Positions 1 to 64,000 of a DNA stretch of 64,000 nucleotides are shown in pieces. Where the stretch lies: positions 687,001 through 751,000 of the forward strand of contig NZ_JAGINK010000001.1 of NCBI RefSeq assembly GCF_017875955.1. The letters run 5' to 3'. A program made the position numbers and the translations under genes. The number at the start of each line of letters is the position of its first letter. Position 1 is the first letter of the stretch. Under the pieces are notes generated by a model. It saw nothing but the letters and a program-made list of their open reading frames with translations. It was not told where the DNA came from and made no database searches. Origin of the DNA: Pseudomonas sp. BP8. GTDB lineage: Bacteria; Pseudomonadota; Gammaproteobacteria; Pseudomonadales; Pseudomonadaceae.

Positions 1-456
1 TATCCCGAGGGGTTGAGCCGCGACACCGCACTGCAGCTGTTTACCCAGGGCAGTGCCTGGTTCTCCAGTGAGCAGGGCAAGAAGGGCCAGATCAAGGTGG
101 GCCAGTTGGCCGACCTGGCGGCGTTGTCGCTGGACTTCTTCAGTGTCGAGGAAGAGGCGATCAAGGGCATCGAGTCGGTGCTGACGCTGGTTGATGGCAA
201 GGTTGTGTATGGCGCTGGCGAGTTCGACAAACTTGGGCCTCCGCAGGTGCCGGTGCTGCCGGAGTGGTCGCCGGTGGCCAAGGTGCCGGGGCACTGGCGC
301 GTTGGTACGCCTTCGCTTGCGGCCGCGGTACACCAGTGCGTCGGGCCTTGTGGGGTGCATGCGCACAGCCATGAGAAGGCGCGTCATTCGAGTGTGCCGG
401 TTAACGACTTCCAGGGGTTCTGGGGGGCGTTGGGTTGTTCCTGCTTCGCTTTCTGA
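1..456 (+). CDS. Amidohydrolase, C-terminal part (5' end outside window)
   Basis: The reading frame is open from the first base and ends in TGA at 454-456, so only the last ~151 codons are present. The segment GQIKVGQLADLAALSLDFF followed by a VLTLVDGKVVYGAGEF stretch is the typical end of metal-dependent amidohydrolases of the YtcJ/COG1574 type, where the last beta strands return to the small beta-sandwich domain. The metal ligands would lie upstream and cannot be seen. The final ~60 residues, including a His/Cys-containing stretch, look variable. The substrate cannot be inferred. Family assignment is fairly secure, exact function is not. Confidence 0.75.
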   Translation, partial: YPEGLSRDTALQLFTQGSAWFSSEQGKKGQIKVGQLADLAALSLDFFSVEEEAIKGIESVLTLVDGKVVYGAGEFDKLGPPQVPVLPEWSPVAKVPGHWRVGTPSLAAAVHQCVGPCGVHAHSHEKARHSSVPVNDFQGFWGALGCSCFAF

Positions 457-544
457 GGTGAGTCGGGGGCCTTGATGGTCCCCTTTTTGGGGTTTTCACG
501 GATTGGTGGGGGCGATGCGGCTGGGCTTGGGGCTTGGTCTTGAA

Positions 545-956
545 GGTTGGGGCTTATCCATTTGATGGGGTGGCTTTTCTGGCCCCTTCCGCCCTTACGG
601 TGGGTCACTTTTTTTCTTGGAAAAAAGTAACCAAAAACCGCTTGCTCCTGCATCCGGCCCTTCGCTGCGCTGCGGGTTCCCTCGCTCCGGTCTTGCTCCG
701 GGAGGACCGCGCTTTACGGCCCATCCTGGGCCTCAGCGCTTTGCGGCCATCCATGGCTTCCACCTCCCTGCGCAAGACCTGCGCTCGGCCTCCTGAAGTC
801 GCTGGTAGATCAAGAGCCAGATCAAGATCAACAGCCAGGGCAACGGCAGGCGAATCGCTGCGCTCTCGCTTTGTTTATTTACCAGCGGATTTATGGGGTG
901 GCTGGCAGGGCTGCGCCCTGCGATTTGCATTAACAGTACCGGCCTCTTCGCGGGAC
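545..956 (+). repeat. Long intergenic repeat, copy 1
   Basis: This ~412-bp block recurs in the same orientation at 53088-53501 with about 20 differences by my own count. It begins near GGCTTATCCATTTGATG, contains the dyad TTTTTTTCTTGGAAAAAAG (about 608-627) and ends within a REP element at GGCCTCTTCGCGGG. Its length and conservation between two non-coding sites suggest a dispersed element rather than gene remnants. I do not recognise a named family. Confidence 0.8.
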
Positions 957-1035
957 AAGCCCGCTCCTACAGGGATTACGCCGAATTCAAAATTTGCGCG
1001 ATACCTGTAGGAGCGGGCTTGCCCCGCGAAGAGGC
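941..1035. repeat. REP pair (type A), inverted
   Basis: Two copies of the ~32-bp P. putida-type REP (GGCCTCTTCGCGGG-CAAGCCCGCTCCTACAGG) face each other at 941-973 and 1004-1035. They lie just past the 3' end of the MFS gene and could form a large hairpin. Confidence 0.85.
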
Positions 1036-1048
1036 CCTCACCGAAGCG

Positions 1049-2632
1049 CTACGCGTTACCTGCCAACAAATGCCGAATCCGCACCGGCACGCCGTCGCTC
1101 TGCAACTGCCGCACCCGCGCTTCGATCTTCAGTTCTGCACGGGTCACCCGATGGTGATGGCGCAGATGCTCCAGCCACGACTCCTCGAAGAAGAACTCCA
1201 TCCAGATCAACGGATCGGCACTGTCGCGCATCAACCCCCACGACAGCGCGCCATTGCGTTTGCGCATGGCCTCCAGCTCCCGTGCAGCCACCTGAAACGC
1301 GTCCGCCTTGGCTGCCTCGATGTGGTATTCGACGGTCACCATCACCGGCCCGCTTTCTTTATCCACATCAGCATCGAGTACCGGCACCGGCCAGTGCAGC
1401 GACGGCGTCAGTTCTTCGATTTCGGTCGTGGGCAAGGACACCTTGAGCGTCAGCAGGGTGCCCGCTGCCAGGCCAGCCGCAGCGAGCAGCAGGCTCTGGG
1501 TAATTGAGAGATGGCTGGCCAGGCTACCCCACAACAAGCTGCCCGCAGCCATCGCGCCAAAGAAGATCAAGATGTACACCGACAGCGCCCGCGCCCGTAC
1601 CCAGGCGGGTACCGAGGTCTGCGCCGCGACCTGCAGGTTGGATAGCACCGCGATCCACGCCGCGCCGCTGAGCAGCATGGCCGGGAGCAGCACGTAGAAG
1701 TTGCGCACCAGCGCCAAGGTCAGCAGGAACAACGCATACAGCAGGGCGGCAATGGCCACCAGGCGGTCACGGCTGATCCGCTCGCGCAGCTTCGGCAACA
1801 AGGTCGCGCCGGCCACTGCACCAATGCCGATCGCCGCCAGCAGCATGCCGAAGTCGGCCGCGCTGCCGTGCATCTCGCCGCGCACGATCAACGGCAGCAG
1901 CGACATGCCGGCGCTGGCGCAGAAGAAGAACGCCAGCGCGCGGACCAACACCGCCTGCAACGGCTTGGAGCTGCGGGCGAAGCGTAGCCCTGTGCGCATG
2001 GCGCCGATGAAGCGCTCGGCGGGGAGCAGCGGTTGTTGCACTTCGCGTTTCCACAGCAGCAACACCACGATCACCCCGGCGAACGACACGGCATTGAGAG
2101 CGAAGGTCAGCCACGGCCCGACCAGACTGACCAACACCCCAGCCAATGCCGGGCCGACTGCGCGTGAGACGTTGATGCCGACGCTGGAAATGGCCACCGC
2201 AGACGACAATTCGTCCTTGCCTACCAGCTCGGGAGTCAAGGCGCTCCAAGCCGGCATCATCAGCGCGGTGCCGATGCCCAGAGCCAGGGTCAACCCGAGC
2301 AGCAGTGTGACGTTCATCAAGCCGAGCAGGGTCAGTACTGCCAGGGCCAAGGCGACCGCTGACATCCATAACTGCACCAGCAGCAGGTAGCGGCGCTTGT
2401 CGACGATATCCGCCGCAGCGCCAGCGGGTAGGGCGAGGAAAAACATCGGCAGCGAGCCGGCGACCTGGATCAACGCCACGTGCAAGGGGCTGGCCGACAG
2501 CGTGGTCATCAGCCAGCCGGCGCCCACTTCGTGCATCCAGGTGCCGATGTTGGAGGCGATGGTGGCGATCCACAGCATACGGAAGGTGCTGTTGCGCAAG
2601 GGGCTCCAGGCGCCGGAGGAGGGAGTGCTCAT
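1049..2632 (-). CDS. MFS exporter of the MFS_3 (EntS-like) family
   Basis: A 527-residue inner-membrane protein. Residues ~1-405 contain about 12 hydrophobic segments of a major facilitator. Residues ~425-527 form a soluble tail (begins VMVTVEYHIEAAKADAF, ends near VRIRHLLAG) resembling the ABM-like ferredoxin-fold domain that many MFS_3 proteins carry. The length fits that family (~520-530), so the tail is normal rather than a fusion. The start ATG lies one base past the porin stop (TGACATG), so the two genes are probably translationally coupled. MFS_3 members export siderophores or drugs, but the substrate here is unknown. Pairing with an OprD porin might mean uptake and efflux of related compounds (inference). 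Confidence 0.85.
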   Translation of the reverse strand: MSTPSSGAWSPLRNSTFRMLWIATIASNIGTWMHEVGAGWLMTTLSASPLHVALIQVAGSLPMFFLALPAGAAADIVDKRRYLLLVQLWMSAVALALAVLTLLGLMNVTLLLGLTLALGIGTALMMPAWSALTPELVGKDELSSAVAISSVGINVSRAVGPALAGVLVSLVGPWLTFALNAVSFAGVIVVLLLWKREVQQPLLPAERFIGAMRTGLRFARSSKPLQAVLVRALAFFFCASAGMSLLPLIVRGEMHGSAADFGMLLAAIGIGAVAGATLLPKLRERISRDRLVAIAALLYALFLLTLALVRNFYVLLPAMLLSGAAWIAVLSNLQVAAQTSVPAWVRARALSVYILIFFGAMAAGSLLWGSLASHLSITQSLLLAAAGLAAGTLLTLKVSLPTTEIEELTPSLHWPVPVLDADVDKESGPVMVTVEYHIEAAKADAFQVAARELEAMRKRNGALSWGLMRDSADPLIWMEFFFEESWLEHLRHHHRVTRAELKIEARVRQLQSDGVPVRIRHLLAGNA

Positions 2633-2633
2633 G

Positions 2634-3890
2634 TCAGAAGCTGCCTTTGAGGGGGTATTCGATGATCAGGTACAGGCGGTCGATGTCGTCGCCGGCCTGG
2701 GCGCTGTTGGCGCGGTGGCTGACGTGCGACAGCGACAGGCTGAGGTCTTTGGCGGTGCCGCTCTGGACCACATACTTGAGGTCGAGGTCGCGCTCCCAGT
2801 GGCGTCCGCCGTCACCTTGCTGGCCGACGTAGGCGCCGCCTGCCGGGGCATGCGTGCCATCGATGCCGCGGCCACTGACATAGCGGCCCATCAGGCTCAG
2901 GCCGGGCACGCCGAGGGTGGCCATGTCGAGGTCGTAGCGCAGTTGCCAGGAGCGTTCATTGGGGCCGTTGAAGTCGGCGTATTTGATCGAGTTGGCAAGG
3001 TAGATCGAGTCGCCGCCGACAAAGTCGAAGGGCGTGTCGCCGTCGATCTTCTGGTAGGCCAGGGTCAGCGCCTGGGCGCCGCGCCGATACTTGGCGGCCA
3101 GGCTGTAGGCGAGGGTGTCGATGGCGCCGGCGCTGGCCTGGCCAGTGTCGCGGGTGTGGTAGAGGTTGCCGTCAAAGCGCCAGTTGCCCTCGGCCAGGTT
3201 CAGGTTGAGGTAGGCCTGGCGCCAGGTGTCTTGCAGCTGCGAGGCGTACAGCGCGCCGCCGAACGGGCCGTCGGGCGCGTAGGTGGCGCCGGCCAGGCTG
3301 ATGGCGTGGCCGTGGGTGGTCGCGCCAACACCACTGAAATCATCGTGGCTCGAGCTGTTGTCCTGGTTGTTGAACGCGGTGAAACGCCCGGCCTGCAGGC
3401 GCACGTCGGGCAGGTCGCTGTTGTCCAGCAGCCAGCCGGTGGCGTATTCGGGGTGCAGGCGTTTGTCGCCGGTGTCGAACACCGGCGTTTCGACAGTCAT
3501 CTCGCCGTAGCGCAGCAGGGTGTTGCCCAGACGCAGCTTGAGCGCGGCGCCGGCGCTGGAGTACTCCGACTCGGCGCGGCCATCGCTGTCGCGCGGGAGC
3601 AGGCCGGTGCCGGCGTGGCCACGGCCGCCGTCGAGCTTGAGGCCGAGAAAGGCGTGAGCGTCGATGCCCACGCCGATGGTGCCTGCGGTGAAGCCCGAGC
3701 GCAGTTCGCCGATGAAACCCTGAGCCCATTCCTGGCGGTAGCTCTGGCCGCTGCCGGTGGGTGAGCGGTAGTCGTTGTGCAGCAGGTAGTTGCGGCTGAG
3801 CAACGACCAGCCGGATTCGTCGGCCTGCGCATGGCAGACGGCGAGGGCGGTGAGCAGGGTGATGGGGATCCTGCTGGAGGCTCGGGGCAT
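2634..3890 (-). CDS. OprD-family outer-membrane porin
   Basis: A 418-residue protein with a signal peptide (MPRASSRIPITLLTALAVCHAQADE, cleavage probably after CHAQA). The mature part is rich in beta-strand repeats and ends in phenylalanine (IIEYPLKGSF), the usual C-terminal signal for outer-membrane insertion. Features such as RSGFTAGTIGVGIDAHAFLG and LRYDLDMATLGVPGLSLMGR are typical of OprD-type specific porins, which are usually ~400-450 residues. I chose the ATG at 3890 because it opens directly on the signal peptide; an upstream in-frame start at 3959 would add 23 residues with no membrane signal. It is the first gene of a probable two-gene operon with the MFS exporter. The substrate is unknown. 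Confidence 0.9.
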   Translation of the reverse strand: MPRASSRIPITLLTALAVCHAQADESGWSLLSRNYLLHNDYRSPTGSGQSYRQEWAQGFIGELRSGFTAGTIGVGIDAHAFLGLKLDGGRGHAGTGLLPRDSDGRAESEYSSAGAALKLRLGNTLLRYGEMTVETPVFDTGDKRLHPEYATGWLLDNSDLPDVRLQAGRFTAFNNQDNSSSHDDFSGVGATTHGHAISLAGATYAPDGPFGGALYASQLQDTWRQAYLNLNLAEGNWRFDGNLYHTRDTGQASAGAIDTLAYSLAAKYRRGAQALTLAYQKIDGDTPFDFVGGDSIYLANSIKYADFNGPNERSWQLRYDLDMATLGVPGLSLMGRYVSGRGIDGTHAPAGGAYVGQQGDGGRHWERDLDLKYVVQSGTAKDLSLSLSHVSHRANSAQAGDDIDRLYLIIEYPLKGSF

Positions 3891-4006
3891 GGTGAGTCCG
3901 GTTCTGGGGATAGGCTTCAGAAACCCGGGGCCGCGCAGCGGCCCCTCTTCAGCTTCCACTGTGGCGCATGCCCCGGCGGACTTCTTGTATGCGTGTGCTG
4001 GACGTC

Positions 4007-4918
4007 TCAGGCCATGTCGCTGGCAGCGAACTCTTCGGCCAGGTGATCAATAAGCGAGCGCACCGAGGGCAGCAGGCCACGCCGCGAGGGGAAGATCGCA
4101 TGGACGATGCCGCAGCGCGGATGCCACTCCGGCAGCAACTCGACCAGACGCCCGCTGGCCAGGTCGTCGCGCACCGCCACCCGCGGCAGGTGGGCGATGC
4201 CCACGCCGGCGAGGACGAAGTGGCGCAGGGCGAACAGGTCGTCGGTGACCATCCGCGGCGTGTGCGGGATGACGATGCTGCGGCTCATGTCTTCACCCTG
4301 GAACAGTGCCCACTGGTATTCACGCTGGGCGCCGCCCCAGTGCAGGCTTGGCAGTGCGCTGAGCGCCTGCGGCTCGAAGCCTGCTGGCAGCTGCTCGAGG
4401 AACGACGGCCTGCCGACCAGGCACTGGGTGCTGTTGCTCAGCACTTTCATCACCATGTCGGTGTTTTCCAGCGGCGGGAAGCGTACGCGCAGGGCCATGT
4501 CGAAGCCTTCGTGGAGCAGGTCGACGCGGCGGTTGGTACTTTCGATGAACAGCTCCACCAGCGGGTACTTGACCATGTAGCGAGTGAGCATCGGTGCCAC
4601 CAGCGAGTTGAGCAGGGTGGTCGGGCAACTGATGCGCACCAGGCCGCGTGGCTCGCAGCGGTTGCGTTCGATGACCTCGGCGGCGCCTTCTGCTTCGACG
4701 CGCATGGCCAGGCAGCGGCGGTAGTACTCCTGGCCGATCTCGGTCAGCGAGCAGTGCCGGCTGGTGCGGTGCAGCAGGCGTACGCCAAGGCGATCCTCGA
4801 GGTCGGCGATGCGCCGGCTGAGTTTCGACTTGGGCATGTCCAGCGCCCGGCCGGCAGGGGCGAAGCCGCCGTGCTCTACCACTTGGGTGAAGAAGTAGAG
4901 GGAGTTGAGGTCTTCCAC
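4007..4918 (-). CDS. LysR-family transcriptional regulator
   Basis: A 303-residue regulator. The N-terminal winged helix-turn-helix covers residues ~1-60 (EDLNSLYFFTQVVEHGGF, KSKLSRRIADLEDRLGVRLL, TSRHCSLTEIG), followed by a LysR effector-binding domain. I place the start at the GTG at 4918, which has an AGGAG eight bases upstream; a longer frame would run into the neighbouring palindrome. It is divergent from the YcaC-type hydrolase at 5212, the usual arrangement for a LysR regulator and its target. A 123-bp palindrome (4946-5068) lies only ~30 bp upstream, so the promoter is either beyond it or the leader contains a very large hairpin. Confidence 0.9.
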   Translation of the reverse strand: MEDLNSLYFFTQVVEHGGFAPAGRALDMPKSKLSRRIADLEDRLGVRLLHRTSRHCSLTEIGQEYYRRCLAMRVEAEGAAEVIERNRCEPRGLVRISCPTTLLNSLVAPMLTRYMVKYPLVELFIESTNRRVDLLHEGFDMALRVRFPPLENTDMVMKVLSNSTQCLVGRPSFLEQLPAGFEPQALSALPSLHWGGAQREYQWALFQGEDMSRSIVIPHTPRMVTDDLFALRHFVLAGVGIAHLPRVAVRDDLASGRLVELLPEWHPRCGIVHAIFPSRRGLLPSVRSLIDHLAEEFAASDMA

Positions 4919-4945
4919 GGGTTGATCTCCTGGTATTGCTCTGTT

Positions 4946-5068
4946 GCCTGTTCTGGCCTCTTCGCGGGGCAAGCCCGCTCCTACAGGTTCGGTGGTGTTC
5001 TCACAGGTTGTATGAACACCACCGAACCTGTAGGAGCGGGCTTGCCCCGCGATGAGGCCAGAACAGGC
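4946..5068. repeat. Near-perfect 123-bp REP palindrome between divergent genes
   Basis: Two type A REPs in inverted orientation, extended on both sides: GCCTGTTCTGGCCTC at the left end is matched by GAGGCCAGAACAGGC at the right, and GGTTCGGTGGTGTTC near the centre by GAACACCACCGAACC. The arms match almost throughout. It sits in the control region of the LysR gene and the YcaC gene. Confidence 0.9.
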
Positions 5069-5211
5069 GCTACATATTTATCGTTCGCATAATAGAACGC
5101 TAAAGCCAATTTTCGCTATCTACCGCTCCAAAGGTGTTGGTTTTAATCTTTGCCCATCAACGCGAAACACCCAACTTACTCAACCTCAAAACACCTTCTG
5201 GAGCACCGACC

Positions 5212-5841
5212 ATGACCAACTTCAAGTACAACCGCCTGAACAAAGACGACGCTGCCGTACTGCTGGTCGACCACCAGGCAGGCCTACTGTCGCTGGTCCG
5301 CGACATCGAACCAGACCGCTTCAAGAACAACGTGCTGGCCCTGGCTGACCTGGCCAAGTTCTTCAACCTGCCAACCATTCTCACCACCAGCTTCGAGCAA
5401 GGCCCCAACGGCCCGCTGGTACCGGAACTGAAAGCGCTGTTCCCGGACGCCCCGTACATCGCCCGCCCAGGCCAGATCAACGCCTGGGACAACGAAGATT
5501 TCGTCAAGGCGGTGAAGGCGACTGGCAAGAAGCAGCTGATCATCGCTGGCGTCGTCACTGAAGTGTGCGTCGCCTTCCCAGCCCTGGCGGCCCTGGAAGA
5601 AGAGTTCGATGTGTTCGTGGTCACCGACGCCTCCGGCACCTTCAACGAAATGACCCGCGACGCCGCCCACGACCGCATGAGCCGTGCCGGTGCGCAACTG
5701 ATGACCTGGTTCGGCGTGGCCTGCGAACTGCACCGCGACTGGAGAAACGACATCGAAGGCCTGGCCGCGCTGTGCTCCAACCACATCCCGGACTACCGCA
5801 ACCTGATGACCAGCTACAACGCGTTGACTGCTGGCAAGTAA
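5212..5841 (+). CDS. YcaC-type isochorismatase-family hydrolase (paralogue 1)
   Basis: A 209-residue cysteine hydrolase-fold protein of the isochorismatase superfamily. Asp20 (VLLVDHQ) and Cys119 (GVVTEVCVAF) occupy the places of the catalytic Asp and Cys. The lysine often cited for E. coli YcaC appears as Arg85 here (YIARPGQIN), by eye. YcaC proteins have no settled physiological substrate. The start is the ATG after TTCTGGAGCACCGACC. Clear neighbours are a divergent LysR regulator and a strong terminator at 5861. A close paralogue lies at 10503-11129. Cytoplasmic; a role in detoxification or amide hydrolysis is only inference. Confidence 0.88.
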   Translation: MTNFKYNRLNKDDAAVLLVDHQAGLLSLVRDIEPDRFKNNVLALADLAKFFNLPTILTTSFEQGPNGPLVPELKALFPDAPYIARPGQINAWDNEDFVKAVKATGKKQLIIAGVVTEVCVAFPALAALEEEFDVFVVTDASGTFNEMTRDAAHDRMSRAGAQLMTWFGVACELHRDWRNDIEGLAALCSNHIPDYRNLMTSYNALTAGK

Positions 5842-5860
5842 TTCCAGACTGAAAGGCAAA

Positions 5861-5896
5861 AAAGGCCGGCATCCTTCTGAGGATGCCGGCCTTTTT
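5861..5896 (+). terminator. Rho-independent terminator after the YcaC-type gene
   Basis: Inverted repeat AAAGGCCGGCATCC / GGATGCCGGCCTTT with a six-base loop, followed by a T run. It is also preceded by an A run, so it may act in both directions. Confidence 0.9.
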
Positions 5897-5910
5897 GTGT
5901 GTGTTCAGTA

Positions 5911-5999
5911 CTGGCCTCTTCGCGGGGCAAGCCCGCTCCTACAGGTTTCGAGTTGCACCCCGATCCTGTAGGAGCGGGCTTGTCCCGCGAAGAGGCCGG
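5911..5999. repeat. REP pair (type A), inverted
   Basis: Two REP copies face each other with a ~20-bp spacer, between the terminator of the YcaC-type gene and the end of the convergent DUF3077-like gene. Confidence 0.85.
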
Positions 6000-6016
6000 T
6001 GCAAACCACCGCAAAC

Positions 6017-6310
6017 TCAGTTCACGGGCTGCGATTCGATCCCCTCCAGCATCGCCTCGACCAATCCATCCGCCATCTCGACCGAATGCAGGTTCGCCCA
6101 CAACAGACTCTGGCCTTTTTCATCCAGATGCGCGAGCGCCTTTTGGCCGCTGGCGTAGGCGCCGCGCAGGTACAGCGCGACATGCACCAGGGCGTCGTGG
6201 GCGGTGATGTTTGGGTTGACGGTGAACATGGGGGGATGGCCGGCGTCGCAGTGGCCGAAGGGGCGTTGGGTGGTGTTGGGGAGAGGGGGATCCGGGACTA
6301 TTTTTTTCAT
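6017..6310 (-). CDS. Small DUF3077/DUF6124-like protein
   Basis: A 97-residue cytoplasmic protein. It begins MKKIVPDPPLPNTT, the same opening as the small protein encoded at 62844. Residues ~29-90 (MFTVNPNITAHDALVHVALY, then LLWANLHSVEMADGLVEAML) resemble the DUF3077-type domain of the gene at 63095, so this looks like a single-gene version of that two-gene locus. The start at 6310 has AAGGAG about nine bases upstream. Expression probably starts at a promoter near 6505-6533 and passes through a ~190-nt structured leader. The function of these families is unknown. DUF assignment is from memory of Pseudomonas proteins and is moderate. Confidence 0.75.
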   Translation of the reverse strand: MKKIVPDPPLPNTTQRPFGHCDAGHPPMFTVNPNITAHDALVHVALYLRGAYASGQKALAHLDEKGQSLLWANLHSVEMADGLVEAMLEGIESQPVN

Positions 6311-6500
6311 TGCAGAAAACTCCTTGAGTTGAGCTGCAATCAACCGTTTCCACACAGAAGGCGGCAGCTGTACGCGGGGTGGAAAACCGGCCAAGAAGGA
6401 AACCGGCAGGCCATAGGCCTCCCGCGCACAACTGCCATAAGAGCAGTCCTATCTTGACCATCCGGATTTCCACATCCGATCGCTGAACCGACAGCGACCG
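6311..6500 (-). ncRNA. Structured 5' leader RNA, copy 1
   Basis: Read on the minus strand, the leader opens with a hairpin (6477-6500, CGGTCGC paired to GCGATCG). A 16-bp stem follows with arms at 6421-6436 and 6363-6378, enclosing two smaller hairpins. Motifs GTGGAAA, TTTTCCAC and GTGTGGAAAC could pair in alternative ways. The same layout occurs at 62641-62843 with different bases but conserved pairing. I cannot assign it to a named RNA family. Confidence 0.7.
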
Positions 6501-6504
6501 GGAC

Positions 6505-6533
6505 AGCCTAGAGGGCATGGTTTCCTTGGACAA
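6505..6533 (-). promoter_or_regulatory. Predicted sigma-70 promoter of the leader and DUF3077-like gene
   Basis: On the minus strand, TTGTCC (6528-6533) and TAGGCT (6505-6510) are 17 bp apart, and the expected start falls at the first leader hairpin. The leader at 62641 has the same arrangement (TTGTCG, 17 bp, TAACTT). A CCTACGA element lies upstream at 6555-6561. Confidence 0.55.
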
Positions 6534-6634
6534 TCAGACGGGAATCGACAGGCTTCGTAGGGTATTTCTCTGGTCTTGGGGTAGGCAGCAAGAAACGTCC
6601 TCAGATGCTGTAGGACGTTGCTGAACCTGAGATC

Positions 6635-6787
6635 CTGGGGCCGCTTCGCGACCCTTTCCGACCGGTCCGGCGCTCCGGCAAGGCCGCTCCTACAGGGGAC
6701 CGTGATCGCCTCCGGCTCTGAGCCTAGCGCGGTACCTGTAGGAGCGGCCTTGCCGGAGCGGTCGGAAAGGGCTGCAAAGCAGCCCCC
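6635..6787. repeat. Large inverted repeat (type C, CCGGCAAGGCCGCTCCTACAGG core)
   Basis: Two arms, from GGGGCCGCTTCGCGACCCTTTCCGACCGG and its near complement, surround facing copies of CCGGCAAGGCCGCTCCTACAGG. It resembles the type A REP at the CCGCTCCTACAGG end but differs elsewhere. It lies at the end of the antiporter gene. Confidence 0.8.
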
Positions 6788-6854
6788 AACCAGGCGACCA
6801 AGTCTTAACTGACCGGCGCTAGGCTTAAGCCCTCTTCATGTTCAACTCAAAACA

Positions 6855-8642
6855 TCAATCCGCATCCGACTCAAACAACCGCTCCAACTCGACCCGCGCT
6901 TCCTTGGCGTTCTGCATCACCTTGGCGCGGTCATCGCGTACGCGGCCCTGGGTTTCCAGTACCTGCTCATCATGCTCGCTGAACCGCTGAATCCGATCCG
7001 CGGCCTGCTCTTCGGACAAGCCCAACCCCACCAGCGCAAGGCGAGTCATCTCCAGGCTGGAGTAGAACGTCTCGCGAATCGGCACCGCGCCCACGTCGGT
7101 CAGTTTGTGCACATGCTGGCGGTTACGCGCGCGGGCCAGCACCTTCAGGTGCGGATACAGGCGCTTGACCCGTTCGGCGGTGCGGGTGGTGATCTCCGGG
7201 TCGTCAGTGGTGATGACGAAATACTCCGCCTCGCCGACCTTGGCCGCATGCAGTACCTCGGCGCGCAGCGGGTCACCATAGAACACCGGCGCCTGCTCGA
7301 AGGTGCGGGTCAGTTCAATGGCGTCCACCGAGGTGTCGAGGGCAATGAAGGGGATCTTCTGCGCGCGCAGGATGCGCGAGACGACCTGGCCCATGCGGCC
7401 CATGCCGACAATCACCACCCGCGGTGCATCAGCCTGGATCTGTTTGTACTGCTCAGGCACTTCGCGGGTGATTTGCGGACGCTTGAGCAAGCGTGCACAC
7501 ACCAGCAGCAACAGCGGGGTGGCGGCCATCGACAGGGTGATGGTCATCAGCAGCAGGTCATAGGTGTAGGTATCGAACAGGCCTTGATCCTTGCCCAGCT
7601 TGAACACCACGAAGGCGAACTCGCCACCGGCTGCCAGGACTACGCCCAGGCGCAGTGCATTAGCGTTGCTGAGGCCGCCTCCCAGACGCCCGACCAGCAT
7701 CAACAGCGGCAATTTCACGGCGATCAACAGCAGGGTCAGGCCGATCAGCAGCAACGGCGACTCGAGCAGCAGGCTGAGATTGGCGCCCATGCCGACACTG
7801 ATGAAAAACAGCCCGAGCAGCAGCCCTTTGAACGGCTCGATCTGCGACTCCAGCTCATGCCGATACTCCGAGTCGGCCAGCAGCAGGCCGGCCAGGAAGG
7901 CGCCGAGGGCCATGGAAATGCCGGCTTCTTCCATCAGCCAGGCGGTGCCGATCACCACCAGCAGGGCAGTGGCGGTAGACACCTCTGGCAAGCCGGTGCG
8001 GGCGACGATACGAAACACCGGGCGCAGCAGGTAGCGGCCGCCGACGATGACCACGGCAATGCTGGCGAACACCTTCAGGCCATGTTCCAGGCCGTCACCG
8101 TGGCCAGCGTCCGTACCGGTTGCGGCAAGCAGCGGCACCAAGGCGATCAGCGGGATCGCGGCGATGTCCTGGAACAGCAGGATGGCAAATGCCAGACGGC
8201 CATGCGGTGCGTTGAGCTGCTTGCTCTCGGCCAGGCTCTGCAGGCCGAGAGCGGTCGACGACAGTGCCAGGCCGAGGCCGAGTACTACGGCGGCTGGCAT
8301 CGACTGGCCGAAGACGAACAGGGCAATGGTGCCGATCACCGCGCCGGTCAGCACCACCTGGGCCAGGCCCACGCCGAACACTGATTTGCGCATCAGCCAG
8401 AGGCGGCGCGGGGACAATTCCAGGCCGATGATGAACAGCAGCAGGACCACGCCCAATTCAGAGATGTGCGCGACGCTTTCGGTATCGCGGATCAGGCCCA
8501 AGGCCTGCGGGCCGATGGCCACGCCCGCGAGCAGGTAACCGATCACCGCGCCCAGTTGCAGGCGCTTGGCCAGGGGCACGGCGATGACGGCGGCGAGGAG
8601 GAAAATGACGGCGGTTTGTAGAAGGCTGCCTTCGTGTGGCAT
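6855..8642 (-). CDS. CPA2-family cation:proton antiporter with TrkA-N domain (KefB/KefC-like)
   Basis: A 595-residue inner-membrane protein. Residues ~10-385 hold 12 or so hydrophobic segments of a Na+/H+ exchanger domain (GAVIGYLLAGVAIGPQALGL, LGVVLLLFIIGLELSPRRLW). Residues ~410-530 are a TrkA-N Rossmann domain (VVIVGMGRMGQVVSRILR, a GxGxxG motif). The tail is charged and probably coiled coil. This order is that of glutathione-gated K+ efflux systems KefB/KefC and of YbaL; no KefF/KefG quinone reductase partner is nearby, so gating is unknown. I start at the ATG at 8642 (MPHEGSLLQTAVIFLL), which opens directly on the first membrane segment; the longer frame adds a Pro/Arg-rich stretch unlike the family. 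Confidence 0.88.
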   Translation of the reverse strand: MPHEGSLLQTAVIFLLAAVIAVPLAKRLQLGAVIGYLLAGVAIGPQALGLIRDTESVAHISELGVVLLLFIIGLELSPRRLWLMRKSVFGVGLAQVVLTGAVIGTIALFVFGQSMPAAVVLGLGLALSSTALGLQSLAESKQLNAPHGRLAFAILLFQDIAAIPLIALVPLLAATGTDAGHGDGLEHGLKVFASIAVVIVGGRYLLRPVFRIVARTGLPEVSTATALLVVIGTAWLMEEAGISMALGAFLAGLLLADSEYRHELESQIEPFKGLLLGLFFISVGMGANLSLLLESPLLLIGLTLLLIAVKLPLLMLVGRLGGGLSNANALRLGVVLAAGGEFAFVVFKLGKDQGLFDTYTYDLLLMTITLSMAATPLLLLVCARLLKRPQITREVPEQYKQIQADAPRVVIVGMGRMGQVVSRILRAQKIPFIALDTSVDAIELTRTFEQAPVFYGDPLRAEVLHAAKVGEAEYFVITTDDPEITTRTAERVKRLYPHLKVLARARNRQHVHKLTDVGAVPIRETFYSSLEMTRLALVGLGLSEEQAADRIQRFSEHDEQVLETQGRVRDDRAKVMQNAKEARVELERLFESDAD

Positions 8643-8771
8643 CGCTCGAACTCCATGAGCTGCTACGGGGCAGCGTTGATTACGTGAAGGGAGAATTGTG
8701 GCGGGCGGGGGTGGATAAGACAATCTGGCTGGATGAGGACACATTGTCCTCGAGAGAGTGACAATCAGGAT

Positions 8772-8805
8772 TGGCCTCTTCGCGGGGCAAGCCCGCTCCT
8801 ACAGG
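8772..8805 (+). repeat. Single REP (type A)
   Basis: One complete copy of TTGGCCTCTTCGCGGGGC-AAGCCCGCTCCTACAGG with no facing partner, between two minus-strand genes. Confidence 0.8.
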
Positions 8806-8834
8806 ATTGGGGGCACCGCAGAACCTTCCTGCTA

Positions 8835-9809
8835 TCAGCCCCCGCCAAACTGCGCCCGATACTGATTCGGGGTCATCCCGATGCGTTCGCAAAACACCTT
8901 GCGCATGTGCCGATCACTGCCAAACCCACTGCGCGCCGCCACCACCTTCAACGGCAGGTCGGAACCCTCAAGCAACTTGCGCGCGTAGTCGATGCGCGCA
9001 TTCTGCAGATACTGCAGCGGGGTAAGCCCCACTTCCCGCTGAAAGGCGCGGGCAAAGTTGCGACTGCTCATCGCCACCAGGTCGGCCATCTTCTGCACCG
9101 TGAACGCCTGGTCGATGTGATCGACTAGGTACGCCTGGACCCGCGCAACGGGTGAACCATCGCGTGGCACCGCCGCCAGCAACGGCCCATAGGGCAGCTG
9201 GCCACCCTGGCGGTGACGGGCGACCAGCAGCACCTTGGCCACTTCCAGCGCCAGCGCCTTGCCGTGGTCTTCGGCCACCACGGCCAAGGCCATGTCGATA
9301 CCGGCAGTGATCCCGCCCGAGGTAATCAGGTTGCGATCCACCACATAGATCTGCTCGGTTTCGACCTTCACTTCGGGAAACTGCTGGGCCAGGCGCTCGA
9401 CGTAGTTCCAGTGGGTGGTGCAGCGATAGCCGCCAAGCAGCCCGGCGCGGGCCAGCAGAAACACCCCGGTGCAGATTGCTCCGAAGCGTCCAGCACGGTG
9501 CACGGCCTGCGTCAGCCAGTGCTCCACGCCGGGCAGGGCGATGTCGTAGGCACCGGGGCCGCCGGGTACCAGCAGCAGGTCAACGGCCTCTGGCAACTGC
9601 TGCAGGCAGAGGTCGGCCACCACCTGCAAACCGCACGAGCTGCGAATGATGCCCTGGCCCTCGGCCACGGTGATCAGCCGGTAGCGTTTGTGCTCCGGAA
9701 GAAACCGGTTGGCCAAGGCAAACGCGTCCATCGGCCCGGTGACATCGAGCATCAGCACGTCATTGAAAAGAACCAGTGCCACCGTACGGTGAGCGTCACT
9801 TTGCTGCAT
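8835..9809 (-). CDS. GlxA-family transcriptional regulator (DJ-1/PfpI + AraC HTH)
   Basis: A 324-residue regulator. Residues ~8-180 are a DJ-1/PfpI-like domain with the nucleophile-elbow motif GAICTGVFLLARAG. Residues ~220-320 are a C-terminal AraC/XylS domain with two helix-turn-helices (QKMADLVAMSSRNFARAFQREVG, VVAARSGFGSDRHMRKVFCE). I prefer the ATG at 9809, seven bases after AAGGTG; an ATG at 9815 sits almost on top of that site. GlxA-type regulators often control amino-acid, betaine or carnitine catabolism, but no such target is adjacent. It is divergent from a short AraC gene and could regulate the YcaC paralogue downstream (inference). Confidence 0.88.
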   Translation of the reverse strand: MQQSDAHRTVALVLFNDVLMLDVTGPMDAFALANRFLPEHKRYRLITVAEGQGIIRSSCGLQVVADLCLQQLPEAVDLLLVPGGPGAYDIALPGVEHWLTQAVHRAGRFGAICTGVFLLARAGLLGGYRCTTHWNYVERLAQQFPEVKVETEQIYVVDRNLITSGGITAGIDMALAVVAEDHGKALALEVAKVLLVARHRQGGQLPYGPLLAAVPRDGSPVARVQAYLVDHIDQAFTVQKMADLVAMSSRNFARAFQREVGLTPLQYLQNARIDYARKLLEGSDLPLKVVAARSGFGSDRHMRKVFCERIGMTPNQYRAQFGGG

Positions 9810-10056
9810 ACCCATTCACCTTGAAAACCGGCCCTTGCAAGAAGGCCTGACCCCGAACCAGATCGGCATCTTAAGGTAAGGGTTTAGCCCTTGGGGCCAG
9901 CACGTGCAGAAAAATCAGCACCTGTTTTGGCTGGATCACCCTCTGAGTCGCTCTATTTCACGGCCCACCGCAGAATTAATAACTATTAAGGATTGGCTCA
10001 GGACTTTGTCATGTCGCCAGGGCGAGACTTTGCTCATTGAAATGAGGAGCGTCGAC

Positions 10057-10422
10057 ATGACCCCCCAGACCCTAGCGCCGGGTGCCTTGACCCCCACACG
10101 CCTTCGCCGGGCCAAGGAGCTGATGCTGCGCAGCGAGCTGTCGATCATCGACATCGCTGCTCTGTGTCACCTGACCCGGAGCCATTTTTCGCGTGCTTTC
10201 AAGATCAATACCGGCCTCTCTCCCCAAGCCTGGCGCCTGCTGGCGCGGATGGAGAAGGCCAAGCAGTTGCTGGCCACCGAAGCACCGATCACCTACGTCA
10301 GCCTGGAATGCGGGTTTTGCGACCAGTCGCACTTCACCCGTGCTTTCAGTCGTTTGGTCGGACAGCCGCCGAAAGCCTGGCGCATGGCAGCACGATCGCA
10401 AGCACCGAGCTACCTTTCTTAA
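10057..10422 (+). CDS. Short AraC-family regulator, DNA-binding domain only
   Basis: A 121-residue protein made up almost entirely of the AraC double helix-turn-helix domain (LSIIDIAALCHLTRSHFSRAF, then TYVSLECGFCDQSHFTRAF, ending with the QPPKAWR signature). There is no sensor domain, so it resembles small MarA/SoxS-type activators. The ATG at 10057 has GAGGAG seven bases upstream; the frame is open upstream to 9904, but that part has no family resemblance. It precedes the YcaC paralogue by 80 bp on the same strand and may activate it or be co-transcribed with it (inference). Confidence 0.85.
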   Translation: MTPQTLAPGALTPTRLRRAKELMLRSELSIIDIAALCHLTRSHFSRAFKINTGLSPQAWRLLARMEKAKQLLATEAPITYVSLECGFCDQSHFTRAFSRLVGQPPKAWRMAARSQAPSYLS

Positions 10423-10502
10423 GCCGTTTTTATCCTCAGGGATAGGTCCCTGTGGACAAGGGCGGTTGCCACTGACTTTCCCAACCCAATGGAGTCACCG
10501 TC

Positions 10503-11129
10503 ATGAGCAATCCTGATTACAAACGTCTGAACAAAGATGACGCCGTGGTACTGCTGGTCGACCACCAGACCGGCCTGATTTCGCTCGTGCAGGACTTCTC
10601 GCCCAACGAGTTCAAGAACAACGTGTTGGCCTTGGGTGACCTGGCCAAGTTCTTCGGTCTGCCGACCATCCTCACCACCAGCTTCGAGCAAGGCCCTAAT
10701 GGCCCGCTGGTGCCGGAGCTCAAGGAGATGTTCCCGGACGCGCCGTACATTGCCCGTCCTGGCCAGATCAATGCGTGGGACAACGAAGATTTCGTCAAGG
10801 CGATCAAGGCGACCGGGCGCAAGCAACTGATCATCGCCGGTGTGGTGACCGACGTGTGCGTAGCGTTCCCGACGCTGTCGGCGCTGGCTGAAGGTTTTGA
10901 CGTGTTCGTGGTGACCGATGCTTCGGGCACCTTCAACGAGACCGTGCAGCAGGCAGCCTGGGCGCGCATGACCCAGGCCGGTGCACAGATGATGAACTGG
11001 TTCTCGGTGGCGTGTGAGCTGCACCGTGACTGGCGCAACGATATCGAAGGGCTGGGCAACCTGCTGTCGCAGCGGATTCCCAACTATCGCAACCTGATGA
11101 ACAGCTATTCGGCACTGACTTCGCGTTGA
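10503..11129 (+). CDS. YcaC-type isochorismatase-family hydrolase (paralogue 2)
   Basis: A 208-residue paralogue of the protein at 5212, nearly identical through long stretches (ILTTSFEQGPNGPLVPEL, APYIARPGQINAWDNEDFVK, CELHRDWRNDIEGL). The catalytic Asp (LLVDHQTG) and Cys (VVTDVCVAF) are present. The start ATG follows GGAG with eight-base spacing. The upstream gene is a short AraC regulator rather than a LysR regulator, so the two paralogues are probably expressed under different conditions. The substrate is unknown, as for other YcaC proteins. Confidence 0.88.
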   Translation: MSNPDYKRLNKDDAVVLLVDHQTGLISLVQDFSPNEFKNNVLALGDLAKFFGLPTILTTSFEQGPNGPLVPELKEMFPDAPYIARPGQINAWDNEDFVKAIKATGRKQLIIAGVVTDVCVAFPTLSALAEGFDVFVVTDASGTFNETVQQAAWARMTQAGAQMMNWFSVACELHRDWRNDIEGLGNLLSQRIPNYRNLMNSYSALTSR

Positions 11130-11149
11130 TGCAGTGGGGCCGCGTTGCG

Positions 11150-11317
11150 GCCCATTCGCGGGGCAAGCCCGCTCCTACAGGATCGAGTGCCCCGCAAATC
11201 CAACAGGATCGGGCGCCCCGCAAATCCTGTAGGAGCGGGCTTGCCCCGCGAACACCGGCGACGCCGGTGCCATACACCGCGCGGTACCTGTTTCGCCGGT
11301 AAACCCGCTCCCACAGG
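11150..11317. repeat. Cluster of three REP copies (type A and derivatives)
   Basis: One REP at ~11155-11181, an inverted copy at ~11226-11254 with a partly duplicated spacer (two GATCG-G-GCCCCGCAAATCC units), and a degenerate third copy (TTTCGCCGGTAAACCCGCTCCCACAGG) ending at 11317. They fill the gap between convergent genes. Confidence 0.8.
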
Positions 11318-11323
11318 CCCCCG

Positions 11324-14300
11324 CTATCCCACCGGCAACACCACCAGAATCCGACAGCCACCCAGCTCCGACACCAGCGCCCGCAACCGCCCGCCATGCG
11401 CGCGCACCACCGAATTGCAGATCGCCAGACCCATCCCCAATCCATTGGCCTTGGTCGTATAGAACGCCTCGAAAATCCGCTCGCGCTCTTCGGCGGAAAT
11501 CCCCGGCCCATTGTCGTCCACCGAGATCTCCACGCCCGCCTCGGTCAGCCGTGTGCCAATGCGCAGCAGCCCATCCCCGCGAAAACCGCCCAACGCCTCC
11601 AGCGCATTGGTAATCAGGTTGAACACCAATTGCTGCAGCTGCACCGGATCACCTTTGACGCTGACCCCCGCTTCAAGCCGCACCTGCACCTTCACTGCGC
11701 ACTTGAGCGCATCCGCCGACGTCAGGCGGATCACCCCCTGCACCAGCTCATCGAGGTTGATCGGCTTGACCTGCAGCGGCGCCTGCTTGGCCAGCGAGCG
11801 CAACGCCTTGACGATGTTGGCGGCGCGCTCGCTGTCGGCGCGGATGTCTTCCAGGCCGTCAATCGCCTCAGCCAGGTCTGGCGCGTCGCGCTTGAGCCAA
11901 CGCAAACTGGCCGCGGCGTTGGAGGCGATGCCCAACAACGGCTGGCTGATTTCGTGAGCGATCGAGGCAGACAGCTCGTTCATCACCTGCAGGTGTGAAC
12001 TGCGCGCCAACTCCGCCCGCGAGCGGCGCAGCTCGGCTTCCATCTGCGCGCGGGTCTGATTGTCTTCGGCCAGGCGGGTATAGAACTTCGCCGTCTGCAG
12101 CGACACCGCAGCCTGTGAGGCGAGAATCTCCAGCATGGCCAGGCGCTGGCTGCCGAACAGGTTCGGCACCAGGCGGTTCTCCAGGTACACCAGGCCAATC
12201 AGTACCCCCTGGATCACCAGCGGCAGGCACAACACCGAGCGTGCGCCGCGTGCGTGCAGGTCCTGGCGGAACGCCTCCGGGCACTCGCACAACGCGTCGT
12301 GCAGCAGCAGCGGTTTCTTCGTGCGCATGGTCGCGTTGATGATCGACAGCGGCGCCTGGGTCATGAATTTCTGGCAGTCCTCCATGCTCACCTGCAGGCC
12401 GCCATCGTTGATCGCGGCCGCCGCGGCCATCTGGAACTCGGCGCCGCTGACAATCAGCAGGGCGCCGTGATCGGCGCCAGAATGCAGGGTCAGGTGGCCC
12501 ATCAGCGTTTCGATCAGGCCCTCGAGCAGGACTTCTTCCGACAACGCACGGGCCGCTTCAATGCCAGCTTCCAGGTCCAGGCTGGCCTGCGAAGCAGAGC
12601 GGTAGGTTTCCTGGATCGGTTGAGTGCGCAGAAACGGATGCAGGGTCTCCAGCTGGCGTACCTTGCCGGCCGCGCCCCAGATATGGAAGCAGTCGCGGGC
12701 GATCCGCAGGTGCAGGTTGGCCCCCGAGATCAGCCCGCTGGGGATGCACACCTCGGCCAATTGCTCATGGGCCAACGCCTGCTCATGGATAAACCCCGCA
12801 GCGGTGGCGGCGATCTGCGCCTGGTCGAAGCAGCGGATGGCTGACAGACCGTCACCGTCGAGCTTGGCGATCACCCCTTCAATCAGCAGCAGCTTGTTGC
12901 GAAACGTCATCGGGTTGAACTGCGCCCAGCGCGCAAACCGCTCGCGCAATTGGCTCAGCTGTTCACGCTTGTGTTCAAGGCTGCCGGGGGCTTCCGGGCA
13001 GCCCAGGGTCAGCCCGCAGAACAAGTGGTAATCAGCCAGGTTGATATGCGCCGGTGCGGCCCAGGCCAGTGGCCCGGCTTGGTCGAGGGCGCGCACGGCC
13101 TGCTGGATATCGCCCAGGTAAAACGCCGCCATACCCTCGAACAGGCGCTTGAAGAACAGCGTCGTGCGTGAACCGAGCGGGTCTTCAGGGGCGTCGCACA
13201 GTGCGCTTTCGGTGTGCTCGCGGCGGGCTTCGGCGCCGTCGCTGAGGGCGCTGACAAAGGCTTTTTGCGCCTGCAGGATCTGTTCGATGTCGCGATAGCC
13301 GCACTGGCGCACGGTATCCAGGCCGCGCTCGATTTCCTCGGCCACGCTGTGCAAGTGGTGGCCCATCACCAGCGAGTCTGAAACCAGGTGATTACGGGCG
13401 TAGCAGGCCATTGCCAGGTCGCCGCTGATACGGCCGGAGTCGATCGCGTCAAGCGCGGTGCGGCGGGCGAACTCCATCGACGCGGTCCACGCGCTGACCT
13501 GGTCAAGGGCCAGCAGGGCGCTGGTCAGGTCGGTCTCGAAGCCATGCCGCTCGATCAGTTTCAGCGCCGCCAGGCAGTAGGCGTGGCCGTCGTGGTAGGC
13601 GGCAAAGCGCTCCGCGCCCATCACGCCGAACCAGGCCAGGCCGTAGGTACTGCCCGGGGCAACGCCGTGGGCGAGGGTCAGTTCGATGATCTTTGCCAGG
13701 TGCAGGAAGCGGATGTCGTCCTCGATGAAAAACGACGAGGACAGCGTCGCCAGCAGGCCGATGGCAATGATCACCTCTTCGCTTTCGGCTTTGGGCAGTG
13801 CCTCCAGGCAGTGGCGGCCCTGACGCTCGATCAGGGCGTGGATCTTGCGGTACTCGGCCTCGACCTGTTGCGGCACGTGGCCGCGCTCTAGCGCAATGCC
13901 CAGCAGACGCAGGCCGGCCAGCGCATCGTCGATGGCGCCGTCATAGTCGCAGCGCAGGGTCTTCAGGCGGGCGCGCAGTTTGCACGCGGTGGCCTGGTCG
14001 AGCGGCGAGCGCACGCGCTGGCCGCACTGCACGATACGCTGCTCGGCCTCGGCCATGCGCGACAGCAGCATGTCGCACTCCGCCGCCATGCAGGCGAGGG
14101 CGAACGCATGCTGCTGGCGGGTTTGCCGTGAGGCGTTGGCGTGCAGCAAGGCTTCGGCGGCCTGCAGGTAGCCGTAGGCCTGGTCATATGAGGCAGCGTC
14201 ACGGGCCAGGGTGGCGGCCTCCTGCAAAAGCACGATCAGCGCCTCGCACTCTTCTGCGGCAAAGGCGAAACGGTCGGCACGCTGTACCTGATTGGCGATC

Positions 14301-16420
14301 TCGAACAATGCATCAGGCAGCTCGGCACACCAGGTGCGCTGCATGGCGCGGGCGATCCGTGCGTGCAGCGCGGCGCGCTCATCGCTCGCGGTGAGCCAGT
14401 AGGCGGCGTCCTGCACGCGGTCATGGGAGAAGCCCAGTTCGTGTTGGCTGAGCGACAGGAAACCCGCGTCGAGCAGGGCCTTGAGGTGGTCGCCGAGACG
14501 CTCCGGGGCCACCGTGAGCAACCTGCGCAGCAGGTCTTCGTCAAAGCGTCCGGCCGCGGCGCCCGCGATCCGCAGCACCTCGCGCTGGGCGGCGGGCAGG
14601 CGCGCCAAGCGGTGCACCATGAGGTCGGCGACATTGTCGGCGTAGCGGTGCTGGGCCACGGCGTCGAGCGACCACGACCAGCGCATGCCAAGGGTATCGA
14701 AGGTGAACAGCTGGTCCTCGACCATCGCCTTGAGAATCTGCCGGACGAAAAACGGATTGCCGGCGGCCTTGGCATGCACCAGTTCGGCGACCTGCTGCGC
14801 CTCTTCGGCGGTGACGTGATAGCGCGCGCAGATCAGCTCCACCACCGCGCTTACCGGCAGCGGCAGCAGGTCGAGGCGCTGGCCGCGCAGGGTCCGTGGG
14901 TAGCTCAGTTCAGCCGCCAGCGGCGTGTTGCTGCCGGCCGCGTCGCTGCGGCTGGCGAAGATCAGCAGCAGATTGCTCGGCGGTTGGCCGATCAACTCGC
15001 GCAGCAGATGCAGGGTGGCATCGTCGGCCCACTGCAGATCATCAAGGAATAGCACCAACGGCTGACCCGGCGCAGTGAACACCTGGAAGAACTCGACAAT
15101 TGCCCGCAGCTCTTTTTCCAGGGCCAGCCTGGAGAGTTTTTCCGGGAAGTCGGCCATCGGCCCGATGATCAGCTTGAGGTCTGGTGCCAGCTTGACCAGC
15201 AGCCGGCCGCGGCCCTTGATGCGCTGCCGGATCCGCTCACCGATCGCTTGCAGGTCGGCGCTGTTCTTGGCCAGCAGCTGGGTGGTCAGCGCGCCGAGGA
15301 TGTCGATCCACGGCGCGTAGGGGATGGCTTGCTCGAGACTGTTGCACTTGCCTGATGCCCAATAGCCGCGGGCGTTTTCGCGCAGGGCGGCGTTGACCAG
15401 GCTCGACTTGCCCATGCCGGTGGCGCCACTGATGAACAGTGACTGTGGGCTACTGTCGCGGCCCTGGGTCTTGAGGATGCGGGCAATCTCGCGCATCTCG
15501 CCGGTGCGCCCGTACAAGCCTTCCCGGGTGGCCGGGACCGGGTCGCAACGGCCGAGCTGAAACACCTCGATGGCCTGTTTGGCGGCCCATTGGCGTTGGC
15601 AGTGGGCAAGGTCCACTGCCAGTGCCTGGGCGCTCTGGTAGCGGGCGTCGGGCTCCTTGGCCAAGGCCTTGGCGAGAATCAGGCTGATCGTCTCCGGGAG
15701 TGCCGGCCTGACCTCGGTTGCGGGCCTGGGCTGGACGCCCGCATGCAGCTGGCGCCAGTGCAGCTTGTCGCGACCGCGCAGCGGCAGCTCGCCTACCAGC
15801 ATCTGATAGAGAATCGCCGCCAATGCATAGATGTCGCTGCGCCGATCACTGCTTGAGCCATGCGGGCAGATCTGTTCGGGGGCCAGGTACGACCAGTTGA
15901 CGCCGTGCGTACCTTGGCTGGCGGTCAGGTCGGCGGTGTCGGCGCGAAACCCGCCAAGCCTGACCTGGTTGTCATCGAGCAGAAACAGGTGCCGGGGTTG
16001 CAGTGCGCCATGCAGGACGTCTGCCTGATGGGCGAGGGTCAATGCATTGGCTGCATGTACCGCAATCTGCAAGAACGCGCCAAGGGTTGGCCGGCCTTGG
16101 GCGATGACGTCGGCGATCGATTCGCCTGCGGGGTAGACCAGCAAGGGGCCCTCGGCCGAGCGGATAAAGGCTGCCGGGATCACCGCCCAGGCTGGCTCCA
16201 GACGGACCCGGTAGTCGCGCTCCAGGCGCTGGCAGGCGGCTGGCGACTCGACTGGGGCGCGTACCGCGATCCAGGCTTTGCCTGAACGGGCGTCCCACAT
16301 GCGGAAGAAGGTCAGCTCGCCCTCTTGCCCAAGCAAGGCGGTGTCGCAACGATTCAGCCAGTCTTCATCGAGTGATGGATCGTTATCGATGGGCCTGTGA
16401 ACGAGGCGTTCATCCAGCAT
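11324..16420 (-). CDS. Giant kinase-like/AAA-ATPase/GAF/histidine kinase sensor
   Basis: A 1698-residue cytoplasmic signalling protein. In order: a Ser/Thr-kinase-like domain (~25-285), an AAA ATPase (~300-620) with Walker A GATGMGKSS (Lys338) and Walker B LVLFLDDLQWAD, a long helical TPR-like region (~650-1250), a GAF domain (~1290-1450), and a histidine kinase core with phosphoacceptor His1489 (SASIAHEISQP), N box NLITNALEAL, and G boxes DNGPGIS and GLGMGL. The kinase-like part lacks the usual catalytic residues: HGALQPRH replaces HRDxKxxN at 137-144 and GGF replaces DFG. The start at 16420 has GAGGG eight bases upstream. It is divergent from two response regulators, its probable partners. 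The signal sensed is unknown. Confidence 0.88.
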   Translation of the reverse strand: MLDERLVHRPIDNDPSLDEDWLNRCDTALLGQEGELTFFRMWDARSGKAWIAVRAPVESPAACQRLERDYRVRLEPAWAVIPAAFIRSAEGPLLVYPAGESIADVIAQGRPTLGAFLQIAVHAANALTLAHQADVLHGALQPRHLFLLDDNQVRLGGFRADTADLTASQGTHGVNWSYLAPEQICPHGSSSDRRSDIYALAAILYQMLVGELPLRGRDKLHWRQLHAGVQPRPATEVRPALPETISLILAKALAKEPDARYQSAQALAVDLAHCQRQWAAKQAIEVFQLGRCDPVPATREGLYGRTGEMREIARILKTQGRDSSPQSLFISGATGMGKSSLVNAALRENARGYWASGKCNSLEQAIPYAPWIDILGALTTQLLAKNSADLQAIGERIRQRIKGRGRLLVKLAPDLKLIIGPMADFPEKLSRLALEKELRAIVEFFQVFTAPGQPLVLFLDDLQWADDATLHLLRELIGQPPSNLLLIFASRSDAAGSNTPLAAELSYPRTLRGQRLDLLPLPVSAVVELICARYHVTAEEAQQVAELVHAKAAGNPFFVRQILKAMVEDQLFTFDTLGMRWSWSLDAVAQHRYADNVADLMVHRLARLPAAQREVLRIAGAAAGRFDEDLLRRLLTVAPERLGDHLKALLDAGFLSLSQHELGFSHDRVQDAAYWLTASDERAALHARIARAMQRTWCAELPDALFEIANQVQRADRFAFAAEECEALIVLLQEAATLARDAASYDQAYGYLQAAEALLHANASRQTRQQHAFALACMAAECDMLLSRMAEAEQRIVQCGQRVRSPLDQATACKLRARLKTLRCDYDGAIDDALAGLRLLGIALERGHVPQQVEAEYRKIHALIERQGRHCLEALPKAESEEVIIAIGLLATLSSSFFIEDDIRFLHLAKIIELTLAHGVAPGSTYGLAWFGVMGAERFAAYHDGHAYCLAALKLIERHGFETDLTSALLALDQVSAWTASMEFARRTALDAIDSGRISGDLAMACYARNHLVSDSLVMGHHLHSVAEEIERGLDTVRQCGYRDIEQILQAQKAFVSALSDGAEARREHTESALCDAPEDPLGSRTTLFFKRLFEGMAAFYLGDIQQAVRALDQAGPLAWAAPAHINLADYHLFCGLTLGCPEAPGSLEHKREQLSQLRERFARWAQFNPMTFRNKLLLIEGVIAKLDGDGLSAIRCFDQAQIAATAAGFIHEQALAHEQLAEVCIPSGLISGANLHLRIARDCFHIWGAAGKVRQLETLHPFLRTQPIQETYRSASQASLDLEAGIEAARALSEEVLLEGLIETLMGHLTLHSGADHGALLIVSGAEFQMAAAAAINDGGLQVSMEDCQKFMTQAPLSIINATMRTKKPLLLHDALCECPEAFRQDLHARGARSVLCLPLVIQGVLIGLVYLENRLVPNLFGSQRLAMLEILASQAAVSLQTAKFYTRLAEDNQTRAQMEAELRRSRAELARSSHLQVMNELSASIAHEISQPLLGIASNAAASLRWLKRDAPDLAEAIDGLEDIRADSERAANIVKALRSLAKQAPLQVKPINLDELVQGVIRLTSADALKCAVKVQVRLEAGVSVKGDPVQLQQLVFNLITNALEALGGFRGDGLLRIGTRLTEAGVEISVDDNGPGISAEERERIFEAFYTTKANGLGMGLAICNSVVRAHGGRLRALVSELGGCRILVVLPVG

Positions 16421-16683
16421 CGGGCAACCCTCAACAACCTGCAGTGTGACCGCGAGTATACGCAGCGGCCCTGATACGAAGGTCTGCCCCACACGGCTTG
16501 GCAGGAACGGGAACCATCTTGACCGTTATGGTCCCTGCGCAGTCGGCCTTGGCCGATTGCCAAGCGGTAGCGGGGTGTATCCTCAAGCCAACCTATCCCT
16601 CGGGATAATTGTCTGGACGCGGGCGTTGGCCTAAATTGCACGAGGCTGCGCGACCGCCATGGCCTGTGAGATTCGAGACGATC
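16421..16683. promoter_or_regulatory. Divergent control region of the giant sensor and response regulators
   Basis: The 263 bp between the two start codons must hold both promoters. I see an interrupted GGTCTGCC/GGCAG dyad around 16481-16505 and the short dyad TATCCCTCGGGATA at 16596-16609, but no operator I can name. Confidence 0.35.
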
Positions 16684-17685
16684 ATGATCCGATTAGGCAA
16701 TGCGTTGGTGTCGCTGGAGCGGCGTGAGGCTTTCCTCGAGGGTAAACCGTTGCCGCTCGGTGGGCGCGCCTTCGAAGTGCTGTCCATGCTGATCCGCGCC
16801 AACGGGCGGGTGGTTGGCAAGGAAGAGATGTTCAGCCAGGTCTGGGCCGGTACCGTGGTCGAAGACAACAACCTCCAGGTGCAGATCTCACTGCTGCGCA
16901 AGATGCTTGGCGACAAGCAACTGATCCAGACCGTGGCGCGCCGCGGCTACCGTCTGGCGGTCGATCCGGCTGGCGACCTGTCCTCGTTGGCCCACGCCCA
17001 CCGCGCCTCGTTCAACCTCGATGCCGACGCGCTGGCGCCTGGCGAGGATGGCGCCGCAGTGCCCGTGCTGGTGGTCGACGACGACCCTTCGGTGCGCACT
17101 GCATTGGGCCGCTTGTTCCGCTCGCAGGGCATCGCCCACCGGCTGTACGCCTCGGCCGAAGAGCTGCTGCAGAGCCAGTGCGACACGCCCTATGCCTGCC
17201 TGCTGCTGGACATCAACCTGCCGGCAGCGACGGGGCTTGAGTTGCAGGATCTGCTCGGCAAGCTCGACCTGCCCTGGCCGGTGGTGTTCATGACCGGCTA
17301 CGGCACGGTGCCGATGACGGTGCAGGCAATGCGTGCCGGTGCGGTCGAGGTGTTGACCAAGCCGTTCGATGAACAACAACTGCTGACATTGCTCGATACC
17401 GTGCGCGCCCGTGCGGTCAACGCGGGCAGGGCCTGGCAGCATGCGCGTCATGTGAAGGACAAGTATGGCCGGCTGACCACCCGCGAGCGCGAGGTGTTTG
17501 CGCTGGTGGTCAACGGGCTGTCGCACAAGCAGATCGCCAAGCAGATCGGTACCAGTGAAGTAACCACCAAGGTGCACAAGAAAAACATCATGAACAAGAT
17601 GCAGTCGCGCTCGTTGGTCGATCTGGTCTCGATGCACCAGGTCATCGAAGGCAGCCGCCGTTGCGAGGGCCAGAGCGCCGCATGA
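16684..17685 (+). CDS. Response regulator: winged helix + receiver + LuxR HTH
   Basis: A 333-residue protein with three domains. Residues ~1-95 are an OmpR-type winged helix (FEVLSMLIRANGRVVGKEEM, TVARRGYRLAV). Residues ~118-235 are a receiver with acidic pocket VVDDDPS, phosphoacceptor Asp176 (LLLDINLP) and Lys in VLTKPFD. Residues ~265-325 are a LuxR/FixJ-type helix-turn-helix (LTTREREVFALVVNGLSHKQIA). Having DNA-binding domains of two classes on both sides of the receiver is uncommon. The ATG at 16684 (MIRLGNALVSL) begins the winged helix; its ribosome site is weak (GAGACGATC). It overlaps the next receiver gene by four bases and is divergent from the giant sensor. Confidence 0.9.
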   Translation: MIRLGNALVSLERREAFLEGKPLPLGGRAFEVLSMLIRANGRVVGKEEMFSQVWAGTVVEDNNLQVQISLLRKMLGDKQLIQTVARRGYRLAVDPAGDLSSLAHAHRASFNLDADALAPGEDGAAVPVLVVDDDPSVRTALGRLFRSQGIAHRLYASAEELLQSQCDTPYACLLLDINLPAATGLELQDLLGKLDLPWPVVFMTGYGTVPMTVQAMRAGAVEVLTKPFDEQQLLTLLDTVRARAVNAGRAWQHARHVKDKYGRLTTREREVFALVVNGLSHKQIAKQIGTSEVTTKVHKKNIMNKMQSRSLVDLVSMHQVIEGSRRCEGQSAA

Positions 17686-18068
17686 ACGGGGACCGGCTGG
17701 GCGACAAGGCATCGGTGTGCATCGTTGATGACGATGCGTCGGTGCGCAAGAGCCTGGCCAACCTGCTGCGTTCGGCCGGGTTCGGTACGTTGTTGTTTGC
17801 TTCCGGTGGAGAGTTTCTGGCGTCCGGTCTGGCGCGAGAGGCGGGGTGTGCGCTGCTCGATCTGAAGATGCCGGAACTGGGTGGGCTGGAGATTCAGCGC
17901 GAGCTGGCCGTGCTCGGCTGGGGGTTGCCAGTAATCTGCATGTCGGCGCACTGGAATGACGATGGGCTCGATCAATCGATGCGCGAAGGGGCGGTGGCGT
18001 GTTTGCGCAAGCCGTTCAGCGAAGAGGCGCTGCTCGATGCGGTGGGATTGGCCTTGGGCCGGCACTGA
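17682..18068 (+). CDS. Single-domain response regulator
   Basis: A 128-residue FixJ-type receiver domain without an output domain: acidic pocket VCIVDDDAS, phosphoacceptor Asp60 (CALLDLKMPELGG), and Lys in CLRKPFSEE. Its ATG overlaps the stop of the upstream regulator (ATGA), so the two are translated together. It may compete for or relay phosphate from the neighbouring histidine kinase, acting as a sink or intermediate (inference). Confidence 0.88.
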   Translation: MNGDRLGDKASVCIVDDDASVRKSLANLLRSAGFGTLLFASGGEFLASGLAREAGCALLDLKMPELGGLEIQRELAVLGWGLPVICMSAHWNDDGLDQSMREGAVACLRKPFSEEALLDAVGLALGRH

Positions 18069-18087
18069 CAGTGGTTTGTCAGTGCCG

Positions 18088-18153
18088 GCCCCCTCGCTCC
18101 TACAGTGACTGCGCCGCTATCCCTGTAGGAGCGGGCTTGCCCCGCGAAGAGGC
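18088..18153. repeat. REP pair (type A), one copy truncated
   Basis: A partial left copy (CCTCGCTCCTACAG) faces a complete REP (CCTGTAGGAGCGGGCTTGCCCCGCGAAGAGGCC) between convergent genes. Confidence 0.75.
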
Positions 18154-18205
18154 CCGCACTGATTCACCACAACGGCCCTAACAGATTTTGCCGTTGTACG
18201 ACGAC

Positions 18206-19507
18206 TCAGGTAAACAGATCGACTCCCAGCTGGAACGCAACCCACAACGCCAGACCCGTCGCAAACGCCAGCGCAAGGTTCTCGAACAGGTTGTTGCGAT
18301 ATTCCTTGCTCAGCAGCGACTTCTGGTTGGACATGATCAGCAAGCCCAGCGAAATAACTGGCAAACCGATGATGTTCAGTGCGCTGACACCAATGGTCAG
18401 GGTAACGAAATCGGGCATGCCCGGAATCGACCAGACCAGCGGTGTGACCAGGATGAACAGCATGAACCAACGGTGAGCCGGATCCTTGTGGAACTCCTTG
18501 CCGTACTTGGCGCGACGCTGCGGTTGAACGTGCTGCAGCGCATCGGTAATCAGCATCGGGAAGGCCGTGGTCTTGCCCGAAATGCTGGCGAACAGGGTGG
18601 CGAACACACCGATGAAGAACACGTACCAGCCAATCGGCCCGAAGAACATCTCCAGCGCCTTGCCCAGGTCCGCCAGGGTGTTCACTTCGATACCGTTGGG
18701 CCGCAGGATCTCGGCGCCGACAATCCAGATCGCCAGGTTGATGACGATCCCGACAAACACCGCAAACAGCAGGTCGTTGCGCTGCACGCGCTTGTGTTGC
18801 GGCCCGACCCAACCCTTCTGGCGCATCACGTACGGGTGGACGAAGTTGGCCACCGACCCGGCCACCGCACCAATCACCGAAACCGCCACGAGCATGGCAC
18901 CGTGCACGCCTTCGTCAGGCGGAATGCTGAAGCCGATGGTGCCTTTGACGATGCCGACCACGTCCGGGCCGGACATCACTGCCAGGGCCAGGAAGGCCAG
19001 GGTCATGATCGCCAGCAGGGCTTTCATCACCCCTTCGATCATCGAATAGATATTGCGACCCACCAGCATCCACACGGCGAGCACCACGGCCATGGAACAC
19101 AGCAGCGGGTAGTCGATGCGCAGCAGCATCGCCAGGGATTCGCCCGCGCCCTTGATCATGTAGGCGTTCATCAAGTGGCCCATGATCAGCGCATAACCAA
19201 GCATGAACCAGGCAAATACCGGGTGCAGCTGGGCGTAGCCCTGGAGGATGGTCATCCCCTGGTTATTGCACAGCTGGAAGCGGGCAATGATGTTGACGAT
19301 CAGATAGCGCAGCAGCAGCGAGACCGCCAGCACCCACATCATGGCGTAGCCGTAGTTGGCGCCTGCCACGGATGAAGTGATCAGATCACCGGCGCCGAGC
19401 CATGACAGAACGGCAATGATGCCCGGCCCGAGTAGTTTGACTACACGGGAAAGGCGGCTTTGAGAGGGCGTGGCGGTTTTGCCCTCAACGGAAGGAATGC
19501 TCGTCAT
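18206..19507 (-). CDS. Nramp-related divalent metal transporter with altered motifs
   Basis: A 433-residue inner-membrane protein with about 11 hydrophobic segments and overall Nramp/APC-fold resemblance (LLGPGIIAVLSWLGAGDLI, IGVSALNIIGLPVISLGLL). The two metal-binding signatures of Mn/Fe Nramps are not canonical: TM1 has GAGDLITSS where DPGN is expected, and TM6 has NFVHPYVM where MPH(N) is expected. The substrate may therefore differ (for example Mg2+-type or a non-metal solute), but this is inference. I place the start at 19507, which has GGAG nine bases upstream; an ATG at 19522 has no such site. No linked regulator is obvious other than the LysR gene behind it. Confidence 0.8.
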   Translation of the reverse strand: MTSIPSVEGKTATPSQSRLSRVVKLLGPGIIAVLSWLGAGDLITSSVAGANYGYAMMWVLAVSLLLRYLIVNIIARFQLCNNQGMTILQGYAQLHPVFAWFMLGYALIMGHLMNAYMIKGAGESLAMLLRIDYPLLCSMAVVLAVWMLVGRNIYSMIEGVMKALLAIMTLAFLALAVMSGPDVVGIVKGTIGFSIPPDEGVHGAMLVAVSVIGAVAGSVANFVHPYVMRQKGWVGPQHKRVQRNDLLFAVFVGIVINLAIWIVGAEILRPNGIEVNTLADLGKALEMFFGPIGWYVFFIGVFATLFASISGKTTAFPMLITDALQHVQPQRRAKYGKEFHKDPAHRWFMLFILVTPLVWSIPGMPDFVTLTIGVSALNIIGLPVISLGLLIMSNQKSLLSKEYRNNLFENLALAFATGLALWVAFQLGVDLFT

Positions 19508-19648
19508 CGCGGGTGTCTCCATTATTTTTGTATTGAGAGCCGGCGCAGTCGAACACAGTTGGTAGGATATCGTACAACTAAAAATTATCTATAAATGTTA
19601 CGCGGTGTTTCCAATTAGTCTCGAGCCATTCTGGCCACTTTATGGCCA

Positions 19649-20563
19649 CTATGGCCAGGCTTGCGGGCTGTCAGCTTTGCTGCGAAAGAACTCGCGCAGG
19701 TGCTCGATGAAGAACGACACCTTGGCCGACAGGTTGAGCCGCTCGAGATAGACCGCATAGATATCGGCGGGCGGCGTTTCGTAGTCACTGAGCACCTCGA
19801 CCAGCCGCCCGCTGCGCAGATGCCCGGCGAGGTTCCACTCTGCACGCATGAGAATGCCGTGCCCCTCCAGCGCCCAGTTCAGTGCCACCTCGCCATCGTT
19901 GGTACTCAGGCTACCGCCCACTTTGACCGACTCGGTCAGCTTGCCTCGGCTCAGCCGCCAGCTGCCGAAGGCCGAATCGTTCTGCCGCAACACGATGCAG
20001 TTGTGCTGGGCGAGGTCCTTGGGTTTCTCCGGGTAGCCATGCGCCTGCAGGTACGCCGGCGCCGCGCACAACCGCCGCCGGTTGGCGGCAATCTTGCGCG
20101 CAATCAGGCGTGAATCCGGCAACTCGCCAAAACGGATGGCAACGTCGATGGCGTCATCCGGCAGGTTGATCGGCCGATCGCTCAGCTGCAACTGCACCTC
20201 GATCTCGGGGTAGCGCTTGGCGAATGAAGAGATCGCCGGCCCCACATGGGTGCGGCCAAAGCCCAGCGGCGCATTGACCCGCAGCAGGCCCTTGGGCTCT
20301 GCGCGACTGCTGGAGACCTGGCGTTCCATCTCTTCGATCTCGCCGAGGATGCGCTGTGCATTGACCAGGTACAGCTCGCCCTCGGCCGTCAGGCTGATGC
20401 TGCGTGTGGTGCGGTTGAGCAGACGCACGCCAAGCCGGCGTTCCAGCTGGTTAAGGCGCTTGGACACCGCCGGTGGGGTCAGGTTGAGCTCGCGGGCGGT
20501 CGCCGCCAGGCTGCCGAGCCTCGTCAGCAGGGCGAAAAAGGCCAATTCCGAGGTCGGGCTCAT
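19649..20563 (-). CDS. LysR-family regulator, probable controller of dctA-ttdAB
   Basis: A 304-residue LysR protein with an N-terminal winged helix-turn-helix (LGSLAATARELNLTPPAVSK, LGVRLLNRTTRSISLTAEG) and an effector domain. It is divergent from dctA-ttdA-ttdB with ~190 bp between, the classic layout for a LysR regulator and its target operon. An inverted repeat CTGAA-N17-TTCAG at 20572-20598, next to its own start, is a candidate operator. Tartrate or a C4-dicarboxylate is the likely inducer (inference). There is no sign of truncation. Confidence 0.88.
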   Translation of the reverse strand: MSPTSELAFFALLTRLGSLAATARELNLTPPAVSKRLNQLERRLGVRLLNRTTRSISLTAEGELYLVNAQRILGEIEEMERQVSSSRAEPKGLLRVNAPLGFGRTHVGPAISSFAKRYPEIEVQLQLSDRPINLPDDAIDVAIRFGELPDSRLIARKIAANRRRLCAAPAYLQAHGYPEKPKDLAQHNCIVLRQNDSAFGSWRLSRGKLTESVKVGGSLSTNDGEVALNWALEGHGILMRAEWNLAGHLRSGRLVEVLSDYETPPADIYAVYLERLNLSAKVSFFIEHLREFFRSKADSPQAWP

Positions 20564-20571
20564 AAGTAACT

Positions 20572-20598
20572 CTGAAGACTTAATGAAGTGAATTTCAG
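20572..20598. promoter_or_regulatory. Candidate LysR operator
   Basis: A dyad CTGAA-N17-TTCAG just upstream of the LysR start, in the divergent region facing dctA. Position and symmetry fit, but the match is short. Confidence 0.3.
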
Positions 20599-20753
20599 TG
20601 TATTACAGAACATTTGCAAAACCATTAATTTGTAGGGGTGATTTCCCACAGCACCACTGCGTTCTCTACGCGCCTCCCTCGCCAATGCCTGGCCTTGGGT
20701 AGCGAACGCGCCGCCACGAAAAAATCCGACTCACAACAATAATGCGGAGAAAA

Positions 20754-22082
20754 ATGGCCATGCGATTCCTCGGAAAGCTCTATGTCCAGGTTCTGATTGG
20801 CGTAACCATCGGCATCCTGCTCGGTGTGTTCTGGCCACACGTCGGCGTCGACCTCAAGCCCTTGGGCGACGCCTTCATCAAATTGATCAAGATGGTCTTT
20901 GCCCCGATCATCTTCGCCACGGTGGTGCTCGGCATCGCCAAGATGGACAACATGAAGGAGCTGGGCCGGGTTGGCGTGCGAGCGCTGATCTACTTCGAGA
21001 TCCTCTCGACCTTCGCCCTGGTGCTTGGCCTGATCGTGGTCAACCTGGTCGAACCCGGCAAGGGCATGAACGTCGATCCGGCCACCCTCGACATCGCCAG
21101 CATCTCGACCTACACCTCGGCGGCGACCAGCTCGGGCGGCTTTACCGAGTTCCTGATGAACGTGATCCCGGCGAGCATTACCGATGCCTTCGCCAAGAAC
21201 CAGATCCTGCAGATACTGCTGTTCTCGACCCTGTTCGGTATCGCCCTGTCGCACCTCGGGCCGCGTGGCAAACCCTTTGTCGATGTGCTCGAGGCGTTCT
21301 CCCACGGCATGTTCTACATCGTCGGCCTGGTCATGCGGGTTGCGCCACTGGCGGCCTGCGGGGCGATGGCATTTACCGTCGGCAAGTACGGGCTGGGCTC
21401 GATCGTGTCGCTCGGCAAGTTGATGGCGACCATGTACATCACCTGCTTCCTGTTCGTGGTGATCATCCTTGGCACGATCTGCCGGATGTCCGGTTTCAGC
21501 CTGTGGAAGTTTCTCAAGTACCTCAAGGAAGAGCTGTTCACCGTGCTTGGCACCAGCTCGTCGGAGTCGGTGGTGCCGCAGCTGATGACCAAGCTGGAAA
21601 GGGTCGGCGTGTCCAAGCCGGTGGTCGGCCTGGTGATCCCGTCGGGGCTGACCTTCAACCCGGATGGCCAGTGCATCTACTACACCATGGCGGCGATCTT
21701 CATCGCTCAGGCCACCAACACGCCGCTGACCCTGATGGACCAGCTGATCGTCCTCGGCGTCTTGCTGCTGACCTCCAAAGGGTCGGCGGGGGTCACCGGC
21801 TCGGGCTTCATCACTCTCGCCGCAACCCTGGCGACCATGGACAACATCCCGGTGGCGGGCATGGTCCTGCTGCTCGGCGTCGACCGCTTCATGTCCGAGG
21901 CGCGCGCCATCACCAACACCATCGGCAATGCGGTCGGCACCATGGCGATCGCCAAGTGGGTGGGTGCACTCGATAAGAAAACCATGGACCAGGTGCTCGA
22001 TGGCGGGCCGGTACCGGAGCTCAAGCAAGCTCAGGATGCGCCGCCGCTGAGTACCCAGAGCCCAGTCAAACCAGCCTTGTGA
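20754..22082 (+). CDS. dctA: C4-dicarboxylate:cation symporter DctA
   Basis: A 442-residue inner-membrane protein of the glutamate/dicarboxylate symporter family (DAACS), about the usual length (~430-445). Diagnostic stretches are [18 protein letters not shown], the serine-rich hairpin [16 protein letters not shown], and [19 protein letters not shown] with [14 protein letters not shown] in the substrate and sodium-binding core. GGAG lies just upstream; the ATG at 20754 or the one six bases later could be used. It is followed by ttdA after 19 bp, so here it probably brings tartrate or related C4 acids to the dehydratase. Whether it transports tartrate cannot be read from the sequence. Confidence 0.92.
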
Positions 22083-22101
22083 TGCCCTGAGGAGAATAAT
22101 C

Positions 22102-23001
22102 GTGGATAGACAAGCCGCCGTTGAATCACTGACCGATGTCATGGCCAAGTTCACCGCCTATATCGGCAAGCGCCTGCCCAAGGACGTCAAGGAGAAGACC
22201 GCCAAGTTGCGTGCAGCGGAAACCAATCCGCTGGCCATCGCCGTCTATGACTCGATGGCCGAGAACCAGGATTACGCCGACAAGCTCGACCGGCCAAGCT
22301 GCCAGGACACTGGGGTGATCCAGTACTTCATCAGTGCCGGGGCGCGTTTCCCGCTGCTGGGAGAGCTGGAAAGCATCCTGGAGAATGCCACCAAAGAGGC
22401 GACCATCAAGGGCCCGCTTCGGCATAACGCGGTGGAAACCTTCATCGAGAAAAACACCGGCACCAACACGGGCTCGAAGATCCCTTGGCTGGACTGGGAA
22501 ATCATCCCTGATGCGGATCATGCCATCGTCGACGTGTACATGGCCGGTGGCGGTTGCACCTTGCCGGGCTCGGCCAAGGTGTTGATGCCGGGGCAGGGCT
22601 ATGAAGGGGTCACCGAGTTCGTCTTCGATGTGATCACCTCGCGCGGCATCAACGCCTGCCCGCCACTGCTGGTTGGCGTTGGCGTGTCGACCTCGGTCGA
22701 GACCGCCGCACGCTTGTCCAAACGGGCGATCCTGCGTCCGGTCGACTCCAGCCACCCCAACGAAAGCGCGGCAATGATGGAAAAGCTGCTGGAGGATGGC
22801 CTCAACGAAATCGGCATCGGCCCGCAGGGGCTGACCGGCAACAGCAGCGTGATGGGGGTGAACATCGAGTCGTCGGCGCGTCACCCGTCGACCATCGGCG
22901 TTGCCGTGTCGACCGGTTGCTGGGCCCACCGCCGCGGCAAGATCCGCATCAATGCCGACCTGTCCTACGACATCTTCTCGCATGAAGGAGTAGTCCTGTG
23001 A
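22102..23001 (+). CDS. ttdA: L(+)-tartrate dehydratase, alpha subunit
   Basis: A 299-residue class I fumarase-type Fe-S hydro-lyase subunit. It closely follows E. coli TtdA along its length ([17 protein letters not shown] [52 protein letters not shown]). The cysteines in [16 protein letters not shown] and STGCWAHRR are the expected cluster ligands. With TtdB it converts L-tartrate to oxaloacetate and water. The start is GTG, eight bases after GAGGAG. The next gene overlaps it by four bases. A two-subunit fumarase is the alternative, but the match to TtdA and the split layout favour tartrate. Confidence 0.9.
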
Positions 23002-23606
23002 AGAAGATCCTCAGCACCCCGATCAAGGACGAAGACCTGGCTGACCTGAATGTCGGCGACGTGATTTACCTGACCGGCCAGTTGGTGACCTGCCGCGACG
23101 TCGCCCACCGGCGCCTGATCGAGCTCAAGCGTGAGTTGCCAGTGGACTTGCGCGGCGGGGCGATCTTTCATGCCGGGCCGATCGTGCGCAAGAAAGACGA
23201 TGGCAGCTTCGAGATGGTCTCCATCGGGCCGACTACCAGCATGCGCATGGAAAAATTCGAGAAGGAGTTCATCGAGCAGACCGGCGTCAAGCTGATTGTC
23301 GGCAAGGGCGGCATGGGCCCGGAAACCACCACCGGCTGCCTGGAGAACAAGGCGGTGCATGCGGTGTTCCCCGGTGGTTGTGCGGTGCTGGCGGCCACCC
23401 AGGTGGAAGAGATCGTCCGTGCCGAATGGCAGGACCTGGGTATGCCGGAAACGCTCTGGGTGAACCGCGTGCGTGAGTTCGGGCCGCTGATCATTTCGAT
23501 CGATACCAAGGGCAATAACCTGTTCGAGCAGAACAAGTTGCGCTTCAACGAACGCAAGGGCGCGGTGATCGAAAAGATCAACAGCCAGGTGCGGTTCATC
23601 AAGTGA
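22998..23606 (+). CDS. ttdB: L(+)-tartrate dehydratase, beta subunit
   Basis: A 202-residue partner of TtdA with the fumarase C-terminal swivelling domain. Matches to E. coli TtdB include [48 protein letters not shown] and [12 protein letters not shown]. Starts with GTG overlapping the ttdA stop (GTGA), so the subunits are translationally coupled. Cytoplasmic; the product oxaloacetate enters the TCA cycle. Confidence 0.9.
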
Positions 23607-23926
23607 TGTGGCTGCGGGCTGATCACAACATCAACCATCCGCGGATCCTGCAGGAGATTGCCCGGCCCTTCGGGCTGCGCTCAACGCCCGTAAAAGCGGC
23701 GCATACTTTTTAGGAGCGGGCTTGCCCCGCGAAGAGGCCGGTCCAGCCACCGTGGTGTATGGCACCGGCTTCGCCGGTTTTCGCGGGTCAAGTCGGATCG
23801 CCGTACCGCCGCTCCTGCAGGGGCGCGCTGCGTGGCCTGAACCTCCCATGACAGCACATCTACTCAATCATCCCTCAACGATCCCCGGCATAGTCCGCCG
23901 CTGTTCGGATTGCCGAGACGCCCCTT
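23607..23926. other. 320-bp gene-free gap with degenerate REPs
   Basis: Holds a REP remnant at about 23711-23740 (TAGGAGCGGGCTTGCCCCGCGAAGAGGCC), a dyad GCACCGGCTTCGCCGGTTTTCGCGGG, and a diverged facing copy ending GCCGCTCCTGCAGG at 23822. No gene and no clear terminator are visible. Confidence 0.6.
23711..23822. repeat. Degenerate REP pair (type A)
   Basis: A nearly complete right-facing copy and a diverged left-facing copy (TTTTCGCGGGTCAAGTCGGATC). The altered centre AAGTCGGATCGCC also occurs at 53500-53515, so REP subtypes recur. Confidence 0.65.
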
Positions 23927-24337
23927 ATGCCCCGCCCGCAAAAACTCCAATTCCTCGCATCACCCGCCGCCGGCCTGCTGTTCATGCGCGTCGCCGCTGC
24001 GGTGTTGCTACTGCTCATCCACGGCCTGCCAAAACTGCTCAACTGGAGCAGCGAACTGCAACGGATCGAAGACCCGTTCGGCCTCGGCGCTAGCCTGACC
24101 CTCGGCCTCGCCGTGTTCGCCGAAGTGTTCTGCCCGTTGCTGCTGATCCTTGGCATCTGCGCCAGGCTGGCCTGCCTGCCGGTAATCGCCGTGCTGCTGG
24201 TGGCGCTGGTGGTGGTGCACCCGGAGTGGAGCCTTGAGCAAGGGCAGTTCGCCTGGTTGTTCCTGGTGCTGTACGCCGGCTTGGCGCTGACCGGCCCGGG
24301 CCCGTGGGTCGTCAAGCTGCCAGGTGTACCTCGCTGA
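23927..24337 (+). CDS. DoxX-family membrane protein
   Basis: A 136-residue protein with four hydrophobic segments and the DoxX opening (GLLFMRVAAAVLLLLIHGLPKLLNW). DoxX-type proteins are small inner-membrane proteins of diverse or unknown roles, sometimes tied to oxidative stress or thiosulfate:quinone oxidoreduction. The ATG at 23927 has a weak ribosome site (GAGACGCCCCTT). The gene ends 11 bp before the convergent comM gene. No partner is adjacent. Confidence 0.75.
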   Translation: MPRPQKLQFLASPAAGLLFMRVAAAVLLLLIHGLPKLLNWSSELQRIEDPFGLGASLTLGLAVFAEVFCPLLLILGICARLACLPVIAVLLVALVVVHPEWSLEQGQFAWLFLVLYAGLALTGPGPWVVKLPGVPR

Positions 24338-24348
24338 CGGTACTCCGC

Positions 24349-25842
24349 TCAACTGCCTGGCCGGTATTGAAGTGCTTCGGCCAAGTGCGGACGGCCAATC
24401 AACTCGACCTGCTCTAGGTCGGCCAAGGTCCGCGCCACCTTGAGCAAACGGTGCGCGGCACGCAGCGACAAGCTCAAGCGTTCACAGGCGTTCTCCAGCC
24501 AGCGCTGATCCTCTGTGCTCAACAGGCAATGCTGGCGGAGCCCGTTCAAGTCGAGAAAGGCATTGGCGCAGCCCTGGCGGCGCTGCTGACGCTCGCGCGC
24601 CTCGGCCACTACGCTGGCCACGCTGGCGCTGGACTCACCACTGGGGTCGCACCTCAGGACCGTGCTTTCCCGCGCTACGGTCAGGTGCAGGTCGATGCGG
24701 TCTAGCAACGGCCCGGACAGCTTGTTGCGGTAGCGCTGGATCAGCTCGGTGCTGCACCGGCAGCGCCCGGTGGGGTCGCCCAGATAGCCACACGGGCAGG
24801 GGTTCATCGCCGCCACCAGCTGAAAGCGGGCAGGGAAGCGCACCTTGTCCTTGGCCCGCGCTACCACAATCTCGCCACTCTCCAGCGGCTCGCGCAGTAC
24901 CTCGAGTACCCGCCGCTCGAACTCGGGCAGCTCATCGAGAAACAGCACACCATGGTGGGCGAGGGTGATCTCCCCAGGTTGCGGACGGCTGCCGCCACCC
25001 ACCAATGCCGGCCCGGAAGCGGAGTGGTGGGGGTGCCTGAAGGGTCGCTGAGGCCAGCTGTTTAGCGGTGTTCGACCGCTGACTGACTGGATCGCCGCCA
25101 CTTCCAGTGCCTCGCGCTCATCCAGCGGCGGCAACAGCCCGGGCAGGCGACTGGCGAGCAAGGTCTTGCCTGTGCCAGGTGGCCCTGTGAACAGCAGATT
25201 ATGCGCCCCAGCCGCCGCGACCAGCAGCGCTCGCTTCGCCGCCACCTGCCCCTGCACCTCGCTCAAGTCGGGGTAGGGCCGCTGGTGCAACACCAGCCCA
25301 TTGGCTGCATAGGGCGGCAATGGCACCTGCCCGGTGAGGTGTGCCACCAGTTCCAGCAGGTGCCCCACCGCATACACCACCAACCCGCTGGCAAGGCTCG
25401 CCTCCTCGGCGTTGTCCCGCGGCACCACCAGCGCCCGTCCCGCCTCGCGTGCCGCCAGCGCGGCGGGCAATACCCCCTGTACCGCGCGCACAGCCCCGGA
25501 CAGTGCCAATTCACCCAGGCATTCGAGATCGCTCAGCGGCGCCACCGGCACCTGTCCATCGGCAGCCAGAATGCCCAGGGCAATTGCCAGGTCGTAACGC
25601 CCGCCATCCTTGGGCAAGTCAGCCGGGGCCAGGCTCTGGGTGATGCGCCGCGCCGGGTAGTTGAGGCCGGAATTGACGATGGCGCTGCGTACCCGGTCCT
25701 TGCTTTCTTTCACGGTGGCTTCAGGCAGCCCGACCAGGGTCAGGCTGGGCAGGCCGTTGGCCAGATGAGTTTCGACACTGACAGCCGGCGCCTGCACGCC
25801 CACCTGGGCGCGGCTGTAGACAAGGGCAAGGGACATGGACAC
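24349..25842 (-). CDS. comM: ComM/YifB-family Mg-chelatase-like ATPase
   Basis: A 497-residue AAA+ protein. The N-terminal ~170 residues are a Lon-protease-like domain (THLANGLPSLTLVGLPEATVKESKDRVRSA begins the family signature). The AAA+ core has Walker A GPPGTGKT (Lys226), the HPHHSAS and LFLDELPEF motifs, and AMNPCPCGY; a magnesium-chelatase C-terminal domain follows. ComM-type helicases promote branch migration during natural transformation in other bacteria. The length is typical. Start at 25842 with GGAG five bases upstream; a second ATG six bases later is possible. Confidence 0.92.
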   Translation of the reverse strand: MSMSLALVYSRAQVGVQAPAVSVETHLANGLPSLTLVGLPEATVKESKDRVRSAIVNSGLNYPARRITQSLAPADLPKDGGRYDLAIALGILAADGQVPVAPLSDLECLGELALSGAVRAVQGVLPAALAAREAGRALVVPRDNAEEASLASGLVVYAVGHLLELVAHLTGQVPLPPYAANGLVLHQRPYPDLSEVQGQVAAKRALLVAAAGAHNLLFTGPPGTGKTLLASRLPGLLPPLDEREALEVAAIQSVSGRTPLNSWPQRPFRHPHHSASGPALVGGGSRPQPGEITLAHHGVLFLDELPEFERRVLEVLREPLESGEIVVARAKDKVRFPARFQLVAAMNPCPCGYLGDPTGRCRCSTELIQRYRNKLSGPLLDRIDLHLTVARESTVLRCDPSGESSASVASVVAEARERQQRRQGCANAFLDLNGLRQHCLLSTEDQRWLENACERLSLSLRAAHRLLKVARTLADLEQVELIGRPHLAEALQYRPGS

Positions 25843-26031
25843 TCCGTGGTCGCTGAGGGACGCCGCGTCCTGCGGCTTGTGAAGCGTAGAGCGGAGTCGG
25901 GCGTGCAGCCCTGAAAGAGTGCGACCGGATTTTACTAACGGCTACGGCCCTGCGGAACCGGCAGCGCCGGTGCCATCCACCACGGCCGATCCTACAGGGT
26001 TTGCGGCGCCATTGCGGGTGGCGTTACGGGC

Positions 26032-26322
26032 TCAGTCCTGCGGGTCAGCCGCTGCTGCTGGCTGCGGCGCAATCGGCGCCATCCGCGCATCCAGCTCGGC
26101 GACTTGCTTTTCCAGCGCTTCGAGGCGGGCACGGGTACGTGCCAACACCACCATCTGACTATCGAATTCTTCCCGGCTGACCAGGTCGAGTTTGCTGAAA
26201 GCGCTCTGCATGAGCATCTTGAACTGGCTTTCGAGTTCGGCGCGGGGCTGTGCAGTGTCGCCGCTGAACAGGCGCGAGGCCTGGTCGCTGAGGGCGTCGA
26301 GGAGGGCTTTGGGCGCGAGCAT
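26032..26322 (-). CDS. ubiK: Ubiquinone biosynthesis accessory factor UbiK
   Basis: A 96-residue protein of the UbiK/YqiC (BMFP) family: N-terminal amphipathic helix (LDALSDQASRLF), then MLMQSAFSKLDLVSREEFD and a C-terminal coiled coil (LARTRARLEALEKQVAELDARM). In enterobacteria UbiK assists the Ubi complex with UbiJ in aerobic ubiquinone synthesis. The Ala/Pro-rich tail is variable. Its placement next to comM and glnK is usual in Pseudomonas. Confidence 0.88.
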   Translation of the reverse strand: MLAPKALLDALSDQASRLFSGDTAQPRAELESQFKMLMQSAFSKLDLVSREEFDSQMVVLARTRARLEALEKQVAELDARMAPIAPQPAAAADPQD

Positions 26323-26398
26323 GGTGGGCTGTCCGCTTGATCAGTAAAAGAGCGCCAGTGTAACACGCCACCCCATGGCCCCTAAGGGACCCTGGCGC

Positions 26399-26448
26399 TG
26401 CACACTTTTTGCGCAGCGCGGTACAAGGCGGTGCACCGAAATTGTGCA
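26399..26448 (+). promoter_or_regulatory. Tandem NtrC-type sites upstream of glnK-amtB
   Basis: Two 17-bp dyads: TGCACA-N5-TGCGCA at 26399-26415 and TGCACC-N5-TGTGCA at 26432-26448. Their centres are 33 bp apart, three helical turns, and about 85-120 bp upstream of the sigma-54 promoter. This matches NtrC enhancer sites (TGCACC-N5-GGTGCA). Confidence 0.75.
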
Positions 26449-26522
26449 TGTTTCCACTGATGGCGACTGGCCAATCCCTGCTCTTTCACGCAACTACCTG
26501 TTTTCCGGCGCTTTGTGCGACC

Positions 26523-26538
26523 TGGCAAGGTTTCTGCA
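26523..26538 (+). promoter_or_regulatory. Sigma-54 promoter of glnK-amtB
   Basis: TGGCAAGGTTTCTGCA has the invariant GG and GC ten bases apart and fits TGGCAC-N5-TTGC well. With the NtrC sites upstream it gives a standard nitrogen-limitation promoter. It implies a ~190-nt leader before glnK. Confidence 0.75.
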
Positions 26539-26642
26539 AAGACCTCTGCGAGCCATGCACTGATGCAGTTCCTTGTGACCAGGCAGTGCGCAGGCCGAGC
26601 CGAAAGGCTGATCGTTACCGTCGAGGCGTGCATCGGCGGTGA

Positions 26643-27080
<438 letters not shown>

Positions 27081-27127
27081 GCAACAACAAAAGCCTCACC
27101 AAACCCAACGCCCCAGGAGAAAACAAC

Positions 27128-28450
27128 ATGACTCTGCGTCAGATCGCAGGGCTAGGAGCCCTATTGTCCCTCGCAATGCCAGGCCTCGCCCTGGCCGAGG
27201 AAGCTGTCCCCACGCTGAACTCCGGCGACACCGCCTGGATGCTCACCGCGACGGCGTTGGTACTGTTCATGACCATTCCGGGCCTGGCCCTGTTCTACGG
27301 CGGCATGGTCCGCTCGAAGAACGTGTTGTCGGTGATGATGCAGTGCTTTGCCATTACTGGCCTGATGAGCATCCTGTGGATGGTCTACGGCTACAGCCTG
27401 GCTTTCGATACCACCGGTATGGAAAAGGGCGTACTCAACTTCAGTTCCTTCGTGGGCGGCTTCTCCAAAGCCTTCCTCAACGGCGTCACCCCTGACAGCC
27501 TGACCGCGGCCTTCCCGGAAGCGGTGTTCATCACCTTCCAGATGACCTTCGCCATCATCACCCCGGCGCTGATCGTCGGTGCCTTTGCCGAGCGGATGAA
27601 GTTTTCCGCGATGCTGATCTTCATGGCCGTGTGGTTCACCCTGGTCTATGCGCCGATCGCGCACATGGTCTGGAGCGGTGACGGCGCGCTGATGTGGGAT
27701 TGGGGCGTGCTGGACTTCGCTGGCGGCACCGTGGTGCACATCAACGCCGGTATCGCGGGCCTGGTCTGCTGCCTGGTGCTGGGCAAGCGCAAAGGCTACC
27801 CGACCACCCCGATGGCGCCGCACAACCTCGGCTACACCCTGATGGGCGCTGCCATGCTGTGGATCGGCTGGTTCGGCTTCAACGCCGGCTCCGCCGCTGC
27901 CGCCAACGGCACTGCAGGCATGGCCATGCTGGTTACCCAGATCGCCACCGCGGCGGCGGCGCTGGGCTGGATGTTCGCCGAGTGGATCTTCCACGGCAAG
28001 CCAAGCGCTCTGGGCATTGCCTCGGGTGTGGTCGCCGGCCTGGTTGCCATCACCCCGGCTGCGGGTACCGTCGGCCCGATGGGTGCGCTGGTGATCGGCC
28101 TGGCCTCGGGTGTGATCTGCTACTTCTGCGCCACCAGCCTCAAGCGCAAGATGGGCTATGACGATTCGCTGGACGCCTTCGGCGTACACGGTATTGGCGG
28201 CATCATCGGTGCCTTGCTCACCGGCGTGTTCGCAGCTCCGGCGCTGGGCGGCTTCGGCGAAGTCGAAGACATCGGCGCGCAGTTCTGGATCCAGGCCAAG
28301 GGCGTGATCTTCACCGTGGTCTACACCGCCATCGTCACCTACGTGATCCTCAAGGTGCTGGACGTGGTGATGGGCCTGCGGGTCAACGAAGAAGAAGAGT
28401 CGGTCGGCCTCGACCTGGCTCAACACAACGAACGTGGTTACAACCTGTAA
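27128..28450 (+). CDS. amtB: Ammonium transporter AmtB
   Basis: A 440-residue inner-membrane channel with a cleavable signal peptide (GALLSLAMPGLALAEE) and 11 membrane segments, as in E. coli AmtB. The pore histidines lie in VYAPIAHMVWSG and FGVHGIGGIIGAL. The motif DFAGGTVVHINAG is diagnostic of Amt proteins. Co-transcribed with glnK, whose product binds the cytoplasmic face. The start has AGGAGAAAACAAC upstream. A strong terminator follows. Confidence 0.95.
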   Translation: MTLRQIAGLGALLSLAMPGLALAEEAVPTLNSGDTAWMLTATALVLFMTIPGLALFYGGMVRSKNVLSVMMQCFAITGLMSILWMVYGYSLAFDTTGMEKGVLNFSSFVGGFSKAFLNGVTPDSLTAAFPEAVFITFQMTFAIITPALIVGAFAERMKFSAMLIFMAVWFTLVYAPIAHMVWSGDGALMWDWGVLDFAGGTVVHINAGIAGLVCCLVLGKRKGYPTTPMAPHNLGYTLMGAAMLWIGWFGFNAGSAAAANGTAGMAMLVTQIATAAAALGWMFAEWIFHGKPSALGIASGVVAGLVAITPAAGTVGPMGALVIGLASGVICYFCATSLKRKMGYDDSLDAFGVHGIGGIIGALLTGVFAAPALGGFGEVEDIGAQFWIQAKGVIFTVVYTAIVTYVILKVLDVVMGLRVNEEEESVGLDLAQHNERGYNL

Positions 28451-28470
28451 CTACGACGCTGGAAAAACTT

Positions 28471-28494
28471 GCCCGGTTCGCCGGGCATTTTTTT
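28471..28494 (+). terminator. Rho-independent terminator after amtB
   Basis: Stem GCCCGG / CCGGGC with a TTCG loop followed by ATTTTTTT, 20 bp past the amtB stop. Confidence 0.92.
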
Positions 28495-28883
28495 GCCTGA
28501 TTTTTGCACGTTCGCGCAGAGCAAACGGTTTATCCCTCACGTTCGCGACGCGTGGCAAAAACTTACACCGCATAGGGCGTTTATGGTGCTTTGCTTTTTC
28601 TGCGGGCACGCTAGAATGCGCGCCGTAGGGTGTTGCACGATGTGACCCGCACACTCCGCTACCCTTTGCTAGGCTTGCCAGTAGCGTATGGCCAGCAGGG
28701 AAGCTCACGGATTTTGTCAGGCCCTGCCAGGAGCAGGGTTTGAACGGCGCCGCCGCTCATCAGGCGACGGCTGCCCAAGGGCAGTGGCCAACCCACGGCC
28801 AGTTGAATTTTCACTGGTGGCGGCCGGTCTACGGCTGCACTGGTCTATAACTAACCTGCTTTTTGCAAGTCATGAGGTAGAAC
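28495..28883 (+). other. Long structured region upstream of sutA
   Basis: About 390 bp without a gene. A possible -10 box TAGAAT sits at 28612-28617 with TTGCTT about 15 bp upstream, implying a ~260-nt leader. Several dyads follow: CCCTGCCAGGAGCAGGG (~28720-28738), the CGCCG/CGACGG pair around 28748-28768, GCTGCCCAAGGGCAG (~28769-28785) and GGCCAACCCACGGCC. The region may be an RNA leader or a separate small RNA. I cannot name it. Confidence 0.45.
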
Positions 28884-29207
28884 ATGAGCGACGACGATCT
28901 GGAAAATGATGACCTCGAAGTAGGCGACGAAGACGAGGCTGATGAAGGTCTTGAGACTGCGGCTGACGACAGCGCCGAAGACGCTGGCGAAGACAGCCCG
29001 GCACCGGCTGCCAAAGGCAAATCCAAGGCGGCCGTCTCGGTAGACGAGATGCCGAGCATGGAAGCCAAGCAGAAGGAGCGTGATGCGCTGGCCAAGGCGA
29101 TGGAAGAGTTCCTGTCGCGCGGTGGCAAGGTGCAGGAAGTGGAGGCCAATGTGGTCGCCGATCCGCCCAAGAAGCCGGACAACAAATACGGCAGCCGCCC
29201 TATCTGA
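28884..29207 (+). CDS. sutA: SutA, RNA polymerase-associated acidic regulator
   Basis: A 107-residue protein: an acidic disordered N-terminal half (many Asp/Glu, residues 1-45), then a conserved helical part (EAKQKERDALAKAMEEFLSRG) and the tail VVADPPKKPDNKYGSRPI. This matches P. aeruginosa SutA, which binds RNA polymerase and raises expression of rRNA and other genes during slow growth. The ATG has GAGGT seven bases upstream (ATGAGGTAGAACATG). A long untranslated region precedes it and a terminator follows. Confidence 0.88.
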   Translation: MSDDDLENDDLEVGDEDEADEGLETAADDSAEDAGEDSPAPAAKGKSKAAVSVDEMPSMEAKQKERDALAKAMEEFLSRGGKVQEVEANVVADPPKKPDNKYGSRPI

Positions 29208-29219
29208 GTGGTTGTTTGC

Positions 29220-29250
29220 AAAAAAGCCCGCCGTCGCTGCGGGCTTTTTT
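29220..29250 (+). terminator. Rho-independent terminator after sutA
   Basis: AAAAAAGCCCGC / GCGGGCTTTTTT hairpin starting 13 bp past the stop. Confidence 0.92.
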
Positions 29251-29288
29251 GTGGGCGCGATGCTGAAGGTGTTTGGGCTGTGGCGGTT

Positions 29289-29367
29289 TCTTCGCGGGGC
29301 AAGCCCGCTCCTACAGGGGCGGTGGTGTTCACACACAACCTGTAGGAGCGGGCTTGCCCCGCGAACT
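29289..29367. repeat. REP pair (type A), inverted
   Basis: Facing REP copies with a ~20-bp spacer containing GGTGGTGTTCACACACAACC, between convergent sutA and the HAD gene. Confidence 0.85.
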
Positions 29368-29399
29368 AGGGCGAAGCCCTCGCCATTCAACAAAGATGC

Positions 29400-30095
29400 T
29401 TAACGCCAGCGGGCGAGCACCTCAGGCAGCTGCGAAAGGCGCTGGATCTCTGCATCCGGCGCTTTGTCGCCAGCCCAGGCCTTGCCCTGCGGGTTGAACC
29501 ACACCGCGCGCAAACCGGCGCGCTGGGCCCCGGCGATGTCATCACCAGGGTGGTCACCGATATGCACGGCAGCACTGGCGTCTGCCTCGCCGCGTTTCAA
29601 CGCCTCAAGGAACGGCGCCGGATCAGGCTTGCCGATCCCCAGGTCCTCGGCACACAAGGCAAACTTGAAGTAGTCCGCCAGGCCAATGCGGCTGACGTCG
29701 GCATTACCATTGGTCACCACGCCAAGGGTGTAGCGGTGGCGGAGGATCTCCAGCACCGGCTGCACCTCGGGGAACACCTCGACCTGGTGCCGGGCGTGAA
29801 GAAACACCTCGAAGCCTTCGTTGGCCAGCGCCTGAGCCTGCTGTTCGCTGTAGCCGACATCCGCCAGGGCATGGAACAGCACCCTTCGGCGCAGGGCGCT
29901 GATGCGATGCTTGAGGCCCGGTTCGGCCTGCACCAGGCGTTCGCGGATGGCAAACAGGTGCTCGACCGGCACACCGCCCAGACGCGGCGCATTGGCCTCG
30001 AGCCAGTCGCGCAAAACGGTCTCGGCGCTGAGGATCACCGGCGCGGTGTCCCACAAGGTGTCGTCCAGGTCGAAGGTGATCAGCTTGATGCTCAT
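29400..30095 (-). CDS. HAD-superfamily phosphatase (YigB-like)
   Basis: A 231-residue cytoplasmic HAD phosphatase. Motif [10 protein letters not shown], motif II VVTNGN, motif III GIGKPDP and motif [14 protein letters not shown] are all present. It is the last gene of the lptM-lysA-dapF-DUF484-xerC-HAD cluster and overlaps xerC by four bases (ATGA). In E. coli the gene at this position is yigB, which acts on the riboflavin precursor 5-amino-6-(5-phosphoribitylamino)uracil and other phosphates. That function is plausible here by synteny but not proven by sequence. Confidence 0.88.
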
Positions 30096-30991
30096 GAGTC
30101 TGTGCCTTTGCTGCGTTTGGCCCGGGGATGGGCGCTGTCGTACACCGCGGCCAGGTGCTGGAAGTCCAGGTGGGTGTAGATCTGGGTGGTGCTGATGTCG
30201 GCATGGCCGAGCATCTCTTGCACCGCGCGCAGGTCCTGGGACGACTCAAGCAGATGGCTGGCGAAGGAATGGCGGAGCATGTGTGGGTGCAGGTGCTGGC
30301 CGAGCTCGCGCTCGCCAGCGGCCTTTACCCGCAACTGGATGGCGCGCTGGCCGAGGCGCCGGCCCTGGCGGCTGAGAAACACCGCATTGTCGCGCGGTGC
30401 GCTGATGCCGCGCAGCTTGAGCCACTCCTGCAGCGCCTCGCGGGCCTTGCGGCCGACCGGCAGGACGCGGCTCTTGCTGCCCTTGCCGTGTACCTGGACC
30501 AGGCCGGCGGCCAGGTCCAGCTGGTCAAGGTCAAGGTTGGTCAGCTCGGACAGGCGCAGGCCCGACGAATAGAACAGCTCGAGGATGGCCTGGTCGCGGC
30601 GGGCAATGAAATCGTCGTCGACGCCGCCCTCGAGCAACTGCAGGGCACGGTCGGTGTCGAGCACCTTGGGCAAGCGGCGCTCGCCTTTGGGCGGAGAGAG
30701 ACCATTGGCCGGATCGTGCTCGCACAGGCCTTCACGGTTGAGGTAGCGATACAGGCCGCGCACTGCCGACAGCAGCCTGGCCAGGCTCGGCGCGGACTGG
30801 CCGTGATGGTGCTGGCGCGCGACCAGTTGGCGCAGTTGCTGGATCTGCAGGTCGCGCCAACTGGCGATGCCCTGGCTGTTGCAGTATTCGAGCACCTTGG
30901 CCAGGTCGCGGCGGTACGCCAGCTGGGTGTGCACCGATACCTGGCGCTCGTTGCGCAGGTGTGCGCAATAAGCCTCCAGTTGGCGCTCCAT
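30092..30991 (-). CDS. xerC: Tyrosine recombinase XerC
   Basis: A 299-residue site-specific recombinase with an N-terminal SAM-like DNA-binding domain ([26 protein letters not shown]) and a C-terminal catalytic domain. The catalytic Arg is in [12 protein letters not shown], the HxxR pair in [15 protein letters not shown] and the nucleophilic Tyr in [11 protein letters not shown]. With XerD it resolves chromosome dimers at dif. Typical length. Its start overlaps the stop of the DUF484 gene by one base, inside the conserved dapF-xerC operon. Confidence 0.95.
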
Positions 30992-31701
30992 CAGCGCACC
31001 TGGCGCAGGGTCTGGGTCAGGCGCGGCACGGTGCGGCCAAGCACTTCGGCGATGTAGCTGAGAAACAGCGTGCCGACCGTGCTCTTGTAGTGCTGCGGAT
31101 CACGGCTGCCGATGGCCAGCACACCATGCACGCCCTGGTACTCGAGGGTGGCCACGGCACTGGAACCGACTTCCTTGCGTTGCGCCTCGCCAAACAGAAA
31201 GGCCAGCTCGTGCTCGCGCAGGTTGCCACTGACCGTCTTGCCACTGCCGAGCAGCGCCCCGATGGCCTGCTGGGCCTCGGCATTGCTGACCCAGCGGCCG
31301 ACCGGCATGGCGTTTTCGCCAAACAGGATCAGGCTGACGAAGGGCACCTGGAACTCCTGGCGCAGGCTGTCTTCGACCGCCATCACCACGTCTTCCAGGC
31401 TGCTGGCATCGAGCAGGTCAAGGATCAGTCGACGGGTCTTGTCGAACAATCGGTCGTTGTCCCGGGCCACGTCCATCAGCTGCGACAGGCGATGACGCAT
31501 CTCGATGTTGCGGTCGCGCAGCAGCTTGAGCTGGCGTTCCACCAGCGACACGCTGTCGCCGCGCTGGTGGGGGATGCATTGCTCGAGCAGCAGCTCGTCG
31601 TGCTCGGCAAAGAACGTCGGGTGGGCACGCAGATAGGCAACCACCGCCTCGGCATCGAGCTCGGTGGTCTGTTCGGGTGCAACCTGTGGCTGATCGGTCA
31701 T
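30991..31701 (-). CDS. DUF484 family protein
   Basis: A 236-residue cytoplasmic protein of the DUF484 family, whose members sit between dapF and xerC in many gammaproteobacteria. The N-terminal part ([19 protein letters not shown]) is followed by a coiled coil ([20 protein letters not shown]) and a GAF-like C-terminal domain. The family's role is unknown. I chose the ATG at 31701, which leaves a 13-base gap after dapF; an in-frame GTG at 31743 would overlap dapF by ~29 bases. Confidence 0.88.
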
Positions 31702-31714
31702 GGCGGTTACTCGC

Positions 31715-32545
31715 TTAGAGACGAACCTGTCCTTCGTAGACACGCACGGCTGGGCCGGTCATCAGAACCGGTTGGCCGGGGCCAGCCCACTCGATGCTCA
31801 GGCGACCGCCTGGCAGGTCGATGGACACGGGCGAATCCATCCACCCCTGGCTGATGGCAGCCACGGCCGCGGCGCACGCGCCGGTGCCGCAAGCCTGGGT
31901 TTCGCCGGCGCCTCGTTCCCAGACCCGCAGGTTGGCACGGTGGCGGTCGACGATCTGGATAAAGCCGGCGTTGACCCGCTGCGGGAAGCGCGGGTGGTTT
32001 TCGATTTTCGGGCCCAGCTCATGCACTGGCGCGGTCAGCACGTCATCGACGCGCAGCACCGCATGGGGGTTGCCCATGGACACGGCGGCGATCGGGTAGC
32101 TCTGGCCGTCGATATCCAGCGCATAGCTCAGGGCCTGTTCTGGCGCCTGGAACGGGATCTCGACCGGGTTCAGCCGTGGCGGGCCCATGTCGACGCAGAT
32201 CTGGCCGTCGTTACGCACGTCCAGCTCGATCACGCCGCCCTTGGTCTCAACCCGTATCAGCTTTTTCGCGGTCAGGCGCTTGTCCAGCACGAAACGGGCG
32301 AAGCAGCGCGCGCCGTTGCCGCACTGCTCGACCTCGGAGCCGTCGGCGTTGAAGATCCGGTAGCGGAAGTCCACGTCCGGATTGTTCGGCGCCTCGACGA
32401 TCAGCAGCTGGTCGAAACCGATGCCGGTGTGCCGATCACCCCATTGCTTGGCGTGCTTGGGCTGGATGTGCGCGTGCTGGCTGACCAGGTCGAGGACCAT
32501 GAAGTCGTTGCCCAGGCCGTGCATCTTGGTGAAACGCAGCAGCAT
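31715..32545 (-). CDS. dapF: Diaminopimelate epimerase
   Basis: A 276-residue enzyme that converts LL- to meso-diaminopimelate in lysine and peptidoglycan synthesis. Catalytic cysteines are Cys75 (EQCGNGARC) and Cys219 ([12 protein letters not shown]). The N-terminus [19 protein letters not shown] is the family signature and fixes the start at 32545. It lies four bases past the lysA stop. Confidence 0.96.
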
Positions 32546-32549
32546 GGGT

Positions 32550-33797
32550 TCACTCCGGCAGCAGGCTTTCGCCGGCGAACAGTTCGGCGATGGTCTCGCG
32601 GCGACGCACCTCGAAGGCCTGGTCACCGTCGACCAGCACCTCGGCGCAGCGGCCACGGGTGTTGTAGTTCGAGCTCATGACGAAACCATAGGCGCCCGCC
32701 GACCCGACGGCCAGCAGGTCACCTTCGGCCAGGTTCAGCACGCGGTCCTTGGCGAGGAAATCGCCCGTCTCGCAGATCGGCCCGACCAGGTCATAGGCAC
32801 GGCCTTCGCCGTCGCGCGGCTGCACGGCACTGACGCCCATCCAGGCCTGGTACAGCGCCGGGCGGATGAGGTCGTTCATCGCCGCATCGACGATGGCGAA
32901 ATCCTTGTGTTCGGTGTGCTTGAGGTATTCCACGCGGGTCAGCAGGACGCCGGCGTTGGCCACGATGTAGCGGCCTGGCTCGAACACCAGGGCCAGGTCA
33001 CGGTCGCCGACGCGCTCGCGGATCGCCTTGACATAGTCGCCGGCCAGCGGCGGCTCTTCGTCGCGGTAGCGCACGCCAACACCGCCGCCCAGGTCCAGGT
33101 GGCGCAGGAGGATGCCGCATTCGCCGAGGCGGTCGATCAACGCCAGCAGGCGGTCGAGGGCATCGAGGAAGGGCTCCAGGGTGGTCAGCTGCGAACCGAT
33201 GTGGCAGTCGACACCGACCACTTCCAGGTTAGGCAATTGCGCGGCGCGGACGTAGACCTCTTCGGCATCGGCGATGGCGATGCCGAACTTGTTTTCCTTG
33301 AGGCCGGTGGAGATGTACGGGTGGGTGCCAGCGTCGACATCCGGGTTGACCCGCAGCGAAACCGGGGCAACCTTGCCCATCTCGGCGGCGACTACCTGCA
33401 GGCGCTCGAGCTCGTCGGTGGACTCGACGTTGAAGCAGTGCACCCCGACTTCGAGGGCGCGGCGCATGTCTTCACGGGTCTTGCCGACACCGGAGAACAC
33501 CACGCGATCGGCCCGCCCGCCCGCTGCCAGCACGCGCTCCAGCTCACCGCCGGAAACGATGTCGAAGCCCGCGCCCAGGCGGGCCAGCAGGTTCAGCACG
33601 CCGAGGTTGGAGTTGGCCTTGACCGCGAAGCACACCAGGTGCTCGACGCCTTGCAGGGCATCGGTGTAGCTACGGTACTGCGCCTCGATGTGGGCGCGCG
33701 AGTAGACGTAGGTCGGGGTGCCGAATTGCTGGGCAATGGCCGACAGGGCCACGCCTTCCGCGAACAGCTGGCCGTCGCGGTAGTTGAAAGCGTTCAT
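32550..33797 (-). CDS. lysA: Diaminopimelate decarboxylase
   Basis: A 415-residue PLP enzyme of fold type III that makes L-lysine from meso-diaminopimelate. Lys60 ([11 protein letters not shown]) holds the cofactor; other signatures are [25 protein letters not shown] and the C-terminal active-site Cys in [10 protein letters not shown]. Full length for the family. It sits nine bases past lptM and directly before dapF, in the order seen across Pseudomonas. Confidence 0.96.
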
Positions 33798-33806
33798 CTG
33801 ATTTCC

Positions 33807-34010
33807 TTACTGCGCTGGCTGCTGCTCGGGGTCTTGCTCTTGCTGCGGCGTTTGCTGCGGCGAGGGCTCAGCGTGCTGGTGCTGGTGCGATTTGTTGGCC
33901 TTGCCGTCCTTGCCGTCTTCAGGCAGGTAAAGTGGGCCTTTCTGACCGCAGGCCGAAACGAGGCAGGCAACCGCGACCAGCGCCGCGAGGGAGGAAATCA
34001 GGCGCTTCAT
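33807..34010 (-). CDS. lptM: Small lipoprotein LptM (LppL/YifL type)
   Basis: A 67-residue lipoprotein. The signal peptide [21 protein letters not shown] ends in a lipobox (LVSAC), and GQKGPLYLP right after the cysteine is the family signature. The Gln/His/Pro-rich tail is variable. In E. coli LptM assists assembly of the LptD LPS translocon. The start at 34010 opens the signal peptide and has GGATTTCG upstream. It heads the lysA-dapF-xerC cluster. Confidence 0.9.
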
Positions 34011-34200
34011 TGGCGAAATCCTTGAAATAAGCAGTATTGCGCCCGAGTATACCGAGCGCCTGCCTGATTGCCTATGCAAGGGCCGGTCCGCCTGGCGGGC
34101 GTACTGCCGGTCCTGTGTTCGGGGTTATCCTTTGCATTCACGGCCAAGCGTCCGTATCTTCCCCCGCTTGCCGTTAGCAGCCAATTTCGAGGTTCCTGCA

Positions 34201-34533
34201 ATGAGTTTGAGTGAAGCGCGTTTCCACGACCTGGTCGACGCGACCCAACAGGCCCTGGAAGACCTGTTCGATGAAACCGACCTTGACCTGGACATGGAAA
34301 ACTCCGCCGGCGTGCTGACCATCAAGTTCGAAAACGGCAGCCAGTTGATCTTCAGCCGCCAGGAGCCGCTGCGTCAGCTGTGGCTGGCGGACAAGTCCGG
34401 TGGCTTCCACTTCGACTACGACGAAGAGAGCAAGAAGTGGGTCTGCGAGAAGAGCGACGAGCTGCTTGGCGAGATGCTTGAGCGTATCGTCTGGGAACGC
34501 GCTGGCGAAAAGCTGGACTTTGACGAGATCTGA
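34201..34533 (+). CDS. cyaY: Frataxin homologue CyaY
   Basis: A 110-residue bacterial frataxin. The first helix carries an acidic ridge (ALEDLFDETDLDLDMEN), followed by beta strands (GVLTIKFENGSQLIFSRQ) and the conserved W in QLWLADKSGG. It modulates iron supply and cysteine desulfurase activity in Fe-S cluster assembly. Divergent from lptM with ~190 bp between; the next small gene starts two bases after its stop. Confidence 0.95.
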   Translation: MSLSEARFHDLVDATQQALEDLFDETDLDLDMENSAGVLTIKFENGSQLIFSRQEPLRQLWLADKSGGFHFDYDEESKKWVCEKSDELLGEMLERIVWERAGEKLDFDEI

Positions 34534-34534
34534 G

Positions 34535-34747
34535 ATGAGCGAGCAGCCGCGGCCGCCCAAGCCGCTCTACAGCAACGTCAGCCCCGCCGTGCAGTCGCCG
34601 TGCATCAATGTCTGCCGGCTCGACGAACAGCGCGTCTGCACCGGCTGCCATCGGCACGTCGAGCACATCCGTGAATGGCGCTCGGCCGACGACCAGCGGC
34701 GCCGGCAGATCTGTCGCGAAGCCGAGGCACTGCGCGCACGGGCTTGA
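34535..34747 (+). CDS. DUF1289 protein with conserved cysteines
   Basis: A 70-residue protein with the DUF1289 pattern: SPCINVCRLDEQRVCTGCHR has four cysteines likely to bind a metal or cluster, followed by HIREWRSADDQRRRQICREA. Function unknown. It starts one base after the cyaY stop and is probably translated with it, which hints at an iron-linked role (inference). Confidence 0.88.
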   Translation: MSEQPRPPKPLYSNVSPAVQSPCINVCRLDEQRVCTGCHRHVEHIREWRSADDQRRRQICREAEALRARA

Positions 34748-34805
34748 GTATTTACCCCGCTGTGGTACTGTCGGGCTCTGCATCGGTGCAGCCGAAAGCA
34801 TTCTC

Positions 34806-34831
34806 AAACCCCGCCCTTGGGCGGGGTTTTG
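34806..34831 (+). terminator. Rho-independent terminator between the DUF1289 gene and rnk
   Basis: AACCCCGCCC-TT-GGGCGGGGTTTT hairpin with a T-rich tail, ~50 bp before rnk. It ends the cyaY transcript, or attenuates rnk. Confidence 0.85.
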
Positions 34832-34882
34832 CTTTATCTGCGCACTACAAATTGCCTGTTGAACACGGAGTCTGACTGGATC

Positions 34883-35293
34883 ATGAGCAGCAAACCTTCC
34901 CTCATCCTCACCCGATTGGACGTGCAGCGTCTCGAGCGCCTGATCGACAGCCTCGATGAAACCACGCCGGGTGTGATCGCGCTGCAGGCCGAGCTGGATC
35001 GCGCCGACAAGGTGGTCGGTCATGATGAGGTCCCCGCTGGTGTGGTCACCATGAACTCGCGTGTGCACTGCCGCGAGGAAGCCAGTGGCAAGGATTACCA
35101 CCTGACCCTGGTGTACCCGAAGGATGCCGGCGGTGACGGCAAGGTGTCGATTCTGGCGCCGATCGGCTGTGCGTTGCTGGGCTTGTCGGTAGGTGACCAG
35201 ATCGACTGGCCGGCGCCTGCCGGCAAGACCCTGAAGTTGCAACTGCTGGCGGTGGAATACCAGCCGGAAGCGGCGGGCGATTTCGATCTCTGA
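34883..35293 (+). CDS. rnk: Regulator of nucleoside diphosphate kinase Rnk
   Basis: A 136-residue GreA/GreB-like protein with a C-terminal FKBP-like domain (TLVYPKDAGGDGKVSILAPIGCALLGLSVGDQIDWPAPAG). Rnk binds RNA polymerase but lacks the long Gre coiled coil. Named for suppression of alginate regulator algQ mutations in P. aeruginosa. The ATG is preceded by a weak GGAGTCTGACTGG site. Confidence 0.92.
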   Translation: MSSKPSLILTRLDVQRLERLIDSLDETTPGVIALQAELDRADKVVGHDEVPAGVVTMNSRVHCREEASGKDYHLTLVYPKDAGGDGKVSILAPIGCALLGLSVGDQIDWPAPAGKTLKLQLLAVEYQPEAAGDFDL

Positions 35294-35348
35294 TCGTTCC
35301 TGACTGCCGTTCATATGAGATTCCGGTCTGCCCAGCAGCCCCGGGATC

Positions 35349-38213
35349 TCAAGACTGCAGCGTCGCCTGCAATTGCTCCAGCCCCTCATTCAGCGCCTGC
35401 TCCAGTTCGCGTTTGTAACGCAGGTACAGGCAGGTCGATCCCTGCTCGTCGGCCAGCAGCTCTGACAGGTCGAGGTCGGTGATGTAGCAGCGATAGCTGC
35501 CGGCACTGCGCCGCTGGCCAATGATCTGCCGCGCCACCACCGCATACAGTTGGTCGCCATGCTCCAGCTCGGAAAATTCCAGCTGGTCGCAGTACAGGGT
35601 GATGTGCACCTCGTCGCCAATCCCGCCCTGAATGATCGCCTGCACTTCGTAGTACGGCTGGGTGCTGGTATCGAGCGGCGCCGGGCGTGGCTCCAGGCTA
35701 CGCACCTTGCCCGACCCGCCAGGCAGCAACTGGTAATAGAAGATCTCCAGCGATGCCTGTTGCAGGCTGTCCAGCGGCAGGCGCGCGTCGTGGCGCATCA
35801 GCACCGAGCGCAAGAAACGCTGCAGCGGCAGCAGCAGGTGGCTTTCGTCTTCGAGCGGCAGGCGCTGCTGCCACAGCGCATTGAATTCATCCAGCACATA
35901 CACGTCTGCCCAACCCTCGAACAGACGGTAGAACACCTGGATGGATTGTGGCTGGCCGTACTCGAGGACCCATGGCAGGTCGTGGTCCTGCAGGGCATTG
36001 GCATCCAGGTACAGCGGGCTGTACGCGCCGCGTTCCTCGCCCAGGTACTCGAGCACCTGCTGATGCCCGGGCAACGTCGCCAGGGTCACCTGGCCAGGGT
36101 TCAGCTCCAACGCGTGGGTGTGCTGGGCGATCTGCACCAGGTAGCGGTGGTTGAGGCCTTGATCGAGCAGCAGCAGGGCAGTATCGAACAGCGCCTCGAC
36201 CCGTTGCGCGATGGCCTGGGCGCGGTTATGACAGAAGCAGCGCACCCGCAACCGCGGACGGTGGCTGCGCTGGCCGAGGCTGTTGAGGAAGTCGCGCAGG
36301 CAGCGCATCAACGCATGTTCGCCGTCGAAGCGCTGTACCAGCACTTCGTTCCAGCTGTTGAGAGTGATCTGGTCGAGGGTCAGCACCAGGTTCTCGCGCA
36401 CCCCGGCATAGCTCAGCGAATCGGTGCGCTCGGTGGTCATCAGGATGTTCAGGTCGCGCTGATGACGCAGCGGATCGACACCGACGTTGACCAGCAAGAG
36501 GATCTCGTCAGCCACGCTGGGTTGCAGCAAGCGCACCTCGCTGACCGTGTCCAGGGGCAGGGCGATAGCCTGTTGCAAGCTGCCGAGCAGGTTGAACAGC
36601 TCGAACTCGCTCAGGTCGCTGACGCCGGGGTGCAGCGCCAGTCGGGTGGTGCTGTCGATGACCCCGTTGCGGTGCGCCCAGGTCAGTAGCTCGAGCAGCT
36701 CGCGGCAGCGCTTGAGTGGGGTGAAGTGCTCCCATTCGTGTACGCCGAGGTTGCCGTTGTACAGCCCCCACTGATGGCTGCCGGGCTCCTTGCGATGCGG
36801 TGCCTGGACCAAGGTCAGGGTGTCTTCGGCAAGGTCTGGAGCGATCCCCGGGTTGATCACCTCGATCTTGCCGGCGCGGCGCTCGAAGGCGGCATACAGG
36901 CGCCGGCCGAGGACATTCAGGTCGCGTTGGTCGGCGCGGCTGCTGGCGTTCTGATCGCGGGCGAACTGGCTGAGAAAGCGGTAGCTGTGATTCAGCTCGG
37001 CCACCAGTTCTCGGCGCTCGACGGCGACCTGGCGCACCTTCCACTGGCTACGGCTGTCGAGCAGGGTCAGTTGGCGCTCGTCCCAGCCCCACTCTTCCAC
37101 CAGCCGCGCGAGCAGGCGGCGCTGCCAACCGCTGGTGCGCGAGCGGCCAAGGCCGCTGAGCTTTTTGTTCACCTTCAGGTACAGGCTGCGCCGTACCAAC
37201 TCCAGGCGCCCGTTGTCGCCGCGCCTTTGCAGGTACTGCTCGATACGGCGATAGATCATCACGTATGGGTCGAGCGCATCGAGATCGAGCTGGTTGGCGA
37301 ACACCGCCTGTTTGTAATCCAGGCTCAGGCAGCGCACCTGCGGGTGCTCGCTGGCGTAGACCTCGGTCAGCAGCAGCTTGAGCAGCGACTTGTAGGGCGA
37401 ATCGATGCCCTTGAACAGCTGCCACAGGCCCGCCCCGACGAATTCGCCGGCAGGAATATGCGCCAGGTGGCCCAGGTCGAGGTCGTGCTCGGCCCTGATA
37501 AAACGCTTCGACAGCAGGGTCTGGGTATAGGCCTGGTAGTTGTGTTCTTCATAGACCGGAACCAACCACCACAGCGGCGTGCGCCCGGCCAGCCAGATGG
37601 CCGTGCGATAGAACTCGTCGAGCAACAGATAATGCTGGGTGGTGCCACAGTCATCGGAGCTGAGCTGGCTGTCGCGTTCACCCTGAACGAAACCCTGGGG
37701 CTCGATCAGAAAAAAATGTGCCTCGGTGCCCATGCTCGCCGCCCAGCTTTCGAGCAGCTGGCACTTGCGCCGCAGCTCGGCCAGCGCGTCTTCGCCAAGG
37801 CCAGGGGCGTGGCAGACCCACAGGTCCATGTCGCTCTGTTCGGCTTGGGCGAGCGTGCCGAGGCTGCCCATCAGGTACAGGCCGTGGATCGGCCGTGGGG
37901 TAGTGGCCAGGCGCGGCTTGTGACTGAACGAGCGGGCCAGGCGTTGCGCTTCGGTAACCAGCTCGGCTTCCGGCTCGTAGTCGGAAACGCCAGCCGGGGT
38001 AGTGCCCGAGACATAGCCGGGCAGCAGTGGGTGATTGACGTGAAACAGCAGAGGCAGCAGCGTCAGTACCTGCTGCTGGCGGGTCGACAAGCCCTCCAGT
38101 GCCCGTGCCATACGGCCCTGGTTGATCAGCAGAAAGCGCGCACGCAGCGTGGCCAGGACCTTGCGGTCGATGCCTTCATCCAGGTCGGGACGGATTTCGT
38201 GGGGGTGGTTCAT
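35349..38213 (-). CDS. cyaA: Class I adenylate cyclase
   Basis: A 954-residue cytoplasmic enzyme that makes cAMP from ATP. The N-terminal catalytic domain resembles nucleotidyltransferases (GLYLMGSLGTLAQAEQSDMDLWVCH, with the G-S and D-x-D residues of the active site). The C-terminal half is the regulatory region. Full length for class I cyclases. It probably supplies cAMP for Vfr/Crp-type regulation. No partner gene overlaps; REP remnants lie upstream. Confidence 0.95.
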   Translation of the reverse strand: MNHPHEIRPDLDEGIDRKVLATLRARFLLINQGRMARALEGLSTRQQQVLTLLPLLFHVNHPLLPGYVSGTTPAGVSDYEPEAELVTEAQRLARSFSHKPRLATTPRPIHGLYLMGSLGTLAQAEQSDMDLWVCHAPGLGEDALAELRRKCQLLESWAASMGTEAHFFLIEPQGFVQGERDSQLSSDDCGTTQHYLLLDEFYRTAIWLAGRTPLWWLVPVYEEHNYQAYTQTLLSKRFIRAEHDLDLGHLAHIPAGEFVGAGLWQLFKGIDSPYKSLLKLLLTEVYASEHPQVRCLSLDYKQAVFANQLDLDALDPYVMIYRRIEQYLQRRGDNGRLELVRRSLYLKVNKKLSGLGRSRTSGWQRRLLARLVEEWGWDERQLTLLDSRSQWKVRQVAVERRELVAELNHSYRFLSQFARDQNASSRADQRDLNVLGRRLYAAFERRAGKIEVINPGIAPDLAEDTLTLVQAPHRKEPGSHQWGLYNGNLGVHEWEHFTPLKRCRELLELLTWAHRNGVIDSTTRLALHPGVSDLSEFELFNLLGSLQQAIALPLDTVSEVRLLQPSVADEILLLVNVGVDPLRHQRDLNILMTTERTDSLSYAGVRENLVLTLDQITLNSWNEVLVQRFDGEHALMRCLRDFLNSLGQRSHRPRLRVRCFCHNRAQAIAQRVEALFDTALLLLDQGLNHRYLVQIAQHTHALELNPGQVTLATLPGHQQVLEYLGEERGAYSPLYLDANALQDHDLPWVLEYGQPQSIQVFYRLFEGWADVYVLDEFNALWQQRLPLEDESHLLLPLQRFLRSVLMRHDARLPLDSLQQASLEIFYYQLLPGGSGKVRSLEPRPAPLDTSTQPYYEVQAIIQGGIGDEVHITLYCDQLEFSELEHGDQLYAVVARQIIGQRRSAGSYRCYITDLDLSELLADEQGSTCLYLRYKRELEQALNEGLEQLQATLQS

Positions 38214-38328
38214 TGCACGCTCAGGGGCAGGCCGGGGGTGGGGCTGCGCCGAGTTTAGCTTGAGTGCTGCGGGCGGATAAGGCTCGCGTGGTTTTTTTTG
38301 ACGTCAGATTTATAGCGCTGCACAGGGC

Positions 38329-38424
38329 GTCTTCGCGGGGCCAAGCCGTTCTCATACAACAAACGCTAGCGCATTGATTTAGTGGAACCCTGTAGGAGCG
38401 GGCGTGCCCGGCGAAGAGGCCCGC
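38329..38424. repeat. Degenerate REP pair (type A)
   Basis: A diverged left copy (CTTCGCGGGGCCAAGCCGTTCTCATACA) faces a right copy (CCTGTAGGAGCGGGCGTGCCCGGCGAAGAGGCC). The spacer includes AAATCAATG-type sequence shared in complement with 62398-62411. Confidence 0.7.
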
Positions 38425-38452
38425 GCAGGCAGCCCGCCAACAGGATCTGGTA

Positions 38453-38698
38453 TCAAGCGGTTTCTGGTGTCTTGAGAATGATCAGCAGGCCCTGCACATG
38501 CTCGGCCGCATCACGCCCCAGGCTGGTCAGGTAACCACCATCAGGCTGATCGGTCAGTTCTTTTTCGTGCAGGCGTTTGGCAGCGGCGATCAGGGCAGGG
38601 GAAGCAGTGTTATGAACCTGGATGCCTTCCTGGCTGCTGTCCAGGTTGAACAGGGCAAGGACTTCCAGTTCGGCGATCAGCTCGGGGGTAAGGGACAT
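38453..38698 (-). CDS. TIGR02647-type small protein
   Basis: An 81-residue protein matching the conserved Pseudomonas family I know as TIGR02647 (begins SLTPELIAELEVLALFNLDS, ends in YLTSLGRDAAEHVQGLLIIL). It has a winged-helix-like look and has been called a putative DNA-binding protein, but its role is unknown. AGGAG lies upstream of the start. Confidence 0.8.
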   Translation of the reverse strand: MSLTPELIAELEVLALFNLDSSQEGIQVHNTASPALIAAAKRLHEKELTDQPDGGYLTSLGRDAAEHVQGLLIILKTPETA

Positions 38699-38770
38699 GG
38701 CAACTCCTGACTTCCAGACAAGGATGGGGCACCGCTGGCGGTGCCTGATCCTCGAGTGTAGTCAGGCTTT

Positions 38771-39070
38771 TCAGTCGTTGCCTTGATCTTGCTCAGGTGG
38801 CAGCTCGGGAAGGGCGCGCAGGGCCTCTTCATACCACTCGGTGTTGAAGGGACGGTCTTCGTCGAGCAGGGCGTCGATCTCGATGGCCAGCACGTGGGCC
38901 ATCAGATTGAGGATGTCTTCACGCTCGTAGCCGACCAGGGTCAGCTTGTTGAAGGTGGCCTTGGCAGCCGGCGGCTCGCCGCTCTCGATCTGGTTCTCGA
39001 TGGCTTGGGTCAGCGTGGCCTCGGCGAAGTCTTCGTCCTCGTTGCTGTCGATGTCGCGGGGTTCGCTCAT
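38771..39070 (-). CDS. Conserved acidic hypothetical protein
   Basis: A 99-residue acidic protein, predicted mostly helical (ATLTQAIENQIESGEPPAAKATFNKL, REDILNLMAHVLAIEIDALL). I do not recognise a named family. The start at 39070 has an AGGAG (CAGGAGCACTGCCATG). Its closeness to the TIGR02647 gene is shared synteny in Pseudomonas as far as I recall. Confidence 0.75.
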   Translation of the reverse strand: MSEPRDIDSNEDEDFAEATLTQAIENQIESGEPPAAKATFNKLTLVGYEREDILNLMAHVLAIEIDALLDEDRPFNTEWYEEALRALPELPPEQDQGND

Positions 39071-39215
39071 GGCAGTGCTCCTGTAGTGAGGTGGGTAGTT
39101 TGCCATGCCCGTGCCGGCAATGCCCGGCCATCGACGCCGTGCATGACGCTGGCCATGGCCCAGGCTTGCGGCTATAACAGCCGAGCCATCCCCTCACGGC
39201 CTGGAGGCTGTATCA

Positions 39216-39875
39216 ATGCTCAAGCTTCATGGATTCTCGGTCAGCAATTACTACAACATGGTCAAGCTGGCCCTGCTGGTAAAAGGCCTGCCGTTCGAGG
39301 AAGTGCTGTTTTTCGCCGGTCAGACCCCACAGGCGTTGGCCATCAGTCCGCGCGGCAAGGTGCCGGTGCTGGAGACCGAGCACGGTTTCATCAGTGAAAC
39401 CAATGTGATCCTCGACTACATCGAGCAGACCCAGCCGGGCACGGCGCTGCTGCCGGCCGATGCCTTCGGCCAGGCCAAGGTGCGGGAGCTGCTCAAGGAG
39501 ATCGAGTTGTATATCGAACTGCCGGCGCGTACCTGCTATGCCGAGGCGTTCTTCGGGCAGGCGGTGGAGCCGCTGATCAAGGAGAAGGCGCGCAGCGATC
39601 TGCTGGCAGGGTTTGCCACGCTCAAGCGCACGGGCAAGTTCGCGCCGTATGTTGCGGGTGAGCAGATGACCATTGCCGACCTGATGTTCGTGTTCTCGGT
39701 CGACCTGGCGTATGCGGTGGGCAAGAAGGTGTTGAACCTGGACTTGCTGGAGGATTTCCCGCAGGCCAGGGCGCTGCTGGAATTGATGGGGACGAATCCG
39801 CACATGGCGAAGATTCGTGCAGACAAGGACGCGGCGATGCCGGGGTTTCTGCAGATGATCAGCAGCAAGCGCTGA
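39216..39875 (+). CDS. Glutathione S-transferase family protein
   Basis: A 219-residue cytosolic GST. The thioredoxin-like N-terminal domain (~1-80) has SNYYNMVKLALLVKGLPFEEV, the cis-Pro in KVPVLE and the ET-N glutathione-binding turn (ISETNVILDYIE). The all-helical C-terminal domain includes QMTIADLMFVFSVDLAY. The catalytic residue is probably Ser/Tyr near position 8-12. Substrate unknown. Confidence 0.88.
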   Translation: MLKLHGFSVSNYYNMVKLALLVKGLPFEEVLFFAGQTPQALAISPRGKVPVLETEHGFISETNVILDYIEQTQPGTALLPADAFGQAKVRELLKEIELYIELPARTCYAEAFFGQAVEPLIKEKARSDLLAGFATLKRTGKFAPYVAGEQMTIADLMFVFSVDLAYAVGKKVLNLDLLEDFPQARALLELMGTNPHMAKIRADKDAAMPGFLQMISSKR

Positions 39876-39888
39876 TCATTGAGATTGT

Positions 39889-40017
39889 TGGGGCTGCTTT
39901 GCGGCCCTTTCGCGACACAAGGCCGCTCCCACAGGGACCGCGGTGCTTTTCAGTCATGCGCGGTCCCTGTGGGAGCGGCCTTGTGTCGCGAAAGGGCCGC
40001 AAAGCAGCCCCAGAATC
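39889..40017. repeat. Large palindrome with type B REPs (CGACACAAGGCCGCTCCCACAGG)
   Basis: Arms GGGGCTGCTTTGCGGCCCTTTCGCGACAC... and the near-exact complement extend ~55 bases each side of a short spacer. It separates convergent GST and argH genes and could serve as a bidirectional terminator. Type B differs from type A in its left half. Confidence 0.88.
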
Positions 40018-40028
40018 TCAGCCAAGGC

Positions 40029-41423
40029 TTAGCGCGAAGCCAGCAACGCGTTACCGCGCACCACAGCCGTACGCACCTGCTCCGGCGCTGTCCCGCCAAT
40101 GTGATTACGCGCATTGACCGAACCTTCCAGGGTCAGCACGGCAAACACATCCTGCTCGATCTGGTCGCTGAACTGACGCAGTTCGTCCAGGCTCATCTCG
40201 GCCAGGTCCTTGCCCGAGTCGACGCCATACTTCACCGCATGGCCAACGATCTCGTGGCAATCACGGAACGGCAGGCCGCGGCGCACCAGGTAGTCAGCCA
40301 GGTCGGTCGCGGTGGAGAAGCCGCGCAGTGCGGCCTCGCGCATGATGGCATGGCGCGGCTTGATCGCCGGGATCATGTCGGCGAAGGCACGCAGCGAGTC
40401 GCGCAGGGTGTCGGCGGCGTCGAACAGCGGCTCTTTGTCTTCCTGGTTGTCCTTGTTGTAGGCCAGCGGTTGGCCTTTCATCAGGGTCAGCAGGCCGGTG
40501 AGGGCGCCGAAGACGCGGCCAGTCTTGCCACGCACCAGCTCCGGCACGTCCGGGTTCTTCTTTTGCGGCATGATCGAGCTGCCGGTGCAGAAGCGGTCAG
40601 GCAGGTCGATGAACTGGAACTGGGCGCTGGTCCACAGCACCAGCTCTTCGGAGAAGCGCGACAGGTGCATCATCGCCACGCTTGCAGCGGCGCAGAATTC
40701 GATGGCGAAGTCGCGGTCGGAGACGCCGTCCAGCGAGTTGCCGGCGACGGCCTCGAAGCCCAGCAGCTGGCAGGTCAGTTCGCGGTCGATCGGGTAGGTG
40801 GTGCCGGCCAGCGCCGCGCTGCCCAGCGGCATGCGGTTGGTGCGCTTGCGGCAGTCGACCAGGCGCTCGTAGTCGCGGCTGAGCATTTCGAACCAGGCCA
40901 GCAGATGGTGGCCGAAGGTCACCGGCTGAGCCGTCTGCAGGTGGGTAAAGCCGGGCATGATGGTCTCGGCTTCACGCTCGGCCTGCTCCAGCAGGCCCTG
41001 CTGCAGGCGGGTGATCTCGGCGAGGATCAGGTCGATCTCGTCGCGCAGCCACAGGCGGATATCGGTGGCCACCTGGTCGTTACGGCTACGGCCGGTGTGC
41101 AGCTTCTTGCCGGTGACGCCGATGCGGTCGGTCAGGCGCGCTTCGATGTTCATGTGCACGTCTTCAAGGTCGACGCGCCAGTCGAAGTTGCCCGCCTCGA
41201 TTTCGCCCTGGATCGTCTTCAGGCCATCGATGATGGTGTCGCGCTCGGCATCGCTGAGGACGCCGACCTGCGCCAGCATCGTGGCGTGGGCGATCGAACC
41301 CATGATGTCGTGGCGGTACAGGCGCTTGTCGAAGTCGACCGAGGCGGTGAAACGGGCGACGAAGGCGTCGACTGGCTCACTGAAGCGGCCGCCCCAGGAC
41401 TGATTGGTCTTGTCGGTGCTCAT
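40029..41423 (-). CDS. argH: Argininosuccinate lyase
   Basis: A 464-residue enzyme of the fumarase/aspartase superfamily that makes arginine and fumarate. The mobile-loop signature [12 protein letters not shown], the HTGRSRNDQ motif and [12 protein letters not shown] are all present. Typical length. It starts 312 bp from algR, divergently. Confidence 0.96.
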
Positions 41424-41735
41424 GGATTCACTCGTTGAAGGCGTGAACGATAAAAAGTGGCGCCGATAATAGCAGGGTTGCGCGGGCTGCCGCAGGGCGC
41501 CGGTCGATTGAAATCGTCAGAAAACCCGCGGCAAAGTTGCCGGTGAGGATATTCAACGATTGAACGGCAGTGTTCTAAGGACCGTCTACAGTTGGACAAA
41601 GGGCTGGCAGTGAATCTGCCGGACCAGTGAATCTTTGGCCATTGCATCGGTCTAGAGCGTGACCGCAGTGTGGGTCTACCTACACCTGTCTACGCTCTAA
41701 CCTGTGCAAGACTCATTCAGGAATCCAGCGCAATT
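41424..41735. other. argH-algR divergent intergenic region
   Basis: 312 bp with no reading frame of note. In P. aeruginosa the sensor gene fimS/algZ lies between argH and algR; here the gap is too short and has no such remnant. The algR promoter should lie in its right half; I cannot pick a convincing box. Confidence 0.6.
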
Positions 41736-42485
41736 ATGAATGTCCTGATCGTTGATGACGAACCCAAAGCCCGCGAGGAGCTCATCCGCTTGCTAGGCGG
41801 GCAGGAGGGCTACACCGTGTTGGAGCCCAGCGCCACCAATGGCGAGGAGGCCCTGGCCCTGATCGACAGCCTCAAGCCCGATGTGGTCCTCCTGGATATC
41901 GGCATGCCGGGCCTGGATGGCCTGCAGGTCGCCGCCCGCCTGTGCGAACGCGAAGCGCCGCCAGCGGTGGTGTTCTGCACCGGTGATGATGAATACGGCA
42001 GCGAGGCCTTCAAGGACAGCACCCTCAGTCACGTGACCAAGCCGGTCCAGCCGCTGGCCCTGCGCGATGCCCTGCGCAAAGCTGAAAAGCCCAACCGTGC
42101 CCAGTTGGCGGCACTCACCCGGCCGGCCAACGAAGGCGGCGGCAACCCGCGCAGCCATATCAGCGCGCGAACCCGCAAGGGCATCGAGCTGATCCCGCTG
42201 GCGCAGGTGATCTATTTCATCGCCGACCACAAATACGTCACCCTGCGCCACGAGGCTGGTGAAGTACTGCTGGACGAGCCGCTGAAGGCCCTTGAAGACG
42301 AATTTGGCGACCGTTTCGTGCGGATTCACCGTAACGCCCTGGTCGCCCGCGAGCGTATCGAGCGCTTGCAGCGCACCCCGTTGGGGCATTTTCAACTTTA
42401 TCTGAAAGGGCTGGGCGACGATGCGCTGACCGTGAGCCGGCGGCATGTGGCGGGCGTACGCAAAATGATGCAGGGGCTGCACTGA
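41736..42485 (+). CDS. algR: Response regulator AlgR (LytTR type)
   Basis: A 249-residue regulator. Receiver residues ~1-120 with acidic pocket VDDE, phosphoacceptor Asp54 (VVLLDIGMPG) and Lys in THVTKPVQ-like SHVTKPVQ. A LytTR DNA-binding domain covers ~140-247 (ISARTRKGIELIPLAQVIYF, DRFVRIHRNALVARERIERL). In P. aeruginosa AlgR controls alginate, type IV pili and virulence, working with FimS/AlgZ. No sensor gene is adjacent here. hemC follows after 113 bp on the same strand. Confidence 0.94.
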   Translation: MNVLIVDDEPKAREELIRLLGGQEGYTVLEPSATNGEEALALIDSLKPDVVLLDIGMPGLDGLQVAARLCEREAPPAVVFCTGDDEYGSEAFKDSTLSHVTKPVQPLALRDALRKAEKPNRAQLAALTRPANEGGGNPRSHISARTRKGIELIPLAQVIYFIADHKYVTLRHEAGEVLLDEPLKALEDEFGDRFVRIHRNALVARERIERLQRTPLGHFQLYLKGLGDDALTVSRRHVAGVRKMMQGLH

Positions 42486-42598
42486 ACGGTGTGCTGTGAG
42501 CCCCGCGAAGGCGGCGCCGGCGATACCTGACCTGAGTCTGCTGGCAGACCCGGAGGAGCTGTTATCATCGGCGGCATTTCTCTGCATCGGGGCGTTTC

Positions 42599-43540
42599 AT
42601 GTCCACTCGCGAAATCCGCATTGCCACCCGTAAAAGTGCCTTGGCCCTGTGGCAGGCCGAATACGTCAAAGCCCGCCTCGAGCAGGCTCATCCAGGCCTG
42701 GTCGTCACCTTGGTGCCCATGGTCAGCCGCGGCGACAAGCTGCTGGACGCCCCGCTGGCGAAAATCGGCGGCAAGGGGCTGTTCGTCAAGGAGCTGGAAA
42801 CTGCCCTGCTCGACAACGAAGCCGACATCGCCGTGCATTCGATGAAGGACGTGCCCATGGACTTCCCCGAGGGCCTGGGCCTGTACTGCATCTGCGAGCG
42901 CGAAGACCCGCGTGATGCCTTCGTCTCCAATACCTTCGCCAACCTCGAGGCACTGCCTGAAGGCAGTATCGTCGGCACTTCGAGCCTGCGCCGCCAGGCC
43001 CAGTTGCTGGCGCGCCGGCCAGATCTTGAAATCCGCTTCCTGCGCGGCAACGTCAACACCCGCCTGGCCAAGCTCGATGCCGGCGAGTATGACGCGATCA
43101 TTCTGGCCGCCGCCGGCCTGATCCGCCTTGGTTTCGAAGACCGCATCAGTGCCAGCATCAGTGTCGATGACAGCCTGCCCGCCGGCGGCCAGGGCGCGGT
43201 CGGTATCGAATGCCGTAGCGCCGACAGCGAGATTCACGCTTTGCTGGCCCCTCTGCACCATCTCGACACTGCCGACCGGGTGGTGGCCGAGCGCGCCCTC
43301 AACAAGCACCTCAATGGCGGCTGCCAGGTACCGATTGCCTGCTACGCGGTGCTCGAAGGCGAGCAGCTGTGGCTGCGCGGCCTGGTCGGTCAACCTAGCG
43401 GCGGTACCTTGCTGGTCGCCGAGGCACGTGCGCCGCGCACCGCGGCTGAGGCACTTGGCGTACAGGTCGCTGAAGACCTGCTGGGCCAGGGCGCTGAAGC
43501 CATCCTCAAGGAAGTCTACGGTGAGGCCGGCCACCCGTGA
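42599..43540 (+). CDS. hemC: Porphobilinogen deaminase (hydroxymethylbilane synthase)
   Basis: A 313-residue enzyme of heme biosynthesis. Cys242 ([10 protein letters not shown]) carries the dipyrromethane cofactor. Signatures [13 protein letters not shown] and [15 protein letters not shown] bind substrate. It starts a cluster hemC-hemD-hemX-hemY. Overlaps hemD by four bases (GTGA). Confidence 0.96.
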
Positions 43541-44304
43541 GCCACTGGCGCCTGTTGCTGACCCGGCCTGAAGAGGACTGTGCGGCACTGGCGCAGAGCC
43601 TGGCTGGCGCAGGCATTGCCAGCAGCAGCTTGCCCCTGCTGGCGATCGAACCGGTCGCCCTGGAACAGCCCGAGATCGAGCGGCTGAGCGCGTTGGCGGG
43701 CTATCAGGCACGCATCGTGGTCAGCAAGCCGGCGGCCCGGCTGTTGCTCGCAGGGCTTGCCCAGGCTGGGCTGCAGGCGCCGACCGCAGGTTGGTTCAGC
43801 GTCGGCGAGGCGACTGCGCGGGTGCTCCAGGACGCTGGCTTGCAGGTGGCCTTTCCCAGTGCAGGCGATGACAGCGAAGCCTTGCTCGGCCTGGCCCATT
43901 TGCGCCAGGCTATCGCCTGCTCTGCACCGCGGGTGCTCATCGTCCGTGGCGTCGGAGGTCGCGAACTGCTGGCGGAGCGTCTTGCAGAGCAAGGTGCTAG
44001 TGTCGATTATCTGCAACTGTACCGTCGCCGCTTGCCGGATTACCCGGCCGGCACCCTGATCCGCCAAGTCGAACGGGAACGCCTCAACGGCCTGGTGGTC
44101 AGCAGTGGGCAGGGTCTTGAACACTTGCTGCGAATGGCGGCTGCAGATTGGCCGCGCCTGGCGCGTTTGCCGTTGTTCGTGCCCAGCCCGCGAGTTGCCG
44201 ATCAGGCCCGTGCGGCGGGTGCCCTACAGGTTGTGGATTGCCGTGGCGCGAGTGCCGCGGCCTTGCTGGCAGCCGTGCAGCGTAGCGCTGCACCTGCCTC
44301 TTAA
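43537..44304 (+). CDS. hemD: Uroporphyrinogen-III synthase
   Basis: A 255-residue two-lobed HemD-family enzyme (begins [20 protein letters not shown]; ends near [17 protein letters not shown]). It cyclises hydroxymethylbilane. Sequence conservation in this family is low, so the call also rests on position after hemC. GTG start overlaps the hemC stop. Confidence 0.92.
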
Positions 44305-44349
44305 GGCGCTAAGCTCAGAGCGACGCGCCCCCATGCAAAGGATGGATAC

Positions 44350-45450
44350 GTGAGCGAAACGGTCTTGCCCCAGAATGAAAAGCTGCAAGCGCCCGATGCG
44401 CTTGAAACGCCTGTCGCCACGCCGGTCAAGCGCTCAGGCAACGGCCTGGCAGTGCTGGCCTTGCTGCTGGGTGCCGCCGGGGTCGCCGTTGGCGGCTGGG
44501 GTGTCTGGCAGGTACGCCAGCTACAAGGTAGCGAGCAAGGCCACAGCCAGCGCCTTGAAACCCTCAGTGAACAGGCCACGGTCTTGCAGCAGCGTGATCA
44601 GCAGATCAGCGCGCAGCTTGCCAGCCTGCCGGCCGCCAGTGAGCTGGAAGACCGCCGCCGCCTGGTCGCGCAGTTGCAGGGCGACCAGCAACGGCTGAGC
44701 CAGCGCCTGGACACCGTCATGGGCGAGAGCCGCAAGGAGTGGCGCCTGGCCGAGGCCGAGCACTTGCTGCGCCTGGCTACCCTGCGCCTGTCGGCACTGC
44801 AGGACATCACCAGCGCCAAGGCCCTGGTCGAAGGCGCCGACGAGATCCTGCGCGAGCAGAGCGACCCGGGCGCATTTGCCGCCCGCGAGCAACTGGCGCG
44901 CAGCCTGGCCACCCTCGGCAGCACCCAGCAGCCGGACCGCACCGGCCTGTTCCTGAAACTCGCCGCCCAGCGCGAGCAGGTTCAGCAGTTGAGTGCGCAG
45001 TCGCCCGAGTTCGACAGTAATGCCGACGCCCTTGGCGCCCTGACCAACGATGGCGACGGCGCCAGTCGCTGGTCGCAGTGGTGGGCGGAGATCTCCAAGT
45101 ACTTCCAGATCGACTTCGATGCCGACGACAACGTCCGCCCGTTGCTGGCCGGGCAGTCGCTCAATCAGCTGCGCCTGGCCCTCAGCCTGACCATCGAACA
45201 GGCTCAGTGGGCCGCCCTCAACGGCGAGGCCAAGGTCTATACCCAGGCCCTGGACGATGCGCGCAGCGTGCTGCTGGCCAACTTCAACGCCGACAACCCG
45301 CAAAGCAAGGCCATGCTCGACAGCCTCAACGCGCTGGCCGAGCAGCCGGTTTCGGTGGTCACCCCAGACCTCAGTGAAAGCCTGGCCGCCGTGCAGGCCT
45401 ACATCCAGCGGCGTCACCTGCCAGCCGATGCTGAAGGGGGCAAACCATGA
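44350..45450 (+). CDS. hemX: HemX-type membrane protein
   Basis: A 366-residue protein of the HemX family, often annotated as uroporphyrinogen-III C-methyltransferase although it lacks a methyltransferase domain. It has one membrane span (~37-57, LAVLALLLGAAGVAVGGWGVW), then a long coiled coil (RQLQGSEQGHSQRLETLSEQ onward) and a helical domain facing the periplasm. Role in heme synthesis is unclear. GTG start at 44350. hemY overlaps its end. Confidence 0.88.
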   Translation: MSETVLPQNEKLQAPDALETPVATPVKRSGNGLAVLALLLGAAGVAVGGWGVWQVRQLQGSEQGHSQRLETLSEQATVLQQRDQQISAQLASLPAASELEDRRRLVAQLQGDQQRLSQRLDTVMGESRKEWRLAEAEHLLRLATLRLSALQDITSAKALVEGADEILREQSDPGAFAAREQLARSLATLGSTQQPDRTGLFLKLAAQREQVQQLSAQSPEFDSNADALGALTNDGDGASRWSQWWAEISKYFQIDFDADDNVRPLLAGQSLNQLRLALSLTIEQAQWAALNGEAKVYTQALDDARSVLLANFNADNPQSKAMLDSLNALAEQPVSVVTPDLSESLAAVQAYIQRRHLPADAEGGKP

Positions 45451-46685
45451 AACGCGTCTACCTGCTCGCGGTACTGGCGATTGTGGTGGCCGCAGCCTTG
45501 GGCATCGCCGTGGCCCAGCACAGTGGCTACGTGCTGATCTCCTACGGCAGCTTCCGTTACCAGTCTGGCCTGTGGGCTGCGCTGGGCGGCTTGCTCGGCC
45601 TGGTGCTGGCGCTGTGGCTGCTGCGCTACCTGGTTGGCCTGGTGCTGAGCTCCACCGGGGCGGTCAATCCGTGGTCACGGCGTAACCGCCGGCGGCGTAC
45701 CCGCATTGCCGTCGAGCAGGGCCAGCTGGACCTCGCCGAGGGCCGTTGGGCCAGCGCCCAGCGCCACCTGCATCGGGCCGCCGAGGCCGAGCGCCAGCCG
45801 CTGCTGTATTACCTCGGCGCCGCCCGCGCGGCCAACGAGCTGGGCCGTACCGAAGACAGCGACAACCTGCTCGAGCGTGCCCTCGAGCGTCAGCCGCAGG
45901 CTGAGCTCGCGGTTGCCTTGACCCATGCGCAACTGCAGATGGATCGTGGCGATGTCGACGGCGCGCTGGAAACCCTGTTGGCGATGCACGAGCGTCATCC
46001 GCACAACGGCCAGGTGCTGCGCTTGCTGCAGCGGCTGTACCTGGAGCGGGGCGACTGGTCGGCATTGATCCGCCTGCTGCCGGAGCTGCGCAAGGGCAAG
46101 GTGCTCTCGACTGCCGAGCTGGCCCAACTGGAGCAGCGTGCCTGGGGCCATAACCTCAATCTTGCCGTCACCCGCGGCGAAGACGCACCGGCCGCCCGCC
46201 AAGCACTGGAGCGTGCCTGGCAGCAGCTGACCGCTGCCCAGCGGCAGGAGCCGCAGCTGGTCCTGGCCTACGCCGAACAGCTGCGCCAGGTGGGCGCCCA
46301 GGGTGAAGCCGAGAAGGTCCTGCGCGAATCACTCAAACGCCACTACGAGAGCCACCTGGCGCGGCTGTATGGCCTGGTCCGCGGTGATGACCCGACGCGC
46401 CAGCTGCAGGCTGCCGAAGGCTGGCTGAAGGAGCACCCGCAAGACCCGAGTCTGCTGCTGACCCTGGGTCGCCTGAGCCTGCAGAATCGCCTCTGGGGCA
46501 AGGCCCGCGACTACCTCGAAAGCAGCCTGCGCCTGGAACGCAATCCGGAAACCTGTGCCGAGCTGGCTCGTCTGCTTGCCAGCCTCGGCGAGGTCGAGCG
46601 GAGCAACCAGCTGTTCCAGGAAGGCCTGGGCTTGCTCGACGAGCGCCTGCTGGCGCTGCCGTTGCCCGACGGCATCCGAGCCTGA
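45447..46685 (+). CDS. hemY: HemY protoheme biosynthesis protein
   Basis: A 412-residue inner-membrane protein of the gammaproteobacterial HemY family (not the Gram-positive oxidase HemY). Two N-terminal membrane spans (YLLAVLAIVVAAALGIAVAQ, LWAALGGLLGLVLALWLLRY) precede a TPR region (residues ~95-400). Overlaps hemX by four bases (ATGA). A perfect hairpin follows its stop. Confidence 0.92.
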   Translation: MKRVYLLAVLAIVVAAALGIAVAQHSGYVLISYGSFRYQSGLWAALGGLLGLVLALWLLRYLVGLVLSSTGAVNPWSRRNRRRRTRIAVEQGQLDLAEGRWASAQRHLHRAAEAERQPLLYYLGAARAANELGRTEDSDNLLERALERQPQAELAVALTHAQLQMDRGDVDGALETLLAMHERHPHNGQVLRLLQRLYLERGDWSALIRLLPELRKGKVLSTAELAQLEQRAWGHNLNLAVTRGEDAPAARQALERAWQQLTAAQRQEPQLVLAYAEQLRQVGAQGEAEKVLRESLKRHYESHLARLYGLVRGDDPTRQLQAAEGWLKEHPQDPSLLLTLGRLSLQNRLWGKARDYLESSLRLERNPETCAELARLLASLGEVERSNQLFQEGLGLLDERLLALPLPDGIRA

Positions 46686-46690
46686 TCCAC

Positions 46691-46724
46691 CCCACGGCCT
46701 GCGCAAACCCGCGCAGGCCGTGGG
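46691..46724 (+). terminator. Probable terminator after hemY
   Basis: Stem CCCACGGCCTGCGC / GCGCAGGCCGTGGG with a six-base loop. The following T run is interrupted (TTGAAGGATTTTT), so strength is uncertain. Confidence 0.75.
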
Positions 46725-46905
46725 TTGAAGGATTTTTCCACTCGACTTTGCTTACGTAGCAGTCCCGCCTTCGGAAGTTTCCTACGCGCAATTACAATCT
46801 TTCCTTGGCAATCAGAGACTTGTCCCTACTGTATTGCCTTGAAACAAAGTGACCCTTTCCTCTACCGTTTCAAGTCACGTCCACTCCCCCCGGGACCCCA
46901 TCGCC

Positions 46906-47412
46906 ATGTCGCTGGCCCGTTTTCGTACATTCTTCCTGCCTGGCTTGCTCGCTGCCCTGGCGATCCTGATCGTGACCTTGCGCCTGCAAAGCAGCCTGGG
47001 CCTGATGCCGTGCGCGCTGTGTTACAGCCAGCGCCTGCTGTTGAGCCTGTATGCGCTGGTGTGTCTGATAGCGCTGATCCATGGCCCGGGGCGATCCGGT
47101 TGGCGTGTGTATGCCTGGCTGGCGCTGAGCTGCTCGGTGGGCGGCGCGTTGCTTGCGGCGCGGCATGTCTGGCTGCAGGGCAGTGAGGCGCTGATGGGCG
47201 CCTGCGGGCAGCCGCTCGGTGCGCTGTTCGAGCACAGTTGGCGCCAGGCATTTGAGGTGTTGCTGCTGGGCGGCCCCGACTGCGGTGCGCTGGCCTGGAG
47301 CTTTCTCGACCTGACGCTGCCCGAATGGAGCCTGTTGGCCTTTCTGCTGTTGGCGATGCTGCCCTTGTCGCGCCTGCTGGCGTATCGTTTCCGCAACCTT
47401 GCACGGCTTTGA
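46906..47412 (+). CDS. dsbB: Disulfide bond formation protein DsbB
   Basis: A 168-residue inner-membrane protein with four membrane spans. The first periplasmic pair is in the CxxC of MPCALCYSQR, the second pair in LMGACGQP and LGGPDCGALAW, as in E. coli DsbB (four essential cysteines). It passes electrons from DsbA to quinone. I chose the ATG at 46906 (MSLARFRTFFLPGLL) because it precedes the first span; an upstream ATG at 46849 adds 19 residues. Confidence 0.92.
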   Translation: MSLARFRTFFLPGLLAALAILIVTLRLQSSLGLMPCALCYSQRLLLSLYALVCLIALIHGPGRSGWRVYAWLALSCSVGGALLAARHVWLQGSEALMGACGQPLGALFEHSWRQAFEVLLLGGPDCGALAWSFLDLTLPEWSLLAFLLLAMLPLSRLLAYRFRNLARL

Positions 47413-47642
47413 CCTGACGCAACGCAGCTGCGCTTGCTCGACCAGTGGCGTCCCTCACGCGGATGAAACGCTTGTATGAACTTTGTCCAATGCGTACCTT
47501 GATGGGCAGCACGCACGGGAATAATCTCCCTGCACGGACACTGAAAACACAACTGCTCGATGCCGTCCTGCTGATGTCACCTTTGTGCCGCACAGTTGTG
47601 GAACGAGGTGCAGCGGCATCTACCCAGAAGGGAAGAACTGCC

Positions 47643-48113
47643 ATGCTCGATAGTTGTCAGAACGCTCAAGAACGTTGGGGCGGGGTTCATCAGCTCATAG
47701 ATCGCTGGCTGAAGGAGCGTGAGGAGTTGGTCGAGGCGTTTCGCACCTTGCGTGACGCCAAGCCGGCCTTCGCCGACAAAGACAAGAGCCGCGATTTCTG
47801 CGCGATTCTGGTCGACTATGTGTCGGCCTGGCACTTCGAAGTCAGCGAGCAGTTGGTCAGCGAGGCCAAGGCCTTTGGTGACACCGGCGCGCTCGAGCTG
47901 GCCACGCAGATCAATCCGCGCATCGATGACAGCACGCAGATCGCCCTGGCCTTCAACGACCATTGCGAAAAGGGTGAGTGCACCGACCCCGAGCGCTTTG
48001 CCGAGAAACTGGCCAAGCTCGGCGGCTTGCTGCACGAGCGCTTCGAACTCGAAGACTGCCTCATCGAAGTGCTGCACAACGCCCACAAGGAAGAAGACGC
48101 GGTCCAGGCCTGA
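47643..48113 (+). CDS. rsd: Anti-sigma-70 factor Rsd/AlgQ
   Basis: A 156-residue protein of the Rsd/AlgQ family (MLDSCQNAQERWGGVHQLIDRWLKERE opens as in AlgQ; HERFELEDCLIEVLH near the end). AlgQ binds sigma-70 and influences alginate and siderophore genes in Pseudomonas. Position between dsbB and an FKBP gene, near algP, is as in P. aeruginosa. A 230-bp untranslated region precedes it. Confidence 0.93.
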   Translation: MLDSCQNAQERWGGVHQLIDRWLKEREELVEAFRTLRDAKPAFADKDKSRDFCAILVDYVSAWHFEVSEQLVSEAKAFGDTGALELATQINPRIDDSTQIALAFNDHCEKGECTDPERFAEKLAKLGGLLHERFELEDCLIEVLHNAHKEEDAVQA

Positions 48114-48122
48114 TAGCCTGGG

Positions 48123-48788
48123 TCAGTCTGCGACTGACAGCAGTTCTATCTCGAACACCAGCGGTGTATAGGGCGCGATCAGGTCGCCCGCACCTTCGGC
48201 GCCGTAGGCCTGCGCCGAAGGGATCACCAGGCGCCATGTGCTCCCCGCTTTCATCTTCGGCAGCGCCACCTGCCAGCCTTCGATCACCGAATCCAGGTTG
48301 AACCACTGGGCTTGCTGATTCTGGTCGAACACCGAGCCATCAGGCAGCCTCCCCACATAGCGTACCTGGACCTTGCCGTTAGCCGTTGGCTGCGCGCCAT
48401 GGCCTGCGACCAGCTCGCTGTAGAGGATGCCTTCGGGTAATTCATGCACGCCCGCGCGGGCGCGTTCGTTGGCCATGAAACGTGTTTCCACCGCTTGCAG
48501 CTTGGCCTCCTGAGCCTGCGCGGAGGCAGCCATGGCCTGCTCCTCATGCTGCTGCAGGATATGCTGCATGCGCGCCTGATCGAGCTTCAGCGGTTGCTCT
48601 TGATAGGCTTGGCGCAGGCCCTCTACCAAGGCTTCGAGCTGCAGGCCAGGGACCTCCTGACGCAATCGCTCGCCCAGACTGGCGCCGAGACTGTAGGCCA
48701 GGTCCTGGTCGTTGGCGGGGGTGCTTTCAGGGGCGCCGAGGGCAAAGGGAGCCACCAGGCAAAGGCCAATAAGAAGATGACGAGGCAC
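48123..48788 (-). CDS. FKBP-type peptidyl-prolyl isomerase, secreted
   Basis: A 221-residue protein with a signal peptide (MPRHLLIGLCLVAPFALGAP). An N-terminal helical dimerisation domain (~25-105) precedes an FKBP domain (GKVQVRYVGRLPDGSVFDQN, SVIEGWQVALPKMKAGS, YTPLVFEIELLSV), as in FkpA and Mip. Acts on proline bonds in periplasmic proteins. Canonical residues are slightly changed (IPSAQAYGAEGAG). Confidence 0.9.
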   Translation of the reverse strand: MPRHLLIGLCLVAPFALGAPESTPANDQDLAYSLGASLGERLRQEVPGLQLEALVEGLRQAYQEQPLKLDQARMQHILQQHEEQAMAASAQAQEAKLQAVETRFMANERARAGVHELPEGILYSELVAGHGAQPTANGKVQVRYVGRLPDGSVFDQNQQAQWFNLDSVIEGWQVALPKMKAGSTWRLVIPSAQAYGAEGAGDLIAPYTPLVFEIELLSVAD

Positions 48789-49012
48789 GCTAGACTCCGG
48801 CTGCGAAGAGTTGGAAGTATGCCAGCGTTGTACTGCGTCGTTGTGTAAATATCAGCAATACTTTAATGGCCAACTACACTTGCACGAAGCTGCAAGATAA
48901 CAACTTTGCCCAGGCATGCAACGCGGCGCTAATAATACTGTCCACATGCCCTAGCGGCGGTAGCAGCAGAAGCATAGTATGAGCCGCAATCTCGTCAGCC
49001 AGGAGGTAAACC

Positions 49013-50044
49013 ATGTCGGCCAAGAAGAAGCCAGTAAGTACGCCGTTGCACCTGCTCCAGCAACTTTCAGGTAGCCTGCTCGAACATCTGGAAGATGCCT
49101 GCTCGCAAGCGCTGGCGGATGCAGAGAAACTGTTGGCGAAGTTGGAAAAACAACGTGGCAAGGCGCAGGAAAAACTGCACAACTCGCGTTTGAAATTGCA
49201 GGACGCCGCCAAGGCGGGCAAAGCCAAGGCGCAAAACAAGGCGCACAAAGCCGGCGCTGAACTTGAAGGCTTGCTTGATTCGCTCAAGGAACGCCAGTCG
49301 GAAACCCGTATTTATATTCAGCAACTCAAGCGCGATGCCCAGCAGAGCCTGAAGCTCGCCCAGGGTGTTGGCAAAGTGCGTGAAGCGGCGACCAAGGCTC
49401 TTGATCAGCGTGCCACGGCCAAGCCAGCGGCCAGCAAGGCACCGGTCAAATCGGCTGCCAAGCCAGCGGCCAAAGCCTCTGCCAGCAAGGCCGCGAGCAA
49501 GACTGCTGCCGCCAAGCCAGCCACCAGGGCTGCCGCCAAGCCCGCTGCTGCCAAGGCCCCGGCCAAAGTTGCCGCCGCCAAGCCGGCAGCCCGTTCTGCG
49601 GCTAAACCGGTTGCTGCCAAGGCTCCGGCCAAGGCAACCGCGGCCAAGCCAGCCGCTGCCAAGGCGCCAGCCAAGACCGCTGCTGCCAAGCCGGCTGCCA
49701 AACCTGTAGCGGCCAAGACTGCCGCGGCGAAACCGGCGGCCAAACCCGTTGCTGCCAAAGCCCCAGCCAAAGCGGCTGCGGCGAAGCCCGCTGCGAAATC
49801 CGCCGCCGCCAAACCAGCCGCCGCCAAGGCCCCCGCCAAGACAGCTGCGGCAAAACCGGCTGCCAAGCCAGCCGCCAAAGCCGCCGCCAAGCCTGCTGCA
49901 GCCAAGGTAGAGAGCAAGCCAGCCGAAGCCAAACCGGCTCAAGCGGCCAGCACCTCGGCTTCCGCGACCAACTCGGCAACACCGGCTTCGACCTCGTCAG
50001 ATCCGGCCAGCACGCCCGCTCAAACGCCGTCGTCGGCTTCCTGA
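49013..50044 (+). CDS. algP: AlgP, histone H1-like alginate regulator
   Basis: A 343-residue basic protein. Residues ~1-125 form a helical, coiled-coil domain (LEDACSQALADAEKLLAKLE, KERQSETRIYIQQLKRDA). Residues ~130-310 are a low-complexity tail of KPAA/KAPAK repeats like eukaryotic histone H1 and P. aeruginosa AlgP, and the end is Ser/Thr-rich. It probably binds DNA. AGGAGG upstream. The 3' end overlaps a convergent gene by 25 bases. Confidence 0.93.
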   Translation: MSAKKKPVSTPLHLLQQLSGSLLEHLEDACSQALADAEKLLAKLEKQRGKAQEKLHNSRLKLQDAAKAGKAKAQNKAHKAGAELEGLLDSLKERQSETRIYIQQLKRDAQQSLKLAQGVGKVREAATKALDQRATAKPAASKAPVKSAAKPAAKASASKAASKTAAAKPATRAAAKPAAAKAPAKVAAAKPAARSAAKPVAAKAPAKATAAKPAAAKAPAKTAAAKPAAKPVAAKTAAAKPAAKPVAAKAPAKAAAAKPAAKSAAAKPAAAKAPAKTAAAKPAAKPAAKAAAKPAAAKVESKPAEAKPAQAASTSASATNSATPASTSSDPASTPAQTPSSAS

Positions 50045-50502
50045 AGCCCTACCGCCGCGACGCGCAGCTGATGCAGCGCGTCGTGGTCGCGGCCCAGCCC
50101 TGGCATCAGCCGGGCGAGCCAGTCGTCCGTGGTCTCTTGCGAGTCCGCGGGCCATTGCCGCGAGCCTTCCTGCAGACGCTCCAGCAGGGTTTTTTCCGCC
50201 TGTAGTTCCAGCCCTTTGATCTGCTCTCGCAAGCTCGCCAACTGCGCGTCGCTTGCCGATGCCGTTCGCCATTGCACGCGCAGTTTGCGCAAGGGCACGA
50301 CAACCTCGCGCTGCCAGGGCTCGGCAAGGTCACGCAGCGCCTGCACCCGCTCGGCCGTCGGCGCCACCCCACGCAGTTGCAGCCAGGTCGCACAGAGCAA
50401 CAGGCAGACATCGCCGCCGCATTGCTGAAGGGTCAGGCAGGCGTCTTCCACCCCAGGCTTTGCGTACAAGGCCAGGGCGTGATTCCACAGGTCGATGTGC
50501 AT
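50020..50502 (-). CDS. TIGR02444 family protein
   Basis: A 160-residue cytoplasmic protein of the family I know as TIGR02444 (begins DLWNHALALYAKPGVEDACL; VCLLLCATWLQLRGV). Predicted helical, function unknown. It sits between algP and the ABC-F gene as in other pseudomonads, convergent with algP and sharing its last 25 bases. Confidence 0.82.
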   Translation of the reverse strand: MHIDLWNHALALYAKPGVEDACLTLQQCGGDVCLLLCATWLQLRGVAPTAERVQALRDLAEPWQREVVVPLRKLRVQWRTASASDAQLASLREQIKGLELQAEKTLLERLQEGSRQWPADSQETTDDWLARLMPGLGRDHDALHQLRVAAVGLQEADDGV

Positions 50503-50552
50503 GGTTCCACTCGCGCTTGCGGCCGAGGAAGCTGGTAGACTCCGCGACCATC

Positions 50553-52462
<1,910 letters not shown>

Positions 52463-52463
<1 letters not shown>

Positions 52464-53050
52464 TGGAGGAGCTGCAGGGGCTGCTGCCGGGGCAATGGAT
52501 GGACGCGCTGTGGATGGGTCTGCAGATCCTGTTGATCCTCGTTGCGGCGTTTGTCCTGCAACGTTTCGTGGCACGTTGCCTGAGCCGCCTGGGCGAGCGC
52601 TATCCGCTGCCGCCGGAGTTGCTGGTGCCGGTACGCGGTGGCTTGCGCTGGCTGATCATGGGCAGTGCGCTGCTGTTCGTGCTGGAGCGCCTGGGCGTTT
52701 CGGCGACCGTGCTATGGACCGCGCTGTCGGGCTTTGTCGCGGTGGCGGCGGTGGCGTTCTTCGCCATGTGGAGCGTGCTCTCCAACCTGCTCTGCGCGGT
52801 GCTGATCTTTACCGTCGGGCCGTTTCGCATTGGTGATGTGGTTGAACTGGTGGAAACCCTCGACAAGCCAGGCGTCAAAGGCCGGGTCATCGCTATCAAC
52901 CTGCTGTTCACCACGCTGATGGAAATGCCTGACGCTGGTGGTGCGCTGGTGCAGGTGCCCAATAGCCAGTTTTTCCAGAAGTGCGTGCGGCGCTGGCGGG
53001 GTACGGAGGTGCCGGTGGCTGGGAAGGATGTGGCGGTTTCTGCTGATTGA
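52463..53050 (+). CDS. Small MscS-family mechanosensitive channel
   Basis: A 195-residue inner-membrane protein with three membrane spans (MGLQILLILVAAFVLQRFVA, WLIMGSALLFVLERLGV, VAVAAVAFFAMWSVLSNLLC) followed by an MscS beta domain (FRIGDVVELVE, IAINLLFTTLM, VQVPNSQFFQKC). It lacks the large C-terminal vestibule of E. coli MscS, so it is a short form. Translationally coupled to the ABC-F gene. The stop is followed by a 1.1-kb repeat region. Confidence 0.85.
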
Positions 53051-53087
53051 GGTTTTTCACGGGGTGTTGGGGGGGCTGGGGCTTGTA

Positions 53088-53501
53088 GGTTGGGGGCTTA
53101 TCCATTTGATGTGGTGAATTTTCGGGCCCCTTCCGCCCTTACGGCGGGTCACTTTTTTTCTTGGAAAAAAGTAACCAAAAACCGCTTGCTCCTGCATCCG
53201 GCCCTCCGCTTCGCTCCGGGTTCCCTCGCTCCGGTCTTGCTCCGGGAGGACCGCGCTGTACGGCCCATCCTGGGCCTCAGCGCTTTCCGGCCATCCATGG
53301 CCTCCACCTCCCTGCGCAAGACCTCCACTCGGCCTCCTGAAGTCGCTGGCAGATCAAGAGCCAGATCAAGATCAACAGCCAGGGCAACGGCAGGCGAATC
53401 GCTGCGCTCTCGCTTTGTTTATTTACCAGCGGATTTGTGGTGTGGCTGGCAGGGCTGCGCTCTGCGATTTGCATTGGCAGTACCGGCCTCTTCGCGGGGC
53501 A
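53088..53501 (+). repeat. Long intergenic repeat, copy 2
   Basis: Same element as 545-956, same orientation, about 20 differences by my count. Its first ~60 bp recur inverted at ~53915-53982 (GGCTTATCCATTTGATGTGG in complement). Confidence 0.8.
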
Positions 53502-53597
53502 AGTCGGATCGCCGCACCGCCGCCCCTACAGGATTTGCGCCGATTTTGAATTCAGCGCTGTACCTGTAGGAGCGGGCTTGTCCCGCGAAGAGGCCCG
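53484..53597. repeat. REP pair (type A), left copy diverged
   Basis: Left copy has the altered centre AAGTCGGATCGCCGC also seen at 23790; right copy is complete (CCTGTAGGAGCGGGCTTGTCCCGCGAAGAGGCC). Confidence 0.75.
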
Positions 53598-53686
53598 AAT
53601 ATCCACCACACCTGCCACTATCGAAGACAACGCCAACCCAGACGCCGCCCGTAACTTCGCGACTTCAGGAGGCCGAGTGGAGGCCC

Positions 53687-53935
53687 TCCCGCCGTAAGGG
53701 CCATCCCTTTCAAGGTGTTCCGAAATTGCGCTTGGCTTGAGATCGCCGGGGCCGCTATGCAGCCCTTTCGCGACACAAGGCCGCTCCCACAGGGATAGCG
53801 CATGTCTCAAGAACGGTGCGGTTCGCCCTTGTGGGAGCGGCCTTGTGTCGCGAAAGGGGTGCGCAGCGCCCCCGGCTCACTCAAGCAAGACCAAATTTCA
53901 AAGACCTTGAAAGGGATGGCCGTAAGGGCGGAAGG
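53687..53935. repeat. Nested ~250-bp palindrome with type B REPs
   Basis: Outer arms at ~53687-53750 and ~53868-53935 match imperfectly (GGCCATCCCTTTCAAGG with its complement); the core is a facing type B REP pair (CGACACAAGGCCGCTCCCACAGG) at ~53765-53862. Confidence 0.8.
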
Positions 53936-54163
53936 GGCCAGTGGCGCCACCACATCAAATGGATAAGCCCACAATTCTTAAGCCAGCCCGCCCGCGATGC
54001 GCTGCGCTGCCGGCGCTCGATCTTGAGGGCGCAACAAAACCTGAGGCTAGCCCCCCCCCGGCACGCCACGCTCCTCAAACACCCTCCAAAAAATTTATCT
54101 GGTCATTTTTTCATCCACCTCGTAGCTTAATGTTTTGCAACAAATGCATGAGCGAGGTGTTCG

Positions 54164-54796
54164 ATGTCGATGGAAGCGTGGTTGGCCTTTTTTGCCGCGT
54201 GCTGGGTGATCAGCCTGTCGCCGGGGGCAGGGGCTATTGCCTCGATGTCCAGCGGCCTGCAGTACGGTTTCTGGCGCGGTTACTGGAACGCTCTGGGCCT
54301 GCAACTGGGCCTGATCGTGCAGATTGCGGTGATTGCCGCCGGTGTTGGTGCCATCCTCGCCGCGTCCGCCACCGCCTTCCAGGTGATCAAGTGGTTTGGC
54401 GTCTTCTATCTGGTCTACCTGGCCTACAAGCAGTGGCGTGCGTTGCCCATGGACATGAGCGACGAGTCAGGCATTCGGCCCATCGGCAAGCCGTTGAGCC
54501 TGGTGTTCCGCGGTTTTCTGGTCAACGTCAGCAACCCCAAAGCACTGGTGTTCATGCTGGCGGTGCTGCCGCAATTCATTGATCCGCACCAGGCCTTGTT
54601 GCCGCAGTATCTGACCATCACCGTAACCATGATCAGTGTCGATCTGCTGGTGATGGCCGGGTATACCGGGCTGGCGTCGCGGGTGCTGCGGATGTTGCGC
54701 ACGCCCAAGCAGCAGAAGCGTCTGAACCGGACCTTTGCCGGGCTGTTCATCGGTGCCGCAACCTTCCTCGCGACCCTGCGCCGCGCGCCGCTCTGA
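54164..54796 (+). CDS. LysE/RhtB-family amino-acid exporter
   Basis: A 210-residue inner-membrane protein with about six spans and the LysE opening (WLAFFAACWVISLSPGAGAI, then GLQYGFWRGYWNALG). The middle VFRGFLVNVSNPKALVFMLAVLPQF is the second family signature. Members export lysine, homoserine, threonine or homoserine lactones. Substrate unknown; no regulator is adjacent. Start ATG has GAGGTGTTCG upstream. Confidence 0.9.
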   Translation: MSMEAWLAFFAACWVISLSPGAGAIASMSSGLQYGFWRGYWNALGLQLGLIVQIAVIAAGVGAILAASATAFQVIKWFGVFYLVYLAYKQWRALPMDMSDESGIRPIGKPLSLVFRGFLVNVSNPKALVFMLAVLPQFIDPHQALLPQYLTITVTMISVDLLVMAGYTGLASRVLRMLRTPKQQKRLNRTFAGLFIGAATFLATLRRAPL

Positions 54797-54818
54797 GCCA
54801 TTTTCGAGGAAGCCTTGA

Positions 54819-54911
54819 TGGCCTCTTCGCGCGGCAAGCCCGCCCCTACAGCAGCCAGCCTATGGATCACCGCCAGCCCTGTAGGAGCGGGCTTGCCCCG
54901 CGAAGAGGGCC
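54819..54911. repeat. REP pair (type A)
   Basis: A diverged left copy (GGCCTCTTCGCGCGGCAAGCCCGCCCCTACAG) faces a complete right copy, between convergent genes. Confidence 0.8.
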
Positions 54912-55370
54912 TCACGGCTGGCGATCAACCAACCCCTTGAGCAAATCCATCGGCATTGGAAAGACGATCGTCGAGCTCTTGTCCCCGGCAATCGAGCCCA
55001 ACGTCTGCATATACCGCAGCTGCATTGCTCCCTGCTCCCTGCCAAGCATCTGCGCCGCCTGCATCAGCTTCTCCGACGCCTGTAACTCGCCTTCGGCATG
55101 AATCACCTTGGCCCGCCGCTCACGTTCGGCCTCAGCCTGGCGGGCGATGGTCACCGCGCCGACCACGAAAGCGACAATGCCGCCGAGGCCAACCACGCCA
55201 AAGCTGGGCAACAACACTTCAGCGAGCATCAACGCGACGCCGAGCAGGATCAGCGCCAGTCCGGCATAACTCACCGTTGCCAGCGATACTGCAGCACCCG
55301 CAGCCTGCCCACTCGGACAAGTGCCGAGCACCAGCAACAGCAGCATGCAGCGCCAGCAACGAGCGATCAC
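54912..55370 (-). CDS. NfeD-slipin fusion remnant
   Basis: A 152-residue chimera. Residues ~1-24 are a signal-like segment ([18 protein letters not shown]) and ~30-75 are NfeD-type membrane spans ([38 protein letters not shown]). From ~76 ([20 protein letters not shown]) the sequence switches to the C-terminal helix and tail of slipin/stomatin proteins ([16 protein letters not shown]). The protease domain of NfeD and the SPFH domain of slipin are missing. In many bacteria nfeD and slipin genes are adjacent, so internal deletions of such an operon would give this. GTG start with GAGGTGA upstream, so it may still be expressed. Confidence 0.75.
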
Positions 55371-55465
55371 CTGTCGTCACCTCAGCAAGGTGTATAGCTG
55401 AAGTTTAGCCGTGCCCAGCGCCCCAAGGCCTAAACTTGAAGAGGGGGGCAAACTGGAGGTGCATC

Positions 55466-55924
55466 ATGCGTATGGCCAAGACCCTGCAGCAACGCCTGGA
55501 CCAGGCCAGCTGCGACTACGACATCATTTCCCACCCACATTCAGCCACCAGCCTGGAGTCGGCACGCACAGCCGGCGTACCGGCCGAGCGCGTGGCCAAG
55601 TCAGTACTGCTCGACGACCGCCGCGGCAACTACCTGATGGCCGTGCTGCCGGCCAATCGGCACCTGGACATGAGCAAGGTGCGCATGACCGGTGCCTGGC
55701 AACTGACCCGCGAAAGCGGCCTGCCGAGCCTCTTTGGTGACTGCGAGCGCGGCGCTGTGCCTGCGCTTGGCGACGCTTATGAGATAAAAATGCTACTCGA
55801 CCCGACCTTGACCCGCCAAGGTGATGTCTACCTTGAGGCAGGTGATCACGATCACCTCATCCACATGAGCATGGAGCAGTACCTGAAGCTGGTGCCCAAC
55901 GCCGAAGTGCGCGAGCTTTGCTGA
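55466..55924 (+). CDS. YbaK/ProX-type aminoacyl-tRNA deacylase
   Basis: A 152-residue protein with the YbaK fold (MAKTLQQRLDQASCDYDIISHP, then VPAERVAKSVLLDDRRG with the conserved catalytic Lys, and MSKVRMTGAWQLT). Such proteins hydrolyse misacylated tRNAs in trans, for example Cys-tRNAPro. The precise tRNA is unknown. GGAGG six bases upstream of the ATG at 55466. Confidence 0.85.
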   Translation: MRMAKTLQQRLDQASCDYDIISHPHSATSLESARTAGVPAERVAKSVLLDDRRGNYLMAVLPANRHLDMSKVRMTGAWQLTRESGLPSLFGDCERGAVPALGDAYEIKMLLDPTLTRQGDVYLEAGDHDHLIHMSMEQYLKLVPNAEVRELC

Positions 55925-55985
55925 TGATTCCCAACCCTGCCGGGCCGGCGTCGTGGACGGCCTGCCTGGCATTACGGAGGACACC

Positions 55986-56228
55986 ATGGACGCACCGAAC
56001 CATCCTTTTTCCGATATTTTCAAACAGCTGGGCCTGGCTGACGATCCGGTCGAGATCGATCGCTTCATTACCTCTCATTCGCCGCTGGACGACGGCGTCA
56101 AGCTGGTTGATGCGCCGTTCTGGAACGATTCGCAACGTGAGTTCTTGAAGGAAAATTATATCGCCGACTCTGATTGGATCGTCATGATCGATCAGCTCAA
56201 CGAGGCCCTGCACGAGGACAAGAAATAA
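55986..56228 (+). CDS. DUF2789 family protein
   Basis: An 80-residue protein of the DUF2789 type: HPFSDIFKQLGLADDPVEID at the start, SHSPLDDGVKLVDAPFWNDSQREFL, DWIVMIDQLNEAL at the end. Function unknown. GGAGGACACC precedes the ATG. It lies 62 bp past the YbaK gene, possibly in one transcript. Confidence 0.85.
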   Translation: MDAPNHPFSDIFKQLGLADDPVEIDRFITSHSPLDDGVKLVDAPFWNDSQREFLKENYIADSDWIVMIDQLNEALHEDKK

Positions 56229-56299
56229 AGCGCCGAGCGGCACCTGATGGGTGATTTGGTCGTTGCTATGCTCAGGTAAAACAATAAGGGGATAGCGTG

Positions 56300-56938
56300 A
56301 TGAAAGATCCCTATGCACCGGGTTTCTGGTGCACCGTGACGATCCTGGGCACCCTGACCGCTGGCTACTTCTACGGTATCCGGCACATCCATCAGATGAA
56401 TCAGGCGGTGCAGTTTCTCTACGCCGCCGCTGCGGTTACCGCGGCGGTGGCGCTCTGCGGCCTGACGTGGATCGCCTGGCAGCAGCTGCACCTGAACAAG
56501 CGGGAACTGGTTCAGGGCCGCACGTTGGTCACCATCTGGAACACCAAGGTCGCCTTGCGGCGGGTCGAGACCGTCTTTGATCGTTACTTCTGGGGCAGCT
56601 ACTGGCACTCCGGGCGTACCTTCGAGGAGGTCATGGGTGAACTCAAGGGGACGCCGCTGGAGCAGTGCCTGGATGCGCTGAAGTGCCAATGCCGCGAACT
56701 CGATCAGCAGATCCACGACCCTCACCACCACTGGCTGGCGTTTGCCCGCGACCTTTCCAGCGTGGCCACGGCGATGGCCCGCGAGCGCTATCAGCTCGAC
56801 CTCGGCGACCTGCCCGAGGGCAGCAGGGGCGGCACCGCTGTACTCAATCGGGACCTTGAAGTGCTGGTCTACACCTGGTCGGCGCGTCTGCGCAGCTTCG
56901 ATCATCAGCTGGACGAGCTGGAGAGCGCCTACCACTGA
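56300..56938 (+). CDS. Hypothetical inner-membrane protein
   Basis: A 212-residue protein with two membrane spans near the N-terminus (FWCTVTILGTLTAGYFYGI, VQFLYAAAAVTAAVALCGLTW) and a mostly helical soluble part with several His/Cys/Trp residues (CQCRELDQQIHDPHHHWLAF). I do not recognise a family. ATG at 56300 with AAGGGG eight bases upstream; a GTG just before it is possible. It abuts the end of the convergent CBS gene with no gap. Confidence 0.75.
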   Translation: MKDPYAPGFWCTVTILGTLTAGYFYGIRHIHQMNQAVQFLYAAAAVTAAVALCGLTWIAWQQLHLNKRELVQGRTLVTIWNTKVALRRVETVFDRYFWGSYWHSGRTFEEVMGELKGTPLEQCLDALKCQCRELDQQIHDPHHHWLAFARDLSSVATAMARERYQLDLGDLPEGSRGGTAVLNRDLEVLVYTWSARLRSFDHQLDELESAYH

Positions 56939-57376
56939 TCACTCGCCGCGGATGTACTGCTCCAGTTGGCGGATCAGGCTGGCCTGCTCGGCGATGGTTT
57001 CCTTGACCAGGTCGCCGATCGACAGCAGGCCGAGCAGCTTGCCGTCGCTGACTACTGGCAGGTGGCGCAGGTGACGGTCGGTCATCAGGTTCATGCAGTC
57101 GTCGAGGCTTTTCTTCAGGTCGACGGTGATCACCGTCCTGGTCATGATCTCGCTGACTGGTGTGGCGGCCGAAGAGCGCCCCTTGAGCACCAGCTTGCGG
57201 GCGTAGTCACGTTCGCTGACGATCCCCACCACCTGATCGTTCTCCACCACCGGCAACGCGCCGACGTTTTTCTCCGCCAGCATTTTCAGGGCCTCGAGCA
57301 CCGACTGATCAGGGCCGATGGTGTACACGGTCTGATGCTGGGACTTGGTTTTGAGGATTTCTTCGACGGTTTTCAT
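56939..57376 (-). CDS. CBS-domain protein
   Basis: A 145-residue protein made of two CBS domains (~8-60, VLEALKMLAEKNVGALPVVE; ~75-130, DCMNLMTDRHLRHLPVVSDGKLLGLLSIGDLV). Stand-alone CBS pairs bind adenine nucleotides and act as energy sensors for partner proteins. No partner is evident. The start at 57376 (MKTVEEILKTK) is the conserved one for this family. Confidence 0.9.
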   Translation of the reverse strand: MKTVEEILKTKSQHQTVYTIGPDQSVLEALKMLAEKNVGALPVVENDQVVGIVSERDYARKLVLKGRSSAATPVSEIMTRTVITVDLKKSLDDCMNLMTDRHLRHLPVVSDGKLLGLLSIGDLVKETIAEQASLIRQLEQYIRGE

Positions 57377-57506
57377 ACGGGCCTCTGCGGGTGGGTAATG
57401 CGCGTCTGTGAGTAAATAAAGCATCAGCCAGGATGCTCTGCACGGCAACGCGAAAAACGGCATGGACCTGATTGAAAAACGCCATGACGGTTAAACCGCA
57501 GAAACG

Positions 57507-57539
57507 AAAAAGCCCCGGGAAATCTCCCAGGGCTTTTTC
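57507..57539 (-). terminator. Terminator downstream of tRNA-Arg
   Basis: AAAAAGCCC-GGGA / TCCC-GGGCTTTTT hairpin seven bases from the tRNA 3' end; T runs on both sides let it work for either strand. Confidence 0.8.
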
Positions 57540-57545
57540 AGGGTA

Positions 57546-57622
57546 TGGCGCACTCGGCGGGATTCGAACCCACGACCACTGCCTTCGGAGGGCAATACTC
57601 TATCCAGCTGAGCTACGAGTGC
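57546..57622 (-). tRNA. tRNA-Arg (anticodon CCG)
   Basis: A 77-nt tRNA on the minus strand with encoded CCA. Acceptor stem GCACTCG / CGAGTGC, D-arm AGCTCAGCTGGATAGAG, anticodon loop CTCCGAA (CCG reads CGG), and T-arm GTGGGTTCGAATCCCGC. All arms pair. Confidence 0.96.
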
Positions 57623-57734
57623 AACGCGGCGCAATAATACCCATCTTGGCCAATGACGTCCATCGCCTTGATCTGGGGGATGTTTTCTCTGCCCGTTGAA
57701 CTGGGTAATAGCGGCATCCAGCCAGACTGCTGGG

Positions 57735-57845
57735 GGCGCTGCGCGCCCTTTCGCGATACAAGGCTCTCACAGGGACCATGCAGACCTGAAGCTGGCACGG
57801 CCCCTGTGGGAGCGGCCATGCGTCGCGATTTGAGGGCGCAGCCTC
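57735..57845. repeat. Degenerate type B REP pair
   Basis: GCGCCCTTTCGCGATACAAGGCTCTCACAGGG faces CCCCTGTGGGAGCGGCCATGCGTCGCGATTTGAG; both diverge from the consensus. Confidence 0.65.
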
Positions 57846-57939
57846 GCCTTGCACCGATCGAAAATCAGACGAGGTGTTCAACCACTCGTTCTTTTTTTCG
57901 AACAGCCTATTGTCCAAGACCCAACAGACCCTTAGGATT

Positions 57940-57957
57940 CGTTTGAGATTTCAAACG
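57940..57957. promoter_or_regulatory. Palindrome CGTTTGA-GATT-TCAAACG upstream of gabD
   Basis: A perfect 7-bp dyad with a 4-bp spacer, about 15 bp upstream of the sigma-54-like promoter. Candidate operator for a GABA-responsive regulator. Confidence 0.45.
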
Positions 57958-57972
57958 CGCGATGCCCCGCGA

Positions 57973-57988
57973 TGGCAGTTTCCCTGCA
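57973..57988 (+). promoter_or_regulatory. Sigma-54-like promoter of gabD
   Basis: TGGCAGTTTCCCTGCA has GG and GC ten bases apart and fits the -24/-12 consensus at most positions. It would start transcription about 50 bp before the gabD ATG. Confidence 0.5.
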
Positions 57989-58051
57989 GGGGCGCTTATT
58001 CAACAATCAATAATTCGCCCCGTGCGCGCACGGTGCTCAAGGGAAGCCGAC

Positions 58052-59494
58052 ATGCAGCTCAAAGACGCTCAGTTGTTCCGCCAGCAAGCCTTCGTCAACG
58101 GTGAATGGCTGGATGCGGACAACGGCCAGACCATCAAGGTGACCAACCCGGCTACCGGCGAAGTCATCGGCACCGTGCCAAAGATGGGCGCCGCTGAAAC
58201 CCGCCGCGCCATCGAAGCCGCCGACAAGGCCCTGCCGGCCTGGCGTGCCCTGACCGCCAAAGAGCGTTCGAACAAGCTGCGCCGCTGGTTCGAGCTGATG
58301 ATCGAGAACCAGGACGACCTGGCTCGCCTGATGACCACCGAGCAAGGCAAGCCTCTGGCCGAAGCCAAGGGCGAAATCGCCTATGCTGCTTCGTTCATCG
58401 AGTGGTTCGCCGAAGAAGCCAAGCGCGTCTATGGCGACACCATCCCGGGCCACCAGCCTGACAAACGCCTGATCGTCATCAAGCAGCCCATCGGCGTTAC
58501 CGCGGCCATCACCCCGTGGAACTTCCCGGCAGCGATGATCACCCGTAAAGCCGGCCCGGCCCTGGCCGCTGGCTGCACCATGGTCCTCAAGCCTGCTTCG
58601 CAGACCCCGTACTCCGCCCTGGCCCTGGCCGAGCTGGCGACCCGTGCCGGCATCCCGGCTGGCGTGTTCAGCGTCGTCACCGGCAGCGCTGGCGACATCG
58701 GCACCGAGCTGACCGGCAACTCGATCGTACGCAAGCTGTCCTTCACCGGCTCGACCGAAATCGGTCGTCAGCTGATGCAGGAATGCGCCAAGGACATCAA
58801 GAAGGTTTCCCTGGAGCTGGGTGGCAACGCCCCGTTCATCGTGTTCGACGACGCCGATCTGGACAAGGCTGTCGAAGGCGCGATCATCTCCAAGTACCGC
58901 AACAACGGCCAGACCTGCGTCTGCGCCAACCGTATCTACGTGCAGGACGGCGTCTACGACGCGTTCGCCGAGAAGCTCAAGGCCGCTGTGGCCAAGCTGA
59001 AGATCGGTAACGGCCTGGAAGACGGCACCACCACCGGTCCGCTGATCGATGGCAAGGCTGTCGCCAAGGTTCAGGAACACATCGAAGACGCCATCAGCAA
59101 AGGCGCCAAGGTGCTCTCCGGTGGCAAGCTGATCGAAGGCAACTTCTTCGAGCCGACCATTCTGGTCGACGTGCCGAAGAACGCCGCCGTGGCCAAGGAA
59201 GAGACCTTCGGCCCACTGGCGCCGCTGTTCCGCTTCAAGGACGAGGCCGAAGTCATCGCCATGTCCAACGACACCGAGTTCGGCCTGGCCTCGTACTTCT
59301 ATGCCCGTGACATGAGCCGTGTGTTCCGTGTTGCCGAGGCCCTGGAATACGGCATGGTCGGGATCAACACCGGTCTGATCTCCAACGAAGTTGCACCGTT
59401 CGGCGGCATCAAGGCTTCGGGCCTGGGCCGCGAAGGTTCCAAGTACGGTATCGAGGACTACCTCGAGATCAAGTACCTGTGCATCAGCGTCTGA
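58052..59494 (+). CDS. gabD: Succinate-semialdehyde dehydrogenase (NADP+)
   Basis: A 480-residue aldehyde dehydrogenase that oxidises succinate semialdehyde to succinate, the second step of GABA breakdown. Catalytic Cys289 (NGQTCVCANR; the second Cys291 is a regulatory cysteine in GabD) and general-base Glu255 (LELGGNAPF). Signature ITPWNFPAAMITRK. Length equals E. coli GabD. The ATG at 58052 has a weak AGGGAAGCC site. gabT follows after 183 bp on the same strand. Confidence 0.94.
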   Translation: MQLKDAQLFRQQAFVNGEWLDADNGQTIKVTNPATGEVIGTVPKMGAAETRRAIEAADKALPAWRALTAKERSNKLRRWFELMIENQDDLARLMTTEQGKPLAEAKGEIAYAASFIEWFAEEAKRVYGDTIPGHQPDKRLIVIKQPIGVTAAITPWNFPAAMITRKAGPALAAGCTMVLKPASQTPYSALALAELATRAGIPAGVFSVVTGSAGDIGTELTGNSIVRKLSFTGSTEIGRQLMQECAKDIKKVSLELGGNAPFIVFDDADLDKAVEGAIISKYRNNGQTCVCANRIYVQDGVYDAFAEKLKAAVAKLKIGNGLEDGTTTGPLIDGKAVAKVQEHIEDAISKGAKVLSGGKLIEGNFFEPTILVDVPKNAAVAKEETFGPLAPLFRFKDEAEVIAMSNDTEFGLASYFYARDMSRVFRVAEALEYGMVGINTGLISNEVAPFGGIKASGLGREGSKYGIEDYLEIKYLCISV

Positions 59495-59519
59495 TTTAGC
59501 AGCAAGGTTTTTACCTCTG

Positions 59520-59558
59520 CCAGCGGGGCGCGAGAGCGACGTCTCGCTGGTCTTTTTT
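59520..59558 (+). terminator. Probable terminator after gabD
   Basis: CCAGCG...GAGA-GCGACG-TCTCGCTGG hairpin followed by TCTTTTTT. It could make gabD and gabT partly independent. Confidence 0.65.
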
Positions 59559-59570
59559 ACATCGCAGCAC

Positions 59571-59677
59571 CTGGTGGCCAGGGCGTTCACGCCAGTCGAT
59601 CAACGAATACTGATCGTGAACACATCCAGCCACCCCCGAATAAAAGCGCCGTCAGCATCGGCGCGAATGAGGGCATT
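59571..59677 (+). ncRNA. gabT-type leader RNA
   Basis: Nested pairing in front of gabT: GGTGGC (59573-59578) with GCCACC (59629-59634), GTTCAC (59585-59590) with GTGAAC (59616-59621), and GATC (59598-59601) with GATC (59612-59615). A conserved gabT RNA motif in the 5' leaders of Pseudomonas gabT genes has been described from comparative genomics, and this fits its place and nested form. Ligand and role are unknown. Confidence 0.7.
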
Positions 59678-60958
59678 ATGAGCAAGACCAACGAATCCTT
59701 GATGCAACGTCGTGTCGCCGCCGTCCCACGTGGCGTTGGCCAGATTCACCCGATCTTCGTCGAATCGGCGAAGAACGCTACCGTGATCGACGTTGAAGGC
59801 CGCGAACTGATCGACTTCGCCGGCGGCATCGCTGTACTCAACACTGGCCACCTGCACCCGAAAGTGGTTGCAGCTGTGCAAAAGCAGCTGACCAAAGTCA
59901 GCCACACCTGCTTCCAGGTGCTGGCCTACGAGCCCTACGTAGAGCTGTGCGAGAAGATCAACGCGCTGGTCCCAGGCGACTTCGAGAAGAAGACCCTGCT
60001 GGTCACCACCGGCTCCGAAGCCGTTGAAAACGCCGTGAAGATCGCCCGTGCCGCCACTGGCCGTGCCGGCGTGATCGCCTTCACCGGCGGCTACCACGGC
60101 CGTACCATGATGACCCTGGGTCTGACCGGTAAAGTCGTGCCGTACTCGGCCGGCATGGGCCTGATGCCAGGCGGCGTGTTCCGTGCCCAGTTCCCCAACG
60201 AACTGCACGGCGTGAGCATCGACGAGTCGATCGCTTCCATCGAGCGCATCTTCAAGAACGACGCCGAGCCGCGTGACATCGCTGCAATCATCATCGAGCC
60301 GGTTCAGGGCGAAGGTGGTTTCATCCCGGCTACCAAACCGTTCATGCAGCGCCTGCGCGCCCTGTGCGACCAGCACGGCATCCTGCTGATCGCCGACGAA
60401 GTACAGACCGGCGCTGGCCGTACTGGCACCTTCTTCGCCATGGAACAGATGGGCGTCGCGCCTGACCTGACCACCTTCGCCAAGTCCATCGCTGGCGGTT
60501 TCCCGCTGGCCGGTGTGTGCGGCAAGGCCGAGTACATGGACGCCGTTGCTCCAGGCGGCCTGGGCGGCACCTACGCCGGTTCGCCGATCGCTTGCGCCGC
60601 GGCCCTGGCCGTGATCGAAGTGTTCGAAGAAGAGAAACTGCTGGACCGCAGCAAAGCTGTTGGCGAGCACCTGGTGGCTGGCCTGAAGCAGATTCAGGAC
60701 AAGCACCCGATCATCGGTGACGTGCGTGCCCTGGGCTCGATGATCGCTGTTGAAGTGTTCGACGCCGCTGGCTCGCACACCCCTAACGCTGCTGCCGTCA
60801 ACCAAGTGGTTGCCAAGGCGCGTGACAAGGGTCTGATCCTGCTGTCTTGCGGTACCTACGGCAATGTCCTGCGCATCCTGGTGCCGCTGACTGCTGAAGA
60901 CACCCTGCTCGACAAGGGCCTGGCGATCATCGAAGAGTGCTTCGCTGAACTTGCCTGA
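59678..60958 (+). CDS. gabT: 4-aminobutyrate-2-oxoglutarate transaminase
   Basis: A 426-residue class III PLP aminotransferase converting GABA to succinate semialdehyde. Lys269 (TTFAKSIAGGFPLAG) binds PLP; VTTGSEAVENAVKIARA holds the phosphate and LLIADEVQTGAGRTG holds the Asp that contacts the PLP nitrogen. Typical length. It works with GabD in GABA use as a carbon and nitrogen source. A strong terminator follows. Confidence 0.95.
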   Translation: MSKTNESLMQRRVAAVPRGVGQIHPIFVESAKNATVIDVEGRELIDFAGGIAVLNTGHLHPKVVAAVQKQLTKVSHTCFQVLAYEPYVELCEKINALVPGDFEKKTLLVTTGSEAVENAVKIARAATGRAGVIAFTGGYHGRTMMTLGLTGKVVPYSAGMGLMPGGVFRAQFPNELHGVSIDESIASIERIFKNDAEPRDIAAIIIEPVQGEGGFIPATKPFMQRLRALCDQHGILLIADEVQTGAGRTGTFFAMEQMGVAPDLTTFAKSIAGGFPLAGVCGKAEYMDAVAPGGLGGTYAGSPIACAAALAVIEVFEEEKLLDRSKAVGEHLVAGLKQIQDKHPIIGDVRALGSMIAVEVFDAAGSHTPNAAAVNQVVAKARDKGLILLSCGTYGNVLRILVPLTAEDTLLDKGLAIIEECFAELA

Positions 60959-60977
60959 AAAGTGTGAAACGCGTTAG

Positions 60978-61005
60978 AAAAAAACCCGCCTAGGCGGGTT
61001 TTTTT
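60978..61005 (+). terminator. Rho-independent terminator after gabT
   Basis: AAAAAAACCCGCC-TA-GGCGGGTTTTTTT, a compact hairpin with A and T runs, 20 bp past the stop. Confidence 0.92.
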
Positions 61006-61099
61006 ATGCCTATTGCTCGCGTCTGGCGCTATGGTTAGCCGATGGACATGCCTTGGAAGCTGCAACGGATTGCGTGTCAGGATTACTCAGGAGTTGACC

Positions 61100-62371
61100 A
61101 TGAGCGCTGCAGACCCCACCCCGCCTTGCGTACTGATTGCCGAAGGCGACCCCTGGGTGCGTGACATGTTGCGCGAAACCCTGCTGAGCGTGCGCTGCGA
61201 TGCGCGCCTGCAGATTTGCGCCGACGGCTCGCAGGCGCTCAGTGCACTGGCGAGCAAACCTGACCTGATCATCGCTGCCCGCGAACTGGGCGGTATCGAT
61301 GGCCTGGAGCTGCTGCGCAAAGTGCGCAGCAAGGGTGAAAAACCGGCTTTGCCGTTCATTCTGCTGAGCGAACGCAGCGACAGCGCCAGTGTGCGCGAAG
61401 TGTTGCCATTGCATCCCACCGAATACCTGAGCAAACCGCTCAACCTCGACAAGCTGCGCAAGCGCTTGGAAACCCTGCTCATTGCCGGTGGTGAAGAGGT
61501 CGCTTGCCCGGTGCCACCCTTGCAGCCGGGGGCGAAGCTGCCGGCGTTTCTCGAACAACGCCGGGCCAGTGCCGATGGCGGCCCGCTGCTGGCCGATGTG
61601 CAGGTGGCGATCAAGCGCGCGCTCAATCCGCAGGGCCTCAACCTCAAGGTGTTGGAAGAGGAGGTGCGTAACGATCCGCAGATCACCGGCGTGTTGATCG
61701 CTGCGGCCAACAGTGCCGCGATGCACCGCGAAGCGCCGGTGCAGACTCTGCTGCAGGCGCTGAACAAGCTCGGCAGCACGCAGAGCATGAACCTGATCCT
61801 GGGCCTGACCCTCAAGCGCAGTGCCCGCCTCAGCGATCCGCTGCTGGCCCGGCATGCTGCGCATTACTGGAATTTGTCGCTGCACACCGCCGAGTACGGT
61901 CACACCCTGGCGCGCATGCTTGAAGTGGATGAGGGCCGTTGTTATTGCGCGGGGCTGTTGCATTGTCTGGGTGATCTGGCGGTGTTGCGCTGCCTGCAGG
62001 AGTGGCGCCTGGCCGGTGGCGAGCTGGATGAACAGCAGGTGCAGGCGGCATTGGATGATTTCGGTGCGCCGTTCGGCTCGGCCCTGCGCACCCGCTGGCG
62101 CTTGCCGCTGACCTTGCGTGAGTTGATCGCCGCGGTTTACCAGTTGGGTGGCGGCGTGTATTCGCGCGAAATCCTGGCGATGAGCCTGGCCGGGCAGCTG
62201 GCGCGGTTGCCGGCGGATCAAGGGCTGGAGAAGGTCGCGAGCAACAAGACCGCGCGTTTGCTCAAGCTTGGATTGCCGGAGTTGAGCCGTTTGCGCAAGG
62301 TACAGAACCCAGCGGCCAAGCCTGCCGAACCTGCGGCTGACAGAGACGAGCAAGGCCCGGCGAGCCAGTGA
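61100..62371 (+). CDS. HDOD protein with degenerate receiver domain
   Basis: A 423-residue cytoplasmic protein. Residues ~8-125 resemble a response-regulator receiver (VLIAEGDPWVRDMLRETLL, LSKPLNLDKL with the conserved Lys), but the phosphoacceptor Asp is replaced by Ala60 (PDLIIAARELGG). Residues ~150-345 are an HDOD domain (IKRALNPQGLNLKVLEEEV, ALNKLGSTQSMNLILGLTL, CAGLLHCLGDLAVLRCL). HDOD proteins act in signalling, often with c-di-GMP or kinases. The ATG follows AGGAGTTGACC. Confidence 0.85.
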   Translation: MSAADPTPPCVLIAEGDPWVRDMLRETLLSVRCDARLQICADGSQALSALASKPDLIIAARELGGIDGLELLRKVRSKGEKPALPFILLSERSDSASVREVLPLHPTEYLSKPLNLDKLRKRLETLLIAGGEEVACPVPPLQPGAKLPAFLEQRRASADGGPLLADVQVAIKRALNPQGLNLKVLEEEVRNDPQITGVLIAAANSAAMHREAPVQTLLQALNKLGSTQSMNLILGLTLKRSARLSDPLLARHAAHYWNLSLHTAEYGHTLARMLEVDEGRCYCAGLLHCLGDLAVLRCLQEWRLAGGELDEQQVQAALDDFGAPFGSALRTRWRLPLTLRELIAAVYQLGGGVYSREILAMSLAGQLARLPADQGLEKVASNKTARLLKLGLPELSRLRKVQNPAAKPAEPAADRDEQGPASQ

Positions 62372-62580
62372 GGCGACCGCCGCTCCTACGGGGTTCCGCT
62401 AAATCAATGAGATGTCGGCTTAATCCTGGCCCCTGTAGGAGCGGGCTTGCCCCGCGAACACCGGCGCAGCCAGTGCCATACATCATCATTGTCTGGGTTG
62501 GCCTCTTCCCGGGACATGTCGTGTAAGACCTTTCTGAACTCGAAACCAAATGCTTCTGCATGATTATGCTTAGGAATTAT
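62372..62580. other. Gap between the HDOD gene and the leader promoter
   Basis: Apart from the REP pair (62379-62465) and a lone REP fragment (GGCCTCTTCCCGGGACA at ~62500), nothing is visible. With the leader it forms a 472-bp stretch without a gene. Confidence 0.5.
62379..62465. repeat. Degenerate REP pair (type A)
   Basis: CCGCTCCTACGGGGTTCCGCTAAATC faces CCCCTGTAGGAGCGGGCTTGCCCCGCGAACACCGGCG. Confidence 0.7.
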
Positions 62581-62636
62581 CCTACGAGTCTTGCGGAAGC
62601 AGCGCTGTTGTCGGGCAAACCCCTCAGGGATAACTT
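62581..62636 (+). promoter_or_regulatory. Predicted promoter and CCTACGA element of leader copy 2
   Basis: CCTACGA at 62581-62587, TTGTCG at 62608-62613, 17 bp, TAACTT at 62631-62636. The CCTACGA box lies 60 bp from the first leader hairpin here and 61 bp in copy 1 (6555-6561, minus strand). Confidence 0.5.
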
Positions 62637-62640
62637 CACC

Positions 62641-62843
62641 GGGTCGCTTTGTTCTGGCGACCGGGTGTGAGAACCCGACAACACAAGCTGCGGCAGTTTT
62701 ATGGCGGCCGTGCGCGGGCAGACTTCGGTCTGGCCGGGTTTCTCTTGTGTCTCGGTTTCTCACCCTGTGCACGGCTGCCACCCTTCGTTCCGTGAGAAAG
62801 GACGCCAGTGGTGGTTATCTCAAACCACACGAGAGTTCTGACC
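62641..62843 (+). ncRNA. Structured 5' leader RNA, copy 2
   Basis: First hairpin GGTCGC / GCGACC (62642-62662), then a 16-bp stem with arms GGCGGCCGTGCGCGGG (62703-62718) and CCTGTGCACGGCTGCC (62764-62779) enclosing CAGAC-TTCG-GTCTG and a second hairpin. GGTGTGAGAACCC, GGTTTCTCACCC and CCGTGAGAAAGG could pair in alternative ways. A last hairpin GTGGTT/AACCAC precedes the ribosome site. Compared with copy 1, several pairs change from U-A or U-G to C-G while pairing is kept. Confidence 0.75.
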
Positions 62844-63098
62844 ATGAAAAAGATCGTCCCCGATCCACCCCTCACCCCACCCGTTTCCTACTTCTCGATC
62901 ATCAGCGGTCTCGCCGGCGAAGACGCGCTGGCTGCCTCCGGCACGCTGATGGACTTGCTCAATCGAAACCTCGAATCCTACCTCTGCTCCGAGCAGGTTG
63001 ATGTGGGTGATTTCCGCCTCGAAAATGCCCAGATACTGTCGCAGATGCTTTGCGTCCTGGTGGCGCACGCCAGAGCGGAAAAGGCGCTGCGCACATGA
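62844..63098 (+). CDS. Small protein with MKKIVPDPP start (DUF6124/DUF3077-like)
   Basis: An 84-residue cytoplasmic protein beginning MKKIVPDPPLTPPVSYFSII, followed by a helical region (LAASGTLMDLLNRNLESYLC, FRLENAQILSQMLCVLVAHA). It shares its opening with the protein at 6017-6310. Family assignment is from memory of similar Pseudomonas proteins and is modest. GAGAG lies about ten bases upstream. Its stop overlaps the next gene (ATGA). Confidence 0.75.
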   Translation: MKKIVPDPPLTPPVSYFSIISGLAGEDALAASGTLMDLLNRNLESYLCSEQVDVGDFRLENAQILSQMLCVLVAHARAEKALRT

Positions 63099-63355
63099 CT
63101 GACTTTTCGCTGCAGGCGCGCACTGTGGGGACAGAACCTTTCATGGAGCTGTTTCGAGTGCGTGAAGACATTCCGCTCGACCACGCTTTTTCCGAGTTGT
63201 CGGTGTTGCTGGGATGCATTCGGCATCTGGCGACCGAAGCGGAGATGGAGGGTGATCGGCTGGCGGGGAGTGCGGTGCGGATTCTCAGCGGGTTCGCCAA
63301 GGCGCTGATTGATGACATGGAGCTGGGGATGAACAGGGCTTTGGATCAGCGTTGA
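63095..63355 (+). CDS. DUF3077 family protein
   Basis: An 86-residue protein with the DUF3077 pattern (VGTEPFMELFRVREDIPLDH, AFSELSVLLGCIRHLA, FAKALIDDMELGMNRAL). Function unknown. Translationally coupled to the small gene before it; the pair is expressed behind leader copy 2. The single gene at 6017 seems to combine the MKKIVPDPP start with a related domain. Confidence 0.82.
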   Translation: MTDFSLQARTVGTEPFMELFRVREDIPLDHAFSELSVLLGCIRHLATEAEMEGDRLAGSAVRILSGFAKALIDDMELGMNRALDQR

Positions 63356-63360
63356 CTTAT

Positions 63361-63566
63361 AGATTGCCGGGGCCGCTTAGCGGCCCTTTCCGACCGGTCC
63401 GGCGCTTTCAAGATGGTCTGACCGGATTGCAGCAGGCGAACGGATCGTATCTGGAGGTGATGCCGGTGAGGGCTGCGCCCTCATTTCGCGACACAAGGCC
63501 GCTCCCACAAAGGCCGCGCATACCTCAAGACTGGTGCTGTGTTTGTGGGGCCTTTTGAACAGCCCC
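63361..63566. repeat. Mosaic of type B and type C repeat fragments
   Basis: GCCGGGGCCGCTTAGCGGCCCTTTCCGACCGGTCCGGCGC matches the arm at 6637; further on, a type B REP (CGACACAAGGCCGCTCCCACAAAGG) faces a poor copy (TTTGTGGGGCC). It lies between convergent genes. Confidence 0.65.
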
Positions 63567-63570
63567 AGGC

Positions 63571-64000
63571 TCAGCCGCGCACGATCTGGTTCTTGCCTTG
63601 GCGCTTGGCCTGGTACATCGCGGCATCCGCTCGGGCGAACAGGCTGTCGAGGCTGTCGTCTTCAGCGCTCAGCCCGGTGAGGCCCTGGCTGACCGTCACG
63701 CCGTAGGTCTGCTCCCCATGGCTGAAACTCAAGCGCTGAATCTCGCGCTGCAATCGCTCGGCAATCTGCTCGGCCACCTCGGCCGTGCAACCGGGGAACA
63801 CCGCAGCAAACTCTTCGCCGCCAATGCGCCCGAACTGATCACCCCGGCGCAACACCGCCTTGCCACTGTCGGCAATACGCTGCAGCACCTGGTCACCTTC
63901 CTGATGCCCGTAGCTGTCGTTGATCACCTTGAAGTCATCAATATCCAGCAGCAGGAAGGCCAGCGCCGAGCCCTTTTCGCGGGCCGTTTGAAAGGCCTGC
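63571..64000 (-). CDS. Diguanylate cyclase (GGDEF), 3' part only
   Basis: The last ~143 codons of a GGDEF domain; the 5' end lies beyond the window. Visible are LLLDIDDFKVINDSYGHQEGD with the metal-binding Asp, the active-site variant RIGGEEFA, and the end LFARADAAMYQAKRQGKNQI. The residues upstream of GGEEF read GDQFG rather than RxxD (FGRIGGEEF is preceded by LRRGDQ), so product inhibition through the I site is likely present only if R-x-x-D is read as RRGD. It should make c-di-GMP. Sensor domains cannot be seen. Confidence 0.9.
   Translation of the reverse strand, partial: QAFQTAREKGSALAFLLLDIDDFKVINDSYGHQEGDQVLQRIADSGKAVLRRGDQFGRIGGEEFAAVFPGCTAEVAEQIAERLQREIQRLSFSHGEQTYGVTVSQGLTGLSAEDDSLDSLFARADAAMYQAKRQGKNQIVRG

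What the first reader, a model, noticed from the sequence alone, without database searches (positions are those of the whole stretch)
62641..62843. Structured leader RNA in front of a small DUF3077-type operon, with covariation to a second copy
Seen directly: a ~200-nt leader with an opening hairpin, a 16-bp long-range stem (62703-62718 with 62764-62779) and inner hairpins. The copy at 6311-6500 (minus strand) has the same layout, and several stem positions change on both sides so that pairing is kept. Three short motifs (GTGTGAGAA, TTTCTCAC, GTGAGAAA) could pair in mutually exclusive ways, which suggests a switch or an antisense-type control. I cannot match it to a known RNA family.
Basis: partly seen in the sequence, partly recalled or inferred. 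Interest (0 to 1): 0.82.

Follow-up and report, generated by a model that had tools for sequence, protein, structure and literature searches.

The report
Private C4 antisense switches in Pseudomonas
This stretch holds two of the 24 copies, in one Pseudomonas-like chromosome, of an RNA known from phage P1, and in 21 of 22 copies compared it is at least as complementary to the start region of the small gene just behind it as to that of any other copy, so each copy likely acts as a private off-switch for its own gene.

Summary
The leader is real but not a new RNA family: it is a C4 antisense RNA (Rfam RF01695; 75.9 bits at 62697-62785, 75.7 bits at 6357-6442 minus). The layout matches phage P1 c4-icd-ant: a1, b1, C4, a2, b2 on the Shine-Dalgarno of ORF1, and a second gene (DUF3077) overlapping ORF1 by 4 nt. 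Likely mechanism: C4, cut from the transcript, pairs a2/b2 and blocks ORF1; predicted, Rho then stops transcription before ORF2. Unusual: 24 copies here; 53 of 58 other genus members sampled have C4 (up to 54-55 copies) against 6 of 184 other class members sampled. In two genomes C4 fits its own downstream gene at least as well as any other in 21/22 and 42/49 loci. DUF3077 (15/17; 5/6) and DUF6124 (35/41 in a second genome; 0/1 here) genes lie behind a C4. ORF1s share Pro-[Asp/Asn]-Pro-Pro at codons 6-9 (52/71) within a C-rich, G-poor head. Multi-copy C4 RNAs are published for Acinetobacter; private cis pairing in Pseudomonas I did not find in the searches made. Binding, processing, Rho step, trigger and protein function are untested.

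The parts
62608..62636 (+). possible sigma-70 promoter TTGTCG-N17-TAACTT (predicted, weak)
   Evidence: read by hand; the same TTGTCG-N17-TAACTT is the best scan hit at L009, but for this locus the scan preferred another site further upstream
62642..62662 (+). opening hairpin
   Evidence: fold; part of the c4-a1b1 match (29.6 bits, below cut-off 46.7)
62667..62673 (+). a1 target GTGAGAA (pairs a')
   Evidence: 7 bp
62681..62687 (+). b1 target ACACAAG (pairs b')
   Evidence: 7 bp
62697..62785 (+). C4 antisense RNA; by analogy with P1 the mature RNA would be about 62703-62782
   Evidence: RF01695, 75.9 bits, cut-off 45; P1 comparison
62742..62750 (+). b' loop CTCTTGTGT
62756..62763 (+). a' segment TTTCTCAC
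62792..62799 (+). a2 target GTGAGAAA (pairs a')
   Evidence: 8 bp
62827..62835 (+). b2 target ACACGAGAG over the Shine-Dalgarno of ORF1 (pairs b')
   Evidence: 9 bp with one G-U, at -17..-9 from the ATG
62844..63098 (+). ORF1, 84 aa, MKKIVPDPP...; C-rich, G-poor start
   Evidence: two database hits, one being itself
63095..63355 (+). ORF2, 86 aa, DUF3077, overlaps ORF1 by 4 nt
   Evidence: PF11275 47.2 bits; start 4 nt before the end of ORF1
6459..6511 (-). second copy: a1/b1 region; a1 GTGGAAA at 6467-6473; b1 weak (6 nt at 6452-6457, read by hand)
   Evidence: RF03163 49.3 bits, cut-off 46.7
6357..6442 (-). second copy: C4 antisense RNA (b' 6391-6398, a' 6379-6385)
   Evidence: RF01695 75.7 bits
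6347..6353 (-). second copy: a2 GTGGAAA
   Evidence: 7 bp
6320..6327 (-). second copy: b2 TCAAGGAG over the Shine-Dalgarno
   Evidence: 8 nt with G-U
6017..6310 (-). second copy: target ORF, 97 aa, MKKIVPDPP..., weak DUF6124/DUF3077
   Evidence: 17.3 and 17.2 bits, below both cut-offs; 88 homologues

Best explanation
The leader carries a C4 antisense RNA (Rfam RF01695) whose loop is complementary to the ribosome-binding site of the small gene directly behind it (ORF1, 62844), so it likely blocks translation of that gene and, as predicted from the C-rich, G-poor start of ORF1, would then let Rho stop transcription before the overlapping DUF3077 gene. Steps: (1) one promoter ahead of 62640 would make a transcript a1-b1-C4-a2-b2-ORF1-ORF2 (inferred). 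(2) C4 would be cut out of it, probably by RNase P before the GG at 62703 (inferred from P1 and from Acinetobacter reads in print). (3) a' and b' can pair either with a1/b1 or with a2/b2: the complementarity is shown, binding is not. (4) b' on the Shine-Dalgarno would shut ORF1 (inferred from P1), and ORF2 would fall with it by translational coupling (the 4-nt overlap is shown) and/or Rho (inferred). (5) a1/b1 would be the decoy that frees the message, as short IsrK does in Gifsy-1 (inferred). The copies are tuned to their own genes (pairing preference shown in two genomes), so the genes would be switched separately.
For: C4 model match over its full length, both copies. Same order of sites and the same 4-nt gene overlap as the annotated P1 c4-icd-ant1. 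Loop-SD complementarity own against other: 20.2 v 10.9 (22 loci) and 18.2 v 10.5 (49 loci), 0 of 20,000 permutations in each, also inside classes with the same a' core; loop-SD duplex overlaps -13..-7 of the start in 67 of 71. Loop plus a'-a2: own target best or equal in 21/22 and 42/49. With opening energy: -6.2 own v -0.9 and -1.5 other. DUF3077 15/17 and 5/6, DUF6124 35/41 behind a C4; random place 0.23%. ORF1 heads C-rich and G-poor beyond amino-acid need (60 of 60 loci with C minus G above the synonymous mean; mean z C +1.95, G -2.14); ORF2 starts less so in 11 of 11.
Against: No expression data for this organism were available. RNAcofold of C4 with its message shows no own-target preference (own -0.4, other -0.3; own strongest for 2/22), though it cannot draw pairing into a closed loop. 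With opening energies the own target is the strongest in only 13/22 and 21/49. a' does not prefer its own locus inside a' classes in this genome. b' of the window copy has only 7-9 pairs. c4-a1b1 at 62630-62681 is below its cut-off. Of six C4-less DUF relatives with a readable start, four keep a milder C-over-G bias, so that bias is not specific to C4 control. The Rho step in P1 is recalled, not read here. The one DUF6124 match of this genome has no C4 near.
Confidence: 0.75

Rival explanations
1. C4 copies act mainly in trans, on each other's messages or on incoming phages, as was proposed for the Acinetobacter C4 sRNAs.
For: Proposed in PMC5320573 (passages and section 16). Some cross pairs are as good as own pairs: 4/462 and 15/2352 on the summed score, 35/462 and 253/2352 with opening energies. 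L015 and L016 have a C4 but no usable target start behind it.
Against: Own-locus preference in both genomes; phage tblastn with ORF2 found no match.
Confidence: 0.12
2. The leader is a cis-only attenuator: alternative folding of the nascent transcript (a1/b1 with C4, or C4 with a2/b2) decides translation, without a free C4 RNA.
For: All sites lie in one transcript in order; a1/b1 and a2/b2 compete for the same a'/b'.
Against: The C4 fold with its GG start and ACC end matches P1, where C4 is a processed RNA (PMC5320573 section 16); C4 is seen as a separate RNA in Acinetobacter and Burkholderia.
Confidence: 0.1
3. Decaying phage remnants without present function.
For: Some copies have broken or lost targets (L011, L013, L015, L016); C4 was first described in phages.
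Against: Stem pairing 98% with compensatory changes; pairing to the own message kept with different letters over 71 loci; synonymous bias in ORF1 heads.
Confidence: 0.03

Closest known systems
C4 antisense RNA of phages P1 and P7 (c4-icd-ant), Rfam RF01695
   Same: Rfam model; order a1, b1, C4, a2, b2, ORF1, ORF2; b2 just ahead of the ORF1 start; 4-nt overlap of ORF1 and ORF2
   Different: Window genes are DUF3077-type and an orphan ORF1, not Icd and Ant; chromosomal, 24 copies; short spacer between b1 and C4 at 62.6 kb
Group 1 C4-like sRNAs of Acinetobacter baumannii (PMC5320573; passages and section 16)
   Same: Many C4 copies in one bacterial chromosome (21 there), variable pairing loops, signs of RNase P-type processing in reads
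   Different: No target gene is named in the parts I read; here the adjacent gene fits
IsrK-STnc1160-orf45-anrP of Salmonella Gifsy-1 (PMC4825925; abstract and passages)
   Same: Leader RNA, then a processed RNA complementary to it, then a short ORF ahead of the main gene; leader RNA can free translation
   Different: Prophage; short IsrK ends at a terminator; only 4 of 24 loci here have a run of 5 or more T in the 70 nt before C4, and neither window copy does
CI RNA of satellite phage P4 (described in PMC4825925, passage)
   Same: Processed antisense RNA pairing with sites on both sides of itself
   Different: Ends transcription of an untranslated leader; not compared by sequence here

Membership tests
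C4 antisense RNA (RF01695) | Covariance model match over the gathering score | tested here: met
   75.9 and 75.7 bits, cut-off 45, model 1-87 of 87
C4 antisense RNA (RF01695) | a' and b' complementary to target sites upstream and downstream | tested here: met
   7, 7, 8 and 9 pairs at 62.6 kb; weak b1 in the second copy
C4 antisense RNA (RF01695) | b2 at the ribosome-binding site of the next gene | tested here: met
   -17..-9 and -17..-10 from the ATG; 67 of 71 loci overlap -13..-7
C4 antisense RNA (RF01695) | Processing to about 77 nt by RNase P | not testable with these tools
   GG at 62703 and the CC behind the stem fit; A-T-G and C-C columns invariant in 24 of 24
P1 immI-type operon | Targets are a cell-division inhibitor Icd and an antirepressor | tested here: not met
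   ORF1 no Pfam match, ORF2 DUF3077; Bro-N proteins do follow C4 at L058, L087, L114 elsewhere
c4-a1b1 (RF03163) | Model match over the gathering score | tested here: inconclusive
   second copy 49.3 over 46.7; copy at 62630-62681 29.6, under it
IsrK (RF01394) | Model match | tested here: inconclusive
   Not listed at the gathering score nor at E <= 1 around either copy; but of overlapping clan members only the best is shown
P4 CI RNA | Sequence or structure match | not tested
   Considered as an analogue only

The most novel reading that the evidence does not exclude
Pseudomonas chromosomes run a genome-scale set of mutually insulated C4 antisense switches, up to about 50 per cell, each locked by its own loop to its own Shine-Dalgarno: the bacterial counterpart of dozens of phage immunity groups in one cell. 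Most drive small DUF3077/DUF6124-type helical proteins whose shared Pro-[Asp/Asn]-Pro-Pro head doubles as a Rho-loading site, so that a gene switched off is also cut short as RNA.
Probability: 0.4. Interest if true: 0.8.

Novelty: new variant of a known kind. Interest (0 to 1): 0.55.

Why it matters
If the pairing does what it does in P1, these genomes hold dozens of natural, mutually insulated antisense-target pairs, and two families of unknown function (DUF3077, DUF6124) gain a regulatory logic and a direct test of what they do: remove the antisense and watch the cell. It also gives the multi-copy C4 RNAs of Acinetobacter a simple prediction to check: look at the Shine-Dalgarno of the gene next door.

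Tried and rejected
Riboswitch or unknown RNA family: rejected by the C4 match. Defence system: PADLOC has no match for the three window proteins at E <= 1. Phage carriage of ORF2: tblastn against 50,697 phage records, no match at E <= 0.01, although a PHROG family of unknown function (phrog_36471) matches ORF2 at 9.4e-10. Fold of ORF2: helical hairpin; Foldseek against the PDB gave 112 matches at E <= 10 and 0 at E <= 0.001, so no function follows; the model of the second copy's ORF was not searched. RNAcofold as a test of private pairing: negative; followed by hybrid plus opening energies, which was positive. A first ORF2 control with a too strict pattern found 3 loci and was replaced by 11 ORF2s of this genome picked. 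One search read minus-strand loci in the wrong orientation; repeated. A promoter scan gave no uniform site for the 24 loci. That Pro-[Asp/Asn]-Pro-Pro stalls ribosomes was considered and not tested. Rows dropped: L015 and L016 (no usable start) of 24 own loci and L074 of 50 in G049; the 5 weakest of 55 G049 matches were not fetched; 11 of 71 ORF1s under 60 aa were left out of the composition test; 3 of 9 C4-less relatives gave no readable start.

Full report
What it is. cmscan of the window against Rfam 15 matches the finding to C4 antisense RNA, RF01695, at 62697-62785 (+), 75.9 bits, and the second copy at 6357-6442 (-), 75.7 bits, both over the cut-off of 45 and over the whole model. Upstream lies the a1/b1 target region, RF03163: over its cut-off in the second copy (49.3 v 46.7), under it at 62630-62681 (29.6).

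Anatomy, with the names used for P1 (in my scripts 'ap' is the loop, that is b', and 'bp' is a'). a' is TTTCTCAC, 62756-62763; it can pair a1 (GTGAGAA, 62667-62673) or a2 (GTGAGAAA, 62792-62799). b' is the loop CTCTTGTGT, 62742-62750; it can pair b1 (ACACAAG, 62681-62687) or b2 (ACACGAGAG, 62827-62835), which covers the Shine-Dalgarno of ORF1, ATG 62844. ORF1 (84 aa) has no Pfam match at E <= 1 and two database hits, one of them itself. ORF2 (86 aa) overlaps it by 4 nt and is DUF3077. The annotated P1 record has the same order: a1 48255, b1 48269, C4 48343-48419, a2 48423, b2 48452-48459, icd from 48470, ant1 overlapping icd by 4 nt. The second window copy has one target ORF, no DUF ORF2, and a weak b1.

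How many. The window's genome has 24 C4 matches, all over the cut-off, and 20 RF03163 matches, 15 over the cut-off. Of 58 other genomes of the genus sampled, 53 have C4 at E <= 0.001; by my count of the table the median is 15.5 copies and the maximum 54, 55 when that genome, G049, is searched alone (52 over the cut-off). Of 184 other genomes of the class sampled, 6 have C4, with 1-3 copies each, 8 in all. Both large samples used stricter filters that lose weak matches.

Private pairing. I compared each C4 with its own and the other targets of the same genome: 22 of 24 loci here, and 49 in G049 (50 of 55 matches fetched, one dropped). Loop b' with the SD region: 20.2 own, 10.9 other; in G049 18.2 and 10.5; 0 of 20,000 permutations in each, also inside classes sharing the a' core; own target best or equal for 17/22 and 32/49. 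a' with a2 and with the upstream stretch prefers the own locus overall (0 of 20,000) but not inside a' classes in this genome. Summed over b'-b2 and a'-a2, own is best or equal in 21/22 and 42/49; other pairs as good: 4/462 and 15/2352. With the cost of opening the message the own loop pair has -6.2 kcal/mol against -0.9 and -1.5, 0 of 20,000 permutations, and is strongest in 13/22 and 21/49. RNAcofold shows no such preference; it cannot draw pairing into a closed loop. Outside the genus, all 8 C4 copies found have a loop complement of 7-9 nt 31-38 nt behind the C4 (no permutation control; for L110 no ORF of 30 aa or more was found there).

What is controlled. Within 1.2 kb behind a C4 on the same strand lie 15 of 17 DUF3077 matches of this genome, 5 of 6 in G049, and 35 of 41 DUF6124 matches in G049; a random place has 0.23%. 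The one DUF6124 match of this genome is not near a C4. In the genus sample all 45 genomes with DUF3077 have a C4 match and 9 of the 14 without it do (Fisher p 0.0004). Other genes behind a C4 include Bro-N proteins (L058, L087, L114) and a SymE-type toxin (L115). Models of ORF2 and of the second copy's ORF are helical hairpins; ORF2 has no telling PDB match.

The head of ORF1. 52 of 71 ORF1s have Pro-[Asp/Asn]-Pro-Pro at codons 6-9, one at codons 7-10, and none elsewhere in these proteins. Pro stands at codon 6 in 63 of 71, against 6% of 192 background ORFs; P1 Icd (MVNANPC...) has it too. The first 75 nt of 60 ORF1s have C 0.409 and G 0.136, against 0.306 and 0.282 in background ORFs, beyond what the amino acids require; C exceeds G to about +190. 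ORF2 starts are less biased in 11 of 11. This fits a Rho-loading stretch laid bare when C4 blocks translation, which is inference. Limits: the loci are paralogous; of nine C4-less relatives six had a readable start, none with the codon 6-9 motif, but four of the six keep a milder C-over-G bias; P1 icd shows only a patchy bias.

Prior work, and what I saw of it. P1 C4, Icd and Ant: passages of PMC8198154, PMC8201110 and PMC12197685. RNase P processing of P1 C4, b' at ribosome-binding sites, and 21 C4-like sRNAs in A. baumannii: PMC5320573, passages and section 16. IsrK: PMC4825925, abstract and passages. Burkholderia C4 as a 90-nt RNA in one unit with isrK: PMC4603805, one passage. Weinberg 2010: PMC2864571, passages. 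Searches for 'C4 antisense RNA' with Pseudomonas (6 papers), 'DUF3077' (1), 'c4-a1b1' (1), 'C4 RNA' with antirepressor and bacteriophage (3), 'RF01695' (4), 'DUF6124' (0) and 'C4 antisense' (17, 15 listed) showed, by listing and by the passages read, none on C4 control of these genes; subscription papers are mostly outside that library. Rho-dependent termination in P1 icd is recalled, from no call.

Verdict. A known RNA family and, by the features I could test, a full member of it; new in number of copies in this genus, in preference of each copy for its neighbour, and in the target families. The mechanism up to the ribosome-binding site is well supported by sequence and by analogy with P1; processing, the Rho step, the decoy role of a1/b1, the trigger and the protein function are inferred or open.

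Noticed in passing
L087:227-739 (-), L058:1643-2161 (+), L114:1640-2254 (+): Bro-N (phage-antirepressor-type) proteins directly behind a C4; L087 also bears the N-terminal MIKVTPNPPE head shared with DUF6124 ORF1s, as if the C4 cassette and its head had been placed in front of another gene.
   Followed up: partly
L115:1635-1832 (+); L112 and L116:1184-1447 (-): In another genus of the class a SymE-type toxin (PF08845, 48.8 bits) follows a C4; two further C4 copies precede proteins with a weak, below-cut-off CsrA match.
   Followed up: partly
L001, L002, L003: C4 copies of this genome with another kind of target: 45-52-aa ORFs without the P[DN]PP head, and a T-rich, terminator-like stretch between a1/b1 and C4, as in IsrK.
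   Followed up: no
L011, L013, L015, L016, L021: C4 copies whose ORF1 is very short (26-32 aa) or has no usable start, pointing to gain and loss of these modules.
   Followed up: no
L006, L007, L008, L010, L011, L016, L020, L023, upstream of a1: In 8 of 24 loci the best promoter-scan hit is TTG...-N17-TAG[TG]CT, so the conserved CUAGUCU at the 5' end of the Rfam c4-a1b1 model may be a -10 box rather than RNA.
   Followed up: partly
5908-6002, 6667-6764: Inverted repeats with TGTAGGAGCGGGCTTG-type arms, probably REP-like elements, next to the second copy; they raise false microRNA matches in Rfam.
   Followed up: no
34735-34838 (+), 59573-59634 (+): Known cis-regulatory RNAs: Pseudomonas rnk leader (RF01772) and gabT RNA (RF01738).
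   Followed up: no
literature, PMC9630843: In furfural-evolved P. putida a one-base insertion inside a DUF3077 pseudogene (PP_RS01475) is reported (one passage read); whether that locus has a C4 was not checked.
   Followed up: no
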